From assembly GCF_012863495.1 (NCBI RefSeq), contig NZ_JAAVJL010000001.1, forward strand, positions 3,529,501-3,593,500: DNA of 64,000 nucleotides, given 5' to 3'. The stretch is from Pseudanabaena yagii GIHE-NHR1 (GTDB taxonomy: Bacteria; Cyanobacteriota; Cyanobacteriia; Pseudanabaenales; Pseudanabaenaceae). The position numbers and the translations under genes are program-made. Shown piece by piece: positions 1 through 64,000 of the stretch (its first letter is position 1; each line of letters begins with the position of its first letter). Under the pieces are notes generated by a model that made no database searches, was not told where the DNA came from, and saw only the letters and a program-made list of their open reading frames with translations.

Positions 1-369
1 GGTTTTAACAATCTCTAAAAGTTATTACTAAGTTATATGTTTATTAATAGTTGATAGATGTTTGATTAGTACTTGGCTAATAGGTATAAAGGTCTTCTAG
101 CATGTCACAAAAATAGAATTTTGCTCTAATCAATAACCCCCAAAAACTATTTTTCTCGCCAATATAGAAATCCTAAATGGTTTTTTGAAGCACGCCTCGA
201 ATGGGTGCGCTTCAACAAACCTAAAAATCTACAAATGATTTAGGAGTGCTATATAGCGCAACGCGCTTAAACTCCAGAGTAATTTTTGAAGGCGCAGGGT
301 TCTTAATTTTACGGCACGACCTGCCAAAAAATACAAATAAGTAGCTGGGCATAATTAAAAACCAGAGTC

Positions 370-408
370 AAAAGCTGTGGCGCACGCTGCGCGTGCGCCA
401 CAGCTTTT
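370..408. repeat. Perfect 18-bp hairpin, TGC loop
   Basis: Arms 370-387 and 391-408 are exact reverse complements separated by three bases. The stem tip is GC-rich and the base is A/T, the usual architecture of terminators in this window. No gene ends immediately beside it. Confidence 0.8.
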
Positions 409-463
409 GGGTTTTATATTTAATTGCGCCTTACTTATGGCGATCGCACTTTCACTACAGCAT

Positions 464-493
464 TTTTCAAATGAGTGCGTACTCATTTGAAAA
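464..493. repeat. 13-bp hairpin
   Basis: Arms 464-476 and 481-493 are exact reverse complements around a GCGT loop. It is A/T-rich and lies between two larger hairpins. Its function is unknown. Confidence 0.7.
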
Positions 494-580
494 CAAAACA
501 TCAATTCCCATAAAAGTTTCGAGATTTCACTTTGCCTACGGCAAAATGAAAAATACCTGCAACAGAATAGAAAATGCCAA

Positions 581-635
581 GTAGTCCTAAAGAGGATAGG
601 CGGCGCGCCGCGCCGCCTATCCTCTTTAGGACTAC
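581..635. repeat. 55-nt near-perfect palindrome, 27-bp arms
   Basis: Arms 581-607 and 609-635 are exact reverse complements around one central base, with a GGCGGCGCG core. It resembles the bidirectional terminators elsewhere in the window but no gene ends next to it on either strand. It could be a stranded terminator or a mobile palindromic element. Confidence 0.85.
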
Positions 636-850
636 CAAAACGTCATTGCTGCATAGGGATTGCTTGCAGTAAAGTATGCACAAAAATTGTTCATACTCAG
701 GTTTTGACATAGGTTTATAGATTTTTTATGGATTTATTTGTACTGAAATGAGCACCGCAGGACATTTATTGCTAATCTTGCGTTAACTTAAAGCAAGATC
801 TTGGAATCTTTAGAAACAACTATCGCGTAGGCGCGTTACCTGTCATTTTT

Positions 851-1126
851 ATGGAAGCTTTCAATCCGATTCCTCCAGAGTGGGTCGAAAAGGCTACACA
901 TGCCCATAGTTTTTGTTGTCCTAAATGTGGGCAGCCACCAAGTAAAGCTGAGGCTGTGTGGATTAACCGTCGATCGCCTGTTTATACGGAAAACCATCAA
1001 CGCAAGTGGCAAGAATTTTATCAATGTGAGTGCCAATCGGCTTGGTGGGCTTGGAGCAACGATCGCCCACCATCAGAATTTAGCGATCGCGCTCTGCGGA
1101 ACAACTATGATGACAATTTGAATTGA
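851..1126 (+). CDS. Small zinc-ribbon-like conserved protein
   Basis: A 91-residue protein of unknown function. It carries a CPKC pair near residue 24 and a CEC pair near residue 63, spaced like a four-cysteine zinc ribbon, with a tryptophan-rich stretch just after the second pair. It ends four bases before comEC, so the two are probably co-transcribed. An alternative frame at 900 overlaps it but loses the cysteine pattern. The family looks cyanobacteria-specific, but I do not recognise a name. A nucleic-acid or metal-binding role is only inferred from the cysteines. Confidence 0.7.
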   Translation: MEAFNPIPPEWVEKATHAHSFCCPKCGQPPSKAEAVWINRRSPVYTENHQRKWQEFYQCECQSAWWAWSNDRPPSEFSDRALRNNYDDNLN

Positions 1127-1130
1127 GTAA

Positions 1131-3479
1131 ATGAGGAGATCGCAAGTTGTCTTAGTTTTAGCTTTGTTTTTTGTGGCAGGGGCATATGCTAGCTTTTTGC
1201 CAGATTGGACAGGCTTTTATACGGTATTTGGCATCGGCTTTGGCTTGTCGCTGGTGGTTCCTGCTGTCTGGAGATTAGGACCTAAGCGTTGGGTATATCT
1301 ATTAGCAACCTTGATTGCAATTTTTGCTTGTTTCTATGTCAAACTTCGCACGCCCCAGCCCCAAGCAAATGACATTTCTAAATATGCACCTCTCTCTAAT
1401 GTGATCGTGCGAGGAAATGTGGTGGAAGCACCTAGTTTGACTCGTAGTGAGAGAGCCAAGTTTTTGTTAGAAGTTAAAGAAATTAACACCTCTGGCAAGT
1501 TAAGTGTGAAAGATTCTAGGCAAAATACCGAGAATCAGCCTAATGCCGCAAATGTGAAGCCTGATGAAGCAAATAAGTTTGTGGCAGCGTCAGGTAAGTT
1601 ATATATCACTGTGCCATTGATTGAGGTGACGGGTTTACGGTCAGGACAAGCGATCGAACTTTCAGGAAGATTGTATTTGCCCAGTCGTGCCGATAATTTT
1701 GGAGCCTTTGATTTTAAATCCTATTTAGCACGTCAAGGTGTATTTGCGGGTTTGAGTGGGCGATCGCTAGTTTTGCAAGGCGATCCACCAAGTTTTGGAG
1801 AATGGTGGTTTATCAGCAAGATTGTCCGCGCCCATGTCATGGGGGCAGGTGTCCCCGAAGGTTCGCTACTTAGCTCCTTAGTCTTGGGTAGTCGAGCAGT
1901 AGATTTACCTAGTGATTTAAAAGATGCCTTTATCCAAGCGGGATTAGCAGCAGTATTAGCAGCTTCAGGTTTTCAGGTGACATTAGTACTAGGAGCTGCG
2001 ATCGCGATCAGTCGCAATAGCTCACTGAAAATGCAATTTTTGATTGGGAGCCTTTGCTTAGGCGGATATTTATTACTGACAGGGGCTAGTCCGTCTATTT
2101 TACGTGCCGTGGTGATGGGCTTTGGCAGCCTGATCGGCTTGGTAGTCCAACGCCGTAGTCGTCCCGTAATTGGTTTAGTAATTACGGCGGTATTGTTATT
2201 ACTCTATCAACCTCTCTGGATTTGGGATTTAGGCTTTCAGTTTAGTTTTTTGGCAACCTTTGGACTGCTCACTACCTCACGGTCGATTTCTGAGCGTTTA
2301 GAATGGCTACCACCTGCGATCGCCGAATTACTTTCTGTCCCGATCGCTGCTTATATCTGGACATTACCATTACAACTATTGGTATTTGGTAAACTCACCC
2401 CCTATAGCCTGCTGGCTAATGTCATTACCACGCCCCTAGTATCCATATCAACCTATGGCGGCATCATTAGTGGACTATTGGGTATTATCTTTGTGCCTAT
2501 TGGTGCGGCGATCGCATGGTTGCTCTATCCTTTACTGCACTGGACAATTGACCTTGCTCAATGGATTAACACCCTACCTAACGCCAGTACAAATGTTGGT
2601 GCAATCCATCTCTGGCAAATGTTGCTTGCCTATGCTTTATTTATGGCGATTTGGCTTTTGCCTTGGTTTGGCAAAATGCAACGCTGGACGATTGCCTTTG
2701 TACTTGCCTGTGTAGTCCTATTTGTCCCCAATGCGATCGCCCAATCCACCAGCTTTCAAGTGACATTACCAGCATTTAATGACGTGCCGATTATGTTTAT
2801 TAGAAATCAAAATCAAACGGTACTAATTAATAGCGGCGATCAGCAATTTGCCACTTTCACCTTGCAGCCACTATTACAAAAACTAGGGGTAAATCGCATC
2901 GATTGGGCAATTTCTACGGATACCCAACCTGATGTCAGTGATGGCTGGAATGCTCTAATTTCTAACTCAATGGCAATCGCCCAGTTTCGAGATATCAGCC
3001 TCGGTGTAACACCCAAGCCCTATCAAAATCTGCAACAAGCCCTTGCAAATGCCAAAACCCCTTTAGCTTCGATCAAGGCAGGGGAAACTATCACAATTAA
3101 TAATCAAGTGGAGGTGCAACTAGTTAATCAATCTCCCGATATCATCAAAATCAAAACTGGTGAGCTATCTTGGTTGCTACTCGCCAATATTGATCAAAAA
3201 GCGCAACAGGTACTTATCTCTCAAAAAGACCTACTCCCAAAATTATCCGCTAATATTCTTTGGTGGACAGGTGGACAAATTGATCGCAAAATTTTGGACG
3301 CGATCGCCCCTAAAATTGCGATCGCTTCGGCAACTAGTGTTGGCGAAGAAATGGTGAATCAACTTTATGAATCTAAAGTCCGCATTTTTTGGACAGGTCG
3401 CGATGGTTCCATCCAATGGAATCCTGACAAAGATTTTCACACCCTGCGTGATCAGCAAGATTCGCGATCGCCAATTTGA
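1131..3479 (+). CDS. comEC: ComEC/Rec2-family DNA-uptake channel protein
   Basis: A 782-residue polytopic membrane protein. The N-terminus has membrane segments followed by a soluble OB-like part (about 80-220, DUF4131 type). The competence core (about 240-510) includes the family hallmark TGASPSILRAVVMG and many hydrophobic helices. ComEC carries single-stranded DNA across the inner membrane during natural transformation. The C-terminal part (about 540-782) aligns in layout with the metallo-beta-lactamase-like domain, but the expected HxHxDH-type motif is replaced by STDTQPDVSDGW at 595-606, so the metal ligands appear lost. The length is normal. The start is an ATG four bases after the upstream gene. 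The family call is secure; nuclease activity is doubtful. Confidence 0.9.
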   Translation: MRRSQVVLVLALFFVAGAYASFLPDWTGFYTVFGIGFGLSLVVPAVWRLGPKRWVYLLATLIAIFACFYVKLRTPQPQANDISKYAPLSNVIVRGNVVEAPSLTRSERAKFLLEVKEINTSGKLSVKDSRQNTENQPNAANVKPDEANKFVAASGKLYITVPLIEVTGLRSGQAIELSGRLYLPSRADNFGAFDFKSYLARQGVFAGLSGRSLVLQGDPPSFGEWWFISKIVRAHVMGAGVPEGSLLSSLVLGSRAVDLPSDLKDAFIQAGLAAVLAASGFQVTLVLGAAIAISRNSSLKMQFLIGSLCLGGYLLLTGASPSILRAVVMGFGSLIGLVVQRRSRPVIGLVITAVLLLLYQPLWIWDLGFQFSFLATFGLLTTSRSISERLEWLPPAIAELLSVPIAAYIWTLPLQLLVFGKLTPYSLLANVITTPLVSISTYGGIISGLLGIIFVPIGAAIAWLLYPLLHWTIDLAQWINTLPNASTNVGAIHLWQMLLAYALFMAIWLLPWFGKMQRWTIAFVLACVVLFVPNAIAQSTSFQVTLPAFNDVPIMFIRNQNQTVLINSGDQQFATFTLQPLLQKLGVNRIDWAISTDTQPDVSDGWNALISNSMAIAQFRDISLGVTPKPYQNLQQALANAKTPLASIKAGETITINNQVEVQLVNQSPDIIKIKTGELSWLLLANIDQKAQQVLISQKDLLPKLSANILWWTGGQIDRKILDAIAPKIAIASATSVGEEMVNQLYESKVRIFWTGRDGSIQWNPDKDFHTLRDQQDSRSPI

Positions 3480-3509
3480 TTTCCGATTTGATTTAAAGAT
3501 GCATAGCCA

Positions 3510-4394
3510 ATGGAATTGCTATTACAACAGCTAAAAAGAATTTTCCACCATCGCTCTTTTTGGATATTTGCAACTCTTAGTTGTTTAGCAACATTGCATC
3601 TCTATTTTGTTTGGCGCACCTCAGATAAAATCCCCTCATTGATTGATGCTTTAGGATGGCTTAGTATTGGTTTCCTTCTATGGAAACGTAAATATAGTCT
3701 TAAGTTTCGCGGAAGTATTGCCGCATCAGTTATTGGTCTAGTTTTAATTTTATGGATGGTACTTCGACATATATTAGGTCAATATTATCTGTCGAAAATT
3801 GATGTATTATACGGCTGCTTTCCTGTCATTACTTGTATTGGGCTTTTACTGATAACTTCAGGATTTAGAAGGTTAATCACCTATAAGAATGAACTTCTCA
3901 TTGCAGCCCTAATTTCATTACCCTATGCTTCTCTATATCATCTCTTGAAACCAGTTATCAACCTTGATGCCCAACTACTAAATTTCATGCTGCATTATCT
4001 AGGATTTCAAACTACTAGACAGGGAGCAGTTGTATCTTTGGCGAATGGGTCAGTCGAAGTCATGGCGAGTTGTTCTAGTGTTGGTCCTATATTAACCATG
4101 CTGCCATTTCTTGTCGTTTTACTAAGTATTTATCCTACGAGTAAAGCACAAACAATTTTCATTTATATAAGTTCGATCACTTCAATTGTTTTAATCAACT
4201 GTATTCGACTATCTTTACTTGCAATCCTTTTAAATAGAGGTGATATTGATAGCTTTAATTATTGGCATACAGGCGGAGGTGCAGGTATTTTTTCAAATAT
4301 AATTGTTTTTCTAATTGGTGGCATATCTTATAAAGTGTTAAACAATTCCTATGAATCAAAAATAGAAATTTTAGCTGTAAAAAACAAAGTATAA
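3510..4394 (+). CDS. Cyanoexosortase (probably type A), membrane transpeptidase-like sorting enzyme
   Basis: A 294-residue integral membrane protein with about eight hydrophobic segments. The exosortase catalytic trio is visible: Cys188 in ASCSSVGP, Arg233 in NCIRLSLLA and His253 in YWHTGGG. Exosortases recognise C-terminal PEP-CTERM tails and are thought to cleave and sort exported surface proteins. The next gene resembles the cyanoexosortase A system-associated family and the one after it is HpsJ-like, which places this in the cyanobacterial subfamily. A PEP-CTERM-like protein is encoded about 1.9 kb downstream on the other strand. It starts 30 bases after comEC and may be read through from it. 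The subtype (A rather than B or C) is inferred from the neighbour. Confidence 0.82.
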   Translation: MELLLQQLKRIFHHRSFWIFATLSCLATLHLYFVWRTSDKIPSLIDALGWLSIGFLLWKRKYSLKFRGSIAASVIGLVLILWMVLRHILGQYYLSKIDVLYGCFPVITCIGLLLITSGFRRLITYKNELLIAALISLPYASLYHLLKPVINLDAQLLNFMLHYLGFQTTRQGAVVSLANGSVEVMASCSSVGPILTMLPFLVVLLSIYPTSKAQTIFIYISSITSIVLINCIRLSLLAILLNRGDIDSFNYWHTGGGAGIFSNIIVFLIGGISYKVLNNSYESKIEILAVKNKV

Positions 4395-4419
4395 AATCCA
4401 TCATAAGTATATAAACTTT

Positions 4420-5142
4420 ATGACTCAAACATATTTAAGTCAAACATATGAGAATAAAAAATTAAGGCTTATATCTCTAAAAAAAATCAAAATATTTTGT
4501 TTGATGACTGTTTTTACTGCAAGCAGTATCGCTATCAGTATTTCACTATTGCTTCCCTTAACTAAAAACAAATCAAAATTCCAATTTCCTAATCAAGTAT
4601 CACTGAATGAATGGCAGTTGAATTCTAGCAATAATCTACAACAAGCTTTACAAAATGGTGCACTCTCCGCTAAACAATACTCATACAGTTCATCGACACA
4701 ATCTGATTTAAAAGTTGATGCACTATATATTAATGGAGTTATATCAATACCTAAATCTTTAGAAATCATAGGATTAAAATATCCTAGTAACAAATTAAGA
4801 ATTGGTTATTTAGAAGAAGTAGGATATTATGCTTTATTCTTTGAGCAAGAAAGGCTTTATTTATCATCATGTATTAACTCACGTGGATTCACAACTGTGA
4901 CTGAAGAGCAATTTATTTACCATCGTCCTCTTGACTTGAATTTTCGTCACATCAGTGCTTATTTGATGGGGACTCGTGATTTATTTAATAGCCACTGCTT
5001 ATTCACAACCTTATCAATTCCACTGGACAAAAATAATATGGTCAATCCCCAGACAATTTATATGAGTAAAAATGCTCAAACCTTAGAAAAAGTATGGATT
5101 GCTTGGCATCAAAACTGGAAAAATAATTTCCCCATCAACTAG
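4420..5142 (+). CDS. Cyanoexosortase system-associated exported protein
   Basis: A 240-residue protein with one N-terminal membrane anchor (about 22-48) and an extracytoplasmic body. The segment LSSCINSRGFTTVTEEQF near residues 147-164 matches my memory of the family found next to cyanoexosortase A. The end (VWIAWHQNWKNNFPIN) is also typical. It begins 25 bases after the exosortase stop, so the two form an operon. The biochemical role is unknown; it is assumed to be a partner or accessory of the exosortase. The A+T-rich coding sequence resembles that of its two neighbours. Confidence 0.7.
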   Translation: MTQTYLSQTYENKKLRLISLKKIKIFCLMTVFTASSIAISISLLLPLTKNKSKFQFPNQVSLNEWQLNSSNNLQQALQNGALSAKQYSYSSSTQSDLKVDALYINGVISIPKSLEIIGLKYPSNKLRIGYLEEVGYYALFFEQERLYLSSCINSRGFTTVTEEQFIYHRPLDLNFRHISAYLMGTRDLFNSHCLFTTLSIPLDKNNMVNPQTIYMSKNAQTLEKVWIAWHQNWKNNFPIN

Positions 5143-5196
5143 ATTAAATTTATCCAATAAAAAATTTAGTTCGCTCAAATAAAGCTAGAGGTATAT

Positions 5197-5904
5197 ATGC
5201 AGGATATTCAAGTCCCAGCTATGGGAAGACAAACATTTAGTACTTTAAGAGGTATTGGCTATTTTCTACTGGCTTTATTCTTTTTAGATTTCTTCACGAT
5301 TATAATTCCTGCAAAGTTTACAGATGCAGTTTGGGAGCTAAATACTTATGGTCAAATTGTTGAAAGAGTTCCTCTTTTACTTTTATCTTTTCCCCTAGTA
5401 TTTTTTGGGGAATATAGCGCACGTCTAAAATGGGAACAGCTTGCCACCAAAATTATTTCTTGGCTAGCATTAATAATGGCAATATTTTTCTTGCTGGGTG
5501 TTCCCTTAGATATTGTCAACTCTTTTCGTGTCCAAAACCTTCGTAAAGGTGAGGTCATCGCTAAAGTTGCTCAACAAAATAGTCCGCTACAGGCGATCGC
5601 AGAACGTTTAGAGAAAGCTAAAACTGATAGTGAAGTTAAGGATGTTTTGAAATTGATTACGCCTCAACAGCAAGCCCTAGTAGCACGTATTCCCAAACCT
5701 CAGGAAGTCAAGAAAAAATTGCTCACTGAGATTACAACATCTATTAATCAAACTCAATCTCAATCAGAAGAAGTAAAAAGACGCATTAGTAATGCGCTAT
5801 GGAAAGACTCTATTAAATGGGCGATCGCAGCAACTCTATCTGGTCTATTTCTTGTCTATCTTTGGATGCAATCTAAATGGGCAAGGGTAGGTATTAACTA
5901 TTAA
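5197..5904 (+). CDS. hpsJ: HpsJ-family membrane protein
   Basis: A 235-residue protein with three N-terminal membrane segments (about 16-38, 52-68 and 86-108), a charged helical region that is probably coiled coil (about 112-200), and a final membrane helix (about 206-224). HpsJ proteins belong to hormogonium polysaccharide loci of filamentous cyanobacteria, and HpsJ-like members accompany cyanoexosortases. It follows the exosortase partner by 54 bases. The role is taken as polysaccharide export or surface organisation, by family and context only. Start ATG is preceded by AGAGGT. Confidence 0.65.
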   Translation: MQDIQVPAMGRQTFSTLRGIGYFLLALFFLDFFTIIIPAKFTDAVWELNTYGQIVERVPLLLLSFPLVFFGEYSARLKWEQLATKIISWLALIMAIFFLLGVPLDIVNSFRVQNLRKGEVIAKVAQQNSPLQAIAERLEKAKTDSEVKDVLKLITPQQQALVARIPKPQEVKKKLLTEITTSINQTQSQSEEVKRRISNALWKDSIKWAIAATLSGLFLVYLWMQSKWARVGINY

Positions 5905-5973
5905 TTAATATGCAAAAGGAGGATGATTTTCACTCTTCTTTTGCATTCACTCTGTTGGAAGTTTGCAGTATTA

Positions 5974-6024
5974 TAGATAAATTTTTGAAATCATGGCGAA
6001 GCCGCACTTTCAAAAATTTATCTA
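5974..6024. terminator. Hairpin downstream of hpsJ
   Basis: Arms 5974-5990 and 6008-6024 form a 17-bp stem, followed by a T run on the plus strand. The loop contains GGCGAAGCC. A weaker hairpin at 5911-5945 precedes it. It probably ends the exosortase operon. Confidence 0.6.
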
Positions 6025-6068
6025 TTTTTTAATTCATTGCAACATGCTTATAGCCCAGTAAATTAAAA

Positions 6069-6128
6069 AACAAAAGACCAGAAGAGAGTTGCGGCGCAAA
6101 GCAAGCAACTCTCTTCTGGTCTTTTGTT
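6069..6128. terminator. 24-bp perfect hairpin
   Basis: Arms 6069-6092 and 6105-6128 are exact reverse complements around a 12-base loop containing GCGCAAAGC. A/T tracts flank both sides, so it could act on either strand between the convergent hpsJ and PEP-CTERM genes. Confidence 0.7.
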
Positions 6129-6134
6129 ATGTCC

Positions 6135-6249
6135 TATAGCAATGTAAGAGATAGCTAGGGCAAATCAAAAAACAAATAAGTGAAGGCGGCACATGTGCCG
6201 CCTTCACTTATTTGTTTTTTATGTTCTAAGCAAGCGTTACATTGCTATA
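6135..6249. repeat. 54-nt perfect palindrome nested inside a 13-bp inverted repeat
   Basis: Positions 6167-6220 are a perfect palindrome with 27-base arms, A-tract to T-tract. Around it, TATAGCAATGTAA at 6135-6147 is repeated in inverted form at 6237-6249. The outer arms look like terminal repeats of a small MITE-like element carrying a terminator hairpin. Alternatively the inner palindrome is simply the terminator of the minus-strand gene ending at 6280. Confidence 0.6.
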
Positions 6250-6279
6250 ACGTAACTGGCTACTGCTTGATATATATAT

Positions 6280-6954
6280 TTATTGAGATTTTTGTTTACG
6301 GCTGATTGCTTTTTTACCCAATAATGCTCCAGCCACTCCAATTCCGATAAAGGCAGTAGGTACAGGTACAGGTTTTGGATCTGTTGGATCTATAACGGCG
6401 ATCGCGCTATCTGTGTCTGCCCTAAAACGGAGTAAGCTATTATTAGCCAAGCCACTAGACCAATTAATAGTTAGCGCTGCATAGAGATCTCCTAAAGCGG
6501 GTTGACCAACAAGATTAACAATATTGCTGTAATTAAAAGAACTAGGAGCTACTCCACCAACTACGCTAAATTCCCAACCATCAGCAGAGCCGGGAGTCAC
6601 CTCAATAACTGCGATGCGATCAAAAACAGTAGAACCTGTAATTGCGTTAATGAATAAAGAAGAAACTGATTTTGTAGAATTATTACTAAATAACCAAGGA
6701 GAACTAAATGTGTTACCTGATTGAGATAGAGTCCAACCATCAGATGAAGCAGAACCAGAGATACCTGAAGTTGACCATACAGCCGAGCTAGTTGTGTTGT
6801 CAGTAAAAGTTACTTTTACTTCCATTCCAGCAGATTGTCCGCCATTAGTTGAAAAGCCTGTTAGATCAGATATAGTAGCTGCCTGAACATTACTACTAAT
6901 TCCGAAAACAGATGAAACCATAATCAATGCAGTAGTAATTGACAGTTTATGCAT
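6280..6954 (-). CDS. PEP-CTERM-like exported surface protein
   Basis: A 224-residue secreted protein with an N-terminal signal peptide ending near AQAAT (about residue 25) and a Ser/Thr/Gly-rich beta-type body without cysteines. The C-terminus has the three-part sorting layout: a proline motif (PVPVPT), a hydrophobic segment (AFIGIGVAGALLG) and a basic tail (KKAISRKQKSQ). The usual Glu of the VPEP motif is replaced, giving PVPT. It is the obvious substrate candidate for the cyanoexosortase encoded 1.9 kb away on the other strand. The function of the mature protein is unknown. The start ATG follows an AGGGAAAT stretch. Confidence 0.72.
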   Translation of the reverse strand: MHKLSITTALIMVSSVFGISSNVQAATISDLTGFSTNGGQSAGMEVKVTFTDNTTSSAVWSTSGISGSASSDGWTLSQSGNTFSSPWLFSNNSTKSVSSLFINAITGSTVFDRIAVIEVTPGSADGWEFSVVGGVAPSSFNYSNIVNLVGQPALGDLYAALTINWSSGLANNSLLRFRADTDSAIAVIDPTDPKPVPVPTAFIGIGVAGALLGKKAISRKQKSQ

Positions 6955-7256
6955 AGCTTTTTATTTCCCTGTATCCTAGGTTTGAGATGCAATAGATATG
7001 ATTCGTACTCATGAAATAAATGTTTTATAAAAGTTCCTTTAATTTACATAAATACATACAGTTTTAGAATTTACGACAAAAGTTTCTTTTATGTCATTTA
7101 GTACAACGTAGTGATTTTTAACTAAAGTACAAAGGTTTGTTTCTCCTTCTTCACTGAAGTGCTTCACTAGCTCCTAAAACTCTATATCGCTTATCCTAGA
7201 AGATGTGGAGCTTTATGAAAAAGCTGTTAAATCTGAAATTTATTAGATACTAGATT
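6955..7256. other. Divergent intergenic region
   Basis: A/T-rich spacer between two divergently transcribed genes, so it must contain both promoters. I see no conserved operator or small gene. A short imperfect hairpin lies near 7150-7175. Confidence 0.5.
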
Positions 7257-9233
7257 ATGAAAAAGAGATTTTTAATTATCTCTACCTTTATTACGAATTT
7301 AGCAATTTTTGTCTTACCTATACAGGCGCAATATTCAGGATTAGGTAAAGATAGCCTCGATCCTGCAATTCTGAAACGCTATGCGCCAACGGCACTATCG
7401 CCTAGTGTCACCCGACCGATTGAGTCCATTCTCGATGTGCGATCGCCAGGGTTAGGGATGGTGACACCCGATGGCAAGCGGATGTTTTTTACTTGGGGAA
7501 TTACAGGGACAGTACAGGTGTGGCGGCTTGATGGCGTACAAAAATTTCCTGTGCAAGTGACGGGAGGACAGGATGCCACGACGATCGCAGGGATGACTCC
7601 TGACGGTAAATACCTGATCCTATCTCGCGATCGCCAAGGCGAGGAAAACCCCGGACTATATTTGCAATCGACCAATGGCGGAGAGTTAGAAGTCATTCAG
7701 CACCTAGCAGGTGTGCGTACCTCACTGCAATATATTGGCAATGACTCCCGCACAATCTATTTCAGTGCCAATGATGTTAAGCCCGACTCCAATACAATTT
7801 ATCGCTACGATTTGCAAACCAAAAAGAAAGTGCCAATCTCTGGCGGCGATGGGATTTGGTGGATTGCCGATGTGTATGTGAATCCGAAAACAGGCGATCG
7901 CGAAAAGTTTCTCTTTGCCAAGGCAACGGGTAGCCAATCGCAGGAATATTACGAATACGATGTCAAAACGAGAACCACTACCCCTCTCATTGGTCAAAAC
8001 GAGAAGGAAGAATATGGCATTCAATATGGCGTAAACGCTGGCGAATATTTGGTGCTAACTCCCAAATTTAGTGAGTTTCGTCGTCTTTATAGTTATAAAA
8101 ATAAGCAATTTACGCCCATTACCCCAGAGCTAAAGGCGGATGTTGCTAGCTTTGATATCGATGATCAACGCCAACGCATTCTCTACTCGATTAATGATGG
8201 CGGTTACACAAGGGTTAAGGCGATCGCTACCAATAACTATGAGGCGATCGATCTGCCTGAATTTGCGAATGCGGATCATATCTATACAGGCAACACTACC
8301 CGTAATGGTCGCTTCACCACCATTGGTGTAGAAACTGCTAAAGCCCCGAGACTTAGCTATGTATACGATTGGCAGACTAAAAAACTCACGCAATGGGTCT
8401 TGCCTAGCACCCCCGAAATCGACACCAGTAAATTTACGGCTGCTAAGCTAGAAACCTACACAACGCGAGATGGGACAAAAATCCCCATGTTTGTCTATCG
8501 ATCGCCCCAATGTGAAAATACTCCCCAAAATCCTCTGGAAAAGCCTTGCCCTGTAATTGTGCATTTTCATGGGGGACCAGAGGGACAAAGTATCGCAGGT
8601 TTTAATCGCTATGCCCAGTTATTTGTGAATGCAGGCTTTGTATTTGCTGAGCCGAATGTGCGCGGTAGTGAGGGCTATGGCAAAACTTGGCTCAATGCTG
8701 ATAATGGACGCGATCGCCTTAAGGTAATCACCGACATCGAAGACGCATCAATCTATATCCGCAAAAACTGGCAAGCTAACGGAATAACTCCCAAAATCGG
8801 TATTGTCGGTGGTAGCTATGGCGGCTATTCGGCACTAATCGGGATGTCAAAATTTGCGGGTAGTTATGATGCAGGTGTGTCTATTGTCGGCATTAGCAAT
8901 TTACTCACATTTTTAAATAACACTGCTCCCTATCGCCGCATTTTACGAATTAGTGAATATGGCGATCCTGTTAAGGATCGGGATGCTTTAATTGAACTAT
9001 CTCCTGTGACCTATAGCGATCGCATCAAAGCCCCATTACTAATCATTCAAGGCGCAAACGATCCGCGTGTTCCCGTAGGTGAAGCGATTCAAATTCAACA
9101 AATCCTCGAACAGAAAAAAATCCCCTCGCAACTAGTCATCTTCCCCGATGAAGGTCATGGCTCCAGCAAGCGCAGTAATCAAGTCTTAGAAATTGGCTAT
9201 ACCCTAGACTTCTTTAAAAAGCATTTGCAGTAA
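7257..9233 (+). CDS. Exported S9-family prolyl oligopeptidase
   Basis: A 658-residue serine peptidase. A signal peptide (about 1-24) is followed by a beta-propeller region (about 45-400) and an alpha/beta-hydrolase domain (about 405-658). The catalytic triad is visible: Ser520 in GGSYGGYS, Asp602 in GANDPRVP and His634 in EGHGSS. The oxyanion motif HFHGGPEG lies near residue 438. Such enzymes cleave short peptides after proline or other residues, here presumably in the periplasm. It converges with psbO, and a shared hairpin at 9241-9277 separates them. The family is certain; the substrate is unknown. Confidence 0.9.
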   Translation: MKKRFLIISTFITNLAIFVLPIQAQYSGLGKDSLDPAILKRYAPTALSPSVTRPIESILDVRSPGLGMVTPDGKRMFFTWGITGTVQVWRLDGVQKFPVQVTGGQDATTIAGMTPDGKYLILSRDRQGEENPGLYLQSTNGGELEVIQHLAGVRTSLQYIGNDSRTIYFSANDVKPDSNTIYRYDLQTKKKVPISGGDGIWWIADVYVNPKTGDREKFLFAKATGSQSQEYYEYDVKTRTTTPLIGQNEKEEYGIQYGVNAGEYLVLTPKFSEFRRLYSYKNKQFTPITPELKADVASFDIDDQRQRILYSINDGGYTRVKAIATNNYEAIDLPEFANADHIYTGNTTRNGRFTTIGVETAKAPRLSYVYDWQTKKLTQWVLPSTPEIDTSKFTAAKLETYTTRDGTKIPMFVYRSPQCENTPQNPLEKPCPVIVHFHGGPEGQSIAGFNRYAQLFVNAGFVFAEPNVRGSEGYGKTWLNADNGRDRLKVITDIEDASIYIRKNWQANGITPKIGIVGGSYGGYSALIGMSKFAGSYDAGVSIVGISNLLTFLNNTAPYRRILRISEYGDPVKDRDALIELSPVTYSDRIKAPLLIIQGANDPRVPVGEAIQIQQILEQKKIPSQLVIFPDEGHGSSKRSNQVLEIGYTLDFFKKHLQ

Positions 9234-9240
9234 AATCCGT

Positions 9241-9277
9241 AAAAAAAGAGAGTTCCTATTAGGAACTCTCTTTTTTT
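9241..9277. terminator. Bidirectional terminator between S9 peptidase and psbO
   Basis: A 17-bp perfect stem (9241-9257 with 9261-9277) with a three-base loop and A7/T7 ends. It lies between two convergent genes and can serve both. Confidence 0.85.
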
Positions 9278-9292
9278 AAATTTGATTAAAAA

Positions 9293-10135
9293 TTAAGCGT
9301 TAACTTTGCCGTAGAATACGCCGCGAATGATTACTTCCTTAGGCTCAACACCACCGAGGTCATTGTCAGAGGTTTGCTCGGTCTCGAAAGTACCAGCGAT
9401 TTCGCCAGTATCAGCATTCAACTTAGCAATTTGCAAGGATAGAGTACCCTTAGAGGTCGAGTCATCCTTAACGCTGCGGTTATCGAAAGAGTTACGCTTT
9501 GCAGGTAAAGCTTCAGCAGCGTCATAACCGATCGCTAGACCACGACCCTTAGGATCGATAAAGCCAGAACCACGATAGGTAGGAACATCGGTTGAACCAA
9601 CAAAGTCAACGGATGTAGTCAGACCATTTACACCGGGGTTTGTGGTTGCCTTATAACCCTTGATGGTGAACAAAATCGCTACCAATTCACCACCGGGCAT
9701 TTTGACAGTGATCGGTTGATAATCTAGCCCATCGGTTTCTACTAGGCTCAAGCTACCATCGCTATTACCAGTAACAGTTGCCTTTACGAAGTCAAGACTA
9801 GAAGTAGAGCGAGTCATTAACTTACTAGCTACGAACTCAGGCTTTTTGCGCTTGTTGTTCGATTCTTCTTTGACATAGAAGGAGGTTGGCTCTAAGCAAA
9901 GGTCGGTAATTTCGACAGACTGACCTGCACCAACGGGAATAAAGTTACGACCACCGCGAGAAGCACCCAAAATGTCACCACATTTGTTTGCTAAACCAGT
10001 ATTTACAATTTGGTCATAGGTCAAACCAGGGGGGACAGCAGCAAAAGTAGTGCTAGCAAATACACCACTAGCTACTAACATGCATAAACTGATACACAAT
10101 GTAAAAATTGCTTTCGTAAAACTACGAAATTTCAT
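9293..10135 (-). CDS. psbO: Photosystem II manganese-stabilizing protein PsbO
   Basis: A 280-residue lumenal extrinsic subunit that stabilises the Mn4CaO5 cluster of photosystem II. A signal peptide ends near TTFAAVPPG (about residue 33). Family features are the start of the mature protein (LTYDQIVNTGLANKC), the two cysteines of the conserved disulfide (NKCGDI and TDLCLEP), and the C-terminal segment ending in GVFYGKVNA. The length is normal. It stands alone as a monocistronic gene, as in most cyanobacteria, with a 226-bp upstream gap. Confidence 0.97.
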   Translation of the reverse strand: MKFRSFTKAIFTLCISLCMLVASGVFASTTFAAVPPGLTYDQIVNTGLANKCGDILGASRGGRNFIPVGAGQSVEITDLCLEPTSFYVKEESNNKRKKPEFVASKLMTRSTSSLDFVKATVTGNSDGSLSLVETDGLDYQPITVKMPGGELVAILFTIKGYKATTNPGVNGLTTSVDFVGSTDVPTYRGSGFIDPKGRGLAIGYDAAEALPAKRNSFDNRSVKDDSTSKGTLSLQIAKLNADTGEIAGTFETEQTSDNDLGGVEPKEVIIRGVFYGKVNA

Positions 10136-10361
10136 AAATAACCTCTTTTTAATTTAACGGGTAACATTTTAGACTTCGGATATGCAGCGTTTTATACCGC
10201 ATATTCTAGAATCTGTTAAAAAATACGATCTAAGTTTGGGATTTTAAATTGAGATCGTTAAGGAGTTGTTGGTGCTTTAGACTAGCCATAGAGGTTAGCT
10301 AACTAAAGACTTAATTTGTAAAATTCCAATCACCATATTATCGCGCACGAGGGTACTTAGC

Positions 10362-10694
10362 TTGGCACAAACAGAAATCCAATCACAGAACCAATCACAA
10401 CAGGGGCAAACTGCTGATTTGTCTGAGCTGGAAGCGCTCAGCGATCGCATTTGGCAAATTTCTCAAGCTCAACAAGGCAATGCCGAGAGTCTTTTACAAA
10501 TTTTGCGGATCTTAGAATCACTTCATAAACGGATTCGGGATGATTTATTTCAACCTGCATTACCAATTAGTCGGCATGAGCTATTTAATCTCTTACGCGA
10601 CATTGAGACTAATGGTGGCTGGCCACATATTTATCGGATGAAAATTAATGAAATCTGTCGATATCTAGAACAGCCTGAAGAATCTGACTCCTAA
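10362..10694 (+). CDS. Conserved cyanobacterial protein of unknown function
   Basis: A 110-residue acidic, mostly helical protein without signal peptide or membrane segment. The conserved-looking parts are LSDRIWQISQAQQGN, the central LLQILRILESLHKRIRDDLFQ, and LLRDIETNGGWPHIYRMKI near the end. The start appears to be TTG at 10362, with GAGG about ten bases upstream; no nearby ATG gives a comparable N-terminus. It is followed at once by a strong terminator. I recall similar proteins across cyanobacteria but no assigned function. Confidence 0.7.
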   Translation: MAQTEIQSQNQSQQGQTADLSELEALSDRIWQISQAQQGNAESLLQILRILESLHKRIRDDLFQPALPISRHELFNLLRDIETNGGWPHIYRMKINEICRYLEQPEESDS

Positions 10695-10727
10695 AGAAAA
10701 AGAGGCGCATTGCGCCTCTTTTTCTTT
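10693..10727. terminator. Terminator between the 10362 gene and petG
   Basis: A perfect A/T-flanked stem of about 16 bp with GGCGCA/TGCGCC at its tip. It lies between convergent genes and has T runs in both directions. Confidence 0.85.
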
Positions 10728-10733
10728 GTGTTG

Positions 10734-10832
10734 CTAGACTCTACGGTATTGCTGATAAGCAGCGAAAAATAGTCCACCAAGGGTAATGAAAATAAGACCG
10801 AGGCAAATGCCCGACAAAATTGGTTCTACCAT
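10734..10832 (-). CDS. petG: Cytochrome b6f complex subunit PetG
   Basis: A 32-residue single-span membrane protein, identified by translation: it begins [15 protein letters not shown] and ends AAYQQYRRV, matching PetG. It is a small subunit at the periphery of the cytochrome b6f complex in the thylakoid membrane, needed for assembly or stability. The ATG is at 10832 and the TAG at 10734. It lies between two terminators and is therefore a single-gene unit. Confidence 0.93.
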
Positions 10833-10898
10833 AAAGATTTATTAAACTCACTAACTTCAATAGTTTACTTCAGTGACTCTCATTCTGAAAACCTTTTA

Positions 10899-10938
10899 AA
10901 AAGTAAAGTTCCTCACCTAGGTGAGGAACTTTACTTTT
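10899..10938. terminator. 40-nt perfect palindrome before petG
   Basis: Arms of 20 bases meet at a CACCTAGGTG centre. It sits directly after the end of the minus-strand SGNH gene (stop at 10940) and so serves as its terminator. Confidence 0.8.
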
Positions 10939-10939
10939 G

Positions 10940-12400
10940 CTACTGTCCTTGCACTCGCTGAAGTGTTTCCGACAGACTAGCAGGCGCAGATGTTGATTTG
11001 GGTGGTTCAGGGGTGGGTGTTGGCTGAGGTGTAGGTGATGGTTGGGGAGTAATATCACTATTTAGCGAATTTGAGGCAGGCAGTACTGAAAATAGCTGCT
11101 CGATACTGTCATACAACTTTTGCGCCACCTTATCATTAGCTGCCTCAGTGAGGTGAATGGGATCACTAAAGGCTTGTTGGTTATTCGACTGAAATAGCTG
11201 ATAGAAACTAACGAATTTGGTATTAGGAAATTTACTACTGAGAGCTTTTTCCGCAACATTATAGGCATTAGTTACGCGATCGCTATAGTCATTCCCCAAG
11301 GATTTGATGATGCCCTCTTCTTCTTTAGTCAAAGCCTTTTGTTTACCTGTAATCTCTGGCTGAAGCACGATCAGCGTAGGAATATCACCAGCTAATTTGA
11401 TCATTTGCTGCGTATTGTAAACATAGCGATCAATCCTTTTTTGTAGCTCTTTGGGATCTTTGCTAAATTGTTCTGCACCAAAAATTTGATAATCGGAACT
11501 AAATGTCGCGATATCAGCAGGAACTACCCACTTTTGCCATGCCTTGACTAAATACAGCGAATTTAACCAGTTATTAAATTGTTGGCTTTGATGTTGGCGA
11601 TATTGTGCAACAGGATCGCGCAACATTTGATCAACGTTACCAATCTCATGGGCAGGTTGATTGCTAGGCGATCGCAAGTCTTCATAGCCATCGAGAATAA
11701 TTAAGGCATTGGGACTATAAGCACTAACCTTATGAGCAAGTAAAGCCAGCTCATTACCAGAGGTATACCCGGGGACTGCTGCCGCAATTACCCGATAGCT
11801 ACCATCACGAATGCGTGGAGGTAAGGCGCGCATTGCCTCGATTTGATCGGCAAAATAGGGAGTTTCCTTCGGCTTAAATTTTTCAGGACTGCTATTTTGA
11901 GCACGGACGCGATCGTTGAGCAATTTCTCTACTTTAAACGCTAGAGCCTTTTGGTTTTTATCCGCCATGTTGCTAAAAGCAGTAGACCCGCCAACTAAAA
12001 ATACGCGGATCTCACCAGCAGGTTTCTCAATCGGTACGGAAGAATCTTGACGGAACCCTTGATCATTAATTTGCCAATAATCACTACTTTGGCTAGGAAT
12101 TAATTCATATCCCAATAGCGGGCTACGGCGCACTTGGAGACGACCTGAATCTGGTAATCCGGGATAGCTATTGCCATTGGCATCCTGTAACTTGAAAGCG
12201 TAGGATTGGGCGATCGAGACTGTCTTGTTCGGAGCAAGTTGATTCGTACTACCTGTAGCCAAAAGTGCTCCTCGCGCAATCAGTTCTGCCAAAATTAATA
12301 GCAATGGCAAACCAATAAAAATAAGGAGCAAGGTATTTCGCAACCAAGATGATTTGCGCTTGGTATGCCAAGAGGGGGTATATCGGGTTCTACTACGCAT
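10940..12400 (-). CDS. Membrane-anchored SGNH/GDSL-type hydrolase
   Basis: A 486-residue protein with one N-terminal membrane helix (about 20-42) and an extracytoplasmic SGNH domain. Block I is FLVGGSTAF near residue 135, with the nucleophile Ser. A further block is LDGYEDL near residue 235. Block V is DPIHLTEAAND near residue 420, giving the Asp-His pair. The tail after about 440 is a proline/threonine-rich linker (PTPQPTPTPEPP), probably spanning the cell wall. SGNH enzymes of this layout often remove or transfer acetyl groups on polysaccharides, but the substrate cannot be told from sequence. Confidence 0.75.
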   Translation of the reverse strand: MRSRTRYTPSWHTKRKSSWLRNTLLLIFIGLPLLLILAELIARGALLATGSTNQLAPNKTVSIAQSYAFKLQDANGNSYPGLPDSGRLQVRRSPLLGYELIPSQSSDYWQINDQGFRQDSSVPIEKPAGEIRVFLVGGSTAFSNMADKNQKALAFKVEKLLNDRVRAQNSSPEKFKPKETPYFADQIEAMRALPPRIRDGSYRVIAAAVPGYTSGNELALLAHKVSAYSPNALIILDGYEDLRSPSNQPAHEIGNVDQMLRDPVAQYRQHQSQQFNNWLNSLYLVKAWQKWVVPADIATFSSDYQIFGAEQFSKDPKELQKRIDRYVYNTQQMIKLAGDIPTLIVLQPEITGKQKALTKEEEGIIKSLGNDYSDRVTNAYNVAEKALSSKFPNTKFVSFYQLFQSNNQQAFSDPIHLTEAANDKVAQKLYDSIEQLFSVLPASNSLNSDITPQPSPTPQPTPTPEPPKSTSAPASLSETLQRVQGQ

Positions 12401-12448
12401 GACGAGGCTACTGGTGTGCAGCTTTTTAGCTTATAACAATTTCTACCA

Positions 12449-12485
12449 AAAATAAGAGGGGGCGCTTTGTGCCCCCTCTTATTTT
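12449..12485. terminator. Terminator of gloA
   Basis: A 15-bp perfect stem (12449-12463 with 12471-12485) of A4-TAAGAGGGGGC type with loop GCTTTGT. The distal arm overlaps the gloA stop codon by two bases. Confidence 0.8.
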
Positions 12486-12867
12486 ACTTAAGTTGAATTA
12501 ATTCAATTTTGTAACCATCGGGATCTTCGACGAAGGCAATCTCAGTTGTGCCATGTTTCATCGGTCCAGGTTCGCGGGTGATTTTGCCACCTTTTTCACG
12601 AATTGCGTCACAGGCTGTATAGATATTTTCCATGCCTAGTGCAATATGACCATAGCCAGTACCAATTTCATAGGCATCGGTATCCCAGTTATGGGTTAAC
12701 TCGATGACGGCATTGCTCGATTCATCGCCATAGCCCACAAAGGCAAGGGTAAAGCGTCCATCTGGATAATCTTTGCGACGCAATTCCTTCATGCCAAGGA
12801 CATTCGTATAAAAATCTAGCGATCGCTCTAAGTTACCAACCCGAACCATTGTATGTAAGACGCGCAT
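12484..12867 (-). CDS. gloA: Lactoylglutathione lyase (glyoxalase I)
   Basis: A protein of about 127 residues that isomerises the methylglyoxal-glutathione hemithioacetal to S-lactoylglutathione. Metal ligands follow the bacterial enzyme: His5 in MRVLHTM, Glu in VIELTH, His in GYGHIAL and Glu in GYKIELIQ. The start is placed at 12867 because [13 protein letters not shown] matches the family N-terminus; an in-frame ATG lies two codons upstream. It is cytosolic and bracketed by terminators on both sides. Confidence 0.93.
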
Positions 12868-12900
12868 TTGCATTTCCTCTAAGTTTTGTATTTCAAAGAA

Positions 12901-12943
12901 GTTTACAGAAGCGTATCCCCTCAGGGGGTACGCTTCTGTAAAC
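12901..12943. terminator. Terminator of the DUF3531 gene
   Basis: A 19-bp stem with a one-base bulge; the arms begin GTTTACAGAAGCGTA and end with its complement. It follows the minus-strand stop at 12947. Confidence 0.75.
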
Positions 12944-12946
12944 TAT

Positions 12947-13396
12947 TTATTGATCATAATCCTCATCATCGAGACTCTTGGGGTCAACCAACCAGTCAGA
13001 GTTTTGTCCGCCGATAATAACCTCTTCGATCGCTACATATTCTTTATCAAACTGACGCAAAGCATTAACTAGGGTATCGATCGCGATCGCATCGGCAGTT
13101 CCTAAGTCAACCCAACACCTTGCCCAGTCGTTTTCGTACTCTAGGTCAGTCATGTTATGCATCACTGACATCATCTCGTCGTCGGCAGCTTGGTTGTCAT
13201 AGTCAAAGTAGCTCACATCGACACCAGATTCCAAAACCTGCATATTGCAAGCATTGAAGCCGCCCAATTTACCAAGTAAAAACCAAGAATTAAATACTTC
13301 GTCTAGCAGTTGTTTTTCTTGCTGGGAAGGCGCTTCATTAAATTTTATCCAGATCCATAAGTCAAACCAATCACATTCTCGAAATCTAACTTCCAT
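12947..13396 (-). CDS. DUF3531-family protein
   Basis: A protein of about 149 residues in the cytosol. It begins MEVRFRECDWFDLWIWIKF and contains FNSWFLLGKLGGFNACNMQV, both typical of the cyanobacterial and plastid DUF3531 family. The second half is very acidic and ends DDEDYDQ. The start at 13396 is preferred; a TTG/ATG extension of two codons is possible. The function is unknown. It stands alone between two hairpins. Confidence 0.75.
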   Translation of the reverse strand: MEVRFRECDWFDLWIWIKFNEAPSQQEKQLLDEVFNSWFLLGKLGGFNACNMQVLESGVDVSYFDYDNQAADDEMMSVMHNMTDLEYENDWARCWVDLGTADAIAIDTLVNALRQFDKEYVAIEEVIIGGQNSDWLVDPKSLDDEDYDQ

Positions 13397-13489
13397 AACC
13401 AACTTGCAGATCTTTCAAAAATCTCGATAAGATACACTAATCAGGTTAATTTTAGTCTATAGCGATTACCAATCGTTCTGGATCTATAC

Positions 13490-13529
13490 CACTTCACAAA
13501 AGTGTATGTAACAACAATTTTGTGAAGTG
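13490..13529. repeat. 12-bp A/T-rich hairpin
   Basis: CACTTCACAAAA at 13490-13501 is repeated in inverted form at 13518-13529. It lies in the divergent spacer between the DUF3531 and Uma2 genes, not after a gene, so a terminator role is unlikely. It could be an operator-like site or a decayed repeat. Confidence 0.5.
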
Positions 13530-13628
13530 AAAAACAAACCCAGTAAGAGTTTTCAAGATTGAAAATGGTGTAGCCATTTTTAGTCTTGGTATTAGCTCAG
13601 ACAAATTGAAGATGGCGAGGCTTACAGT

Positions 13629-14249
13629 ATGATTGCCCAACCCCAAATTAATCGGCAAAGCGAGCAATTAACCGATTTTCCGATTTTGTCAGCATCTGAA
13701 TATCTCGAATGGGAATCAGAGCAAGAGCTTAAGTATGAATATGAAAATGGGAAAATCATCGCAATGACGGGAGGAACTGTTCCCCATAGTCAAATTGCCG
13801 CCAATTTTGCAGCATTACTGATTCCTCACTTGCGCGGTAAAGGTTGTAAGGTTGCCATCAGTGATGCCAAAGTGCTGACTAAATCTGGGAAATACTACTA
13901 TCCAGACTTGGTGGTTACTTGCGATGAACGCGATCGCTTTGCCCATGATTTTTTGCAATATCCCTGTCTGATCGCTGAAGTCCTATCTCCTGCTACCGAA
14001 GCACGCGATCGCGGTATCAAGCAGCAAAATTACATGCTTCTCGATACATTAAAAACCTATATCCTGATTACGCCAGAGCGCCCCAGAATCGAAATCTACC
14101 AACGACGTGATGATCTAGCTTGGGAATATATATCCATTGCGATCGATAGTATAGATTTTGCGACTAACGATCCACTAATTCACATCGCTAGCCTCGATTT
14201 AAAATTTCCCTTATCAATCCTTTATGAAAATATTGATTTCAACGAATAA
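13629..14249 (+). CDS. Uma2-family (DUF820) putative endonuclease
   Basis: A 206-residue protein of a family hugely expanded in cyanobacteria, with a PD-(D/E)XK nuclease fold. Motifs seen are EYLEWESEQELKYEYENGKI near the start, the catalytic-type segment YYYPDLVVTC near residue 95, and CLIAEVLSPATEARDRGIKQ near residue 117 (Glu-x-Val followed by Ser). It is cytosolic and followed by a hairpin shared with the convergent KGK gene. Whether these proteins cut DNA in the cell is not established. Confidence 0.85.
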   Translation: MIAQPQINRQSEQLTDFPILSASEYLEWESEQELKYEYENGKIIAMTGGTVPHSQIAANFAALLIPHLRGKGCKVAISDAKVLTKSGKYYYPDLVVTCDERDRFAHDFLQYPCLIAEVLSPATEARDRGIKQQNYMLLDTLKTYILITPERPRIEIYQRRDDLAWEYISIAIDSIDFATNDPLIHIASLDLKFPLSILYENIDFNE

Positions 14250-14287
14250 CCCAGAATTGATTCACTGATTAAAATCAATATTTTCAT
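14224..14287. terminator. Long-loop inverted repeat between Uma2 and KGK genes
   Basis: ATGAAAATATTGATTT at 14224-14239 is inverted at 14272-14287. The left arm is inside the end of the Uma2 reading frame. It is A/T-rich with a 32-base loop, so it is a weaker terminator than others here. Confidence 0.5.
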
Positions 14288-14608
14288 TTAGTCAATATTT
14301 AAATTTCTAAGACTACTCAATTCGTCTTGAGGCATTTCTTCTTCAAGTGTTTCATCTGGAATAAATTCGATTGTGATTTCCACCCTTCCTTTTTGCCATT
14401 TTGGTTGATCAACCTTCATTAAACGGGCAGGTAAACCTGTACTAAATAGCGTGCCAACTGAACCTTTAACTACGCATTGATAGATGAGAGCTAGTAGATC
14501 TTTAGGTAAGCGAATATACTTATTTTCTAAAAAAATAGTGTCACTTCCAGCAGGAAATATTTCAATAACATCATTTTCTTGATCAAGATGTTTAATATTT
14601 ATCGCCAT
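14288..14608 (-). CDS. KGK-domain-like small protein
   Basis: A 106-residue acidic protein. The segment PKWQKGRVEITIEFIPDE near residues 68-86 resembles the KGK domain of cyanobacterial proteins, whose function is unknown. No signal peptide, cysteines or membrane segment. It converges with the Uma2 gene. The domain assignment is from memory of the K-G-(K/R)-V…EF-PDE pattern and is moderate. Confidence 0.55.
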   Translation of the reverse strand: MAINIKHLDQENDVIEIFPAGSDTIFLENKYIRLPKDLLALIYQCVVKGSVGTLFSTGLPARLMKVDQPKWQKGRVEITIEFIPDETLEEEMPQDELSSLRNLNID

Positions 14609-14649
14609 TTTTCTTTGTTCCCCACGGTTTTGATTATCCTATCACTTAC

Positions 14650-15540
14650 TTAATCTGAATTTGCTTCAGAGTCAGGCTTTTGGATCTGGGGGAGTTGACG
14701 GCGGCGACGGCGTAGGAATAGATAAATGGCTAGGGGGATTAACCAATAGGGACAATAGACTAGTAACCAAATTGCTAGTTTTAATAACCCAATACTGACA
14801 CCTACTAAGGAACTAGTTGCACTATTCCAAGTGTTTTGAATTTGCGTACCAAGATCGGATTGAGGTGGAATTGTAGCGATCGCAGAGGAAAGAGTGACTT
14901 GAATTGTGGAATAGGCAACCTGATTTTTTAAATTGGTTAACTGAGCATCAATTTGCTCGATCATTTCCCGTACACGGCTAAGCTCTTGCGTCACCTTGAG
15001 GACATCACCGACGGAGCCAGTTTGCTTGAGAATTTCCTGTAACTGCAACTCAGTTTGGCGCAAATTTTTGAGGCGGGCTTGCAAATCGACTAATTGATTG
15101 GAGACATCCTCAGCCTTAAGCGATCGCCCCTTGACAATACCTAACTGTGCGATCGTCTCTAATACCGAATCAAGACGTTCTTGGGGAATTCTGACTTTGA
15201 GAGACACTGACTGAGCAATGCCATAGCTGCCAGTGCGAAAGTCCTGTAGTTCTAAAATGTCGCCCTGTTGCTGTTTGACCAAATCTGAGACAGCTTTAGT
15301 CGTTTCTTCGATTGATTTAACCTGTATCGAGATGTCAGCCGATTTAATCAGTTGCGGACGCGGTATAGCAGCTTTGGCAGGTGTTGCGGAGTCAGCATTG
15401 GGAGCTTGTTCAGGCAAGGCGGCGAGATTTGCTGGAGCAGAGGCTTTATTTGATAACGAGGACGCACAACTTGCTAAGGCGATCGCTGTCAGCATACTCA
15501 AGACCTTTAGAGATCTATTGGAAGATGGTTGACCTTTCAA
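14650..15540 (-). CDS. DUF4349 lipoprotein
   Basis: A 296-residue lipoprotein: the signal ends in a lipobox-like LASC (about residues 22-25). The DUF4349 body runs from LIKSADISIQVKSIEET (about 64) to about 225 and contains a coiled coil (about 150-205, LVDLQARLKNLRQTELQLQEIL). A C-terminal membrane segment (about 245-275) is followed by an RRRRR tail. Related proteins are envelope proteins of unknown function. It is a single gene, divergent from the LCP gene. Confidence 0.8.
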   Translation of the reverse strand: MKGQPSSNRSLKVLSMLTAIALASCASSLSNKASAPANLAALPEQAPNADSATPAKAAIPRPQLIKSADISIQVKSIEETTKAVSDLVKQQQGDILELQDFRTGSYGIAQSVSLKVRIPQERLDSVLETIAQLGIVKGRSLKAEDVSNQLVDLQARLKNLRQTELQLQEILKQTGSVGDVLKVTQELSRVREMIEQIDAQLTNLKNQVAYSTIQVTLSSAIATIPPQSDLGTQIQNTWNSATSSLVGVSIGLLKLAIWLLVYCPYWLIPLAIYLFLRRRRRQLPQIQKPDSEANSD

Positions 15541-15825
15541 TGGTGTTACCTCTATGGTTAAGGACTCATGACTCTATCTTAAAGCCAATTACGAATTGCT
15601 CTATATTTGCAAAAATGTAGTATCATCCGTCAAAATAATTTGATTTTGAAGATTTTGCGCTATAAGCTATTTAGTGATTTGTAACGATAAATTACGATAC
15701 AGTGCTAAAGTTAAATTCAAATTAGTCTAAAAGTCTTAGGAACCCTGTGTAAAATTCCTGAGATAGATCGTAAAAGATCGCCAAAGATCATAATTAATAA
15801 AGTGTGTTGAGCCCCATCCTTGCTC

Positions 15826-17313
15826 ATGGCTGGGCGATCGCTGAAGCAAATATTCAGTCGTGAGGAGTATTTCCTACCTGTGGCAACAAATCCCATCAAT
15901 CTAGGACAAAAAACTGATTTGGCACGTAAGCCCAAAGCCAAGAAGAATTTCTTAAGTCACAAGTGGACACTATTTGTAGTGTTGTTTGTAGCGCTGATCT
16001 CTGGGGGACTAGGCGCAGGATTAGCATTTGTATTAAGTAGTCGCCCTTTTCAGCAGCGACAGCTATCAGCAGATGAAGCTGCTGTGTTTAACCGTAATGC
16101 CGATAGCATGACTTCAGCGATCGCTGGTGTCCCGACCCTAACCCGACCTGTAAATATTTTGGTCTTGGGCACGATCATGCTCACCTCTGATTTACCTGAT
16201 GCCCAGTCAAAGCCTAAGGGTAAGTATCTCGCTGAGGTCGATAACAACCTCAATGGGATGAGTGATGCGATGTTGCTCATTCGTTTTGACCCAGCTACTC
16301 AAAAAGTTGCCGTCCTCTCAATTCCTCGCGACAGTCGTGTCAATATCCAAGGTGTAGGAACCACCAAGATTAACTTTGCCAACTATGCAGGTGGTGCGTC
16401 ACTGTCCGCCCAAACCGTGAGCCAAGTTTTAGGCGATATCCCCATTGATCGCTATATTCGCTTCAACGTGAACGGATTTGGTAAATTAGTCGATGCCCTT
16501 GGCGGTATTGATATCTATGTGCCGAAAAAGCTGAAATATCAAGATGATAGTCAACATCTATATATCAACCTCAATGCAGGTCAGCAGAAATTAAATGGTA
16601 GTAAAGCCATTCAATATATGCGCTACCGCCATGATGATTTGGGCGATATTGGTCGGGTACAGCGCCAGCAAGCATTTTTCCGTGCTTTTATCGATCAAAA
16701 GCTCAAGCCTGAATCGATTACCAAGTTTTCTGAGATTCTCGGCATTATTAAGGACAATATCGATACGAACCTCTCGGTCGAAGAAGTCCTTGCCCTTGCT
16801 AGCTACACCTCAAAAATTGATCGCAAGAGTATCCAGATGCATATGGCTCCTGGCCGCTTTAGCAACCCTGGAGAATTTGACAATCTCAGCTATTGGATTT
16901 TGGATAATCGACTGCTTGCCAAGCTAATGTCTCAAAACTTTGGGGTAATGAAGTCTGCTGATGCGAGCACGGATAATAGCTCTCAGTCCTTGAGGGTGGC
17001 TATTCAAGATAGTATGTCTCAGCCTGAAGGCACGAAAAAGGCTACCACTCTACTTTCTAAGGCGGGATATGCTCAAGTATTTGCTGCTAGCGATCGCTGG
17101 ACGAAGCCAATTGCGAAGACTCAGATCATTGCTCAAAATGGCGATCGTGCAAGTGCTGAAAAATTACGCGATGCGCTGGGAATTGGTGAGGTTTTAGTTG
17201 AGTCTACAGGTGATATCGAGTCAGACATCACGGTGCGTGTAGGTAAAGACTGGCTACAAGCCAATAACATTCCTCTTAAACCTGTTAAAGCGACATCAAG
17301 TAACCAACGCTAA
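15826..17313 (+). CDS. LytR-CpsA-Psr (LCP) family glycopolymer transferase
   Basis: A protein of about 495 residues with a short cytosolic N-terminus, one membrane helix (about 43-66) and an extracytoplasmic LCP domain (about 100-345). Key motifs are SIPRDSRVNIQGVGTTKIN, the GGIDIYVPKK strand and the Arg-rich YMRYRHDDLGDIGRVQRQQ that binds the lipid pyrophosphate. The last 100 residues look like a LytR C-terminal domain. LCP enzymes attach polysaccharides to peptidoglycan. I place the start at ATG 15826; a TTG lies two codons upstream, and GTG 15880 is a further alternative. Confidence 0.88.
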   Translation: MAGRSLKQIFSREEYFLPVATNPINLGQKTDLARKPKAKKNFLSHKWTLFVVLFVALISGGLGAGLAFVLSSRPFQQRQLSADEAAVFNRNADSMTSAIAGVPTLTRPVNILVLGTIMLTSDLPDAQSKPKGKYLAEVDNNLNGMSDAMLLIRFDPATQKVAVLSIPRDSRVNIQGVGTTKINFANYAGGASLSAQTVSQVLGDIPIDRYIRFNVNGFGKLVDALGGIDIYVPKKLKYQDDSQHLYINLNAGQQKLNGSKAIQYMRYRHDDLGDIGRVQRQQAFFRAFIDQKLKPESITKFSEILGIIKDNIDTNLSVEEVLALASYTSKIDRKSIQMHMAPGRFSNPGEFDNLSYWILDNRLLAKLMSQNFGVMKSADASTDNSSQSLRVAIQDSMSQPEGTKKATTLLSKAGYAQVFAASDRWTKPIAKTQIIAQNGDRASAEKLRDALGIGEVLVESTGDIESDITVRVGKDWLQANNIPLKPVKATSSNQR

Positions 17314-17318
17314 AGAAA

Positions 17319-17353
17319 AAATGATGAAAATTGCAAAGCAATTTTCATCATTT
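17319..17353. terminator. First of two tandem terminators after the LCP gene
   Basis: A 16-bp perfect stem with AAA loop (GC-AAA-GC tip) directly after the LCP stop codon. Confidence 0.85.
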
Positions 17354-17415
17354 CCTAGAATCAGAAAAAGGCAAGAATCGCAAAGCGATTCTTGCCTTTT
17401 TCTGATTCTAGGAAA
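17351..17415. terminator. 31-bp perfect hairpin, second tandem terminator
   Basis: Arms 17351-17381 and 17385-17415 are exact reverse complements with an AAA loop and a TCGC/GCGA tip. It overlaps the first hairpin by three bases. It faces the end of the convergent SDR gene (stop at 17422), so the pair probably serves one gene each. Confidence 0.85.
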
Positions 17416-17421
17416 CTCGCG

Positions 17422-18261
17422 TTAAATATTCGTGGTTTGGCGAATAAGCTTTGTAAATAGGAAATCTGGCAATAGCTTACGAGCAAGTAATAGCTGCTTA
17501 GCCAATGGATCGGCGGGATAGCGCAATTTCCATGAGTTATCAGTACTAGCTGTATAGATCGTTTTTGCCACAACATTAGGAGATGCTCCCGTGGTGCCAA
17601 TTTGATTAAGTTTAGCCAATACCCGATCGCTAAGATCATCATATTCAGGAAAATCAGGATTACTAGTGCGTTCGGCAGAGCGATCGTAAAAATCGGTTTT
17701 AATGGGGCCAGGCTCAATAATTTTGACGCGAATATTAAAAGCTAATAATTCATGCTGCAAGGATTCGGAAAAGCCTTCTACTGCCCACTTTGTCGAGTGA
17801 TAGAGGCTATAGAGCGGGAAAGCAACACGTCCACCAACCGAAGCGACATTTACAATCACACCGCTTTGGCGATCGCGAAAATGGGGAAGTACAGCGCGAG
17901 TAGTTTCCATCAAACCAAAGACATTGGTGTTAAATTGGCGTTGGATTTGTTCAGGGGTCGAGGTTTCAAATGCTCCTAACATACCGTAGCCTGCATTATT
18001 CACCAAAACATCGATCACCCCAAATTTTGCAATTGCTTCGGCAACAGCAGCCTTAATGCTGTCGCTATCAGTCACATCGAGCTTGAGGAAAGCTAGGCGA
18101 TCAAGATTGGTTAAGCTATTCGCTCTACCTGCTTCTTTGCTGATTACTTGCTCAGGCGATCGCATCGTCGCCGCCACATTCCAGCCACGTTTTTGGAAAT
18201 ATAGAGCCGTTGCCCTGCCAATGCCAGAGGAAGCACCAGTGATCAATACAGTTTTAGTCAT
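17422..18261 (-). CDS. Short-chain dehydrogenase/reductase
   Basis: A 279-residue classical SDR. The cofactor motif GASSGIG lies at about 9-15, NNAGYGMLGA near 88, a Ser in VNVASVGG near 138 and the YSLYHSTKWA active-site Tyr-x-x-x-Lys near 155-159. After the cofactor motif, the second strand carries Arg rather than Asp (AATMRS), suggesting NADP(H). The substrate is unknown. It is followed on the same strand by nothing; upstream is another SDR-like gene 47 bases away, separated by a hairpin. Confidence 0.85.
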   Translation of the reverse strand: MTKTVLITGASSGIGRATALYFQKRGWNVAATMRSPEQVISKEAGRANSLTNLDRLAFLKLDVTDSDSIKAAVAEAIAKFGVIDVLVNNAGYGMLGAFETSTPEQIQRQFNTNVFGLMETTRAVLPHFRDRQSGVIVNVASVGGRVAFPLYSLYHSTKWAVEGFSESLQHELLAFNIRVKIIEPGPIKTDFYDRSAERTSNPDFPEYDDLSDRVLAKLNQIGTTGASPNVVAKTIYTASTDNSWKLRYPADPLAKQLLLARKLLPDFLFTKLIRQTTNI

Positions 18262-18276
18262 ATTTTTTCCTGATTT

Positions 18277-18303
18277 TTAGGATGTCACCGCGTGACATCC
18301 TAA
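18277..18303. terminator. Hairpin between the two SDR-like genes
   Basis: A 12-bp stem (18277-18288 with 18292-18303) with CGC loop. Transcription is leftward, so it ends the NAD(P)-binding gene at 18308 before the SDR gene starts. Confidence 0.65.
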
Positions 18304-18307
18304 GTGG

Positions 18308-18964
18308 TTATACAGTTGCAAATAATTCAGCAATTGGGCGATCGGGTGTATCGGCGTTAACCACAATCTCAACAAGTTTATTCTTGGCATTATCTTCAAA
18401 TAGAGCATCTACCGTCACTTGGGCTACCTTAGTACGGGGAATACTGCCTTCAAAGAGGGTGTCAGCACCAGATAGGACTAAACCACCTTCTTTTTCGCGG
18501 TTGAGTAGTCCCCCCGGGCGGACGATGGTGTAGGTTAAGCCGCTATCTTGCAGATATCTTTCGGCTTGCTTTTTCCAAAACAGTACTAGCCAAAATAAAT
18601 TTAGGGGATGCAAAAATTTCGAGACGCAAAGGGATGAGACGATCGCAAAATGTTTGATATTTTTTGATTTAGCTGCCTTGACTAAATTCTTTGTACCAAT
18701 GTAATCGACTAGATATGGCTCAAGGGCATTGAAGCTGGGCTTTGCACCCGTAGCGCATACCAACACATCACAATCCGCGATCGCCTCTGACAAAGTATCC
18801 GCGAAAAGCACATTTCCTTGGACTAACTCTACTTCAGATGGCAAAACCTGCTTCGCTAGTTCTAAGTTACGAACCAAAGCTCTGACAGGAATATTACGTT
18901 TGATTAATTCGGCGACGATATGTCGTCCTGTTTGTCCTGTGGCTCCAGCTACAAATGCTTTCAT
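18308..18964 (-). CDS. NAD(P)-binding atypical SDR (NmrA/Ycf39-like)
   Basis: About 218 residues. The N-terminal MKAFVAGATGQTGRHIV is the GxxGxxG motif of atypical SDRs, followed by RALVRN (NADP-type) and GNVLFADTL. The segment YTIVRPGGLLNREKEGG near residue 150 is typical of the Ycf39/Tic62-like subgroup. The start is placed at 18964; an ATG six codons upstream is less likely because it adds non-family residues. Function unknown; related proteins act as chaperone-like or redox sensors in photosynthetic organisms. Confidence 0.8.
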   Translation of the reverse strand: MKAFVAGATGQTGRHIVAELIKRNIPVRALVRNLELAKQVLPSEVELVQGNVLFADTLSEAIADCDVLVCATGAKPSFNALEPYLVDYIGTKNLVKAAKSKNIKHFAIVSSLCVSKFLHPLNLFWLVLFWKKQAERYLQDSGLTYTIVRPGGLLNREKEGGLVLSGADTLFEGSIPRTKVAQVTVDALFEDNAKNKLVEIVVNADTPDRPIAELFATV

Positions 18965-19059
18965 ATCTGAATTGCTTCTCAACTATTTACCCTAGTATAA
19001 GCGGCGCGAAGTCCTGCCTATCCTAATTCAGTGCGCTCATTTCAGGTGAACTACTCTGA

Positions 19060-20118
<1,059 letters not shown>

Positions 20119-20123
20119 ATCTC

Positions 20124-20156
20124 CAAGGGAGTCAAGGCAAAGCCCTGACTCCTTTG
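20124..20156 (+). terminator. Terminator of hemB
   Basis: Imperfect stem (GGAGTCAAGGC with GCCCTGACTCC, one mismatch) with an AAA loop, six bases after the stop codon. Confidence 0.65.
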
Positions 20157-20187
20157 ATGTAGAAATATTTACTGTGCCATTAACTCA

Positions 20188-20895
20188 ATGAACGCAAAAG
20201 AACTTCTCGAAAGTTATGCTCAGGGCGATCGCGATTTTAGTAAGCGATCGCTCATTGGCTTGATCTTGACTGGGGCAAACCTATCTGGGTCAAACTTTAT
20301 CGAATCAGATCTCGAAGAAATTACACTCGACATTGCCAACTTAGAGGATGTAGAGCTAAATCTCGCGAATTTGGTCAGAGCAAATTTGAGTGGTTCGATT
20401 TTGATCCAAGCTAATCTTAATGGCACAATCTTAGAACAGGCTTCACTAATCGGGGCAAATCTTTCGGAAGCTTTCTTAATCGAAGCAGATTTAAGTGATG
20501 CTGTCTTAGTAGAAGCAAATTTTACTAACGCTTTTCTAACTAGTGCGAATTTGACGCGATCGCGATTATGTCGAGCCAACCTTGCTAACGCTTTTTTGAC
20601 AGGTGCTTATCTGAATGGAGCAGATCTTCGTGGGGCAAATCTCACAGGAGCAGATCTCAGTCGCTCTAATCTGACGGGGGCAAATCTCGCAGGCGCAGAT
20701 CTCAGTCGTGCTAATCTGACGAATGCCAAACTAAATTGGGCAAATCTTGCCAATGCTAAGTTAATTGGGGCGGATTTGACAGGAACCTATCTATCGACTC
20801 TAAAAAGTATTGAGGGCACTGATTTTACGGATGCACGTAATGCTCCGAACTCGGTCGAGCTTGTTAATATGGAAGAGGTAAACCCAACTCAATAG
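20188..20895 (+). CDS. Pentapeptide-repeat protein
   Basis: A 235-residue protein made almost wholly of A(N/D)Lxx pentapeptides from about residue 25 to 210, which fold as a right-handed four-sided beta helix. The DNA reflects it with recurring GCAAATCT-like motifs every 15 bases. No signal peptide, so it is probably cytosolic. The family is abundant in cyanobacteria and mostly of unknown role. Followed by an inverted repeat at 20901-20930. Confidence 0.9.
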   Translation: MNAKELLESYAQGDRDFSKRSLIGLILTGANLSGSNFIESDLEEITLDIANLEDVELNLANLVRANLSGSILIQANLNGTILEQASLIGANLSEAFLIEADLSDAVLVEANFTNAFLTSANLTRSRLCRANLANAFLTGAYLNGADLRGANLTGADLSRSNLTGANLAGADLSRANLTNAKLNWANLANAKLIGADLTGTYLSTLKSIEGTDFTDARNAPNSVELVNMEEVNPTQ

Positions 20896-20900
20896 GAATT

Positions 20901-20930
20901 TGATAGTTAGTATGAGTCTCCTAACTATCA
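20901..20930. terminator. 10-bp inverted repeat after the pentapeptide gene
   Basis: TGATAGTTAG at 20901-20910 is inverted at 20921-20930, a few bases after the stop. No long T run. Confidence 0.45.
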
Positions 20931-20957
20931 TGATTCATTCATCTAACTTAAAATCTT

Positions 20958-22079
20958 ATGCCCTTGTTTCGTTCCGTATCTAGCCACACTAAAACTTTTG
21001 CCTACAGAATCTCTAATCTCGCTTTAATCATGACGATCGCAGGGGCGATCGCTCTACCAATTAATAACAATGCCCATGCTCAAGCCCAAAAGGATGCCGT
21101 GGAATGGATCAAGCAGGGGCGACAACTTTGGCAAAGAAATGACATTTCTGGAGCGATCGCTGCCTATCAGCAAGCCGCCCAGTTAGAACCGAAAAATTCT
21201 AAAATTCTGACAAGTCTTGGCTTCCTCCTCACACAACAAAATAATTATTCGGGGGCAATCTCGACCTTAGAGCGGGCAACGCGGTTAGACAATACGAATG
21301 CTAAGGCATTTAATGCCCTAGGTTTTGTCTATGTCAAGATTAAAGACTATCCCAATGCGATCAATGCCTATCGGCGAGCCATCTCTCTGGATCGTCAAAA
21401 TATAGATGCCTATAACAGTGTTGGCTTTTTGCTGACCGAACAAAAAAACTATGCTGAAGCTGTCAAGATCTATCGTCAAGCAATTGCTGCTTCACCAAAT
21501 GAGGTCAAAAGCTATCTCAATTTGGGCTATGTGTTAAAGCTATCAGGCGATCGCAAGGGTGCTGTAGCTATGTATAACCAAGCCGATAAAATCGCCCCCT
21601 TTGATGCAGATGTATTAGTAGCGCTCGGTGGGTTATTCGCTGAACAAAATCAAAATGAAGAGGCGATCGCCAAATATAAACGCGCCTTAGAAGTTAATCC
21701 GCGTCATCCTCAAGCGAATTTGGCAATCGCTGGAGTTTTACAAAGTCAAGGTAATTATGCCGAAGCTATTACTTCTCTGCGTAGAGCCGCCACCGCAAAG
21801 AATATCACTCCTAGTAATTTGATTGCCTTGCAACGAGAGATTGCCAACCTCTATATCCAACAAGGTTCTCTATCAGGTGCGATCGTTGCCTATCGCGAAA
21901 TCATCGAAGTAGAACCTGAGGAAGCCGAGACTTATCTCGCCTTAGGTAAGTTATTAGTCACACAGCAACGGGTAACTGAAGCTCGCAAAACCCTCGAAAC
22001 TGCTGAGCGTCTATTCAATCAACAGGGTAACATCGATGGTTTAGCCCAAGCTCGAAAAGCTCTTGCAGAAATCAAATAA
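20958..22079 (+). CDS. Exported tetratricopeptide-repeat protein
   Basis: A 373-residue protein with a signal peptide or anchor (about 15-42, ending AHAQAQ) and about nine TPR units from residue 46 to 370. Typical units read GAIAAYQQAAQLEPKNSKIL and NAINAYRRAISLDRQNIDAY, with the P at position 32. TPR arrays bind other proteins; no catalytic domain follows. The partner is unknown. A strong hairpin at 22078-22114 overlaps the stop. Confidence 0.85.
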   Translation: MPLFRSVSSHTKTFAYRISNLALIMTIAGAIALPINNNAHAQAQKDAVEWIKQGRQLWQRNDISGAIAAYQQAAQLEPKNSKILTSLGFLLTQQNNYSGAISTLERATRLDNTNAKAFNALGFVYVKIKDYPNAINAYRRAISLDRQNIDAYNSVGFLLTEQKNYAEAVKIYRQAIAASPNEVKSYLNLGYVLKLSGDRKGAVAMYNQADKIAPFDADVLVALGGLFAEQNQNEEAIAKYKRALEVNPRHPQANLAIAGVLQSQGNYAEAITSLRRAATAKNITPSNLIALQREIANLYIQQGSLSGAIVAYREIIEVEPEEAETYLALGKLLVTQQRVTEARKTLETAERLFNQQGNIDGLAQARKALAEIK

Positions 22080-22114
22080 ATCAGAAAGCCGCACATTGTG
22101 CGGCTTTCTGATTT
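22078..22114. terminator. Bidirectional terminator between the TPR and GH10-like genes
   Basis: A perfect stem of about 17 bp with GCCGCAC/GTGCGGC near the tip, spanning the stops of two convergent genes. Confidence 0.85.
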
Positions 22115-23706
22115 TAATTTGGGATAGTTGCTGCTTCTAAACCTGTTGCTTTGCCTGCTTTGCGGAGGCGATCGCTTTCGGGTTCCATCCATGAATAGAC
22201 AAAATGACTGAAGCAATTAATCTGTGGTTCTCTGGCTCGAATCGCTTGCATTTGCTTCTCAAAGCTAGGATGTCCATCAAAACCCTGTCCCCAAGTTCCT
22301 GCTAAAACTGGACAGACTAAGGTTTCAGGCGATGATTGGCGCACTACTTCGGAAACCTGCTCCGCGACACAACTCCCATCATTACAAAGGGCATAGGTCA
22401 TGGGGTGACGTTCCATATATTTCGGGAACCGATCCCAAGGCTGCATCCTTGCCTCATATCTACCTGATTCTGTGCGATTACCATTGGGAAAGAACACCGT
22501 ACCAATGGGAAGATTATTTTGCTTGAGGGGAGCCGAAATTGTGGTCACAAAATTAATGACCCCTTGATAGGCATGATTTGTGGCAATATTCCACAGTAAA
22601 CCTTCCGCGATCGCTGCCGTTTCCCTAGGATTTTTAATATTTGTGGGCTTGACTTTAGCGGTGTTAGCAAGTTGCTTCTCGGTCTCCACAACATCATTGG
22701 CGGTGAGATTACCATTTTGGAGATAAAGCGCCATCAACTCTCGCACATTGCGATTATCAATACTATTGAGTAATGCTGTCCGTGATGATTTGCCGTAAAT
22801 CCACAGTTGCTTGACGTTATTGATTAATTCCCCCGTGATATTAGTCGGATAGCGCACGTAATCAAATACCATGCCATCAGGCTGGCGTTGCATTAGAGCT
22901 TTAACTGCTGTGATTAAATCATCTTTAGCAGTCCGACTATAGGGATCGACAAATAGGTGATCGGCTTCATAGGCATCTTCATAAAAAGCTTTACCATCAG
23001 CGACCTGCTTACGATCAAAATTGGTATTCGCAATACTATTTTCCCCATTGCCATTAATGGCAAATGTCCCCGATCGCCCCTTGACCTCGCTATAGCCATA
23101 GCCAAAATTCATCGCAAAAGACCAACCATAAACCTTGATGCCCCGTTCTTTACCGATCGCGATCGCCTGTTTCCAAAGATCATAGTCCGCAGGTACTTCG
23201 CCCGCCTTGACTGCTTCCTCCATGACTGATTTCCAAGGTGTCGGATTATCAGCAACGGGTAGGAGTACGCGCCCATCATAAAAAACTTCAACAAAAACTT
23301 GGTTATAGCCCCGATTTGCCATCCGATCAAAGACATCCTCTAGCACCCCTGCCTTGACATCATTAGGATAGAGCCTGATCCAAGTTGCTTGGGTTTGGGG
23401 CGCAGTGCGATCGCGACAGGCTTGTAAAGCCGTTTTATGTTTTTGAATAATTTCCCGATATTGGGTCTGTGATTTTTGATCCTTAGTATTGATCAGAGCC
23501 GCTTTTCGTAATTCATGTTTACGCAAAATTTCCGCTGCACTCACATCACAGGTCGGATTGCCCCACAAAATTCTGTCGGGTAAAGGCCCCGCGATTGCAT
23601 TATTTGAAAATATTGTTGCTAAGCTCAGACAAGCCCCAGAAGCAAGCAATCCGAATTTTGGTTGATGTAACTTTTTTCGAGATGTCGAGGATTTGATCAA
23701 TTTCAT
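22114..23706 (-). CDS. Exported family-10-like glycosyl hydrolase (GHL10/DUF187 type)
   Basis: A 530-residue secreted protein with a signal peptide (about 1-39, ending NAIAGP). The catalytic-type TIM barrel starts at WIRLYPNDVKAGVLEDVFDRM (about 105) and includes YNQVFVEVFYDGRVLLP, KVYGWSFAMNFGYG and MVFDYVRYPTN (about 285), the barrel-strand motifs of the GHL10 family. Related proteins are presumed to act on cell-wall or extracellular glycans. Substrate unknown. Single gene, convergent with the TPR gene. Confidence 0.75.
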   Translation of the reverse strand: MKLIKSSTSRKKLHQPKFGLLASGACLSLATIFSNNAIAGPLPDRILWGNPTCDVSAAEILRKHELRKAALINTKDQKSQTQYREIIQKHKTALQACRDRTAPQTQATWIRLYPNDVKAGVLEDVFDRMANRGYNQVFVEVFYDGRVLLPVADNPTPWKSVMEEAVKAGEVPADYDLWKQAIAIGKERGIKVYGWSFAMNFGYGYSEVKGRSGTFAINGNGENSIANTNFDRKQVADGKAFYEDAYEADHLFVDPYSRTAKDDLITAVKALMQRQPDGMVFDYVRYPTNITGELINNVKQLWIYGKSSRTALLNSIDNRNVRELMALYLQNGNLTANDVVETEKQLANTAKVKPTNIKNPRETAAIAEGLLWNIATNHAYQGVINFVTTISAPLKQNNLPIGTVFFPNGNRTESGRYEARMQPWDRFPKYMERHPMTYALCNDGSCVAEQVSEVVRQSSPETLVCPVLAGTWGQGFDGHPSFEKQMQAIRAREPQINCFSHFVYSWMEPESDRLRKAGKATGLEAATIPN

Positions 23707-23848
23707 AAAAATACAAAAATACCTTGATATTTACCTTGGGTCGTTGATCTTGCGGTCAGGAGCACCGCGCACCCTAACCCTAAAATTTTGATCTTGATAG
23801 AAGCAATTTCCCTGACGAACTAGCCGTAACAATGTGGCACACTGACAA

Positions 23849-25024
23849 GTGTATTTCATGACTTGCTTCTCCATGCTGCACAACCCTGCCAGATTTAAGC
23901 CTAGTTCTATCGAAAATGATTCAGAAAATGAAGAAGAATTAGAATTTTACGATTTTAATGAACCTGAACCGGGGAGTCCACCGGGGACGTTAATCATTGA
24001 TGAAGATGCTAGCATTCCTAATATTTTTCTGATTGATTACCATGCCGAAGAAGCGATCGGCGTGCAACTAGCAACTCCTGAAGAATGTTTCCCCTACCTC
24101 GATAGTCAATCGGTCTCATGGGTAGATGTGCAGGGGCTAGGTTCTGAAGATGTCTTAAAACGCCTTGGCAAAGTGTTTAGCCTCCATGAGCTAGTACTTG
24201 AAGATATCGTCAATATTCCCCAAAGACCGAAGGTTGAGAGCTTTGAGGATCAAGAACTAATCATCTTACATATGGTGACGAGTCGTGAAGATGGTCGGGG
24301 TTTTTATGATGAGCAGGTAAGTTTGATCTTAGGAAAAAACTATGTGCTGACAGTGCAAGAAGAGCCTGAAAATGATGTATTTGAGCCAATTCGTCAAAGG
24401 ATTCATCGAAATCGTGGCGTAATCCGATCGCAAAGAGCTGACTATCTTGCCTATGCTCTGATCGATGCGATCGTCGATGGATTTTTCCCTGTGTTAGAGG
24501 ACTATGGAGAGCGTCTCGAAGATCTCCAAGATGAAGTAGTAGAAAAACCCACCCGTCAGACCCTAGATAAAATTCATAAAATCAAACGCGAATTATTATT
24601 ACTTCGCCGTGCTATTTGGCCACAGCGAGATGCCATTAATTCTCTGATTCGTGAGGAAAGTCCGTTAATTGATCGCGAAGTTAGGGTGTTTCTGCGAGAT
24701 TGCTATGACCACACCGTACAGGTCATCGATATGGTGGAAACCTATCGCGAACTTGCTGCCAACTTAATGGATATTTATCTCTCGTCATTAAGCAACAGCA
24801 CCAATGAAATCATGCGCTTTTTAACCGTGATTTCCACAGTATTTATTCCCCTTACCTTCGTTGCTGGTGTCTATGGCATGAATTTTGATACCAGCGTGGC
24901 TGGGAATATGCCTGAGTTAAAAATGCCCTTAGGTTATCCGCTCTGTTGGTTATTGATGCTTTCTATTTCTGGTGGTTTGTTATTTTACTTTTGGAAAAAA
25001 GGCTGGCTATTTAGTCCAAAATAA
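23849..25024 (+). CDS. corA: CorA-type magnesium/cobalt transporter
   Basis: A 391-residue CorA protein with a large N-terminal cytosolic funnel and two C-terminal membrane helices (about 325-345 and 362-382). The selectivity motif YGMNFD carries Gly343-Met344-Asn345. The stalk helix (about 215-320) is charged and long, as expected. The first in-frame start is GTG 23849; ATG 23858 or ATG 23873 are equally possible because the N-terminus of this family varies. Transports Mg2+ as a homopentamer. Confidence 0.92.
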   Translation: MYFMTCFSMLHNPARFKPSSIENDSENEEELEFYDFNEPEPGSPPGTLIIDEDASIPNIFLIDYHAEEAIGVQLATPEECFPYLDSQSVSWVDVQGLGSEDVLKRLGKVFSLHELVLEDIVNIPQRPKVESFEDQELIILHMVTSREDGRGFYDEQVSLILGKNYVLTVQEEPENDVFEPIRQRIHRNRGVIRSQRADYLAYALIDAIVDGFFPVLEDYGERLEDLQDEVVEKPTRQTLDKIHKIKRELLLLRRAIWPQRDAINSLIREESPLIDREVRVFLRDCYDHTVQVIDMVETYRELAANLMDIYLSSLSNSTNEIMRFLTVISTVFIPLTFVAGVYGMNFDTSVAGNMPELKMPLGYPLCWLLMLSISGGLLFYFWKKGWLFSPK

Positions 25025-25060
25025 CTATGAATCGGCGCGAAGCGTAGATTCATAGTTATT
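25020..25060. terminator. Terminator of corA
   Basis: A 14-bp stem (25020-25033 with 25047-25060) whose loop holds GGCGCGAAGCG. It overlaps the corA stop. Confidence 0.7.
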
Positions 25061-25072
25061 AATGAAAATATT

Positions 25073-25876
25073 GTGTTACTTCCTCAACCTCAAAAACGTA
25101 GACTGCAACGGGTGACATTACAGCCACACCAAGTTGAGCAAACTTTAGAAGTTAATAGTGCGATCGCCTTAACATCTGAGCAAAGACATTATTTATGTAA
25201 TGTGTTGCGTTTAGAAATAGGCGCAGAATTTATTGCCCTTGATCGTCAAGGCGGCTGGTGGCTAGCAAAGTTATCTAGTGAGGCGGATAATGTCCAAATC
25301 ATCGACAAATTAGAAAATAATTCTGAGTTAGATACCCAGATCACCCTTGGTGTGGCGATGCCCAAAGGTAGCAATATCGAATCGGTAATTCGCCAATCTA
25401 CGGAATTAGGCGTGCGTCAAATAGTGCCATTATTTAGCGATCGCACAATTATCAAATCAGGCACAGAAATCGGCAATCAAAAGCGCGATCGCTGGCAACG
25501 CATCGCCGAAGAAGCCGCCGAGCTTTCCCTGCGTACCTATGTCCCTGAAATTAATGCGCCGCAATCCTTCAAGACATGGCTAGGCGATCGCTCCTCAGCA
25601 TCTGCACAAATTCTGAAATATATATGTGTTACCCATCCTGAGGCTACCCATTTGCTGCCTAGCTTGCAAAGTGCCTATGATGCTTTACCTGCGGGAGAGC
25701 ATCTTGCTCAAATTATGGTTGCTACGGGTTGCGAGGGAGGATGGACTGCCAGAGAAGAAGAAATAGCGATCGCATCGGGATTTATACCTGTATCTCTAGG
25801 TGATCGGGTATTGTCCGCCGTCACAGCCCCAGTGGTAGCATTGTCCATAGTTAGTGCATTTTTAGATACTAAATAA
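25073..25876 (+). CDS. rsmE: 16S rRNA (uracil-1498-N3)-methyltransferase
   Basis: A 267-residue SPOUT-class methyltransferase that methylates U1498 of 16S rRNA with S-adenosylmethionine. The N-terminal PUA-like part (QRHYLCNVLRLEIGAEF) precedes the knotted domain: GVAMPKGSNIESVIRQSTELGV, the RWQRIAEEAAELSLRTYVPE helix and the SAM loop ATGCEGGWTAREEE (usually GPEGG; here Cys replaces Pro). Start is GTG at 25073. It is 48 bases after corA with a terminator between. Confidence 0.92.
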   Translation: MLLPQPQKRRLQRVTLQPHQVEQTLEVNSAIALTSEQRHYLCNVLRLEIGAEFIALDRQGGWWLAKLSSEADNVQIIDKLENNSELDTQITLGVAMPKGSNIESVIRQSTELGVRQIVPLFSDRTIIKSGTEIGNQKRDRWQRIAEEAAELSLRTYVPEINAPQSFKTWLGDRSSASAQILKYICVTHPEATHLLPSLQSAYDALPAGEHLAQIMVATGCEGGWTAREEEIAIASGFIPVSLGDRVLSAVTAPVVALSIVSAFLDTK

Positions 25877-25931
25877 GGTTCTTAGCAAAAGAGAGAATCT
25901 TATTTTTAATCCTTGGAAATAGAGACAATTT

Positions 25932-26378
25932 ATGATCGCCAACCAACAGCAAACAGTGCAATCTATGGTCCAGCAAACTATTGCCATCCGCACCAATGGT
26001 AAAAAGCTGCACAATATCACCCGCCAAGTAGAAGCCATTCTCTTGCAATCGGGTATAAAAATGGGACTATGTAACGTCTTTTTGCGACATACATCTGCAA
26101 GTTTGATTATTCAAGAAAATGCCGACCCCGATGTATTGGCAGATTTAGAAACATTTTTTAGAAAACTCATTCCCGAAGATGCCAGTCAATATCGCCATAT
26201 TTCTGAGGGGGTAGACGATATGCCATCCCATATTCGCAGCGCCCTTACAAAAACATCAGAAACAATTCCGATCGCTAATGGTAAACTTGCCCTCGGTACT
26301 TGGCAGGGAATCTTTGTTTGGGAGCATCGCAATTTGGGGCATACCCGTGAAGTGTTGGTACATATTACAGGTTGTTAG
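25932..26378 (+). CDS. YjbQ-family protein
   Basis: A 148-residue protein of the UPF0047/YjbQ family. Motifs are FLRHTSASLIIQENADPDVL, YRHISEGVDDMPSHIRSAL and LGTWQGIFVWEHR, with the histidines that line the presumed active site. Members are annotated as secondary thiamine-phosphate synthases, from complementation in E. coli; the physiological role is open. It is cytosolic and lies 39 bases before the YvcK gene, possibly co-transcribed. Confidence 0.88.
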   Translation: MIANQQQTVQSMVQQTIAIRTNGKKLHNITRQVEAILLQSGIKMGLCNVFLRHTSASLIIQENADPDVLADLETFFRKLIPEDASQYRHISEGVDDMPSHIRSALTKTSETIPIANGKLALGTWQGIFVWEHRNLGHTREVLVHITGC

Positions 26379-26417
26379 AACAGGGTGCTAAATCAGGATA
26401 TTAAAACAGGAGCCTAG

Positions 26418-27761
26418 ATGAAGTCCGCAAAAAAGCCACCAGCAAGTCGATATCGTCCAGCTACTAAACAGAGAAAGTGGCTGCGGGGATTTCAGTGGTT
26501 TTTACCAGGGCTATTAGTCAAAAGATGGCTCCTAGTTAGCATTATCGGTATTGTGTTGATCGTTTTGGGCATTGCCATCTCGGCAAGATTAACACCCATT
26601 TTATTTATCTCACGCCTAATCGGGACAACGATCGATACACTAGTGGCGATCTTGCCCCGTAATGTCAGTGGACCGATCGCCCTAGCCATTGGTCTGGGTT
26701 TGCTCTGGTTGGGACAAAAACGTGCCCTTGGTTCGATTACTCAGGTTTTGATGCCCGATCAAGATAAGGAGTTATTAGAGTTACTGGTTTCACACCGCAA
26801 GCTCAATCGCGGACCCAAAATTGTCACCGTTGGTGGTGGCACAGGCATGTCAAATTTGTTGCGTGGACTCAAGCAATATAGCGCCAATATTACAGCGATC
26901 GTCACGGTTGCTGATGACGGTGGCTCCTCTGGTCGCTTACGGCGCGAGCATGGGGTTTTACCCCCAGGGGATATTCGTAACTGCCTCGCAGCTCTAGCCG
27001 ATGAAGAAAAATTAGTCACTGAGCTATTTCAATATCGCTTTAAAACTGGGGAAGGACTAGTCGGTCATAGTTTCGGCAATTTATTTCTTACAGCGATGAG
27101 TGAAGTTACGGGGGATCTCGAAAAGGCGATCGCGGCAAGTTCTCAGGTACTAGCAGTGCGTGGACGAGTATTACCAGCCACCCTTGAGCATATGGTGTTG
27201 TGGGCAGAACTTGAAGACGGACGCTATGTGGAGGGAGAGTCAAATATTCCTGAAGCAAAGGGTAAAATTAAGCATATTGGCTGTAAACCTAGTAATCCCA
27301 AGGGCTTACCACAGGCAATTGAGGATATTAACGAAGCTGATTTAATTGTGATCGGACCAGGGAGTCTATATACCAGCATTATTCCCAACCTACTTGTGCC
27401 TGAAATTCTTCAAGCATTAATCAATCGCAATGTGCCATCGATCTATCTTTGTAATATCATGAGTCAGGTAGGTGAAACTGATGGCTATACTGTGTCTAAT
27501 TATGTGCGAGTTTTAGACGAGTTAGCAGGGGTAAGATTATTTGATGTAGTTTTGGTTCAAAAGCACCCGCCTTCTGAGCGATCGCTACAACACTACGCCT
27601 CATTTGGGTCTCACTTAACATATCTAGATCGCGAAAATCTTGCGGCGATGGGGTGTCCAGTGTTAATTGCCAATGTTATGCGGGAAAAAGCAAACGGGAC
27701 AGTATGCCATGATTCAGATAAACTTGCAGGTGTATTAATGCGTTGGTACAACCGACAATAA
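26418..27761 (+). CDS. YvcK-family (gluconeogenesis factor / CofD-like) protein with membrane anchor
   Basis: A 447-residue protein. Two membrane segments (about 35-60 and 72-100) precede a CofD-like domain (about 132-440), whose UDP-sugar binding region starts [18 protein letters not shown]. Other motifs are [38 protein letters not shown] and [17 protein letters not shown]. YvcK proteins bind UDP-GlcNAc and steer cell-wall precursor metabolism in Bacillus. The N-terminal membrane extension is the layout I expect in cyanobacteria. Confidence 0.9.
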
Positions 27762-27899
27762 TTTTTAGATTTAACTTAGCCCTATGCTGATATAAAAGCT
27801 AAAAACTTCTTTAGATAAAGGTTTTATAGTTTCTAGTTTGGCTAGGCAAATTAAAAACTACTATAAAATTTAAGCTCAAACTGCTAGATAAAACCATCA

Positions 27900-28352
27900 G
27901 TGTTACAGCATTACAACATCCGAGTTAACAGTGATATTTATGCTCTTGCAAACTTGCAGGAGTGGTTTCAGCAATTCCAAAATTTCTTGCCCAAAACAGT
28001 TTGGATGCAATGCAATCTGGTCTTAGTTGAGGTATTTACTAACGTGGTTTCCTATGCCCATGAGGGGCTGGATGAGGAAACACCTATTGATATCGAGTTA
28101 GATATTAATACAGACGAGAAATTTTTAGAGTTGAAAATTTGGGACTATGGACGACCATTTGACCTACTAGCTGAAGTCGAAAGGCTGTCTAAAGAAGCTC
28201 AAAAGAATAAGGATTTTGAGAATATCGATGATATTCCTACAGGTGGCAGAGGTCTGATCATCGCAAAAACGATCGCTGACAATATTCACTATGAAAGTAC
28301 GTCTGATGGGCGCAATTGCTTTGTAATGACTAAAAGATTTGAGTCAAAGTAA
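27900..28352 (+). CDS. Anti-sigma-factor-type ATP-binding kinase (RsbW-like)
   Basis: A 150-residue HATPase_c2 protein. The N box is LVLVEVFTNVVSYAHEG (about 40-56), the D box is WDYGRPFD (about 81-88) and the G box is GGRGLIIAKTIAD (about 114-126). Such kinases bind and inactivate sigma factors or phosphorylate anti-anti-sigma partners. No partner gene lies next to it. Start is GTG at 27900. Cytosolic. Confidence 0.85.
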   Translation: MLQHYNIRVNSDIYALANLQEWFQQFQNFLPKTVWMQCNLVLVEVFTNVVSYAHEGLDEETPIDIELDINTDEKFLELKIWDYGRPFDLLAEVERLSKEAQKNKDFENIDDIPTGGRGLIIAKTIADNIHYESTSDGRNCFVMTKRFESK

Positions 28353-28425
28353 AACAACGTCAGTTCGGGTTAAGCTGGCAAATTTTAAAATTTCAAAAGT
28401 ATAGATAATTCAAATAAAAACTACA

Positions 28426-28476
28426 GCTTCGACTTCGCTCAGCTAGCTTACACCGAGGGCTGAGCGAAGTCGAAGC
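28426..28476. repeat. Hairpin related to the MITE core
   Basis: An 18-bp stem (28426-28443 with 28459-28476) of sequence GCTTCGACTTCGCTCAGC. The same arms form the centre of the MITEs at 35571 and 55764, but the terminal repeats are absent here. Probably a solo or decayed copy. Confidence 0.7.
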
Positions 28477-28493
28477 CCGTCTACAAGTTATTT

Positions 28494-28540
28494 AAAACAA
28501 CTATAAAAGCCTTGCTACGCAAGGCTTTTATAGTTGTTTT
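28494..28540. terminator. 22-bp perfect hairpin before the 28563 gene
   Basis: Arms 28494-28515 and 28519-28540 are exact, with a TAC loop. It follows the minus-strand stop at 28563 and has A/T flanks on both sides. Confidence 0.8.
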
Positions 28541-28562
28541 TTGATAGAGGGGTTGCGTTAGA

Positions 28563-28766
28563 TTAACGCTTTAACCACAAAACCACTGCAAATACTGCTA
28601 CAGGTATAGTAATTGCGGTCAAGGCAGCTATATTCATCACATCGACACTTAATCCCTGTAAGACAGACCACTGAGGCACAATATATTTAATAAAAGATGA
28701 AGCGATCGCTGAATAAGCCAGCAATCGCAAAACAAATAGAAATTGAGAAAAAATTGGTAAGGGCAT
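28563..28766 (-). CDS. Small conserved two-span membrane protein
   Basis: A 67-residue hydrophobic protein with two predicted membrane helices (about 8-29 and 42-64). The start MPLPIFSQFLFVLRLLAYSAIAS resembles small cyanobacterial membrane proteins I have seen, none characterised. It begins 30 bases after the end of the PBP gene on the same strand, so they may be co-transcribed. Confidence 0.65.
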   Translation of the reverse strand: MPLPIFSQFLFVLRLLAYSAIASSFIKYIVPQWSVLQGLSVDVMNIAALTAITIPVAVFAVVLWLKR

Positions 28767-28796
28767 ATAGCGGAATTGTGAACAAGTTTCTAATGG

Positions 28797-30728
28797 CTAG
28801 TTTTTCTTTTTACCGCCTTCTTTTTCTTGGATTTCCGCAGGGACAGGGAATTGCTCAATGGGTTGACCAGCCAAGGCTTTTTCCATAAATTTACGCCAAA
28901 TCGGCGTGACGTAAACACCACCCGTTACCCCATTTGCCATTGGTGAATAGTCATCATTGCCAATCCAAATAGCAACAGCTAACTGAGGGACATAGCCCAC
29001 AAACCAAGCATCACGGAAATCGGAAGTTGTTCCAGTTTTACCTGCAACAGGACGACCATCACTCATTTGGGCTTCTGTTGCCGTGCCATTAGTAACGACT
29101 CCCCGTAACGCATCGGTCAAATAAGAAACAGCGATCGGATCGAGAATTAGCTCAGGCTTAGGGGTATTGTCCAGAATCAAATTGCCGTTGCGATCGGTCA
29201 CGCGAGCAATTAAGGTGGTTTTGGACTTATAGCCACCACTAGCAAATACGGCATAGGCTCCTGCGACTTCCATTGGTGTGACATCGGCTGCACCAAGAGG
29301 CAAAGAAACTACGGGTTTCATGGGGCTATTAATGCCCAGTTTGCGACAGATAGCAATTACATTTTCATTGCCAACCTCTATCCCTAACTTCAATGCAGGA
29401 ATATTTCGAGAAACTGCGATCGCCTGACGAATGCTAATCGGACCTGAGAACTTATTGTCATAGTTACGAGGCACATAGGGTTCATCCCCATCAGGAATAG
29501 TCATCGGGCTATCATCGATCACTGAGTCTGGGGTGTAGTTGCCCGTCGCAAAGGCAGCATAGTAGACAAAGGGTTTAAATGATGAACCTAACTGTCGTCT
29601 TGCCAAGACCGCACGGTTATATTGATTTTTATCAAAATCACCCACGCCGCCGACCAAAGCTTTGACGAACCCAGTACGGGGATCAACGGCAACTAAGGCT
29701 AACTGATCGGCATAGGCTCCACGATTTACCAAATCATTATGTCCTTCGGTAGCAACCTCTTCGGCAATGCGCTGTAGCTTTAGGTCAATTGTTGTCTGAA
29801 CGCGCAAACCACCTTGTAAAACGACATCCTTGCCAAATTTTTCTTCTAACTCGGCAGTCACAGCCTGCGACACATAGGGTACACGACTAGCCTCGTAGGA
29901 AATCCCCTGTTTGCGAATAGTTATTTTCTGAGCTTTGGCGGCTTTAATTTCCGCAGGCGTTGCCCAATTAAGTTCTGCAAGGCGATCGAGTACTAAACCT
30001 TGGCGCTTTTTCGCTTCTGCAAAATTATCGACAGGATTGAATACCGAAGGCGCTTGAATTGTCCCTGCGAGCATCGCGGCTTCACCAAGGGTTAGATCAG
30101 CAGCCGATTTACCAAAATAGTTTTGAGAAGCGGTTTCCGCCCCATTAGTATTTTTCCCCCAAAATACTTGGTTGAGATACATCTCAAGGATTTGTTCCTT
30201 AGTAAAAACCTGCTCTACCCGCATGGCTAAGACAGCTTCGGCAACTTTGCGGTTCAGACTACGCTCATTCGATAAAAATAAATTCTTGACTAGCTGTTGT
30301 GTCAATGTCGAACCACCCTCAACGGTTCCACCTGCACTAAAGTTAGCTAAAATGGCGCGACCAATACCACTGGGATCAATGCCTTTGTGGGTGTAGAAAT
30401 AGGCATCTTCCATGGCAAGAACCGATCGCTTTAAATGTGGTGAAATGCGATCGAGGGTAACGACTTCGCGGTTAACATCCCCATGCAAACGAGCGATCAA
30501 CTCGCCATTAATATCATAAATATAGGTAGTTTCAACGGGGACATAGCCCTTGAGAACTCTGACATCAGGCAAATCGCGAAAGCTGAGGGCTAAGCCCACA
30601 AGTCCACCTGCCATTGCTGCACCACCAATCATGATAATGCCCAGCAATGTGCCACCAACAGCTTTGAGAGTGCCTTTTAAAATACTGCCAGTCAGAGAAC
30701 CAGAACGCTCTACACTATTCGATGCCAC
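28797..30728 (-). CDS. Class A penicillin-binding protein (PBP1A-like)
   Basis: A 643-residue bifunctional peptidoglycan synthase. One membrane helix (about 22-50) is followed by a GT51 glycosyltransferase domain (about 75-250) with catalytic Glu107 in LAMEDAYFYTHKGID and the TLTQQLVKNLFLS motif. The transpeptidase domain (about 340-620) has SSFK with Ser382-Lys385, the SRN triad at Ser440 and KTGTT at 564-568. The tail is basic (EGGKKKN). Acts at the outer face of the cytoplasmic membrane. Confidence 0.94.
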   Translation of the reverse strand: MASNSVERSGSLTGSILKGTLKAVGGTLLGIIMIGGAAMAGGLVGLALSFRDLPDVRVLKGYVPVETTYIYDINGELIARLHGDVNREVVTLDRISPHLKRSVLAMEDAYFYTHKGIDPSGIGRAILANFSAGGTVEGGSTLTQQLVKNLFLSNERSLNRKVAEAVLAMRVEQVFTKEQILEMYLNQVFWGKNTNGAETASQNYFGKSAADLTLGEAAMLAGTIQAPSVFNPVDNFAEAKKRQGLVLDRLAELNWATPAEIKAAKAQKITIRKQGISYEASRVPYVSQAVTAELEEKFGKDVVLQGGLRVQTTIDLKLQRIAEEVATEGHNDLVNRGAYADQLALVAVDPRTGFVKALVGGVGDFDKNQYNRAVLARRQLGSSFKPFVYYAAFATGNYTPDSVIDDSPMTIPDGDEPYVPRNYDNKFSGPISIRQAIAVSRNIPALKLGIEVGNENVIAICRKLGINSPMKPVVSLPLGAADVTPMEVAGAYAVFASGGYKSKTTLIARVTDRNGNLILDNTPKPELILDPIAVSYLTDALRGVVTNGTATEAQMSDGRPVAGKTGTTSDFRDAWFVGYVPQLAVAIWIGNDDYSPMANGVTGGVYVTPIWRKFMEKALAGQPIEQFPVPAEIQEKEGGKKKN

Positions 30729-30790
30729 AGCAATCTACCCTTTGTAACTCATGAGTAATCTTACTGCATTAAGAAGTATTTCGAGCGCTT

Positions 30791-30823
30791 GAGTAAAAAA
30801 ACTACCTAGTAGTTTTTTTACTC
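30791..30823. terminator. Terminator of hisE
   Basis: A 15-bp perfect stem with a CTA loop and A7/T7 tracts, just after the minus-strand stop at 30828. Confidence 0.8.
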
Positions 30824-30827
30824 AGAT

Positions 30828-31106
30828 TTAGCGACGTTGCGCTAGCTTGTCATAAACCAATTGCAGATCAACGCGATGATGAGCTAGTGCCACAAGGGTG
30901 TGGTAAAACAAATCAGCAACTTCACCAGCGATCGCATCAGGATCATCGTCCTTACAAGCCATCACCACTTCTGCTGATTCTTCGCCAATTTTTTTCAAAA
31001 TCTTGTTATCTCCTCCCGCAAATAGTTTGCAAGTATAGGAGCTTTCTTGAGGATGCTCACGGCGATCGACAATTACCGTAAATAATTCTGATAGAGGATC
31101 ATTCAT
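30828..31106 (-). CDS. hisE: Phosphoribosyl-ATP pyrophosphatase, stand-alone HisE
   Basis: About 92 residues. It hydrolyses phosphoribosyl-ATP to phosphoribosyl-AMP, step two of histidine synthesis. The NTP-pyrophosphatase helices carry IGEESAEVVMACKDDD and AGEVADLFYHTLVAL, with the metal-binding Glu/Asp. It has no HisI half, whereas many cyanobacteria encode a fused HisIE. The start is placed at 31106 (MNDPLSEL); an upstream ATG adds seven atypical residues. Confidence 0.88.
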   Translation of the reverse strand: MNDPLSELFTVIVDRREHPQESSYTCKLFAGGDNKILKKIGEESAEVVMACKDDDPDAIAGEVADLFYHTLVALAHHRVDLQLVYDKLAQRR

Positions 31107-31165
31107 AAAATCAAAATACTTATACAAAATAATTGTGAAGCACTTCGCACCTCACAATCTTAAAT

Positions 31166-31229
31166 AATAAAGGCACGCTATGCGTGCCTTTATTGGTTTT
31201 GAATGTCTTGCCAAGCAAGACATTCAAAA
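31166..31229. terminator. Tandem terminators after rplL
   Basis: Two hairpins lie side by side: 31166-31178 with 31182-31194 (TAT loop), and 31197-31210 with 31216-31229 (CCAAG loop). They separate the ribosomal protein operon from hisE. Confidence 0.75.
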
Positions 31230-31249
31230 AAACTAAGTTTTGCCAACAA

Positions 31250-31642
31250 TTACTTGATGGAAACCTTACCACCAGCTTCTTCGATTTGCTTTTTAGCAGC
31301 TTCAGCATCAGCCTTAGGTAGACCTTCCTTGATGGTCTTAGGAGTAGACTCAACCAAGTCCTTAGCATCCTTAAGACCCAAGCCAGTGATTTCACGAACG
31401 ATCTTCAGAACAGCGATCTTCTTATCAGCAGGAACTTCGTCAAGTACCAAGTCAAAAGCAGTCTTCTCTTCAACTTCTTCAGCAGCAGCAGCGCCACCGC
31501 CAGCAGCAGCAACTACTACACCACCAACAGGAGCAGCAGCCGAAACGCCAAAGGTTTCTTCGATCGCTTTAACCAATTCAGAAGCTTCAAGAAGGCTTAA
31601 AGTCTTTAGTTCTTCAATAATGCTGTCGATTTTTGCGGACAT
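31250..31642 (-). CDS. rplL: 50S ribosomal protein L7/L12
   Basis: A 130-residue stalk protein. The N-terminal dimerisation part is followed by an alanine/glycine/valine-rich hinge (about 45-60) and a C-terminal factor-binding domain with [22 protein letters not shown]. It binds L10 in multiple copies and recruits translation GTPases. Last gene of the rplK-rplA-rplJ-rplL block. Confidence 0.97.
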
Positions 31643-31692
31643 AGGTTTTCTCTTTAGTTAATTAGATTAGGTTTTAGTTTTGGTTGCTTGGG

Positions 31693-31766
31693 GCTGTTAG
31701 CTGTTAGCTGTTAGCCTTTAGCTTTTTCTAGAAATTGAGCTAATAGCTAAGCGCTAATAGCTAATT
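31693..31766. repeat. Heptamer tandem repeat and inverted repeat between rplJ and rplL
   Basis: GCTGTTA is repeated three times from 31693, resembling the short tandemly repeated repetitive sequences of filamentous cyanobacteria. Just downstream, 31739-31766 contains GCTAATAGCTA and its inverted copy. The repeats occupy the intergenic space of a ribosomal protein operon. Confidence 0.6.
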
Positions 31767-31772
31767 GCCTCA

Positions 31773-32300
31773 TTAAGCAGCTTCTTTTTCGGAAACAGCT
31801 TTGATAGCGCGTCCCAAAGATTGGGGAACTTCTTTGATACCGATCGCAATCTTGGCAGTGACGGCATTGATTGCGCCAGCGATTTGCGAGATGAGTACTT
31901 CCTTGGAAGGTAGATCAGCGATCGCTTGTAAGTCTTTAGCACTTAAAGCGCGACCTTCTAAGACACCGCCACGAAGTTCGGTTTTCTTAGATTCCTTAAG
32001 GAAAGCTTGGTATGCCTTAACAGCACCACCAATGTCATCCTTCACAAATAGACAAGCAGAGGGACCAACTAGAAACTTTTCTAGAGGTTGCCATTCAGGA
32101 GTACCTGAAATCGCTTGCTTGAGCAGAGTGTTCTTAGTTGTTCTGCACACCGTACCAGTTGGACGGAGTGAGCGGCGGAGCTTAGTAATTTCAGCTACCG
32201 ACAATGTTGCATAGTCAATTACGAGTACCAGCTTAGTTCCGTCAAACTCTTGGCTGATTTCGTTAACTAGCGCCTTTTTTTGTTCTAGGGTCTTACCCAT
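31773..32300 (-). CDS. rplJ: 50S ribosomal protein L10
   Basis: A 175-residue protein that forms the base of the L12 stalk. It begins MGKTLEQKKALVNEISQEF and contains the family segment VIDYATLSVAEITKLRRSLRPTG. The Shine-Dalgarno AGGAGG lies just upstream. An L10 leader precedes it, so it is probably autoregulated by the L10-L12 complex. Confidence 0.97.
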   Translation of the reverse strand: MGKTLEQKKALVNEISQEFDGTKLVLVIDYATLSVAEITKLRRSLRPTGTVCRTTKNTLLKQAISGTPEWQPLEKFLVGPSACLFVKDDIGGAVKAYQAFLKESKKTELRGGVLEGRALSAKDLQAIADLPSKEVLISQIAGAINAVTAKIAIGIKEVPQSLGRAIKAVSEKEAA

Positions 32301-32326
32301 GTATTTTGCACCTCCTTGTGTTTGGA

Positions 32327-32363
32327 GCTAATCACAACGGGGCTTTGCCCCGTTGTGATTAGC
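32327..32363. terminator. 17-bp hairpin in the rplJ 5' leader
   Basis: Arms 32327-32343 and 32347-32363 are exact, with a GGGGC-TTT-GCCCC tip. It lies between the L10 leader and the rplJ start. It lacks a T run on the coding strand, so it may be a processing site or a translation-controlling stem rather than a terminator. Confidence 0.6.
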
Positions 32364-32383
32364 CTTGAATCTTTAAAGTCATT

Positions 32384-32545
32384 AAAAAAGCCTCGTCTTT
32401 TCGCAGACCGAGGCTAAAAAGCGATTCCAGTTTGGAATTTCTTTCAAATCACCTCGGCAGGAAATTAAGCCATTAGCACCTGCTGTCTATGGAGCTATTT
32501 AGTTGTCGAAATTTCTTTCTAGGCTGATTACAACGATTAGACTTA
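32384..32545 (-). promoter_or_regulatory. Ribosomal protein L10 leader with attenuator
   Basis: Read on the minus strand, the segment carries the conserved core CATAGACAGCAGGTGCTAA followed by CTGCCGAGGTGAT, the hallmark of the L10 leader bound by the L10(L12)4 complex. It ends in a GC-rich stem AGCCTCGTCT/AGACCGAGGCT-like hairpin (about 32384-32415) with a T run, a plausible transcription attenuator. It lies upstream of rplJ, the expected place. Confidence 0.88.
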
Positions 32546-32552
32546 GTTTTTT

Positions 32553-32585
32553 ATAAACTTCTTTTCCGTAGGAAAAGAAGTTTAT
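32553..32585. terminator. Hairpin after rplA
   Basis: A 15-bp perfect stem (32553-32567 with 32571-32585), loop GTA, 25 bases after the minus-strand rplA stop. It may terminate or attenuate readthrough into rplJ. Confidence 0.7.
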
Positions 32586-32609
32586 TTTGAATGACTTTGA
32601 AAGGCTTTA

Positions 32610-33323
32610 TTATGCTTCGGCAAGCTTGAGATCGCGCAATGCTGTGACATCAACTTCGATTGAAGGTCCCATTGTTGCGGATACATAGAGCGATCGCCAG
32701 TAGCGACCCTTTGCACCAGAAGGACGATTACGATCAATCGTTTCTTGTAGAGCCTTCAGGTTTAGCAATAGATCTTCTGCGGTAAAAGCAGCTTTGCCAA
32801 ACTGAATATGAACGATCCCTGTACGGTCGGCACGGAATTCTAGCTTACCAGCTTTGAACTCATTAATTGCACCACCGAGGTCAGTAGTTACCGTACCACC
32901 TTTAGGCGAAGGCATCAAGCCTCTAGGACCAAGCAATTTACCAAGCTTAGCTACCTGAGGCATCATATCAGGTGTTGCAATCAGCAGGTCGAAGTCCATT
33001 CTACCCTTGCTGATTTCATCGATTAGTTCTTCAGATCCCGCGATATCTGCACCAGCAGCAGTTGCTTCAGCAACCTTTTCGCCACGAGCAATAACTGCTA
33101 CACGGATTGTTTGTCCTGTACCCTTGGGCAATGTCACCGTGGTACGCAATTGTTGGTCGGCGTACTTAGGATCAATACCAAGTCTTACGTGAGCTTCTAC
33201 GGACTCAGGAAACTTTGCAGTTGCGGTTGCCTTGACAAGTTCCAAGGCTTCGATAGGTGCGTAAGGACGCTCTTCTACTTTGCTTCGAGCTTCCTTGAGA
33301 CGCTTTGATACTTTTTTAGTCAT
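32610..33323 (-). CDS. rplA: 50S ribosomal protein L1
   Basis: A 237-residue protein of the L1 stalk that binds 23S rRNA near the E site. The segment [16 protein letters not shown] and the start [16 protein letters not shown] are typical. It follows rplK by 98 bases on the same strand. Confidence 0.97.
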
Positions 33324-33421
33324 TGTTACTCCTTTGGGGTGCGAGTGGAAAACCTTGTTTCCTCCCCCAATTCAGAAAATTTGTATAGAGAAAGAAATGA
33401 GATATTGAAATAGAGAGAATA

Positions 33422-33847
33422 CTAGCCAGTAATGGTAACGCCCATGTTCTTGGCAGTACCTTCAATAATCTTCATTGCTGCATCGATATCATTTGCATTG
33501 ATATCAGGCATTTTGGTTTCTGCGATTTGACGTAGTTGATCTCTGGTAATGGAACCAACTTTCTTACGGTTAGGCTCAGCAGATCCAGAGGAAATACCCG
33601 CAGCTTTTTGGATTAAAACTGATGCAGGAGGTGTTTTGAGAATGAAGGTAAAACTTCTATCTTCGTAAACAGATATTTCTACAGGAATAACCATACCTGC
33701 TTGGTCAGCAGTACGGGCGTTATATTCCTTACAAAACATCATGATGTTAACACCATGTTGACCCAAAGCAGGACCAACTGGTGGTGTTGGACTTGCCTTG
33801 CCAGCATTGAGTGCTAGCTTAATAATTGCTGTAACTTTTTTAGCCAT
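33422..33847 (-). CDS. rplK: 50S ribosomal protein L11
   Basis: A 141-residue protein at the GTPase-associated centre. Typical parts are the proline-rich [26 protein letters not shown] and the C-terminal rRNA-binding half. It lies 90 bases after nusG in the same operon. Confidence 0.97.
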
Positions 33848-33937
33848 TTGCTTTCTGAGCCACTTTAATAATAGCCGTTAAAAATCCGCTAGAAAATCCG
33901 CAAACCGATGTTTGGGGTAACTAGCTTTGTTTATGAT

Positions 33938-34579
33938 TTAGTTTTGCTTTTGTACCTGATTGAACTCTAGTTCTACAGGAGTGTCTCTTCCAAAGATTGA
34001 GAGAAGTGCTTTGAGTTTACTGCGTTCTGGGCTAACCTCGACCACTTCACCTTCAAAGTCTTTGAAAGGTCCATTGAGCACTTTAATCTTGTCGCCTTGA
34101 GCCATATCAATTTTGAGGACTGGCTCTTGTTCGACTGTGACACGGAAGATTCTTTCGACTTCTTTCTCAGTCAATGGGCGAGGCTTAACATGCCCACGAC
34201 CACGACCATAGTGACGTTTTTGTTCTGTGCCGACAAAGTTAATTACATGGGGGGTGCTTTTGACAGCAAGCCATGCATCATCATCAACTTCTAGCTGTCC
34301 GATTTCATTTCTGACAGTTTTAATCTGGATCAGCACATATCCGGGGAAAATCTTTTCCTCAGATGTAAGTCTAGTGCCATCTTTTCTAAGTTTGACGGTC
34401 GGTGTCTGCGGAATTTCAATTTGCTTGATCCGATCTTCAACATCAAGGGTCTTGATGCGCTGCTCTAGGCTTGACTTGACCTTTTTTTCGCAACCCGAAG
34501 CGATCTGTACGGCGTACCATTGGAATAGTACGTCTGATTCTTCTCGGCTAGATGAATGGTCGATGTCTTCGGTAAACAT
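33938..34579 (-). CDS. nusG: Transcription antitermination/elongation factor NusG
   Basis: A 213-residue protein that binds RNA polymerase. The NGN domain starts at WYAVQIASGCEKKVKSSLEQR and ends with TPHVINFVG; the KOW domain has GDKIKVLNGPFKDFEGEVVEV (about 160-180). The gene start overlaps the secE stop by one base (TAATG), so translation is coupled. Confidence 0.96.
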   Translation of the reverse strand: MFTEDIDHSSSREESDVLFQWYAVQIASGCEKKVKSSLEQRIKTLDVEDRIKQIEIPQTPTVKLRKDGTRLTSEEKIFPGYVLIQIKTVRNEIGQLEVDDDAWLAVKSTPHVINFVGTEQKRHYGRGRGHVKPRPLTEKEVERIFRVTVEQEPVLKIDMAQGDKIKVLNGPFKDFEGEVVEVSPERSKLKALLSIFGRDTPVELEFNQVQKQN

Positions 34580-34827
34580 TATTGAAACACCTGCAATGCG
34601 ATCGCTCTAAACAAAGCATCAATTAAATACACAAAAGTTGCAACCGCAACGATCATCAAAAGCACAGATGCAGATTCACTAATTAATTGTTGACGGGTCG
34701 GCCAAACAATCTTGCCAAATTCAGCCTTAGTCTCTGCAAAAAAGTTAGTCACATTAGCATTATCAGAATTCTCTGATGTTGCTTTTGACGTTTCCTTAGG
34801 TTGCTCTTTTACTTCGTTTTTAGTCAT
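34579..34827 (-). CDS. secE: Preprotein translocase subunit SecE
   Basis: An 82-residue protein with a charged N-terminus and one membrane helix (about 55-75). The family stretch FFAETKAEFGKIVWPTRQQL is clear. SecE clamps SecY in the translocon. Its place before nusG is the standard bacterial order. Confidence 0.95.
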   Translation of the reverse strand: MTKNEVKEQPKETSKATSENSDNANVTNFFAETKAEFGKIVWPTRQQLISESASVLLMIVAVATFVYLIDALFRAIALQVFQ

Positions 34828-34931
34828 AGCGGCAACTCGTGCGATCCTTTTGCAATCTTTGAAAATGCGATGTATTTAACTACAGTCTTGAGCAAACTTA
34901 AATTAATTTCGGGCTTGTGAAGATGGTGAAG

Positions 34932-35004
34932 CGCGCCCTGAGGGACTCGAACCCCCGACATCAGGTTTTGGAGACCTGCGTTCTACCAACTGAACTAAGG
35001 ACGC
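34932..35004 (-). tRNA. trnW: tRNA-Trp (CCA anticodon)
   Basis: On the minus strand a 73-nt cloverleaf runs from GCGTCCT at 35004 to the pairing AGGGCGC plus discriminator G at 34932. The anticodon loop is CTCCAAA, anticodon CCA. The T arm contains GGTTCGAGTCC. The 3' CCA is not encoded. Its position between rplS and secE is the common cyanobacterial arrangement. Confidence 0.95.
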
Positions 35005-35104
35005 ACGTTATGAAAACAAAATTTTGATACGTTACCAGCTATATCTCAGGTATCAATTGCTATATCAAAATAGTATTTGACACCTAGTATAACCATAAAT
35101 GGTT

Positions 35105-35467
35105 CTATAGTGGACGATCAAATCTTTGTTTAAGACGAGTTGCTTTACCAACGAGGTCGCGTAAGTAGTAGAGCTTAGCACGACGCACTTTGCCACGACG
35201 GATTACTTTAATGCTTTCAACTTGTGGAGAATGTAGCAAGAAGGCTCGCTCAACTCCTACTCCTTGAAATACACGACGAACGGTAATGACAGAGTTAATG
35301 CCAGAACCACGTCTTGAGATAATCACGCCTTCGTAAGGCTGAGTACGTTCTTTGCCGCCCTCTTTGATCCTTACTCCAACCTTCACAGTGTCTCCCACAT
35401 AAAGCTGAGGGAGATCTGTTTTGATGTATTCCGCTTCAATTGAGCGTATGATTTCAACAGCGTTCAT
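35105..35467 (-). CDS. rplS: 50S ribosomal protein L19
   Basis: About 120 residues. It contains [35 protein letters not shown]-type L19 sequence (about 27-60) and lies at the 30S-50S interface. The start is placed at 35467 ([10 protein letters not shown]); an ATG nine codons upstream adds hydrophobic residues foreign to the family. Confidence 0.95.
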
Positions 35468-35570
35468 GAGGAATGCCAAAAAAGTCGCGATCATCTATGT
35501 TAGAGGATGATTGCGACAATGTCTATATTTTTTGTAAAAAAAGTAAAGATCGGGCAATGTACCATGTTTA

Positions 35571-35721
35571 GGGACTTGCTATTAATTAAAGTACCTGTGG
35601 CTTCGACTCCGCTCAGCCAACGTTAGCTGAGCGAAGTTGAACGTTAGCTGAACGAAGTCGAACGTTAGCTGAGCGAAGTCGAAGCTAGATATTGGAGGGA
35701 CATTGTTTATCCGTAAGTCCC
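35571..35721. mobile_element. MITE, long copy, with TTA target duplication
   Basis: A 151-bp element bounded by GGGACTTGC and its near-complement GTAAGTCCC and flanked by TTA on both sides (35568-35570 and 35722-35724). The core is a hairpin of GCTTCGACTCCGCTCAGC type. A motif of about 20 bases, AACGTTAGCTGAGCGAAGT, is repeated three times inside it, explaining the extra length over the copy at 55764. No transposase is encoded; TTA duplication and GGG ends suggest mobilisation by an IS5-type transposase (inference). Confidence 0.8.
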
Positions 35722-35757
35722 TTAGGGGTTTGGATTTTGGTTGCCGCGCCACCAAAA

Positions 35758-36630
35758 TTATTTTGATGACTGTGTCTTACGGAGGCTAGAGCTTGCGGGA
35801 AGGTCGCTTGTACTTTGTTCAGATTTACGCCTTTCAATAATTTCTGAAGCTGTGCTTTGTAAAGTGCGATCGCGATAGGGGATGGCAGCACGAGTCTTGA
35901 GAAAAGCGGCTTCGGTATCGGAGATGGGCGGTAGCGCTGTGGGGGCAAAGGCGGCGATCGTACTGGGAGATTTGCGTCCGATGGGGGCGATCGCACCAAC
36001 TTGTAAGCCAGCCATTAGCATGGCAGTACGAACGGCGGCGGATGAGGAGTATGTGACAAGATAGCCATCGGGTTTGAGGCAGTTGGCTAAAAGTTGGATA
36101 AACTCGACCGTCCAGAGTTGGGGACAATGGGGCGGCGAGAAGGGATCGAGAAAGATGGCATCTGCCCATTTGTGAGGGACTTGGCTAATGGTTTGACGGG
36201 CATCACCAATGAGTAGTTGTAAGGTTAAATCTTCAGTTTCGACAATTTGAGTTGCCGCAGCAGTTATAAGGACTTGGGCGATCGCTGGTTGCCAGATATT
36301 TACTAATCCTGTGGCGATCGCTTTTTGTGGGACTTCGAGATTATTTTCCAGTGCAATGATGTGGATATTGGCGATGGGAGTTTGATTGGATTGTTTTAAA
36401 TCAGAGATGCAGGCGATCGCGGCTGCCGAGTTGTAACCTAAGCCATAGCAAACATCGAGAATGTTGAGTTTAGTTTGAGTTTGGGCTTTTTCAGCAATCT
36501 TGGCAGGAATCACAAATTTTGCTTCAGCTTCGTGCTTTGCGCCATGAGAGCTATGAAAGGTTTCTTGAAAGGTTTCTGACCAGAAGGTAATGGAACCATC
36601 TTCGGTTGGGAAAAGGGAAAGTTTATCCAT
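35758..36630 (-). CDS. MnmC-like (MnmD-type) tRNA methyltransferase
   Basis: About 290 residues. The segment FPTEDGSITFWSETFQETFHSSHGAKHEAEAKFV matches the MnmC methyltransferase N-terminus, followed by the SAM motif LDVCYGLGYNSAAAI and the catalytic-type DAIFLDPFSPPHCPQLWT. It probably methylates the wobble uridine in the tRNA mnm5s2U pathway. The oxidoreductase half of E. coli MnmC is absent. The start is placed at 36630; the upstream 55 codons run through a repeat (36650-36720) and lack family sequence. Confidence 0.82.
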   Translation of the reverse strand: MDKLSLFPTEDGSITFWSETFQETFHSSHGAKHEAEAKFVIPAKIAEKAQTQTKLNILDVCYGLGYNSAAAIACISDLKQSNQTPIANIHIIALENNLEVPQKAIATGLVNIWQPAIAQVLITAAATQIVETEDLTLQLLIGDARQTISQVPHKWADAIFLDPFSPPHCPQLWTVEFIQLLANCLKPDGYLVTYSSSAAVRTAMLMAGLQVGAIAPIGRKSPSTIAAFAPTALPPISDTEAAFLKTRAAIPYRDRTLQSTASEIIERRKSEQSTSDLPASSSLRKTQSSK

Positions 36631-36649
36631 AGCAGAATATCTAGAGCAA

Positions 36650-36720
36650 GGGGGTAAAGGCGATCGCATTACCGTTTGATGATCGCGGTGATATGGTTTG
36701 AATGCTGTGCCTCTACAAGA
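36650..36720. repeat. Degenerate copy of the composite inverted-repeat element
   Basis: Contains GCGATCGCATTACCGTTTGA and GATATGGTTTGAATGCTGTGCCTCTAC, matching module 2 of the elements at 37784 and 43697 in degraded form. It lies in the promoter region of the MnmC-like gene. Confidence 0.6.
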
Positions 36721-36808
36721 TTTTGGGGTTTCTTGTGGAGATAGCTCGACTGTAAAAGAAATGATATAATGCTGACATAGAATCATCGCTATCAAATCCT
36801 CAGAAAAA

Positions 36809-37063
36809 ATGGTTGTTTTACAGCTTGATGATGAGCAAGTAATAGAACTCGTAAATCAGCTTTCTAATGAGAAGCAATTGCGGTTATATCAGGTATTGAT
36901 TAAAAAACGGCGCGATCGCTGGATTGAGTTATCTAATATTGGACAGGCTGGAGCAAGGCGGGCAGCTAGCGATCGCGGGTTAGATTGAGATTTTCTAACT
37001 GAAGATGAGCGAGAAGAATTTTGCAATATGTTGAATAGTGAGGTAAGTACTAAATGTCTGTGA
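36809..37063 (+). pseudogene. Antitoxin-like gene with an in-frame TGA
   Basis: The frame starts at ATG 36809 and encodes MVVLQLDDEQVIELVNQLSN and so on to RRAASDRGLD, then meets TGA at 36986-36988. The same frame continues without further stop as DFLTEDEREEFCNMLNSEV to 37063. The join (RGLD-x-xLTEDEREEF) has the usual ending of a type II antitoxin C-terminus, where a Trp codon would be expected at the stop. So this looks like one nonsense mutation, or a truncated 59-residue protein. It lies just before an intact antitoxin-toxin pair. Confidence 0.65.
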
Positions 37064-37260
37064 AAGAACTACTAATTAATAAACTTGATTTGATGTCTGA
37101 GAATGAATTGGAAAAGGTACTCAAGCTATTACAGATTTTTGGCTTAGCTGATCATCGTAAATCTTCTCAAAGTAAAAGTTATTCATTGCGTGGTTTACCA
37201 ATTGAGTATATCGATCCCCTAGAACCTGTGGCAATTTCTGATTGGGATGTGTTGGGATGA
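37054..37260 (+). CDS. Small antitoxin-like protein
   Basis: A 68-residue protein with a helical N-terminal half (KELLINKLDLMSENELEKVLKLLQIF) and a short tail with the SLRGLPIEYIDP stretch typical of toxin-binding regions in DUF2281-type antitoxins. Its stop overlaps the toxin start as ATGA at 37257-37260, the normal arrangement of a type II pair. It overlaps the end of the upstream broken frame by ten bases. Confidence 0.7.
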   Translation: MSVKELLINKLDLMSENELEKVLKLLQIFGLADHRKSSQSKSYSLRGLPIEYIDPLEPVAISDWDVLG

Positions 37261-37646
37261 TTGTGTTAGATACGCATATTTGGATTTGGTGGGTACATGG
37301 AGACTCCAAGCTTAGTCAAACTGCGGCGGCAGCTATTCAGAGTCAAGAGTCTTCAGCGATCGGGGTTAGTGTTATATCCTGCTGGGAGATTGCCAAGTTG
37401 GTTGAGTATAATCGCTTGACTCTTCCCTGTGAGCTTGCGGAATGGTTTGAAAAGGCTCTGTCTTATCCAGCGATTCAATTATTAGATCTCACACCGCAGA
37501 TTTCTATTGTTTCAACTCAGTTAGTTGGATTTCATCGAGATCCTGCGGATCAAATTATCACTGCAACGGCTAAGGTTTTAGGATGTCCGTTGGTTACTGC
37601 GGATACAAAGATCTTGAATTATTCGGGGATAGCAACAATTGCATGA
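37257..37646 (+). CDS. PIN-domain toxin (VapC type)
   Basis: A 129-residue PIN-domain ribonuclease. The acidic residues are visible: Asp5 in IVLDTHIWIWW, Glu in CWEIAKL, and the Asp pairs in HRDPADQIITATA and LVTADTKI near the end. VapC toxins cleave tRNA or rRNA and are held by the antitoxin encoded just upstream. The ATG at 37257 is preferred because it overlaps the antitoxin stop; an upstream in-frame ATG at 37242 is inside the antitoxin gene. Confidence 0.85.
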   Translation: MIVLDTHIWIWWVHGDSKLSQTAAAAIQSQESSAIGVSVISCWEIAKLVEYNRLTLPCELAEWFEKALSYPAIQLLDLTPQISIVSTQLVGFHRDPADQIITATAKVLGCPLVTADTKILNYSGIATIA

Positions 37647-37676
37647 GAGCGCATCAACAGCACCAATAACTTGTAG

Positions 37677-37742
37677 GGGTCAAGCATTTGCGTCACAGTT
37701 ATTAAACTTCTCAAGAAATCTCTGTAAGCAAATGCTTGACCC
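37677..37742. repeat. Composite element copy 1, module 1
   Basis: Arms GGGTCAAGCATTTGC at 37677-37691 and its exact inverse at 37728-37742 enclose a 36-bp spacer. Nearly the same module is found at 43587-43654 and 60313-60379. Confidence 0.75.
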
Positions 37743-37783
37743 TCTTTGCTCTCACCGATCGCTTGTCTCTGCGTTGTGAGGCT

Positions 37784-37976
37784 TAGGCGATCGCATTACC
37801 GTTTGGCGATCGCATTACCGTTTGGCGATCGCGGCGATATGCGTAAATGCTGGCGGTAATGATTCGCTCTCTTTGCTTCCGCCGATAAATTGTGGCTGCG
37901 TTGTGAGGTTTGGGCGTAGCATTACCTTTTGATGATTGTGGTGATATGCGTGAATGGTGGCGGTAATGCTGCGCCC
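37784..37976. repeat. Composite element copy 1, module 2, partly duplicated
   Basis: GCGATCGCATTACCGTTTG-like units are tandemly repeated near 37788-37830, and a complete module runs 37912-37926 (GGGCGTAGCATTACC) to 37962-37976 (inverse, one mismatch). The region 37647-38057 holds only these repeats and the CHAT promoter; I see no gene in it. Confidence 0.7.
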
Positions 37977-38057
37977 CTACGAGATTTTCCTTGAAAAAAC
38001 TGCATATGGTCAACATCTGGAAATGTAGATAAGATTGTCAGCACGCAGATCAGTAAT

Positions 38058-40388
38058 ATGGCTATGAATCTAGATTCTCGCAAAGGTGGTGTTAAGGCTT
38101 CTCGGTTTTATGGGTTGATGTTTGTGGCTTTGACTGGGATTTTGGGTATGGTGTCGCCGCCCGATTTAGGTTTGATGACGGTTCAGGCGCAAACTACTCA
38201 AGACCGCAAAGCAGAAGCAGATCGGCTACTTAATCAAGGAAATCAGCAATATCAAATTAGCCAGTTTGAGCAAGCATTTCAGTCATATCAACAAGCACTG
38301 AATATCTATCGCGAAATTAAATTTAGACAAGGAGAACTGTGGGCATTAGGAAGTACAGGAATCGTTTACCAAGCTCTCGGCAAATATGACAAAGCGATCG
38401 AGTTCCTAGAACAAACCCTAGCGATCGCGCGGGAAATCAAAGACCGTCTCGGCGAGGGACAGTCGCTGGGAAATCTGGGACTCGCTTACCGAAACCTCGG
38501 CAAATATGACAAAGCGATCGAGTTCCATCTGCAAAGCATAGAAATCGCGCGGGAAATCAAAGACCGTAGCGGTGAGGGAAATGCGCTGGGAAATCTGGGA
38601 CTCGCTTACTATTCGCTCGGCAAATATGACAAAGCGATCGAGTTCCAACTGCAAAGATTAGCGATCGCGCGGGAAATCAAATACCGTAGTGGCGAAATGT
38701 ATGGTTTGCATAGTTTAGGTTATGCCTATAGATCGCTAGATCGAGATCGCGAAGCAATGATTTCTTTTCAACAGGCATTGACCATTGCTAGAGAGATTGG
38801 AGATCGAAGTATCGAAGGTTATGCACTCGCAAATCTAGGAAATGTACTCTCCAAAGCAAAACGCTCCGAACTTGCGATTCTCTTTTACAAACAATCGATC
38901 AACATCCGCGAAGCGATCCGCAAAGACATCAGCAAACTCGATAAAGACATCCAAAAATCCTATTTAGCAACTGTCGAAGATACCTATCGCAACCTCGCCG
39001 ATCTCCTACTCAAACAAGACCGTATCCTCGAAGCCCAACAAGTCCTCGACCTGCTCAAAGTCGAAGAACTCAACGAATATCTCCGCACCCCCACTCGCAG
39101 CAGCCAAACCGAGCAAGGAACCGAACTGCGAAATCAAGAAAAACAATTTATCGCTCTTGCCCTCGAACTCGACGAACTGCAAAAGCGCAAACTCGCCAAT
39201 AACATCACCGCCGCCGAACAAGAAAGGCTGAATAAACTCGTCAAATCCGAACAAGAGCAACAAAATCAATTCATCGCCTTTCTCGATAGTGATCCTGTTC
39301 AAAAACTGGTCGAAGAACTGCGCCTCAAGGAAAGACAACAAAACGTCGATATTACCAACAACTTTCAAAATCTCCGCACCGATATTCTCAGCAAATATCC
39401 CAATGCCGTTCTCCTCTATCCCCTCATCCTCGAAGATCGCCTCGAACTAATTCTAGTTACCGCCAAAACCACCCCGATCCGCCGCACCATCAACATCAAA
39501 CGCGAAAAACTCAATCAAGAAATTGCCGATTTTCTAGCAGGACTCAGAGACTCAGGCTCTGAAGATGTCAAACAACCTGCTCAGCAATTACATACATGGC
39601 TAATCAAACCCTTTGAAACAGAACTAGCCGAACTAAAAATCGACACGATCATCTACGCCCCCGATGGACAGTTGCGCTATATTCCTCTCACGGCTCTCAA
39701 TGACGGCAAACAATGGCTAGTTGAAAAATATCGCGTCAATAACATCACCGCCGCATCTCTGACTAAGTTCAATAAGCCACCGATCGCTACACCCAAGATC
39801 TTTGCAGGAGCATTTGGCAACGTCAAGCAGCAAGGATTTTCAGGATTGCCCGCCACTCTAACAGAAGTCAAAAAAATCGCTGAACGCTTTCCCAATACCA
39901 GCACCTTTGTCGAAACAGCCTTCACCAAAGAAATAACTACCACCAACTCCAATTCCTACACCATTCTCCATCTCGCCACCCACGGCAAACTCGCAATTGG
40001 CGACCCAAAAAATTCCTTCATAATCTTTGGTGATGGCGAAAAAGCGACAATTTCTGATATTCGCAAATGGGCTTTAACCAATGTGGACTTAGTGGTATTG
40101 AGCGCCTGTCAGTCTGGACTAGGAGGCAAGCTAGGTTCAGGTGTCGAGATCTTGGGATTGGGCTATCAGATGCAAGCCGCAGGTGCGAGGGTAGCGATCG
40201 CATCGCTCTGGTTAGTCAATGATGAGGGTACACAAGCATTGATGACTGCTTTTTATAGTGAACTGCAAAAAGGCAATGTCACGGTTACGGAAGCTTTACG
40301 CAGAGCGCAAGTTGCTCTGATTAAATCGCCGAAATATAATCATCCTAATTATTGGTCAGCATTCTTTGCGATCGGTAATGGTTTGTAA
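38058..40388 (+). CDS. Exported TPR-CHAT putative cysteine protease 1
   Basis: A 776-residue protein. An N-terminal hydrophobic segment (about 20-45, ending TVQAQT) predicts export. TPR units of exactly 40 residues follow (about 50-330), of the form LGNLGLAYRNLGKYDKAIEF. A linker with long charged helices (about 330-450) leads to a CHAT domain (about 460-776), the caspase-like fold. The catalytic dyad is intact: His642 in HLATHG and Cys684 in LSACQSG. The substrate is unknown. It is the first of three adjacent paralogues. Two composite repeats lie just upstream. Confidence 0.88.
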   Translation: MAMNLDSRKGGVKASRFYGLMFVALTGILGMVSPPDLGLMTVQAQTTQDRKAEADRLLNQGNQQYQISQFEQAFQSYQQALNIYREIKFRQGELWALGSTGIVYQALGKYDKAIEFLEQTLAIAREIKDRLGEGQSLGNLGLAYRNLGKYDKAIEFHLQSIEIAREIKDRSGEGNALGNLGLAYYSLGKYDKAIEFQLQRLAIAREIKYRSGEMYGLHSLGYAYRSLDRDREAMISFQQALTIAREIGDRSIEGYALANLGNVLSKAKRSELAILFYKQSINIREAIRKDISKLDKDIQKSYLATVEDTYRNLADLLLKQDRILEAQQVLDLLKVEELNEYLRTPTRSSQTEQGTELRNQEKQFIALALELDELQKRKLANNITAAEQERLNKLVKSEQEQQNQFIAFLDSDPVQKLVEELRLKERQQNVDITNNFQNLRTDILSKYPNAVLLYPLILEDRLELILVTAKTTPIRRTINIKREKLNQEIADFLAGLRDSGSEDVKQPAQQLHTWLIKPFETELAELKIDTIIYAPDGQLRYIPLTALNDGKQWLVEKYRVNNITAASLTKFNKPPIATPKIFAGAFGNVKQQGFSGLPATLTEVKKIAERFPNTSTFVETAFTKEITTTNSNSYTILHLATHGKLAIGDPKNSFIIFGDGEKATISDIRKWALTNVDLVVLSACQSGLGGKLGSGVEILGLGYQMQAAGARVAIASLWLVNDEGTQALMTAFYSELQKGNVTVTEALRRAQVALIKSPKYNHPNYWSAFFAIGNGL

Positions 40389-40461
40389 ATATCGAGCGAT
40401 CGCACCCAAATATCTGTGAGGATAACGGCAGATGATTTGTTGAGATGGCGAAACAAGGACA

Positions 40462-42993
40462 ATGAATAAGGGTTTAAGTATTGTAATTGCGACGTTATTA
40501 GTTAGTTTACCCATACAGGCGCAGATCAGCGAGTTTGCCCAAGCCCAATCAGCACAAGATCGGAAATCAGAAGCCGACAGATTGCTGGACTTAGGCAATC
40601 AGCAATATAACAAGAGCTACTATCAAGAATCCATTCAGTCATACCAATCCGCCTTAGAAATATACCGCACTCTCAAAGATAGTAATAACGAAGGTAGCAC
40701 CCTTAATAACTTGGGCAATGTCTATTACAGCCTCGGACAATATCAAAAAGCACTGGATTTTTATCAGCAGTCCTTAGCCATCTTGCAACAAACTGGCGAT
40801 CGCCAAGGTGAAGGAACGGCTCTCAATAATCTCGGTGAAGCCTACAGAATGCTCGGACAATTTCAGAAAGCGATAGACCTTTACCAGCAGTCTTTAGTTA
40901 TCAAAAAGCAAATTGGCGATCGCAAAGGTGAAGGAACCTCACTGGGTAATTTGGGGAATGCCTATAACAGTCTGGGACAGCATCAAAAAGCAATCGAATT
41001 TTTTCAGCAGTCTTTAGCAATCAAAAAGCAAATTGGCGATCGCGATGGTGAAGGAAGTTCGCTCAATAATCTCGGACTTGCAGCTTACACATTGGGACAG
41101 TACCAACAAGCTAGCGACTTTTTCCAGCAGTCCTTAGCAATAGCCAGACAAACAGGCGATCTAGATAGTCAAGGCTATTCTCTGATTGGATTGGGCAATG
41201 TTTACAACAGTATCGGGCAGTACCAACAAGCTAGCGTATTTTTTCAACAGGCTTTGACTATCTTTCATCAAACAGGCGATCGCAATGGTGAAGGTAACTC
41301 GCTCAATAATCTGGGACTTGTATCTAGCAATCAAGGACAATATGAGCAAGCAATTGCTTTTTACCAAAAGTCCTTAGGTATCTTTCGGCAAATTGGCGAT
41401 CGCAATGGACAAGGAATTGCACTCAATAATTTGGGCGCAATATTCAACAAACTCAAACAGCCCGAACTTGCCATTCTCTTTTACAAGCAATCGGTGAATG
41501 TGAGGGAATCCATTCGCAAAGATATTCGTGGACTTGGGAAGGAAGAACAAAAATCCTATTTAGATACGATTGCAGGTTCCTATCGCAACCTTGCTGATTT
41601 GCTCTTACGACAAGACCGCATCCTCGAAGCTCAGCAAGTTCTCGACTTACTGAAAGTTCAAGAACTTAGTGATTACCTTCAGAATGTGCGGGGTAACTCT
41701 CAAACCGCCCAAGGGATTGATCTCCAAAATCCCGAACAAAATCTCATCGCTCTTGCTAATGAGTTGAATATCCTGCAAAGAAAAGATCGGGAAGGTAAAC
41801 TCAATGAGACTGAGCAGCAACGCCTTACTCAACTTGTACAATTGGAACGCGATCAAAACAAACAATTTAATGCCTTTCTAAATAGTCCCGAAGTACAAAA
41901 ACTGATTACGGAACTACGCCGTACCGAGCAACAACAAAATATTAATCTCGCCAATTATCGCAAGCTCCAAAAAGATGTACTCACGCAAATGCCTAATGCT
42001 GTGATGCTCTATCCCATGATCCTTGGCGATCGCCTTGAGTTAGTCCTGATCAATGCCAAGACTCCACCACTGCACCGCACGGTCAAAATCAGTCGGGAAT
42101 TGCTCAACCAAGAGATTAGCAATTTTTTGTCTGGACTGAGAGATGCTAGTGCCGATGACGTTAAAGAGCCAGCCCAAAAGTTTTATGGATGGCTGATCAA
42201 GCCCTTTGAGACAGAATTAGAACAACTCAAAATCGATACGATTATCTATGCTCCCGATGGGCAATTGCGCTATATTCCCCTGTCGGCTCTCTATGATGGT
42301 AGACAATGGGTAGCCGAGAAATATCGAGTTAATAACATTACCGCAGAATCTCTGACTTCCTTTATCCCCAAACCTCTTGCTCAACCGAAAATCTTCGCTG
42401 GCGCATTTGGTGGACAAGCTGGCGATCGCAAGAGGGCAGGATTTGAGGGACTACCCGCCACGATTACTGAGGTGCAAAAAATCGCTAGCCGTTTCCCAAA
42501 TACAACTACGCTTACGGAAGATGCGTTTAGCAAAACCGCTACGGAAACTAGAGCCAACTCCCATACAATCCTCCATTTAGCCACACATGGCGAGCTATCG
42601 GTAGGCACACCTGAGGATTCTTTTATTCTCTTTGGCAATGGCGACAAGGCTACTATTAGCGAAATTAAGGAATGGTCACTGAGTAATGTTGATTTGGTGG
42701 TTCTCAGTGCTTGTCAAACTGGAATCGGTAAAAAGTTAGGGAATGGTGTAGAGATTCTCGGCTTGGGCTATCAGATGCAATCGGCAGGTGCGAGAGTGGC
42801 GATCGCTTCACTCTGGAAGGTTGATGATGCGGGGACGCAGGCTTTAATGGAAGCATTTTATGGTGAACTCAAAAAAGGCGATGTTCCTGTGGCTGAGGCA
42901 TTACGCAAAGCACAGGTTACTCTCATTCACTCTGCAAAATATAAACATCCTAATTATTGGTCGGCATTTTTTGCGATCGGGAATGGGTTGTAG
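40462..42993 (+). CDS. Exported TPR-CHAT putative cysteine protease 2
   Basis: An 843-residue paralogue of the upstream gene, 73 bases after it. A signal peptide (about 1-20, ending IQAQI) is followed by about eight 40-residue TPR units of the LGNVYYSLGQYQKALDFYQQ type. The CHAT domain (about 520-843) has His709 in HLATHG and Cys751 in LSACQTG. The 120-bp DNA units carry GGCGATCGC at almost every unit boundary. The C-terminal halves of paralogues 1 and 2 are more alike than their TPR arrays. Confidence 0.88.
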   Translation: MNKGLSIVIATLLVSLPIQAQISEFAQAQSAQDRKSEADRLLDLGNQQYNKSYYQESIQSYQSALEIYRTLKDSNNEGSTLNNLGNVYYSLGQYQKALDFYQQSLAILQQTGDRQGEGTALNNLGEAYRMLGQFQKAIDLYQQSLVIKKQIGDRKGEGTSLGNLGNAYNSLGQHQKAIEFFQQSLAIKKQIGDRDGEGSSLNNLGLAAYTLGQYQQASDFFQQSLAIARQTGDLDSQGYSLIGLGNVYNSIGQYQQASVFFQQALTIFHQTGDRNGEGNSLNNLGLVSSNQGQYEQAIAFYQKSLGIFRQIGDRNGQGIALNNLGAIFNKLKQPELAILFYKQSVNVRESIRKDIRGLGKEEQKSYLDTIAGSYRNLADLLLRQDRILEAQQVLDLLKVQELSDYLQNVRGNSQTAQGIDLQNPEQNLIALANELNILQRKDREGKLNETEQQRLTQLVQLERDQNKQFNAFLNSPEVQKLITELRRTEQQQNINLANYRKLQKDVLTQMPNAVMLYPMILGDRLELVLINAKTPPLHRTVKISRELLNQEISNFLSGLRDASADDVKEPAQKFYGWLIKPFETELEQLKIDTIIYAPDGQLRYIPLSALYDGRQWVAEKYRVNNITAESLTSFIPKPLAQPKIFAGAFGGQAGDRKRAGFEGLPATITEVQKIASRFPNTTTLTEDAFSKTATETRANSHTILHLATHGELSVGTPEDSFILFGNGDKATISEIKEWSLSNVDLVVLSACQTGIGKKLGNGVEILGLGYQMQSAGARVAIASLWKVDDAGTQALMEAFYGELKKGDVPVAEALRKAQVTLIHSAKYKHPNYWSAFFAIGNGL

Positions 42994-43025
42994 ACAGTAT
43001 GCGATCGCGATTACTTTTTGGGCTT

Positions 43026-43085
43026 CTGTGGCTTCGACTCCGCTCAGCCAACGTTAGCTGAGCGGAGTCGAAGCTAGATAACTTT
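43026..43085. repeat. Truncated MITE copy
   Basis: The 18-bp arms GCTTCGACTCCGCTCAGC (43031-43048) and inverse (43057-43074), plus the flank CTAGATAACTT, match the core of the MITE at 55764. Both terminal repeats are missing. It lies against the broken 5' end of the DUF2887-like gene. Confidence 0.75.
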
Positions 43086-43109
43086 TTTTGCTACGAGCGA
43101 TCTCAATAG

Positions 43110-43586
43110 AAGGAAACCATCGCCTTAGCACATCAGTTGGCTAATCGCGTGGGGCAAGGCGATCGCGAGAGGATGATAGAATTTATTGAGACAGTTTTGC
43201 TGTACAAGTTTCCCAAAATGAGTCGAGAGGAGGTTGAAGCGATGTTTACGTTAGGTGATCTCAAGAAAACAAGGGTTTATCGTGAAGCAAAGCTTGAGGG
43301 CAAGCTTGAGGGTAAACTTGAAGGCAAGCTTGAGGGCAAACTTGAGGGCAAGCTTGAGGGTGAAAAGATTGGGACGCAGCGCGGTCAGGTTTTGGGGCTA
43401 AGGCAGTTTGCTGTAAAGTTGTTGACGCGGAAGTTTGGTAAGGTGGCGCTGAAGACGGTTAAGCGTCTAGACAAGCTATCGGCTGAGCAGTTGGAGGAGT
43501 TGGCGGAGGCGGTGTTGGATTTTGAGAAGGTGGCGGATTTGGAGGCGTGGTTGGCAAGTAAAAAGGAAAAATCCATCGTTAGGTAG
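43110..43586 (+). pseudogene. 5'-truncated DUF2887/DUF4351 (Rpn-like) gene
   Basis: The frame is open from about 43110, where a TAG lies just upstream. It reads LAHQLANRVGQGDRERMIEFIETVLLYKFPKMSREEVEAMF, which matches the C-terminal third of DUF2887 proteins, then six KLEG repeats and a DUF4351 tail (LLTRKFGKVALKTVKRLDKLSAEQLEELAEAV). The N-terminal nuclease domain is missing, cut at a truncated MITE. A shorter protein could start at TTG 43137 or ATG 43173 (preceded by GAGAGG). Confidence 0.7.
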
Positions 43587-43761
43587 GGGTCAAGCATTTG
43601 CGCCACAATGTTTAAACTCCTCACAAAAAATCTCGATCCGCAAATGCTTAACCCTCTTTGCTCTCGCCGATAAATTGTGGCTGCGTTGTGAGGTTTGGGC
43701 GAAGCATTACCGTTTGATGATCTCGATGATATGCGTAGATGGTGGCGGTAATGCTTCGCCC
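43587..43761. repeat. Composite element copy 2, both modules
   Basis: Module 1 has arms 43587-43602 and 43639-43654 (GGGTCAAGCATTTGCG type). Module 2 has exact 15-base arms GGGCGAAGCATTACC at 43697-43711 and inverse at 43747-43761. Between the modules lies CTCTTTGCTCTCGCCGATAA, conserved with copies 1 and 3. Confidence 0.8.
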
Positions 43762-43875
43762 CTACGGGGAATTGGTGGATTTTGGCTATGTTTTTTGTAT
43801 CGCCTGTTTTGGGGAATATCGCTTTATGCTGGCTGGTATGTAACTGAGGGTTTTGATGTAAATGTGAGGATATAG

Positions 43876-46404
43876 GTGATGAATAAGGTTGTTGGTATTG
43901 CGATGTTGACTTTTTTGGCTTGTGGGCAAGTGCAGATAATGATGAGCGAAAGCATCCAATCCCAAACAACACAAGACCTCAAAGCAGAAGCATATCGACT
44001 TTTACAACAAGGAATTCAGCAATATCAAATCAGCCAGTTTGAGTCAGCATTTCAGTCATGGCGGCAAGCTTTAACAATCTATCGGGAAATCAAAGACCGC
44101 TTCGGTGAGGGAAATGCACTGGGAAATCTGGGAGTTGCTTACCGTTCCCTCGGTAAATATGACAAAGCGATCGAGTACCAACTGCAAAGCTTAGCGATCG
44201 CGCGGGAACTCAAAGACCGTCTCGGTGAGGGAAATGCGCTGGGAAATCTGGGAAACGCTTACCTTTCCCTTGGCAAATATGACAAAGCGATCGAGTTCTA
44301 TCTGCAAGACTTAGCAATTGCACGGGAACTCAAAGACCGTCTCGGCGAGGGACAGTCACTGGGGAATTTGGGAAATGCTTACCGAAACCTCGGTAAATAT
44401 GACAAAGCGATAGAGTACCAATTGCAAAGGTTAATGATTGCGCGGGAACTCAAAGACCGTCTCGGTGAGGGACAGGCGCTGGGAAATCTTGGAAATGCTT
44501 ACTATTTCCTCGGCAAATATGACAAAGCGATCGATTACCTACAGCAAGTCTTAGCGATCACGCGGGAAACTAAAGATCGTCTCGGTGAGGGACAGTCATT
44601 GGGAAATTTGGGAAATGCTTACCGAGACCTTGGCAAATATGATAAAGCGATAGAGTACCAACTACAACACTTAGAGATAGCACGGGAAATCAAAGACCGT
44701 CTCGGTGAAAGAACGTCTATAGGAAATCTGGGACTCGCATACTATTTTCTTGGCAAGTATGAAAAAGCGATCGAGTTCCATTTGCAAAGTTTAGCAATCG
44801 CGCGGGAACTTGAAGACCGAAGCGGCGAAATGATTGGTCTGAATAATTTAGCCGTTGCCTACGAAAAACTAAATCGATATCGAGAAGCAATGATTTCTTA
44901 TCAGCAAGCTTTGACCATTGCTATAGAAATTGGAGATCGAAATGTCAAAGGTTATGCTCTCGCCAATCTAGGAGATTTACTCTCCAAAGCAAAACGCCCC
45001 GAACTGGCGATTCTCTTTTACAAACAATCGATCAACGTCCGCGAAGCGATCCGCAAAGACATCAAAAAACTTGATAAAAGCATCCAAAAATCCTATCTTT
45101 CCACTGTCGAAGATACCTATCGCAGTCTCGCTGACCTCCTCCTCAAACAAGACCGCATCATGGAGGCGCTACAAATCCTCGACCTTCTCAAAGTCCAAGA
45201 ACTCGAAGACTATTTCAAAAATATTAAAGGTAGTGATCGCTCAGCACAGGGGGTGAAACCTTTAGCACCAGAGCAATCCCTCAGCGATAAGCTTTTAGCT
45301 GTTAGCTTGGATAATAGCCAAGAAATCAATACTCAACTTGCAAATCAAATTCAACAACTTCCTAAATCCGAAATTAACCAAGTTCCTCAATATCTCAACC
45401 AAATCCCACAGGGCAACGTCCTACTCTATCCCTTCATCTTAGGCGACAGACTAGAACTCATTCTCTTTGCACCCAATACATTACCAATTCATCGCACAGT
45501 TGTTATCAAACAAGATGAGCTAACTGCTTTAATTACAGAACTCCGCTCAGTACTGCCAGATCAATATTCGGAAGACTTTAGAGAACCATCGCAGAAACTC
45601 TATAAATTGCTGATTAAACCCATTGAAAGCGAACTTATCAATAATAAAACCACCACTATTCGTTATGCTCCTGATGGTATTTTGCGATATATCCCCCTTG
45701 CTGCCCTCTATGACGGTAAACAATGGCTAGTAGAGAAATATCGGATTAGTAATCTCATCGCCTATAGCCTTAGTGATTTTAGTCCTCAGCCCCAAATAGA
45801 GCCAAGCATTCTCGCGGGAGCCTTTGGTGGTAAAGCAGGCGAGAGAAAATTTGGACAGGAACCATTACCTGCGACAATTGCCGAAGTTCGTATGATTGCT
45901 AAAACATTACCAAACTCCAACACCCTCGAAGAAAATGCCTTTAGTCGTCAAGCCACAGAAAGAGACTTAAAACAGCACAGCATCCTCCACCTTGCGACCC
46001 ATGCCGAATTTAATACAGGTAGTCCCGACAACTCACGGATCTTCTTTGGTAATGGCGATATCCTCAAGTTGCGCGAAATCTCTGACCTATCCCTGCAAAA
46101 TATTAACCTAATCGTATTGAGTGCCTGCCAAACAGGTTTAGCGGGATATAGTGATGGGATCGAAATTTTGGGTTTTGGTTATCAAGTCCAAAAGGCAGGT
46201 GCAAAACAGGCGATCGCTTCTCTCTGGTCTGTCAATGATGAAGGTACTCAAGCATTAATGGAAGCATTTTATAGTGAACTCAAAAAAGGCGATGTTACAC
46301 CTACCGAGGCATTACATAGAGCGCAAGTTGCGCTGATTAAATCAGCAAACTATAGTCACCCTAGCTACTGGTCAGCTTTTTTTGCGATCGGTAATGGTTT
46401 GTAA
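43876..46404 (+). CDS. Exported TPR-CHAT putative cysteine protease 3
   Basis: An 842-residue third paralogue. A short signal peptide (about 1-30) is followed by about nine 40-residue TPR units (about 38-400) of the form LGNAYRNLGKYDKAIEYQLQ. The CHAT domain (about 530-842) has His709 in HLATHAEF and Cys751 in LSACQTG. The TPR units are near-identical at DNA level over six or seven consecutive copies. The start is ATG 43876, and an in-frame alternative lies one codon downstream. It is separated from paralogue 2 by the MITE core, the broken Rpn gene and a composite repeat. Confidence 0.88.
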   Translation: MMNKVVGIAMLTFLACGQVQIMMSESIQSQTTQDLKAEAYRLLQQGIQQYQISQFESAFQSWRQALTIYREIKDRFGEGNALGNLGVAYRSLGKYDKAIEYQLQSLAIARELKDRLGEGNALGNLGNAYLSLGKYDKAIEFYLQDLAIARELKDRLGEGQSLGNLGNAYRNLGKYDKAIEYQLQRLMIARELKDRLGEGQALGNLGNAYYFLGKYDKAIDYLQQVLAITRETKDRLGEGQSLGNLGNAYRDLGKYDKAIEYQLQHLEIAREIKDRLGERTSIGNLGLAYYFLGKYEKAIEFHLQSLAIARELEDRSGEMIGLNNLAVAYEKLNRYREAMISYQQALTIAIEIGDRNVKGYALANLGDLLSKAKRPELAILFYKQSINVREAIRKDIKKLDKSIQKSYLSTVEDTYRSLADLLLKQDRIMEALQILDLLKVQELEDYFKNIKGSDRSAQGVKPLAPEQSLSDKLLAVSLDNSQEINTQLANQIQQLPKSEINQVPQYLNQIPQGNVLLYPFILGDRLELILFAPNTLPIHRTVVIKQDELTALITELRSVLPDQYSEDFREPSQKLYKLLIKPIESELINNKTTTIRYAPDGILRYIPLAALYDGKQWLVEKYRISNLIAYSLSDFSPQPQIEPSILAGAFGGKAGERKFGQEPLPATIAEVRMIAKTLPNSNTLEENAFSRQATERDLKQHSILHLATHAEFNTGSPDNSRIFFGNGDILKLREISDLSLQNINLIVLSACQTGLAGYSDGIEILGFGYQVQKAGAKQAIASLWSVNDEGTQALMEAFYSELKKGDVTPTEALHRAQVALIKSANYSHPSYWSAFFAIGNGL

Positions 46405-46420
46405 ACAGATAATTTGCAGA

Positions 46421-46843
46421 TTATTGACGATTGAAAACTTCTAAGGTTTGGCGACAGAACTCGCGTAGATTTTCGGCTCCATCATCCTTAGGCAAAGTAT
46501 CTCCCAAAAATTGCCAATTCTCAACCGTTGAGAAGCGCCAACGCTCGCCCTTGTAGTCATGCCCACTTGCCTCAATACCGATCGCCCGTAAATCACCTTC
46601 CACAGGATCTTCATAGAGACGAATTTGAAAGAGAATGCTCCGCACTCTGAGCCGCCAACTTACCCCCGGAAAATGAAAGCCTAGATCAATCGAATCAGGA
46701 TCAAGCAATCTGCGAGTATCCGAATTGTTAACCCAAGGTTTTAGGTCTGAACGAGCCGCAGGGTAAATGGTTTTAAACAAATTAACAACGGTAGCGATTT
46801 TAGTCGCGATGTCAACATTTCTAGCTTGTTCAGCAGCATTCAT
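46421..46843 (-). CDS. Conserved cyanobacterial protein of unknown function
   Basis: About 140 residues, cytosolic. It begins MNAAEQARNVDIATKIATVVNLF and has a beta-rich second half with FHFPGVSWRLRVRSILFQIRLYEDP and GHDYKGERWRFSTVENWQF. I recall such proteins in many cyanobacteria without function. The start at 46843 is preferred; an upstream TTG/ATG would add eleven non-conserved residues. It is convergent with CHAT gene 3. Confidence 0.65.
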   Translation of the reverse strand: MNAAEQARNVDIATKIATVVNLFKTIYPAARSDLKPWVNNSDTRRLLDPDSIDLGFHFPGVSWRLRVRSILFQIRLYEDPVEGDLRAIGIEASGHDYKGERWRFSTVENWQFLGDTLPKDDGAENLREFCRQTLEVFNRQ

Positions 46844-46960
46844 GGGCGAAATCCTCACATAACACCTACAAAACAAAGCTTTACCAGCCTTTGGTAGCTG
46901 ATTTTAGCATTTGCATACCATAAATCGACTCATCCCGCGATCGCTGTAGCGATTGTTATC

Positions 46961-47011
46961 ATTCCCCATATTTGAAAGAGTAGCTTCGCCACTCTTTCAA
47001 ATATGGGGAAT
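46961..47011. repeat. 21-bp perfect hairpin
   Basis: Arms 46961-46981 and 46991-47011 are exact, with loop AGCTTCGCC. It lies upstream of the 46421 gene, not downstream of a gene, so its role is unclear. Confidence 0.8.
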
Positions 47012-47063
47012 ACGCTGTATGCAAATGGTTACATTAAATTACAGCGCTTTGTACTTACTTGAA

Positions 47064-47120
47064 ACCCAGAAATATTTTTGAGAGTGGCGCGAAGCGCCAC
47101 TCTCAAAAATATTTCTGGGT
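47064..47120. terminator. 27-28-bp perfect hairpin with GAA triloop
   Basis: Arms 47064-47090 and 47094-47120 are exact and enclose GAA, giving the tip GGCGC-GAA-GCGCC. It ends the minus-strand gene whose stop is at 47125. Confidence 0.85.
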
Positions 47121-47124
47121 TGTA

Positions 47125-48033
47125 TTAGCGTTTAACAACTAATAAATCGGGAGTATCGGCAAACTTGGGTAATACATTGTCATCAAAGCTCAGACGGTCA
47201 AGTAACTTAGCAAATTCCTTACAACATTCCGTCGAGCTTTGCAAAATTTGCTCCTGAGCGAACTTGATAATAATCCAACCTGAATCCACTAAAAACCTCT
47301 CTGCTAAATCATCGCGCATGATAATCGCAGCATTGTCTGAGGGGACACTAATTTCGATCGCAATGTGTAAATTCAGGACAGGATCGATATATACCAAGGC
47401 AGGCGACCAATCATAATCAATACTCGGAATAAACAACTTTACGCCTTGATAGAGGGTTCCCGTTACATATTGCTGAAGGGTAATCCCAAAATAGTAAATT
47501 ACACCCTCGATCGCTTGCTCATCCGTTGGTTGATTTTTGCCAAAGGGATTAGTGCTTTCCTTAATCGCGATCGCATCCCCACTCGTCGATACCTTGGCAA
47601 AATAATCACGATATTGCTGATGGCGAAACTGCATAATTCGATCTGGAGCATGGGCGATCGCCAATTCCCTTTGATACTTAATTTCTTGATGGGAATAGGC
47701 TTCAAACTTAGCTAAGTAATGCTGGAGAGTATCTTGATGCTTTTTATAGCGCTTTTTATAAGTCTGAAATTGATACCGAATCCGCAGGATAATTACCACC
47801 GTTCCCACGATCAGCAAGACCAGTCCTAATATCTTGGAAATGAGAGTCACAATCGCAACTACCACTACCAATCCGCAAGTCAGCCCCAAAGCCTCTTGAA
47901 TATGAATTGGCTTAGGCTGACGAAAAGCAGGCACGCTAGGAATCTCAATATTAAACTCAGGAGCTTGAGGCTTAGACTGAGCAATGCGCTGTACTTCTGG
48001 CGGAATTAGAATAATGGGAAACTGGCGCATCAT
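47125..48033 (-). CDS. Membrane-anchored protein with a restriction-endonuclease-like C-terminal region
   Basis: About 302 residues. Two close membrane helices (about 49-88) are followed by a coiled-coil stretch (about 90-140). The C-terminal half (about 180-300) has the order PALVYIDPVLNLHIAIEISVP and LVDSGWIIIKFAQEQIL, reminiscent of DUF559/Vsr-type nuclease folds in which Asp and Glu-x-x bind metal. The usual Lys after the second motif is not obvious. Function unknown. ATG at 48033 chosen; TTG is one codon upstream. Confidence 0.6.
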   Translation of the reverse strand: MMRQFPIILIPPEVQRIAQSKPQAPEFNIEIPSVPAFRQPKPIHIQEALGLTCGLVVVVAIVTLISKILGLVLLIVGTVVIILRIRYQFQTYKKRYKKHQDTLQHYLAKFEAYSHQEIKYQRELAIAHAPDRIMQFRHQQYRDYFAKVSTSGDAIAIKESTNPFGKNQPTDEQAIEGVIYYFGITLQQYVTGTLYQGVKLFIPSIDYDWSPALVYIDPVLNLHIAIEISVPSDNAAIIMRDDLAERFLVDSGWIIIKFAQEQILQSSTECCKEFAKLLDRLSFDDNVLPKFADTPDLLVVKR

Positions 48034-48095
48034 CAATAGGTACTGAATAGTCGATTAGATGTGATTTTTACAGTGCTTTGAGGATTTTGGCAAGT

Positions 48096-48136
48096 TTATA
48101 AACAAAAGGGGCGCAGAGCACCCCTTTTGTTTATAA
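48096..48136. terminator. Terminator of glgA
   Basis: A 16-bp perfect stem (48096-48111 with 48121-48136) around loop CGCAGAGCA, directly after the minus-strand glgA stop. Confidence 0.8.
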
Positions 48137-48139
48137 GCT

Positions 48140-49516
48140 TTAAGCGTTTTCTAAACCAGGGATTGAACGATACAACTGGATGTATTTTTCGGCTGAGGTT
48201 TCCCAACTGAAGTTACTATTCATCCCGCGTTGTTGTAACAAGCGCCAAGCATCGGTGTAGCGATAGCTTTCCCAAGCGCGTACCATGCAGGTATACATAT
48301 CGAGTGGCTCATAGCGATCGAAGCTAAAACCAGTACCTGTCTGTCCAATAGGATCATGGAAAGATACAGTATCGACTAAACCACCTGTACGGCGCACAAT
48401 TGGCACAGAACCATAACGCAGGGCTACTAGTTGACTAATACCACAGGGTTCAAAACGGCTCGGCATCAGGAAAGCATCGGAACCTGCATAAACGCGATGG
48501 GATAGCGCCGAGTTAAATAAAATTTGCGCGGACATACGGCCAGGGTAGCGAGCAGCAATTTGCCAGAGTTGCGATTCATAATAGCGATCGCCTGTACCTA
48601 AGACGACAAACTGTGCGTCAGTGTAAGCCATAAACCGCTCAAGAATTTGCAGCAATAGATCAATACCCTTCTGCTCCACCAAACGCCCGACCATCCCAAT
48701 TAAGAAAGTACTAGGATTAACGACTAGTCCTAATTCCTTTTGCAAAGCAATTTTGTTAGCAAGGCGATCGTCAAGGGTATCTACAGAATAGTTTTGAGCT
48801 AGGGCAGGATCAGTAGCAGGATTTTCTAGCTCAGTATCAACACCATTTAAAATGCCCCAAGGTTTGAGGAATGAGAGTATTCCTTCGAGTCCTTCCCCAT
48901 AAGTCGGCGTACAAATTTGCTGAGCATAGGTCGGGGAAACAGTATTCACGCGATCGGCATATTTAATTCCAGCAGCCATGGTGTTATGGGCATCCATATA
49001 CCAAGGAGTCCATGTAATCCGATCTAAGAACCAACGCCAAGGCCCTTGATAAGCCAAGTTATGAATTGTGAAGACCGTACCGATATCTGAGATTTGGTGC
49101 ATCCACACAGGAATCATACCTGTATGCCAATCATGGCAGTGAATGAGGTTAGGTTTCCAATAGTTCCAAGAAAACTCAGCAACGGCATTGGCAAACATGG
49201 TGAACCGCCAATCTTCGTCTTCACCACCATAAATACGAGCGGGAATAAAGGAGCCATGCCCCACTAAATAAAGCGGAACATCAGTCCCTGGTAGAACTGT
49301 CTGAAAAATATCAAATTCCTGAAACATGGCATAGCCTTTCCAGATCCATTCAGGATTTTCCTTGAGCTTGTCTGGAATCACACCGTAGTAGGGCATGATA
49401 ATCCGCACATCATGTCCCATCTTTTTGAGAATTGGGGGGAGTGCGCCCACTACATCTGCCATGCCGCCAACTTTGGCGAGAGGAGCAACTTCAGCCGCCG
49501 CAAATAAAATTTTCAT
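48140..49516 (-). CDS. glgA: Glycogen synthase (ADP-glucose, GT5)
   Basis: A 458-residue enzyme that elongates alpha-1,4-glucan from ADP-glucose. The N-terminal substrate motif is [13 protein letters not shown] at Lys15, and the C-terminal catalytic region has [27 protein letters not shown]. The two Rossmann domains are about 1-240 and 250-440. The KVGGM form suggests the GlgA-I type common in cyanobacteria. It is cytosolic and a single gene. Confidence 0.95.
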
Positions 49517-49560
49517 TCGTTGATCATTACTCGTATTTCAGGCTATCTAAATTATTTTCA

Positions 49561-49836
49561 GGCATAGCGCGATCGCTACAGCAGTAATTTTTGCAAGGGC
49601 CTGATAAAAAAGGAAACCCGCAAAGCGGGTTTCCTTTTTTTGAGGAAGCATAGCGCGATCGCTACAGCAGTAATTTTTACAAGTGCCTCTTGATTTGAGA
49701 AAAGACATCGCTTTGCGATTTCCTTTTTTGAGGAAGCATAGCGCGATCGCTACAGCAGTAATTTTTTACAAGTGCCTCAAGTTCAACAAACTCACTCCCA
49801 ATAAAAAAGAAACCCGCTTTGCGGGTTTCTTTTTTA
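49561..49836. repeat. Tandem triplication containing terminator hairpins
   Basis: The unit GAGGAAGCATAGCGCGATCG followed by CTACAGCAGTAATTTTTACA and AGTGCCT occurs at about 49561-49602 (5' partial), 49642-49689 and 49730-49779, period about 85-88 bp. Each copy is paired with a GAAACCCGC hairpin: perfect at 49606-49640 (AAA loop), decayed near 49700-49728, and perfect at 49803-49835 (TTT loop). The region has no gene. Confidence 0.8.
49803..49835. terminator. Terminator of rpaA
   Basis: A 15-bp perfect stem with TTT loop and A6/T6 ends, one base from the rpaA stop at 49837. Confidence 0.85.
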
Positions 49837-50598
49837 CTATTCAGCGATCGCGACTTCTTCTTGTTTATTATCGTTGTCGTTGTCGTTGTCGTTGTCATTG
49901 GGTAACTCTAAGCAGTAACCCGCACCATAGACAGTTTTGATATATTTCGGATGACGGGGATCAGGTTCAAGTTTGGTACGCAAATGGCGAATATGCACAC
50001 GGATCGTCTCAATGTCATCATCAGGCTCATAGCCCCATACTTCTTTGAGGATCTCACTAGGCGAGACTGTCTGTCCATGACGTTGCAACAAACAATGCAA
50101 TAGCTCAAACTCCAAATGCGTCAGCTTAACAGTTTTATTAAACCAAATCGCTTCAAACCGCTCAGGTACAAGGGTTAAAGAACCAAAAATTAAAATTTCG
50201 CCATGTTTTGCCGTATCAATAATTCGATTAGTACGCCGCAATAAAGCTCGCACTCTTGCCAACATTTCCTCAAGTTCAAATGGCTTGGTGAGATAGTCGT
50301 CAGCCCCTGCATTAAATCCCTCAACCTTATCTTGAGTTTGCCCCATAGCCGTGAGCATCATCACAGGAATTTCTCTAGTACGTTCGTCACGCCGCAATCT
50401 CTGACAAACAGTAAAACCATCAACCCTTGGTAACATCAAGTCAAGGATGATCATGTCTGGCATCAACTGAATGGCAAGTGCTTGCCCTTTAATGCCATCA
50501 CTAGCTTGAGTGACTTGATATCCAGCATTTTCGAGGTTGAGCGTGACCATTTCAGAGATTATGGGATCATCATCGATCAAGAGCAGCCTAGGCATCAT
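49837..50598 (-). CDS. rpaA: OmpR-type response regulator RpaA
   Basis: A 253-residue two-component regulator. The receiver (about 4-118) has the acidic pocket DDD at 9-11, phospho-acceptor Asp53 in [11 protein letters not shown] and Lys in LTKPFE. The winged-helix domain (about 140-235) ends [17 protein letters not shown]. The sequence, including [18 protein letters not shown]-like [11 protein letters not shown], matches RpaA, the clock output regulator that is phosphorylated by SasA. A low-complexity Asn-Asp tail of about eleven residues plus QEEVAIAE extends the C-terminus, encoded by a six-base repeat at about 49877-49906. Confidence 0.9.
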
Positions 50599-50915
50599 TA
50601 GTCAAAGTTCCATCTATACGATTGGATTAATACGATTTGTTAAATAATATATCCTATACCAATTCTCAGTAAAGCTAGCCCTTAAACATCAGATATTAGG
50701 AGTAAAGCTCGGTGCTATCACCCCTATCTTGAATTTATGGCGATCGCTAAAAAAATTTCTGGCTAAAGGAATAGTAGGTACAGATTATCAGCTATTTACA
50801 GGCATCTCTACCACAATCATTAATAAAACACCCTGAGTCTGTCTTCAACTCTTACAACATTACTCATACAATATATGAAGATATGTAAAAATTGATATAA
50901 AACTGGTTTATTCGC
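50599..50915. other. Divergent intergenic region between rpaA and sds
   Basis: A 317-base A/T-rich spacer that must hold both promoters. I see no gene, no conserved repeat and no strong hairpin in it. Confidence 0.5.
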
Positions 50916-51899
50916 ATGAGCCTTCCAACTACTTCTGTCACCGAACTTTTTGCACCAGTCAAGGATGACTTGCGTACGCTCACGGATAACCTGAAGCAGT
51001 TGGTAGGCGCAAGACATCCTATTCTCTACGCTGCTGCGGAACATCTATTTGAAGCTAAGGGCAAGAGTATGCGCCCTGCATTAGTGCTACTAGCTTCACG
51101 GGCAACGATGAGCGATCGCGATATTACCTCACGCCATCGCCGACTCGCCGAAATCACCGAAATGATCCATACAGCGAGTTTGGTGCATGACGATGTGATT
51201 GACTCCGCCGAACTCAGACGCGGGATGCCAACGGTAAACAATAGCTTCGGCAATCGCATTGCCGTACTCGCAGGGGATTTTCTCTTCGCCCAAGCATCTT
51301 GGTACTTAGCAAATTTAGATCACCTCGAAGTCGTTAAGCTCTTGTCCAAAGTGATCACCGATTTTGCCGAAGGTGAAATTCGTCAGAGCCTGACAGCTTT
51401 TGATAGCAGTTTGACCCTTGAGGATTATTTAGAAAAGAGTTTTTATAAGACTGCTTCACTCATGGCAGGTAGCGCTAAGGCGGCAGGTGTCTTAAGTGGT
51501 GTTAGTCAAGTACAGGCTGAGCAATTATTTAACTTTGGTAAGCATTTTGGCATCGCCTTCCAAGTGGTCGATGACATCCTCGATTTCACCAGTTCCACTG
51601 AGACTTTGGGCAAACCCGCAGGCTCCGATCTCAAGCAGGGTAATTTGACCGCACCAGTCCTATTTGCCCTAGAGGAGTATCCGCAATTGCGTGGCTTGAT
51701 CGAGCGTGAGTTTAGCGAAGTGGGCGATCTCGATAAAGCTTTAGAGCTTGTCTATAGCAGTGAAGGCATTTCGCGATCGCGTGAATTAGCCAAGAGTCAT
51801 GTGAAGTCTGCTTTAACTGCGATCGAATGGCTGCCATCCTCTGCCCCCAAACAGTCCCTCATTGGCTTAACTAACTACGTTTTAGATCGGTTGTATTAA
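50916..51899 (+). CDS. sds: Solanesyl diphosphate synthase (long-chain polyprenyl synthase)
   Basis: A 327-residue prenyltransferase that builds the C45 side chain of plastoquinone. The first aspartate-rich motif is DDVID at 92-96 and the second DDILD at 219-223, with GKSMRPALVLL and the RRGMPTVN segment between. No bulky residue sits just before the first motif, which fits a long-chain product. It is cytosolic or membrane-associated. The name sds is by similarity to the cyanobacterial enzyme. Confidence 0.9.
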   Translation: MSLPTTSVTELFAPVKDDLRTLTDNLKQLVGARHPILYAAAEHLFEAKGKSMRPALVLLASRATMSDRDITSRHRRLAEITEMIHTASLVHDDVIDSAELRRGMPTVNNSFGNRIAVLAGDFLFAQASWYLANLDHLEVVKLLSKVITDFAEGEIRQSLTAFDSSLTLEDYLEKSFYKTASLMAGSAKAAGVLSGVSQVQAEQLFNFGKHFGIAFQVVDDILDFTSSTETLGKPAGSDLKQGNLTAPVLFALEEYPQLRGLIEREFSEVGDLDKALELVYSSEGISRSRELAKSHVKSALTAIEWLPSSAPKQSLIGLTNYVLDRLY

Positions 51900-51903
51900 A
51901 ATC

Positions 51904-51930
51904 GGAGATAGCGCAAAGCGCTAATCTCCT
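51904..51930. terminator. Hairpin after sds
   Basis: An imperfect 11-bp stem GGAGATAGCGC with one unpaired base and an AAA loop (GCGC-AAA-GCGC tip), just after the stop. Confidence 0.65.
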
Positions 51931-51956
51931 TATTATTAGGCTAATGAGGTGTAGCT

Positions 51957-52652
51957 ATGGTTGCGGTATTAGGCATCAATAAAACTCCTGAGCACCCATT
52001 TAAAAACTTCATAGACCAGTACCTAAATACTTGGGTAAAAGTCTCTTGGGCTGAATTTATCCAAGTTGCCGATAATCCTCAATATCAAAAAAACAAGTTT
52101 TATTATTTCAATGGGGAAGCAAGGGTCGAACCTATGTCCACAGGCTCCGATCATTCGGCTGATCATGCCCTAATCGTCATGGCGATTGGCTTATTTGTTG
52201 CTGTTAATGGATTAGCCCTAAATAGCAAAGACAATTGCTCTTATCGCAAAGTTGGCAATAAAGAAGTACAGCCTGATATTTCCTATTACGTGGGCGAGCG
52301 CGCTCAGTTAATTCCTTGGGGGACAGGAGTTATTGATCTTGAGACTTATCCTGCACCTGATTTGGCGATCGAGATCGCCAATAGCTCTTGGGCTGACGAT
52401 ATCGGTAAAAAACGCTTGATGTATGAAGATTTGGGTGTTAAAGAATATTGGGTAATTGATGTTAAAAATGTAGAGATTTTAGCCTTTGCAATTACCGATT
52501 TAGAAGGGGTTAAAGGTAGTTATCGCATTACGCGATCGCAAGTAATTACAGGTTTAGAAACTGCACTTTTGCAAGAAGTGTTGCGCTTGTCTAGAGAAAA
52601 TGATCATGGCTATGTAACATCATGGTTACTTACACAATTGCAACACAAATAA
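51957..52652 (+). CDS. Uma2-family (DUF820) putative endonuclease
   Basis: A 231-residue member of the same superfamily as the gene at 13629, but only distantly similar. Motifs are NKFYYFNGEARVEPMSTGSDHS, VQPDISYYVGERAQLIPWG and PAPDLAIEIANSSWADDIGKKRLMYEDLGVKEYWVIDVK, with the Asp, Glu-x-Ile and Lys of a PD-(D/E)XK fold. GAGG lies before the ATG. Convergent with psbJ. Confidence 0.85.
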   Translation: MVAVLGINKTPEHPFKNFIDQYLNTWVKVSWAEFIQVADNPQYQKNKFYYFNGEARVEPMSTGSDHSADHALIVMAIGLFVAVNGLALNSKDNCSYRKVGNKEVQPDISYYVGERAQLIPWGTGVIDLETYPAPDLAIEIANSSWADDIGKKRLMYEDLGVKEYWVIDVKNVEILAFAITDLEGVKGSYRITRSQVITGLETALLQEVLRLSRENDHGYVTSWLLTQLQHK

Positions 52653-52685
52653 AAAAGAGGGGGCGCATCGCGCCCCCTCTTTTTT
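52651..52685. terminator. Bidirectional terminator between Uma2 and psbJ
   Basis: A 16-bp perfect stem (52651-52666 with 52670-52685), ATC loop, GGGGGCGC tip, A6/T6 ends. It serves both the Uma2 gene and the psbEFLJ operon. Confidence 0.85.
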
Positions 52686-52694
52686 TATGGAAAT

Positions 52695-52814
52695 TTAGGT
52701 TGCAGAACCTAGACCAACGTAGGAACCATAAAAGAATAGACCAACAACAACTAGTACACCAGTACCAGCAACAGTGGCTACTAACCAAAGTGGAATGCGT
52801 CCATCTTTAAACAT
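52695..52814 (-). CDS. psbJ: Photosystem II protein PsbJ
   Basis: A 39-residue one-span membrane protein found by translating the minus strand: it begins [19 protein letters not shown] and ends SYVGLGSAT. It is a small PSII subunit near cytochrome b559 that affects electron flow at the acceptor side. Last gene of the psbEFLJ operon; too short for standard ORF lists. Confidence 0.94.
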
Positions 52815-52922
52815 GAATTGAGACCTCCAAAGAAAATAATTTTATGAAAAGAATTAAAAAATTGCGTGGATGCTGAGCATCTGTCTAAGCAAGAGCTTTC
52901 TCCATCTACAAAAATTTAGTAC

Positions 52923-53039
52923 TTAGTTGAAGAAGTAGCTGGAAAATAGCAAAACAGTTACGAAAATGAGTAATAGTCCCAAGAAGAGAGAAGTACGATT
53001 CAACTCTACAGGTTGGCTATTTGGATTTTTAGGAGCCAT
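52923..53039 (-). CDS. psbL: Photosystem II protein PsbL
   Basis: A 38-residue one-span protein that begins [18 protein letters not shown] and ends FSSYFFN, typical of PsbL. It lies at the PSII monomer interface near QA. The upstream neighbour is psbF and the downstream one is psbJ, 108 bases away. Confidence 0.94.
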
Positions 53040-53094
53040 AAGTAAATAGTTTTCTTGTATTTTGTTTCTAGATTACGTCTGGAATGAATAAGAA

Positions 53095-53229
53095 CTAGCG
53101 GCTAATGAATTGCATTGCTGCGATCGCGCCAATAAAAAACACGGTAGGAACGCCTAAGCCGTGAACTGCTAGCCAACGGAAGGTAAATACAGGATATTGA
53201 ACGGGTTGGTTAGGATTGTTGCTTGCCAT
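53095..53229 (-). CDS. psbF: Cytochrome b559 beta subunit PsbF
   Basis: A 44-residue one-span protein beginning [20 protein letters not shown] and ending AAMQFISR. His23 in AVHGLGVPT is the heme ligand that pairs with the PsbE His. It lies 87 bases after psbE. Confidence 0.95.
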
Positions 53230-53316
53230 AGTGAATGAGTAAAGTTTTGCAGTGGTTTAACGCGATAAACAGAATGAACTGAGTCTTGCAATATTTAGCA
53301 GAGAAATAGTTCGGAG

Positions 53317-53562
53317 TTATTTCCCAGTTGCGGAAATCTCAGCGTCAACATTGTAGCGCTCGATTACAATGGGCGCAGTTTGGCGATCTTGAGAGTAGTA
53401 CTCGTTAGGGCGTGGTGTGCCAAATACGTCATAGGCTAAGCCTGTGCTTACAAACAACCAACCTGCCAAAAACAGTGCAGGAATGGTGAGGCTATGGATT
53501 AGCCAATAACGAACGCTGGTAATAATGTCGGAAAATGGGCGCTCTCCAGTAGTACCTGCCAT
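53317..53562 (-). CDS. psbE: Cytochrome b559 alpha subunit PsbE
   Basis: An 81-residue one-span PSII subunit. It starts [20 protein letters not shown]; His23 in WLIHSLTIP is the heme ligand; the lumenal tail has [17 protein letters not shown]. First gene of psbEFLJ, with a GAGGA ribosome site upstream. The rubA-ycf48 pair that often precedes psbE is not here; xisH lies divergently instead. Confidence 0.97.
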
Positions 53563-53754
53563 AACAGTCCTCTAAATGTGTAATGTCTAAAATCTTTATT
53601 TTAAATAATAATTTACTATTGTACCAAGTTGCGATCGCAGAGCTAAAACAATACCCTGCCCACAGGCTGAAATCACAAATAATTCAGTATTAGTCGTTGA
53701 ACCGCGAGAAAACCTCTAGCCATTTCCAGAAAAAATTACTGTTTCTCTATCTAT

Positions 53755-54171
53755 ATGCCAGCCAAAGATATTTTTCATAATACGGTCAAAATAGGGTTAG
53801 AGAAAGAAGGTTGGGAAATTACCCACGATCCCATGTATTTAGACTTTGGTGGAGTTGAAATATATATTGACTTAGGGGCAGAAAAATTAATTGCAGCAGA
53901 AAGAAAAGGGGAAAAAATTGCAGTTGAAGTTAAGAGCTTTATTAGTGGCTCAGCAATTTCTGAATTTCACAAAGCACTAGGGCAATTTATTAACTATCGC
54001 ACAGCACTGAGCCAAAAAGAGCCAGATCGCATAATGTATTTAGCTGTTCCCAACACTATTTATGAAACATTTTTTAAACTGGAATTAATCCAAATAATCA
54101 TTAAAATTCAAAACATAAAATTGATTATTTACAACCCAAACAGAGAGGAGATAGCACAATGGATAAATTAA
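53755..54171 (+). CDS. xisH: XisH-family protein (fdxN element excision controlling factor)
   Basis: A 138-residue XisH protein. The segment LDFGGVEIYIDLGAEKLIAAERKGEKIAVEVKSF (about 27-62) is conserved and resembles a PD-(D/E)XK nuclease core, with Asp, Glu and EVK in order. XisH and XisI were named for excision of the Anabaena fdxN element but are widespread without it. The stop overlaps the xisI start by 13 bases. Confidence 0.9.
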   Translation: MPAKDIFHNTVKIGLEKEGWEITHDPMYLDFGGVEIYIDLGAEKLIAAERKGEKIAVEVKSFISGSAISEFHKALGQFINYRTALSQKEPDRIMYLAVPNTIYETFFKLELIQIIIKIQNIKLIIYNPNREEIAQWIN

Positions 54172-54494
54172 ACCAATATCGAGAAATTGTGAAACGATTA
54201 ATCAAAGAATATGCCCATGATGACTATAGAAGAAATGGTGTAGACCGCGAACTAGTGTTTGATTTAGAGAATGATCATTACCAAATTATTAATGTGGGCT
54301 GGGAGAATGATCACCGTATTTATGGTTGCATCCTGCACTTCGATATTAAACAAGGTAAAATCTGGTTGCAATACAACGGTACAGAAATAGATTTTGCCGA
54401 AGAGTTAGTGAAGCAAGGTGTACCCAAACAGGATATTGTCATCGGTTTTCATTCTCCTTTCATGCGTAAATTTACGGAGTATGCCGTAAGTTGA
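54159..54494 (+). CDS. xisI: XisI-family protein
   Basis: A 111-residue partner of XisH: MDKLNQYREIVKRLIKEYA, DRELVFDLENDHYQIINVGWEND, then DIVIGFHSPFMRKFTEYAVS near the end. It overlaps xisH and is probably translationally coupled. Role outside fdxN excision unknown. No nif gene or recombinase is near. Confidence 0.92.
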   Translation: MDKLNQYREIVKRLIKEYAHDDYRRNGVDRELVFDLENDHYQIINVGWENDHRIYGCILHFDIKQGKIWLQYNGTEIDFAEELVKQGVPKQDIVIGFHSPFMRKFTEYAVS

Positions 54495-54496
54495 TC

Positions 54497-55720
54497 ATGA
54501 AAATCCGCAAGATTGATAAGAATGAACGTATTGAAATACTCAAGGGAGATTTGTATGCCTATTCGCGCTGGACTAATCAGGATTTACCGCGATCGCACCT
54601 AACAGCCATCAATCCTGATGATGTATTGGCAGCCGAAATCGATGGCAAAATTGTGGCGGCGCTGCAATGTTTTCGATTTCAGCAGTCTGTACGGGGCGTA
54701 ATTAAGTCGATGGGGGGAATTGGTGGAGTCTGGACATATCCTGAATATCGCAATCGTGGCTGTGTGAAGGCATTAATGAAAAGTGCTTTTTTAGAAATGC
54801 GGATGCAGGGGATTTGTGTGAGTATGCTTACGCCTTTTAAAGAGAGTTTTTATGAATCACTGGGCTATGCGATCGCCAATGCTACCAATGAAATTACGAT
54901 TCCGATCGCGTCTTTAACTAATTATTTAAAATTACCAAATCAGAATCACGGGTCATGTGATCGCTTTCCTGCGACTGAAGTCAGAGATATTTTGTCCAAT
55001 TTCCTCTACGAAAATCTGCGATCGCACACAATAATGCCCCATAGTCACGGCTTAGCAATTACAAATTTCACCTATGACCAATGGTGGCATTTACATCGGC
55101 AAAAGCTCTGTGTGGTGATAAAGCGCGATCGCCAGCCCGTAGCCCTAGCCATTTATGGAATTGATAGCAGTGGCAATTTACCCATGAGCGATCGCCAGAT
55201 CGAAATTTCATCAATATTTTGGACAGATTTAGAATCCCGCGATCGCCTATTCTCATTTTTTGCTAGCCATCGAGATCAAACCCATAGCCTGAAAATGCCA
55301 ATCCCAATCAATGCAAATGTAAATTCATGGCTCAGCGATGCAGGAAAGTTGCAATCATCAATAACAGAGCCTTGGATGGTAAGGATTGTAGATATTGTTG
55401 GGGCTTTGAATGGTTTGCCGATCGCCTGTGAGCCATTTACCTTTGCCCTTAGCGATCCTCAATGCAGTTGGAATGAGAGTATTTTTAGAGTAGATGGCGA
55501 TTGCGGTAGTCTCACAGTCAAACGCTATAACGGTGATGTGCAAAATATGGCGATCGACTTTCACGCCACAATTGCAGGTATATCTGCTCTGATCTATGGC
55601 ACTTGTGCGATCGCTGAACTCGTTCATAAACAATGGATTACTAATCTAAATCCAGTTACTTACGAGTTATTAGAAAATGCCTTTACCCCATGCGTGATTT
55701 ATAATCCTTTTAAGTTCTGA
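54497..55720 (+). CDS. Eis-like GNAT N-acetyltransferase
   Basis: About 407 residues. The N-terminal GNAT domain has GGIGGVWTYPEYRNRGCVKALMKSAF (about 73-98), the acetyl-CoA loop; a second GNAT-like part and a C-terminal SCP2-like domain follow, as in Eis. Substrate unknown; Eis relatives acetylate amines, including aminoglycosides or small proteins. The ATG at 54497 is chosen; a TTG two codons earlier overlaps the xisI stop. Confidence 0.78.
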   Translation: MKIRKIDKNERIEILKGDLYAYSRWTNQDLPRSHLTAINPDDVLAAEIDGKIVAALQCFRFQQSVRGVIKSMGGIGGVWTYPEYRNRGCVKALMKSAFLEMRMQGICVSMLTPFKESFYESLGYAIANATNEITIPIASLTNYLKLPNQNHGSCDRFPATEVRDILSNFLYENLRSHTIMPHSHGLAITNFTYDQWWHLHRQKLCVVIKRDRQPVALAIYGIDSSGNLPMSDRQIEISSIFWTDLESRDRLFSFFASHRDQTHSLKMPIPINANVNSWLSDAGKLQSSITEPWMVRIVDIVGALNGLPIACEPFTFALSDPQCSWNESIFRVDGDCGSLTVKRYNGDVQNMAIDFHATIAGISALIYGTCAIAELVHKQWITNLNPVTYELLENAFTPCVIYNPFKF

Positions 55721-55763
55721 CCTTCGTTGCATGAGCATGTGGCTCAGTTGCTGCAACACCTTA

Positions 55764-55876
55764 AGGCTCTTGCGGATAAAAAATGTCCCACCAAAGTTAT
55801 CTAGCTTCGACTTCGCTCAGCTAACGTTGGCTGAGCGGAGTCGAAGCCACAGGTACTTTAATTAATAGCAAGTCCC
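55764..55876. mobile_element. MITE, short copy, inverse of the 35571 copy
   Basis: A 113-bp element in the opposite orientation to the one at 35571. Its right end is GCAAGTCCC, its left end is degraded (GGCTCTTGC), and TTA flanks both sides (55761-55763 and 55877-55879). The core hairpin of GCTTCGACTTCGCTCAGC type is intact. It sits ten bases upstream of the Fur-family gene, so it may influence that promoter. Confidence 0.78.
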
Positions 55877-55886
55877 TTATAAAAGC

Positions 55887-56276
55887 ATGAAAGAAAAACT
55901 CACTCGCAGTCAAGAACGAGTGCTACATCTCCTCCAACATCACGATCACGCGGTATCCGCGCAAGATCTTCATTCGGAATTACGCAATAGTGAAAAAAGT
56001 GTGGGGTTGGCGACGGTTTATCGATCGCTAGAAACGCTCAAATTGCAAGGCTTAATCAAAGCTCTCACCTTACCCAATGGCGAAACGGTTTACAGTGTCA
56101 CCCGTGCCGATCGCCATCATCTTAATTGCCTAAACTGTGGTAAATCCCTGCCGATTGATAGCTGTCCCATTCACGATCTAGGCAATCAACTCGCCAAAAA
56201 ACATAGCTTTCAGATTTATTATCACACCCTCGAATTTTTCGGTATGTGTAGTCAATGTCAGGAGGAATCTCAATAA
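55887..56276 (+). CDS. Fur-family metal regulator (Zur-like)
   Basis: A 129-residue regulator. The winged-helix DNA-binding half ends near residue 80 (ATVYRSLETLKLQGLI). The metal-binding half has HHLNCLNCGKSLPIDSCP and FFGMCSQCQ, giving a structural zinc site with two CxxC pairs. Cyanobacterial Zur and Fur proteins look alike here, and the precise metal cannot be told. The last 44 bases of the gene are duplicated 80 bases downstream. Confidence 0.82.
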   Translation: MKEKLTRSQERVLHLLQHHDHAVSAQDLHSELRNSEKSVGLATVYRSLETLKLQGLIKALTLPNGETVYSVTRADRHHLNCLNCGKSLPIDSCPIHDLGNQLAKKHSFQIYYHTLEFFGMCSQCQEESQ

Positions 56277-56506
56277 AGTGGTCAGCGAAACTGCCCACTT
56301 TATTAGATGAGGAATTTTTCGGTATGTGTAGTCAATGTCAGGAGGAATCTCAATATAGCTGTCGCCAAGTGTATCAGGACATAAAACCCAAGAAGAGAAA
56401 GGCGGCGCGAAGCGCCGCCTTTCTCTTCTTGGGTTTTGATTTTGTCCTAACATAAGTGACGGCAGCTATAAAATGGTCAGCGAAACTGCCCACTTTACTG
56501 GGTTAG
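56232..56506. repeat. Tandem duplication of the fur-like gene's 3' end
   Basis: Bases 56232-56275 recur exactly at 56312-56355. Between and after them the 24-base segment TGGTCAGCGAAACTGCCCAC (56279 on, continuing TTTA) recurs at 56474-56497. The two overlapping repeat patterns suggest replication slippage or an insertion event before the DJ-1 gene. No extra gene is formed. Confidence 0.8.
56383..56437. terminator. 26-bp perfect hairpin with GAA triloop
   Basis: Arms 56383-56408 and 56412-56437 are exact and enclose GAA, giving GGCGGCGC-GAA-GCGCCGCC. It follows the duplicated fur-like gene end and has A4/T4 ends. Partial outer pairing extends the stem. Confidence 0.85.
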
Positions 56507-56517
56507 GAAACTAAACT

Positions 56518-57057
56518 ATGAAAACTGTACTTGTTCCCCTATTTGAAGGCTTTGAAGAAATCGAGGCGATTACGATTATTGATGTATTGCGACGCGGCAA
56601 TATTGAAGTAGTGACAGCCAGCCTCTCCGAGCAGATAGTGATGGGCGCTCATGCGATCGCTATTATTGCCGACAAACTTCTCGATGAAGTTGATGCTAGC
56701 CAATTTGATGCGATCGTCCTTGCTGGTGGTGCAGGCACTTTCCGCTTGCGCGAAGACCATCGCATTGCATCAATACTTAAAACACAAGCATCAGCAAATA
56801 AACTCGTTGCAGCAATTTGTGCGGCTCCCACTGTCCTCTCTAATGCGGGATTACTGCGCGGTAAACAAGCAACATCCTTCCCCGCAGTCAAAGAACAACT
56901 AGAAGTAGGCGAATATCTGGAAGTACCTGTGGTAGTTGATGGCAATGTGGTCACTAGTCGTGGTGCAGGAACAGCTATGGCATTTGCCCTCAAATTAGTA
57001 GAGATTTTGCAAGGTGAAGCGATCGCTAATAAATTAGCCAAAGACATGATTGTTTAG
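56518..57057 (+). CDS. DJ-1/PfpI-family protein (YajL-like)
   Basis: A 179-residue cytosolic protein. Cys101 in AAICAAPTVLS is the nucleophile and Glu16 in FEGFEEIEAIT is the partner acid of DJ-1/YajL. Members act as glyoxalase or protein-repair chaperones; the exact role is debated. It has an own start region after the duplicated repeat. Confidence 0.88.
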   Translation: MKTVLVPLFEGFEEIEAITIIDVLRRGNIEVVTASLSEQIVMGAHAIAIIADKLLDEVDASQFDAIVLAGGAGTFRLREDHRIASILKTQASANKLVAAICAAPTVLSNAGLLRGKQATSFPAVKEQLEVGEYLEVPVVVDGNVVTSRGAGTAMAFALKLVEILQGEAIANKLAKDMIV

Positions 57058-57200
57058 TATTTACAGATTTTTGTTCTATGAGTTTATGGGTTTAATTTAC
57101 TCTCAGCATCATGGTGATCGCTATAGATACGATAAAACTATTAGAGTTAGGCTTAACGAATCCTGACTCTAATTGAAATTGAGCCTGTTACCAATAACTA

Positions 57201-59171
57201 ATGCTAAAAAATTTTCAATGGCTAAAACCGCTATTTCCTAAATATCTCTTGCAGCAATTGACAGAATTAAAATTGCCAAGATTCCGATCTACATTTGTCA
57301 GTAGCGCAATTATTTTGGGGATGCTCTACGGAGTCAGGCAGCTAGGGGGACTGCAACAATTAGAGCTAGTGGTTTTTGATCAGATGATACGATCGCGTCC
57401 AGACAAAGTAACCGATCCGCGATTGTTACTGGTCACGATCACCGAAAGCGACATCAAACAATACAAATGGCCCCTAACCGATCGCCTTGTCGCGCAGACC
57501 TTAACAGAACTAAATCGGTATCAACCCGCCGCGATTGCCGTAGATCTCAATCTTCAGCGTAATATTCCCATTGAGCCAGATCGCAGTGAACTAATTGCCC
57601 AATTGCGTCGCCCCAATGTGATTGCCGCAGTTAGCAATGGCAATAATCAAAATGATCGCATCGATCCGCCCATTGAGCTACCCAAAGAACAGGTTGGTCT
57701 AGTTGATCTGCCTGCCGATCCTGATGGTTTTATGCGGCGGGTGTTGCTATTTACCAATCGCGCTTCTTTATCGATTCAATTGCTCAATGCTTATTTGCGA
57801 GCAGACTGTCCCCGCGATCGCCCACAGCGTCAGGATTTAGTTTGTCAAAATCTCAAGCCCTCGTTTAATTCCAAAAAAGAATATGAATTGGGAGGAGTGG
57901 TATTTCCTCTTTTAAAGTCAGATTCTGGAGCTTATCAAACGATTAATAGTGGCGGTTATCAAATTCTGATTAACTATCGCGGTTCATCCCAATCTTTGCA
58001 GCGCGTCACGCTCTCCCAAGTCCTGCAAAAAGAAGTAAATCCTGATTTGATTAAAGGAAAAATCGTGCTGATTGGTGTAAGTGCGCCTAGTCTCAAGGAT
58101 ATTTTTTTAACTCCTTATAGTTCCGCAACTGAGGGAACTGTGAGAATGGCAGGAGTGGAAGTTCAAGCGCATATTACCAGTCATTTGCTTGGTGCAGTGC
58201 TAGATGGCGATCGCCTGTTTTGGTTTTGGGCGGAGTGGCAAGAGCTTTTATGGATGTTGATTTGGGCGATCGCAGGGATTAGCTTAACTTGGAGTATTCG
58301 CAAACCGCTTATTTTAATCCTCAGCGAACTTCTATTTCTATTAATCTTATTGGGATTTAGCTATGTTCTATTTTTGCAACAGGGTTGGATTCCTGTGGTT
58401 GCTCCTGCATTGGCGTTTGGGCTAGCGAGCCTTACCACCTTGATTGATCGCCAATATCAGCTTCAACAACAGCAACAAATGATGATGCGGCTATTGGGTC
58501 AACAGACTTCACCAGCGATTGCCAATGCACTTTGGGAAGGACGCGATCGCCTGTTGCAGTCTGGTCGATTACCTTGGCAAAATGTGACCGCAACAGTTCT
58601 GTTTACGGATATTAAGAGCTTCAGTACGATCGTGGAAGGAGAATCGCCAGAACGGGTGATGGGCTGGCTCAATGAATATCTGACAGTGATGGCGGATGTG
58701 GTGCAGTCGCATCAGGGCGTGGTGAATAAGTTTATTGGCGATAGTGTGATGGCGGTGTTTGGTGTGCCGATCGCCCTTCAACAACAGGCGGAAATTGCCA
58801 CGGATGCGCGGCGATCGGTGGCTTGTGCCTTGGCAATGCGATCGGCGCTAATGGAATTAAATCAGCGTTTTGAGCAGCAGGGATTGTCCAAAATTGAGAT
58901 GCGGGTGGGAATTTTTACGGGAGCGGTGATGGTGGGCAGTTTGGGCGGTAAGAGTCGTTTGGAATATGGGGTTATTGGCGATACGGTAAATATTGCGTCA
59001 CGGCTAGAGTCCTGTGAGAAGGAGCGTCAAGAGGAAGACTGTCGCATTTTAATTGCACAGGAAACACTGGATTATTTAGAAGATCTCTATGATGTGGAAA
59101 GTTGGGGAGCAGTATTTTTAAAGGGTAGGGTGCAGGCAGTGCAGGTTTATCGCTTAATTGGACATCGGTAG
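57201..59171 (+). CDS. CHASE2-domain class III adenylate cyclase
   Basis: A 656-residue membrane receptor. An N-terminal membrane helix (about 30-50) leads to a CHASE2 sensor domain outside the membrane (about 52-345), three membrane helices (about 350-412) and a cytosolic cyclase domain (about 455-620). Metal-binding Asp470 in FTDIKSFS and Asp514 in GDSVMAVFG are present, and Lys510 in NKFIGD with the GDTVNIASRLES segment fits ATP rather than GTP. Product cAMP is the inference. The gene is followed 100 bases later by a secreted DUF928 gene. Confidence 0.9.
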   Translation: MLKNFQWLKPLFPKYLLQQLTELKLPRFRSTFVSSAIILGMLYGVRQLGGLQQLELVVFDQMIRSRPDKVTDPRLLLVTITESDIKQYKWPLTDRLVAQTLTELNRYQPAAIAVDLNLQRNIPIEPDRSELIAQLRRPNVIAAVSNGNNQNDRIDPPIELPKEQVGLVDLPADPDGFMRRVLLFTNRASLSIQLLNAYLRADCPRDRPQRQDLVCQNLKPSFNSKKEYELGGVVFPLLKSDSGAYQTINSGGYQILINYRGSSQSLQRVTLSQVLQKEVNPDLIKGKIVLIGVSAPSLKDIFLTPYSSATEGTVRMAGVEVQAHITSHLLGAVLDGDRLFWFWAEWQELLWMLIWAIAGISLTWSIRKPLILILSELLFLLILLGFSYVLFLQQGWIPVVAPALAFGLASLTTLIDRQYQLQQQQQMMMRLLGQQTSPAIANALWEGRDRLLQSGRLPWQNVTATVLFTDIKSFSTIVEGESPERVMGWLNEYLTVMADVVQSHQGVVNKFIGDSVMAVFGVPIALQQQAEIATDARRSVACALAMRSALMELNQRFEQQGLSKIEMRVGIFTGAVMVGSLGGKSRLEYGVIGDTVNIASRLESCEKERQEEDCRILIAQETLDYLEDLYDVESWGAVFLKGRVQAVQVYRLIGHR

Positions 59172-59271
59172 AATTTGTGGCAAGAAAATTATATTTCATC
59201 ATCAGATCATGTAAATTTGATGACATCAAATTTACATCGTTTGTTTGTGCTGGATGCCACCCCATAAATTC

Positions 59272-59955
59272 ATGAAAATTCTTCGTCAGAATAGGTTTCT
59301 TAGGACAATGGCACTAATGGCTTTTGTAATTGGTGCAATGCCAAGCCAGTTACTCACAGCACAAACTATTCCCATTTACGATCCACCACCACCAACCGAT
59401 CCAACGATACGCGGCAATAATTGCTCTACAGTTACGCCTGAATTATTGTCTCCTGTGTCGAAGAAGGTGTTCACCACGGCTGACTATCCAACATTTTTGT
59501 TAGTTGTGCCAACCACAACAGCTCGTCAGGCAAAGTTTTCAATTCGCGATCGCGATCGCAAGTCAATTTATCGACAGACCTTTAGTTTGTCAGGTCAGTC
59601 GGGAATTTTGCGGGTGGTGTTACCGAATGAAGCTAACATCAAAAAGCTTGATGGGGGACAAATCTATAAATGGGAATTTAATATCATTTGCGATCCTGAT
59701 AATCGCGGCATTGATGATTTTGTGGTGGGTGAGTTGCAAAAGGTTACTCTGCCTGATGCTAAGTCTCCATCTCAGTTGACTTTATGGGAGCGATATAGAG
59801 CGTTTGAGTACGATGCTTTGATGGTCTTAGATTTGTTGCGCCGAACTAATCCTAGAGATCAATTAATTCAGTCTGAGTGGGAGTCGTGGTTAGTGCGTCA
59901 CAAGTTCGGCGATTTGAAAGGATTGCCAGCGATCGTATTAAAATCGCAAAAGTAA
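59272..59955 (+). CDS. Secreted DUF928-family protein
   Basis: About 227 residues with a signal peptide (about 1-27, ending LLTAQT). The body has the family parts LLSPVSKKVFTTADYPTFLLVVP and YKWEFNIICDPDNRG, beta-rich and extracytoplasmic. Function unknown. In many cyanobacteria DUF928 genes sit next to CHASE2 and CHAT genes, as here. The start is placed at 59272; the upstream frame lacks a signal. Confidence 0.8.
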   Translation: MKILRQNRFLRTMALMAFVIGAMPSQLLTAQTIPIYDPPPPTDPTIRGNNCSTVTPELLSPVSKKVFTTADYPTFLLVVPTTTARQAKFSIRDRDRKSIYRQTFSLSGQSGILRVVLPNEANIKKLDGGQIYKWEFNIICDPDNRGIDDFVVGELQKVTLPDAKSPSQLTLWERYRAFEYDALMVLDLLRRTNPRDQLIQSEWESWLVRHKFGDLKGLPAIVLKSQK

Positions 59956-60034
59956 CGTAGCTGCCTCGACCGCTATAATATCGGGTATAGCCCTGAGTCA
60001 AGAAATCATCCAAAGATTACTAAGGAGCGAAATC

Positions 60035-60268
60035 ATGAAAGAATCTGTTATCTATCAAGCCATCTTGCAGGAAGGCATGGCTGAAGGTATTGCTGAAGGC
60101 AAGGCTGAAACTACTAAGCAGCTTGCCTTAAATATGTTGCGCTCTAATATAGCTGTAGATTTGGTTGTGCAAATTACTGGGCTAAGCCTCAAACAAGTGC
60201 AAAAGTTGCAAAAAACTAGCACTAAACCACCAAAAGCCTCAAAGTCCCCAAAGAAATCGCCGCGTTAA
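60035..60268 (+). CDS. Small Rpn-type C-terminal-fragment protein
   Basis: A 77-residue protein beginning MKESVIYQAILQEGMAEGIAEGKAETT and ending in a lysine-rich tail (KSPKKSPR). The EGxAEGKAE stretch and the helical LALNMLRSNIAVDLVVQITGLSLKQVQ are the C-terminal region of Rpn/DUF4351-type nucleases, present here without the catalytic domain. A good ribosome site (TAAGGAG) precedes it, so it may be expressed. Function unknown. Confidence 0.6.
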   Translation: MKESVIYQAILQEGMAEGIAEGKAETTKQLALNMLRSNIAVDLVVQITGLSLKQVQKLQKTSTKPPKASKSPKKSPR

Positions 60269-60312
60269 AAACATAAATTATTCGCGTTGTCCCTATAAAC
60301 ACAAATTCGTAG

Positions 60313-60486
60313 GGGTTTAGCATTTGCGTTTCAAGATTGTGGTGGGGAGTATAAAAATCTTGGCGCAAATGCTAAACCCTCCATGCTTTCACCGATCGCT
60401 TGTCCCTGCGTTGAGAGGTTAGGGCAAAGCATTCCCCAATTAAAGTTATCTGAAAAATTATAGATTTCTGTGGGAATGCTTTGCTC
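60313..60486. repeat. Composite element copy 3, both modules
   Basis: Module 1 has arms 60313-60328 and 60364-60379 (GGGTTTAGCATTTGCG type). Module 2 has arms 60422-60436 (GGGCAAAGCATTCCC) and 60472-60486 (one mismatch). The spacer text GCTTTCACCGATCGCTTGTC matches copy 1. Sequence drift shows it is an older copy or a distinct subfamily. Confidence 0.75.
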
Positions 60487-60523
60487 CTATATAGATCATC
60501 TGTGTATTTTAGAGGAGTTAATT

Positions 60524-60817
60524 ATGACGCAAATTATTTTAGAAATTGGTCAGCCTGTGGTCATTGAAAAGCTGAGAAGTCTTGCCCAAAAGTATCAGCG
60601 AACTTTGGAGGAGCAGATTGTTTTAATTTTAGAAAATGCTGTTACGCCTTTGCCACAAGAATAGAGGACTTTTTCTGCCTTAGATAATGGTCAAGATGGT
60701 TTTTGGTATAAGACTTTAAGGTTTAGACAGAGGATGCAGCAGGAAAATATTGTGTTCGCCGACGAAGATTTTGCCGATCTACGCGATCGCTCTGAGGGTC
60801 GGGAGGTTGAGTTTTAA
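60524..60817 (+). pseudogene. FitA/antitoxin-like gene with an in-frame TAG
   Basis: From ATG 60524 the frame encodes MTQIILEIGQPVVIEKLRSLAQKYQRTLEEQ and ends LPQE before TAG at 60662-60664. The same frame continues open as RTFSALDNGQDGFWYKTLRF and so on to FADEDFADLRDRSEGREVEF, TAA at 60815-60817. The second part has the ordinary FADLRDRS-GREVE end of such antitoxins. Thus one nonsense codon splits it, and no toxin follows it on this strand. Confidence 0.7.
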
Positions 60818-60826
60818 GCGATCGCT

Positions 60827-61225
60827 CTACCAAACAGTTGCGATCGCCTTTGCCTCACAAATATTCTGATCACAAGTCAAAATAGCCACTTGGTTTCCTT
60901 GACTCTCTATGACTAAAGCTGTTGATACAATTTGCCGATCATGCATTTCGTTGATAGAAATCAGCTTGATACTTCTCTCAATTACATCAAAATCTAGTGG
61001 ATAGATAGAGACCCGTTCATCATCCTTGACTACCTTTAATAATGCCTCGACAGAAGGAATCGAAGTTTTACCACGACTAACTATCCATGCTGATTCGGCT
61101 AAAGCGATCGCAGGTAAAATTAATTCACTACTCGCATCAGAAAGGATTTCTTTGGCGATCGCACCTAAACGAGAATTTCCTTCTAAGAACCAAATTAGGG
61201 CATGGGTATCAATGATATATTTCAT
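60827..61225 (-). CDS. PIN-domain toxin (VapC type)
   Basis: About 132 residues. Asp6 in MKYIIDTHALIWFLEG, Glu in LAESAWI, Asp in HDRQIVSTALV and Asp in LTCDQNI give the four-acid PIN site. It is preceded by a small antitoxin-like gene on the same strand, 11 bases away. The start is placed at 61225 because upstream codons are not family-like. Confidence 0.85.
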   Translation of the reverse strand: MKYIIDTHALIWFLEGNSRLGAIAKEILSDASSELILPAIALAESAWIVSRGKTSIPSVEALLKVVKDDERVSIYPLDFDVIERSIKLISINEMHDRQIVSTALVIESQGNQVAILTCDQNICEAKAIATVW

Positions 61226-61235
61226 AGCCCTATAA

Positions 61236-61469
61236 CTATGACCAACTAAGACCATCATCAGGATCGCCGTTAAATTCAGCATCTTTAAAATCAGATTCAG
61301 TAGATTGCTGAGAGCCTAAAAACATCCCAAAGGACATAATTTGGCTGGATATAGTAGCTAACTGCGGTTTAAAAAAAGTTACAAAAACCTGACTCTCAGA
61401 AATATCTTGAGGGACTTCAGCTAATTCGATTTTGCCGTTTTTATATATTCCTTGAATTGTCTGTAGCAT
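61236..61469 (-). CDS. Antitoxin-like partner of the VapC toxin
   Basis: About 77 residues. It begins MLQTIQGIYKNGKIELAEVPQ, a short beta-strand DNA-binding-like N-terminus seen in cyanobacterial antitoxins next to PIN toxins, and ends in an acidic tail (FNGDPDDGLSWS). The start at 61469 is preferred over an upstream ATG. The pair is convergent with the broken antitoxin at 60524. Confidence 0.7.
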   Translation of the reverse strand: MLQTIQGIYKNGKIELAEVPQDISESQVFVTFFKPQLATISSQIMSFGMFLGSQQSTESDFKDAEFNGDPDDGLSWS

Positions 61470-61627
61470 AGTGTTTTCTATGGGCAAATTGCGCGATCGC
61501 TAATGAACTATTGCGTACAGACATTCTAGCTAAAATTTGATAGCGAAGCAAAAAATCGGGGATATGTATACTCAGAAATGTGAGAAAGTTTTTATTAGAA
61601 ACACCCGAATGTAAAGGAGATGATGAA

Positions 61628-64000
61628 ATGATGCGTAAGGTTGGTGTGGTGGTGAGTCGGGTTGGATTGATTTTGATGTTGGGAATGTTTGGAGTTCCTT
61701 TTGTTGCGCCGAGTTTTAGTCAATCAAATTCTGCTTCAGCGCGATCAGCAGCTTTGAAGGAAGCAGAGGAACTCAATCGGCAGGTGATTCAACTCTACAA
61801 ACAGGGGAAATATCGAGAGGCAATTGCCATAGCACAACTTTCCCTCGCGATTCGAGAAAAAACATTAGGAGCCGAGCATCCTGATGTCGCCGCCAGCCTC
61901 AATAATCTTGCCCAGTTGTATAAGTCACAGGGGAACTATACAGCCGCCGAGCCACTCCTTAAACGTTCCCTCGCGATTCTAGAAAAAGCATTAGGAGCCG
62001 AGCATCCCGATGTCGCCTCTAGCCTCAATAATCTCGCAGAGTTGTATAAGTCACAGGGGAACTACCCCGCCGCCGAGCCACTCCTTAAACGTTCTCTCGC
62101 GATTCTAGAAAAAGCATTAGGAGCCGAGCATCCCGATGTCGCCTCCAGCCTCAATAATCTTGCAGCATTATATAATTCACAGGGGAACTACGCAGCAGCC
62201 GAACCACTTTATAAACGTTCCCTCTCGATTCGAGAAAAAGCATCAGGAGCTAATCATCCCGATGTCGCCTCCAGCCTCAATGGTCTCGCAAGGTTGTATG
62301 ATTCACAGGGGAACTACCCCGCCGCCGAATCACTTTATAAACATTCCCTCGCAATTCGAGAAAAAGCATTAGGAGCCGAGCATCCCCTTGTCGCCACTAG
62401 TCTCAATAATCTCGCAGGGTTGTATGTTGCACAGGGGAACTACCCCGCCGCCGAGCCACTCCTTAAACGTTCCCTCGCGATTCTAGAAAAAGTATTAGGA
62501 GCCGAGCATCCCGATGTCGCTACTATCCTCAATAATCTCGCAGCATCGTATGATTCACAGGGGAACTACCTAGCCGCTGAACCACTCTATAAACGTTCCC
62601 TCGCGATTCGAGAAAAAGCATTAGGAGCCAATCATCCCGATGTCGCCTCTAGCCTCAATAATCTAGCATTGTTGTATGATTCACAGGGGAACTATCCAAC
62701 CGCCGAACCACTCTATAAACGTTCCCTCGCGATTCGAGAGAAAGCATTAGGATACAATCATCCCGATGTCGCCTCTAGCCTCAATAATCTCTCAATGTTG
62801 TATCAGTCACAGGGGAACTACTCTGCCGCTGAAACACTTTATAAACGTTCCCTCGCAATTCGAGAAAAAGTATTAGGATCTGAGCATCCCGATGTCGGCA
62901 CGAGCCTCAATAATCTCGCAGTGTTGTATCAGTCACTGGGGAACGCCTCAGCAGCCGAGCCACTTTATAAGCGTTCCCTCGCGATCGCTGACAGAGCATT
63001 AGGATCTGAGCATCCCAATGTCGCCACTAGCCTCAATAATCTTTCATTGTTGTATCAGGCACAGGGGGATATCGATCGCGCAATTACATTTCGACAAAAG
63101 GGACTTGAAGTTCAAGAACATAACTTAAAGCTTAATCTGGCATCTGGCACTGAAACCCAAAAACAGGCTTATATGCAAACCGTTTCTGGAACAACAGATG
63201 GTACTATTTCCCTGCACGTCCAAGCCGCCCCCACAAACAACGCCGCCACACGCCTAGCCCTAACCGCAATTTTACAACGCAAAGGTCGTCTCCTTGATAT
63301 CCTATCAACCAACCTCCAAACCCTCCGCCAATACCTCACCCCCGACATCCAGCCACAATTTGATCAATGGATCACCCTCAAAAGCCAACTCGCCAACCTT
63401 GCCCTCAAAAATACCCCCATCGATCAATATCGCACCCTCCAGCAACAAGTTGAAGAAATAGAATCCAACCTCAATCGCCGCAGTGCCGAACTGCAAGCAA
63501 TCAACGAAGCCGTCACGATCGCAGCAGTCCAAAAACAAATCCCTACCGAGGCAGTCCTAATTGAATTCTTTCGCTACGATACTTTGAATCCCAAAGCATC
63601 CCAAAAAGATAGATGGGGCAAACCTCGCTACGTTGCCTATATCCTCCAGAACCAAGGCGAACCCAAATGGGTAGACCTCGGCGAAGCCGCAACCCTAGAG
63701 CCAGCAATTCAAACATTTCGCCAAGCCATCAGTCGCCCACCCACAAACCCCGATCGCGAAGTCGATCCGCAATTAACCGTAGCCGAAGTCAAACAAACTG
63801 CCCGTGACCTTGACCAAAAGCTGATGCAACCGATCCGCCCATTGCTAGGCAACGCCCGTCATTTATTGATTTCCCCCGATAGCGATCTCAACCTTATCCC
63901 CTTCGCCGCCCTCGTTGACCAGCAAAAACGCTTCCTTCTCGAAACCTACGACATCACCTATCTCTCATCAGGACGCGACTTGCTCCGCCCAAACCGCAAG
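61628..64000 (+). CDS. Exported TPR-CHAT putative protease 4, runs off the window end
   Basis: An incomplete gene of at least 791 codons. AAAGGAGA lies eight bases before ATG 61628 (ATG 61631 is next). A signal peptide (about 5-35, ending PSFSQ) is followed by about ten TPR units of 42 residues in the kinesin-light-chain style (AEPLLKRSLAILEKALG then EHPDVASSLNNLA). From about residue 520 a helical linker leads to the start of a CHAT domain (HLLISPDSDLNLIPFAALVD near 745). The catalytic His and Cys must lie beyond position 64000. This array differs from the 40-residue type of CHAT genes 1-3, so it is a separate subfamily. Confidence 0.85.
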   Translation, partial: MMRKVGVVVSRVGLILMLGMFGVPFVAPSFSQSNSASARSAALKEAEELNRQVIQLYKQGKYREAIAIAQLSLAIREKTLGAEHPDVAASLNNLAQLYKSQGNYTAAEPLLKRSLAILEKALGAEHPDVASSLNNLAELYKSQGNYPAAEPLLKRSLAILEKALGAEHPDVASSLNNLAALYNSQGNYAAAEPLYKRSLSIREKASGANHPDVASSLNGLARLYDSQGNYPAAESLYKHSLAIREKALGAEHPLVATSLNNLAGLYVAQGNYPAAEPLLKRSLAILEKVLGAEHPDVATILNNLAASYDSQGNYLAAEPLYKRSLAIREKALGANHPDVASSLNNLALLYDSQGNYPTAEPLYKRSLAIREKALGYNHPDVASSLNNLSMLYQSQGNYSAAETLYKRSLAIREKVLGSEHPDVGTSLNNLAVLYQSLGNASAAEPLYKRSLAIADRALGSEHPNVATSLNNLSLLYQAQGDIDRAITFRQKGLEVQEHNLKLNLASGTETQKQAYMQTVSGTTDGTISLHVQAAPTNNAATRLALTAILQRKGRLLDILSTNLQTLRQYLTPDIQPQFDQWITLKSQLANLALKNTPIDQYRTLQQQVEEIESNLNRRSAELQAINEAVTIAAVQKQIPTEAVLIEFFRYDTLNPKASQKDRWGKPRYVAYILQNQGEPKWVDLGEAATLEPAIQTFRQAISRPPTNPDREVDPQLTVAEVKQTARDLDQKLMQPIRPLLGNARHLLISPDSDLNLIPFAALVDQQKRFLLETYDITYLSSGRDLLRPNRK

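Follow-up and report, generated by a model that had tools for sequence, protein, structure and literature searches.

Three neighbouring TPR-CHAT genes of Pseudanabaena yagii encode predicted exported proteins with an intact separase-like His/Cys dyad

Three neighbouring open reading frames (ORFs) on the plus strand of Pseudanabaena yagii GIHE-NHR1 (termed here P1, P2 and P3) encode proteins of 776, 843 and 842 aa within the 64,000-nucleotide stretch of DNA that was analysed (termed the window). An initial annotation had described each as carrying an N-terminal export signal, a TPR array and a CHAT domain; all three lie where it had placed them and have these parts, the signal being of Sec type and the CHAT domain C-terminal. 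The component features, by window position, are:

38058..40388, +, P1, predicted exported TPR-CHAT protein, 776 aa (ORF call, Pfam; AF2 pLDDT 82.5)
38058..38189, +, P1 predicted signal peptide, cleavage after A44 (VQA|QTTQ) (rule set; AF2 pLDDT below 50 for residues 1-45)
38196..38930, +, P1 TPR array, helices 47-291 (Pfam, AF2)
39573..40379, +, P1 CHAT domain, with the His642 codon at 39981-39983 and the Cys684 codon at 40107-40109 (Pfam, alignments)
40462..42993, +, P2, predicted exported TPR-CHAT protein, 843 aa (ORF call, Pfam)
40462..40545, +, P2 predicted signal peptide, cleavage after A28 (AQA|QSAQ) (rule set)
40573..41511, +, P2 TPR array, 40-aa units (Pfam, repeat analysis)
42166..42984, +, P2 CHAT domain, with the His709 codon at 42586-42588 and the Cys751 codon at 42712-42714 (Pfam, alignment)
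43876..46404, +, P3, predicted exported TPR-CHAT protein, 842 aa, GTG start (ORF call, Pfam)
43876..43959, +, P3 predicted signal peptide, cleavage near residue 28 (site preferred by the rule set: residue 17)
43981..45057, +, P3 TPR array, 40-aa units, with up to 84% DNA identity between successive units (Pfam, repeat analysis)
45583..46395, +, P3 CHAT domain, with the His709 codon at 46000-46002 and the Cys751 codon at 46126-46128 (Pfam, alignment)

The matches to the CHAT profile PF12770 score 203 bits for P1 (E = 9e-60), 194 bits for P2 (5.8e-57) and 213 bits for P3 (1.1e-62), all above the Pfam gathering cut-off of 24 bits, and the three domains are 57-73% identical in pairwise comparisons. 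The order of parts is signal, TPR and CHAT, with the TPR array starting at about residue 45, directly behind the signal (Pfam; AF2). PADLOC and NCBIfam searches of the triplet returned nothing beyond unspecific TPR matches and, for P1 and P3, weak hits to BovA; promoter and terminator scans scored no better than shuffles. Its neighbours--a PIN domain gene, a truncated DUF4351 gene, two small unknown genes and glgA--provide no pointer to a substrate.

The origin of the triplet was judged on a maximum-likelihood tree of CHAT domains, where P1 clusters with a protein from another cyanobacterium (L094), P2 with Phormidium tenue and Pseudanabaena proteins, and P3 with a same-genome paralogue located 550 kb away. 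A single local tandem duplication is ruled out by this placement of the members in different clades; the genes are adjacent and paralogous, as first described, but they are not one another's closest relatives. P3 and its closest paralogue are 91-97% identical at the DNA level over most of the CHAT part versus 73-87% in the TPR and linker, a contrast that fits one gene conversion event of the catalytic domain. (This paralogue, at L046:2245-5916 on the minus strand, has an interruption of about 1.1 kb near its 3' end, with the final CHAT residues encoded on the far side of the insert.) The paralogues differ chiefly in TPR number and sequence, and hence probably in recognition. When the same cluster was sought in relatives at the locus marked by glgA and the two small genes, four CHAT ORFs were found in the closest relative (G002) and one in each of two others (G004 and G009); none occurs within the stretches fetched from G003, G005, G008 and G010, and for other relatives some contigs do not extend far enough to decide. 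Among congeners CHAT copy number at the locus ranges from 0 to 4.

The catalytic dyads recovered here--H642/C684 in P1 and H709/C751 in both P2 and P3--are intact and agree exactly with those first annotated. The His and the Cys are invariant across 24-35 aligned relatives from several phyla; likewise invariant, in 35 aligned relatives, are a second His, the LS preceding the Cys, and a downstream Trp and Asp. The position of the dyad relative to the CHAT active site was checked by comparing the CHAT profile with PDB sequences, which puts it on H585 and C627 of Csx29, the published catalytic residues of that protein (PMC9729208). The matches in this comparison are the Craspase TPR-CHAT chains and DdvA, the latter being the best sequence match to the triplet CHAT among solved chains. 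Similarly, the AF2 model of P1 (mean pLDDT 82.5) matches Csx29, DdvA and separases in Foldseek. Over pairs of P1-P3 and relatives the CHAT dN/dS is 0.05-0.16, figures that are rough because most pairs are close to saturation at synonymous sites; judged from these comparisons, the CHAT domain is under strong purifying selection.

Export was assessed with a home-made rule set that looks for a positive n-region, an uncharged hydrophobic core and an A-x-A-like site, all of which P1, P2 and P3 satisfy from their annotated starts. A piece-by-piece search of the genome for CHAT ORFs found 38, which divide into 27 strong and 11 weak matches. The rules are passed strictly by 19 of the 27 strong CHATs and, with alternative starts, by 23; three that the rules miss have N-termini that look signal-like by eye, so that by rules and eye together 26 are exported or probably exported. 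The one remaining (C4:228101) has a P-loop-like start and lacks both motifs used to scan for the dyad. In controls, the same rules passed 6.9% of composition-matched shuffles and, strictly, 0/11 of the genome's weak CHATs; because they also pass 31% of the remaining ORFs in the loci that were fetched, where envelope genes abound, they are weak on their own. The predicted cleavage site of P3 is ambiguous: it lies either near residue 28 or at a weak lipobox-like FLAC at residue 16, a motif (C16) that is absent from its closest paralogue. In all three proteins the signal peptide is the sole transmembrane segment.

Cysteine content provides a second line of evidence. After residue 45, P1, P2 and P3 contain one Cys each--the catalytic Cys--where about six would be expected. 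Within this genome the frequency of Cys per 100 aa after residue 45 is 0.26 for exported CHATs, 1.09 for cytosolic-type CHATs and 0.82 for background ORFs, and other genomes show the same division (0.26 versus 0.82). Together with the fusions between TPS adhesins and CHAT domains found in relatives (see below), this depletion backs export independently of the signal rules; hence the extracytoplasmic location that was initially proposed for the triplet is, as far as sequence can indicate, well supported by all three.

These data bear upon the possibility that P1-P3 are Craspase-like or gasdermin-type defence proteases of the cytosol whose signal peptides have been mis-called. The fold and domain order are indeed those of Csx29 from the type III-E Craspase (PDB 8eey, 7y8t, 7y9x), in which an N-terminal TPR region is likewise followed by a C-terminal CHAT domain with an aligned His/Cys dyad. 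Csx29, however, is cytosolic, Cas7-11-bound and RNA-activated, whereas P1-P3 have signal peptides, retain a single Cys, and have neither Cas7-11 nor Csx30 among the annotated neighbours of the triplet; indeed, in agreement with the initial annotation, no cas gene of any kind was seen among the annotated neighbours examined. Given, in addition, that 26 of the 27 strong CHATs have signal-like N-termini and that the genome's 11 cytosolic-type CHATs form a separate, low-scoring set, a cytosolic role is hardly credible.

Exported CHATs are, moreover, widespread. CHAT genes are present in 27 of 29 relatives, with up to 40 in a single relative, and, when GTDB genomes were scanned, exported TPR-CHAT ORFs were detected in members of Cyanobacteriota, Acidobacteriota (including Blastocatellia), Bacteroidota, Chlorobiota, Cloacimonadota, Planctomycetes (Scalindua) and Chromatiales--about seven phyla altogether. 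Nearly all of these ORFs contain both dyad-scan motifs, the Cys motif being unmatched in Scalindua. The suggestion that the triplet represents a different kind of protease system therefore stands insofar as an intact dyad is predicted outside the cytoplasm, but not as something special to the window.

DdvA, a Myxococcus xanthus transmembrane anti-sigma factor (PDB 8rot, 8rw5), points in two directions. It resembles P1-P3 in combining TPR and CHAT and in having both H and C, but it is a membrane-tethered regulator, whereas P1-P3 have no anti-sigma part and no second transmembrane segment. From its anti-sigma role, the TPR-CHAT part of DdvA probably lies outside the inner membrane, so that an extracytoplasmic CHAT domain would have a precedent, and one whose structure has probably been solved already. 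At the same time, DdvA keeps the dyad residues and yet is described as an anti-sigma factor; by analogy, a dyad can persist in signalling proteins, which argues against a protease reading. P1-P3 might then be exported sensors or scaffolds in which CHAT binds peptides or proteins and relays a signal with little or no cleavage, as it perhaps does in DdvA, the CHASE2 cyclases near some exported CHATs being signalling partners. In keeping with this, DdvA is among the top matches both by sequence and by fold, 4 of 11 CHASE2 genes have a strong CHAT no more than 10 kb away, and an antiphage island is under the control of DdvS (PMC12288465), taken here to be the partner sigma factor of DdvA. A sensor or scaffold would, however, fit poorly with an invariant dyad in a CHAT domain under strong purifying selection, with retention of the catalytic Cys while every other Cys has been lost, and with the lack of any membrane segment apart from the signal peptide, and we consider it unlikely.

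Clues to a possible substrate come from relatives of the triplet. Each of the genome's four TPS exoprotein genes is followed on its own strand, 3.6-6.4 kb downstream, by an exported CHAT gene, and the genome's four strong TpsB genes share loci with these TPS genes; one such locus brings together TpsB, TpsA, CHAT, DUF928 and CHASE2-GGDEF genes. Across six genomes, a strong CHAT lies within 10 kb of 24 of 41 TPS genes, compared with a chance expectation of 3-9% per gene, and all 24 are downstream and on the same strand; after tandem TPS genes are collapsed by hand, 22 of 33 loci have a CHAT versus about 2 expected. In the operons that were read, TPS and CHAT genes either overlap by 13 bp or are separated by about 10-16 bp. 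In one relative (G017) a single exported CHAT gene comes after a tandem run of four or more TPS adhesin genes, with tight spacing throughout (L174:3535-16258, minus strand).

The association extends to fusion. Eight ORFs of 1222-1610 aa, belonging to more distant families, combine in one frame an export-type N-terminus with a TPS domain and, at the C-terminus, CHAT, with HLATH and LSAC intact in all eight. A TPS domain directs passage across the outer membrane via TpsB (type Vb secretion), and the CHAT domain of the fusions is therefore expected at or beyond the cell surface. Thus the statement that the triplet has no obvious substrate is borne out at its own locus but not for its relatives, for which linkage and fusion indicate a clear partner, namely TPS adhesins. 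There is no TPS gene beside the triplet (the genome's four are elsewhere), and TPS-linked CHATs and the triplet form separate clades in the CHAT tree; a function can therefore be carried over to the triplet by kinship only.

Delivery by the TPS route raises the question of whether exported or TPS-delivered CHATs are instead toxin-type peptidases, that is, effectors against other cells. Besides the C-terminal position of CHAT in the fusions and the variable copy number of the locus, caspase-fold domains have been proposed as releasing peptidases or toxins at the C-termini of polymorphic toxins (PMC3482391). No recurring immunity-type gene was seen beside the CHATs inspected, however, and neither the TPR/CHAT layout nor the number of exported copies, 26 in the genome, resembles polymorphic toxin cassettes, which makes an effector role distinctly improbable. 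A further complication is specific to cyanobacteria, in which a Sec signal may also lead to the thylakoid lumen; P1-P3 could thus be lumenal rather than periplasmic or surface proteases. The proteomes of the cyanobacterial periplasm and thylakoid lumen are described as distinct and the sorting rules as only now emerging (PMC12341915). Family members are, however, linked or fused to TPS, OprB and DUF928 genes, which indicates the outer envelope, and exported proteins of this kind are also found in phyla that do not photosynthesise, so that a lumenal location appears very improbable.

Taken together, we favour the interpretation, with a probability of roughly 0.55, that P1-P3 are envelope or surface Cys endopeptidases of the separase-like type (clan CD) that would combine Sec export, TPR recognition and CHAT cutting. 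The signal peptide would carry each protein across a membrane; the TPR superhelix would bind a partner or ligand and thereby position or activate the C-terminal CHAT domain; and the CHAT His/Cys dyad would cut an envelope or surface protein. Because other members of the family are downstream of, or fused to, TPS adhesins, its general job is probably the regulated processing of surface proteins, and the triplet may work in the same way. For the TPS-linked and fused CHATs the adhesin would be the obvious candidate substrate, by analogy both with Bordetella FhaB and with the releasing domains of polymorphic toxins. More tentatively, one can imagine an extracytoplasmic separase-like network shared by cyanobacteria and several other phyla, with dozens of exported TPR-CHATs per genome, some of them delivered by TpsB within an adhesin, that performs ligand-controlled cutting of adhesins and envelope proteins and whose TPR arms diversify even as homogenisation between paralogues can act on the catalytic domain; this seems possible rather than probable.

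The CHAT proteases considered in detail here are intracellular, namely Craspase and those with a proposed role in gasdermin activation, and no description of an exported CHAT protease or of a CHAT-TPS system was found in the open-access literature; likewise, the cyanobacterial exoproteome papers examined name no CHAT protein in their main text. The family has been tied to separase by earlier bioinformatics (PMC9729208); separase shares the fold and dyad of P1-P3 but is eukaryotic, intracellular and securin-regulated. HetF (Alr3546) of Anabaena PCC 7120, the cyanobacterial CHAT/TPR protein from which the domain takes its name, has a different domain order: its CHAT is N-terminal (aa 1-555) and is followed by one TM and then by TPR, and it is a component of the divisome (PMC8406250), whereas P1-P3 run from signal through TPR to CHAT. 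FhaB, a TPS adhesin, is processed by the exported proteases SphB1 and DegP (PMC8263021, PMC6070651); unlike the exported CHATs, these are serine proteases, are not CHAT proteins and are not fused to the adhesin. Were the exported branch proteolytic, this organism's largest CHAT repertoire would act outside the cytoplasm, and TPS linkage and fusion would name a candidate substrate class for it. Caspase/separase-type chemistry would then join the known repertoire of proteases that mature TPS adhesins, and this could help explain the presence of up to 40 CHAT genes in cyanobacteria.

Elsewhere in the window, gene types that recur beside exported CHATs, including TPS-linked ones, precede a further CHAT gene:

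57201-59171, +, CHASE2-nucleotidyl cyclase
59245-59955, +, DUF928 gene
from about 61580, running out of the window, divergent exported CHAT, 1070 aa, located after the CHASE2 cyclase and DUF928 genes

A second outer-envelope association of exported CHATs is the clustering, at L049:4197-12870 (minus strand), of three short members (485-496 aa), in which no TPR was detected, with two SLH-OprB porin genes.

Around the triplet itself, a PIN-domain protein of the toxin-antitoxin type is encoded directly upstream of P1 (37242-37646). Between P2 and P3 lies a DUF4351/DUF2887 fragment (43137-43586) containing a 12-bp repeat that codes for LEGK (43290-43360); this copy looks truncated because it is matched by a 303-aa ORF in G002 (L156:7691-8602). 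Just 3' of P2 there is a palindrome (43029-43076) with a 20-bp stem and GCTTCGACTCCGCTCAGC arms. The arm occurs eight times in the window, versus about 0.01 expected, and these copies form four pairs (at 28426, 35600, 43031 and 55804), which marks the palindrome as a dispersed REP-like element.
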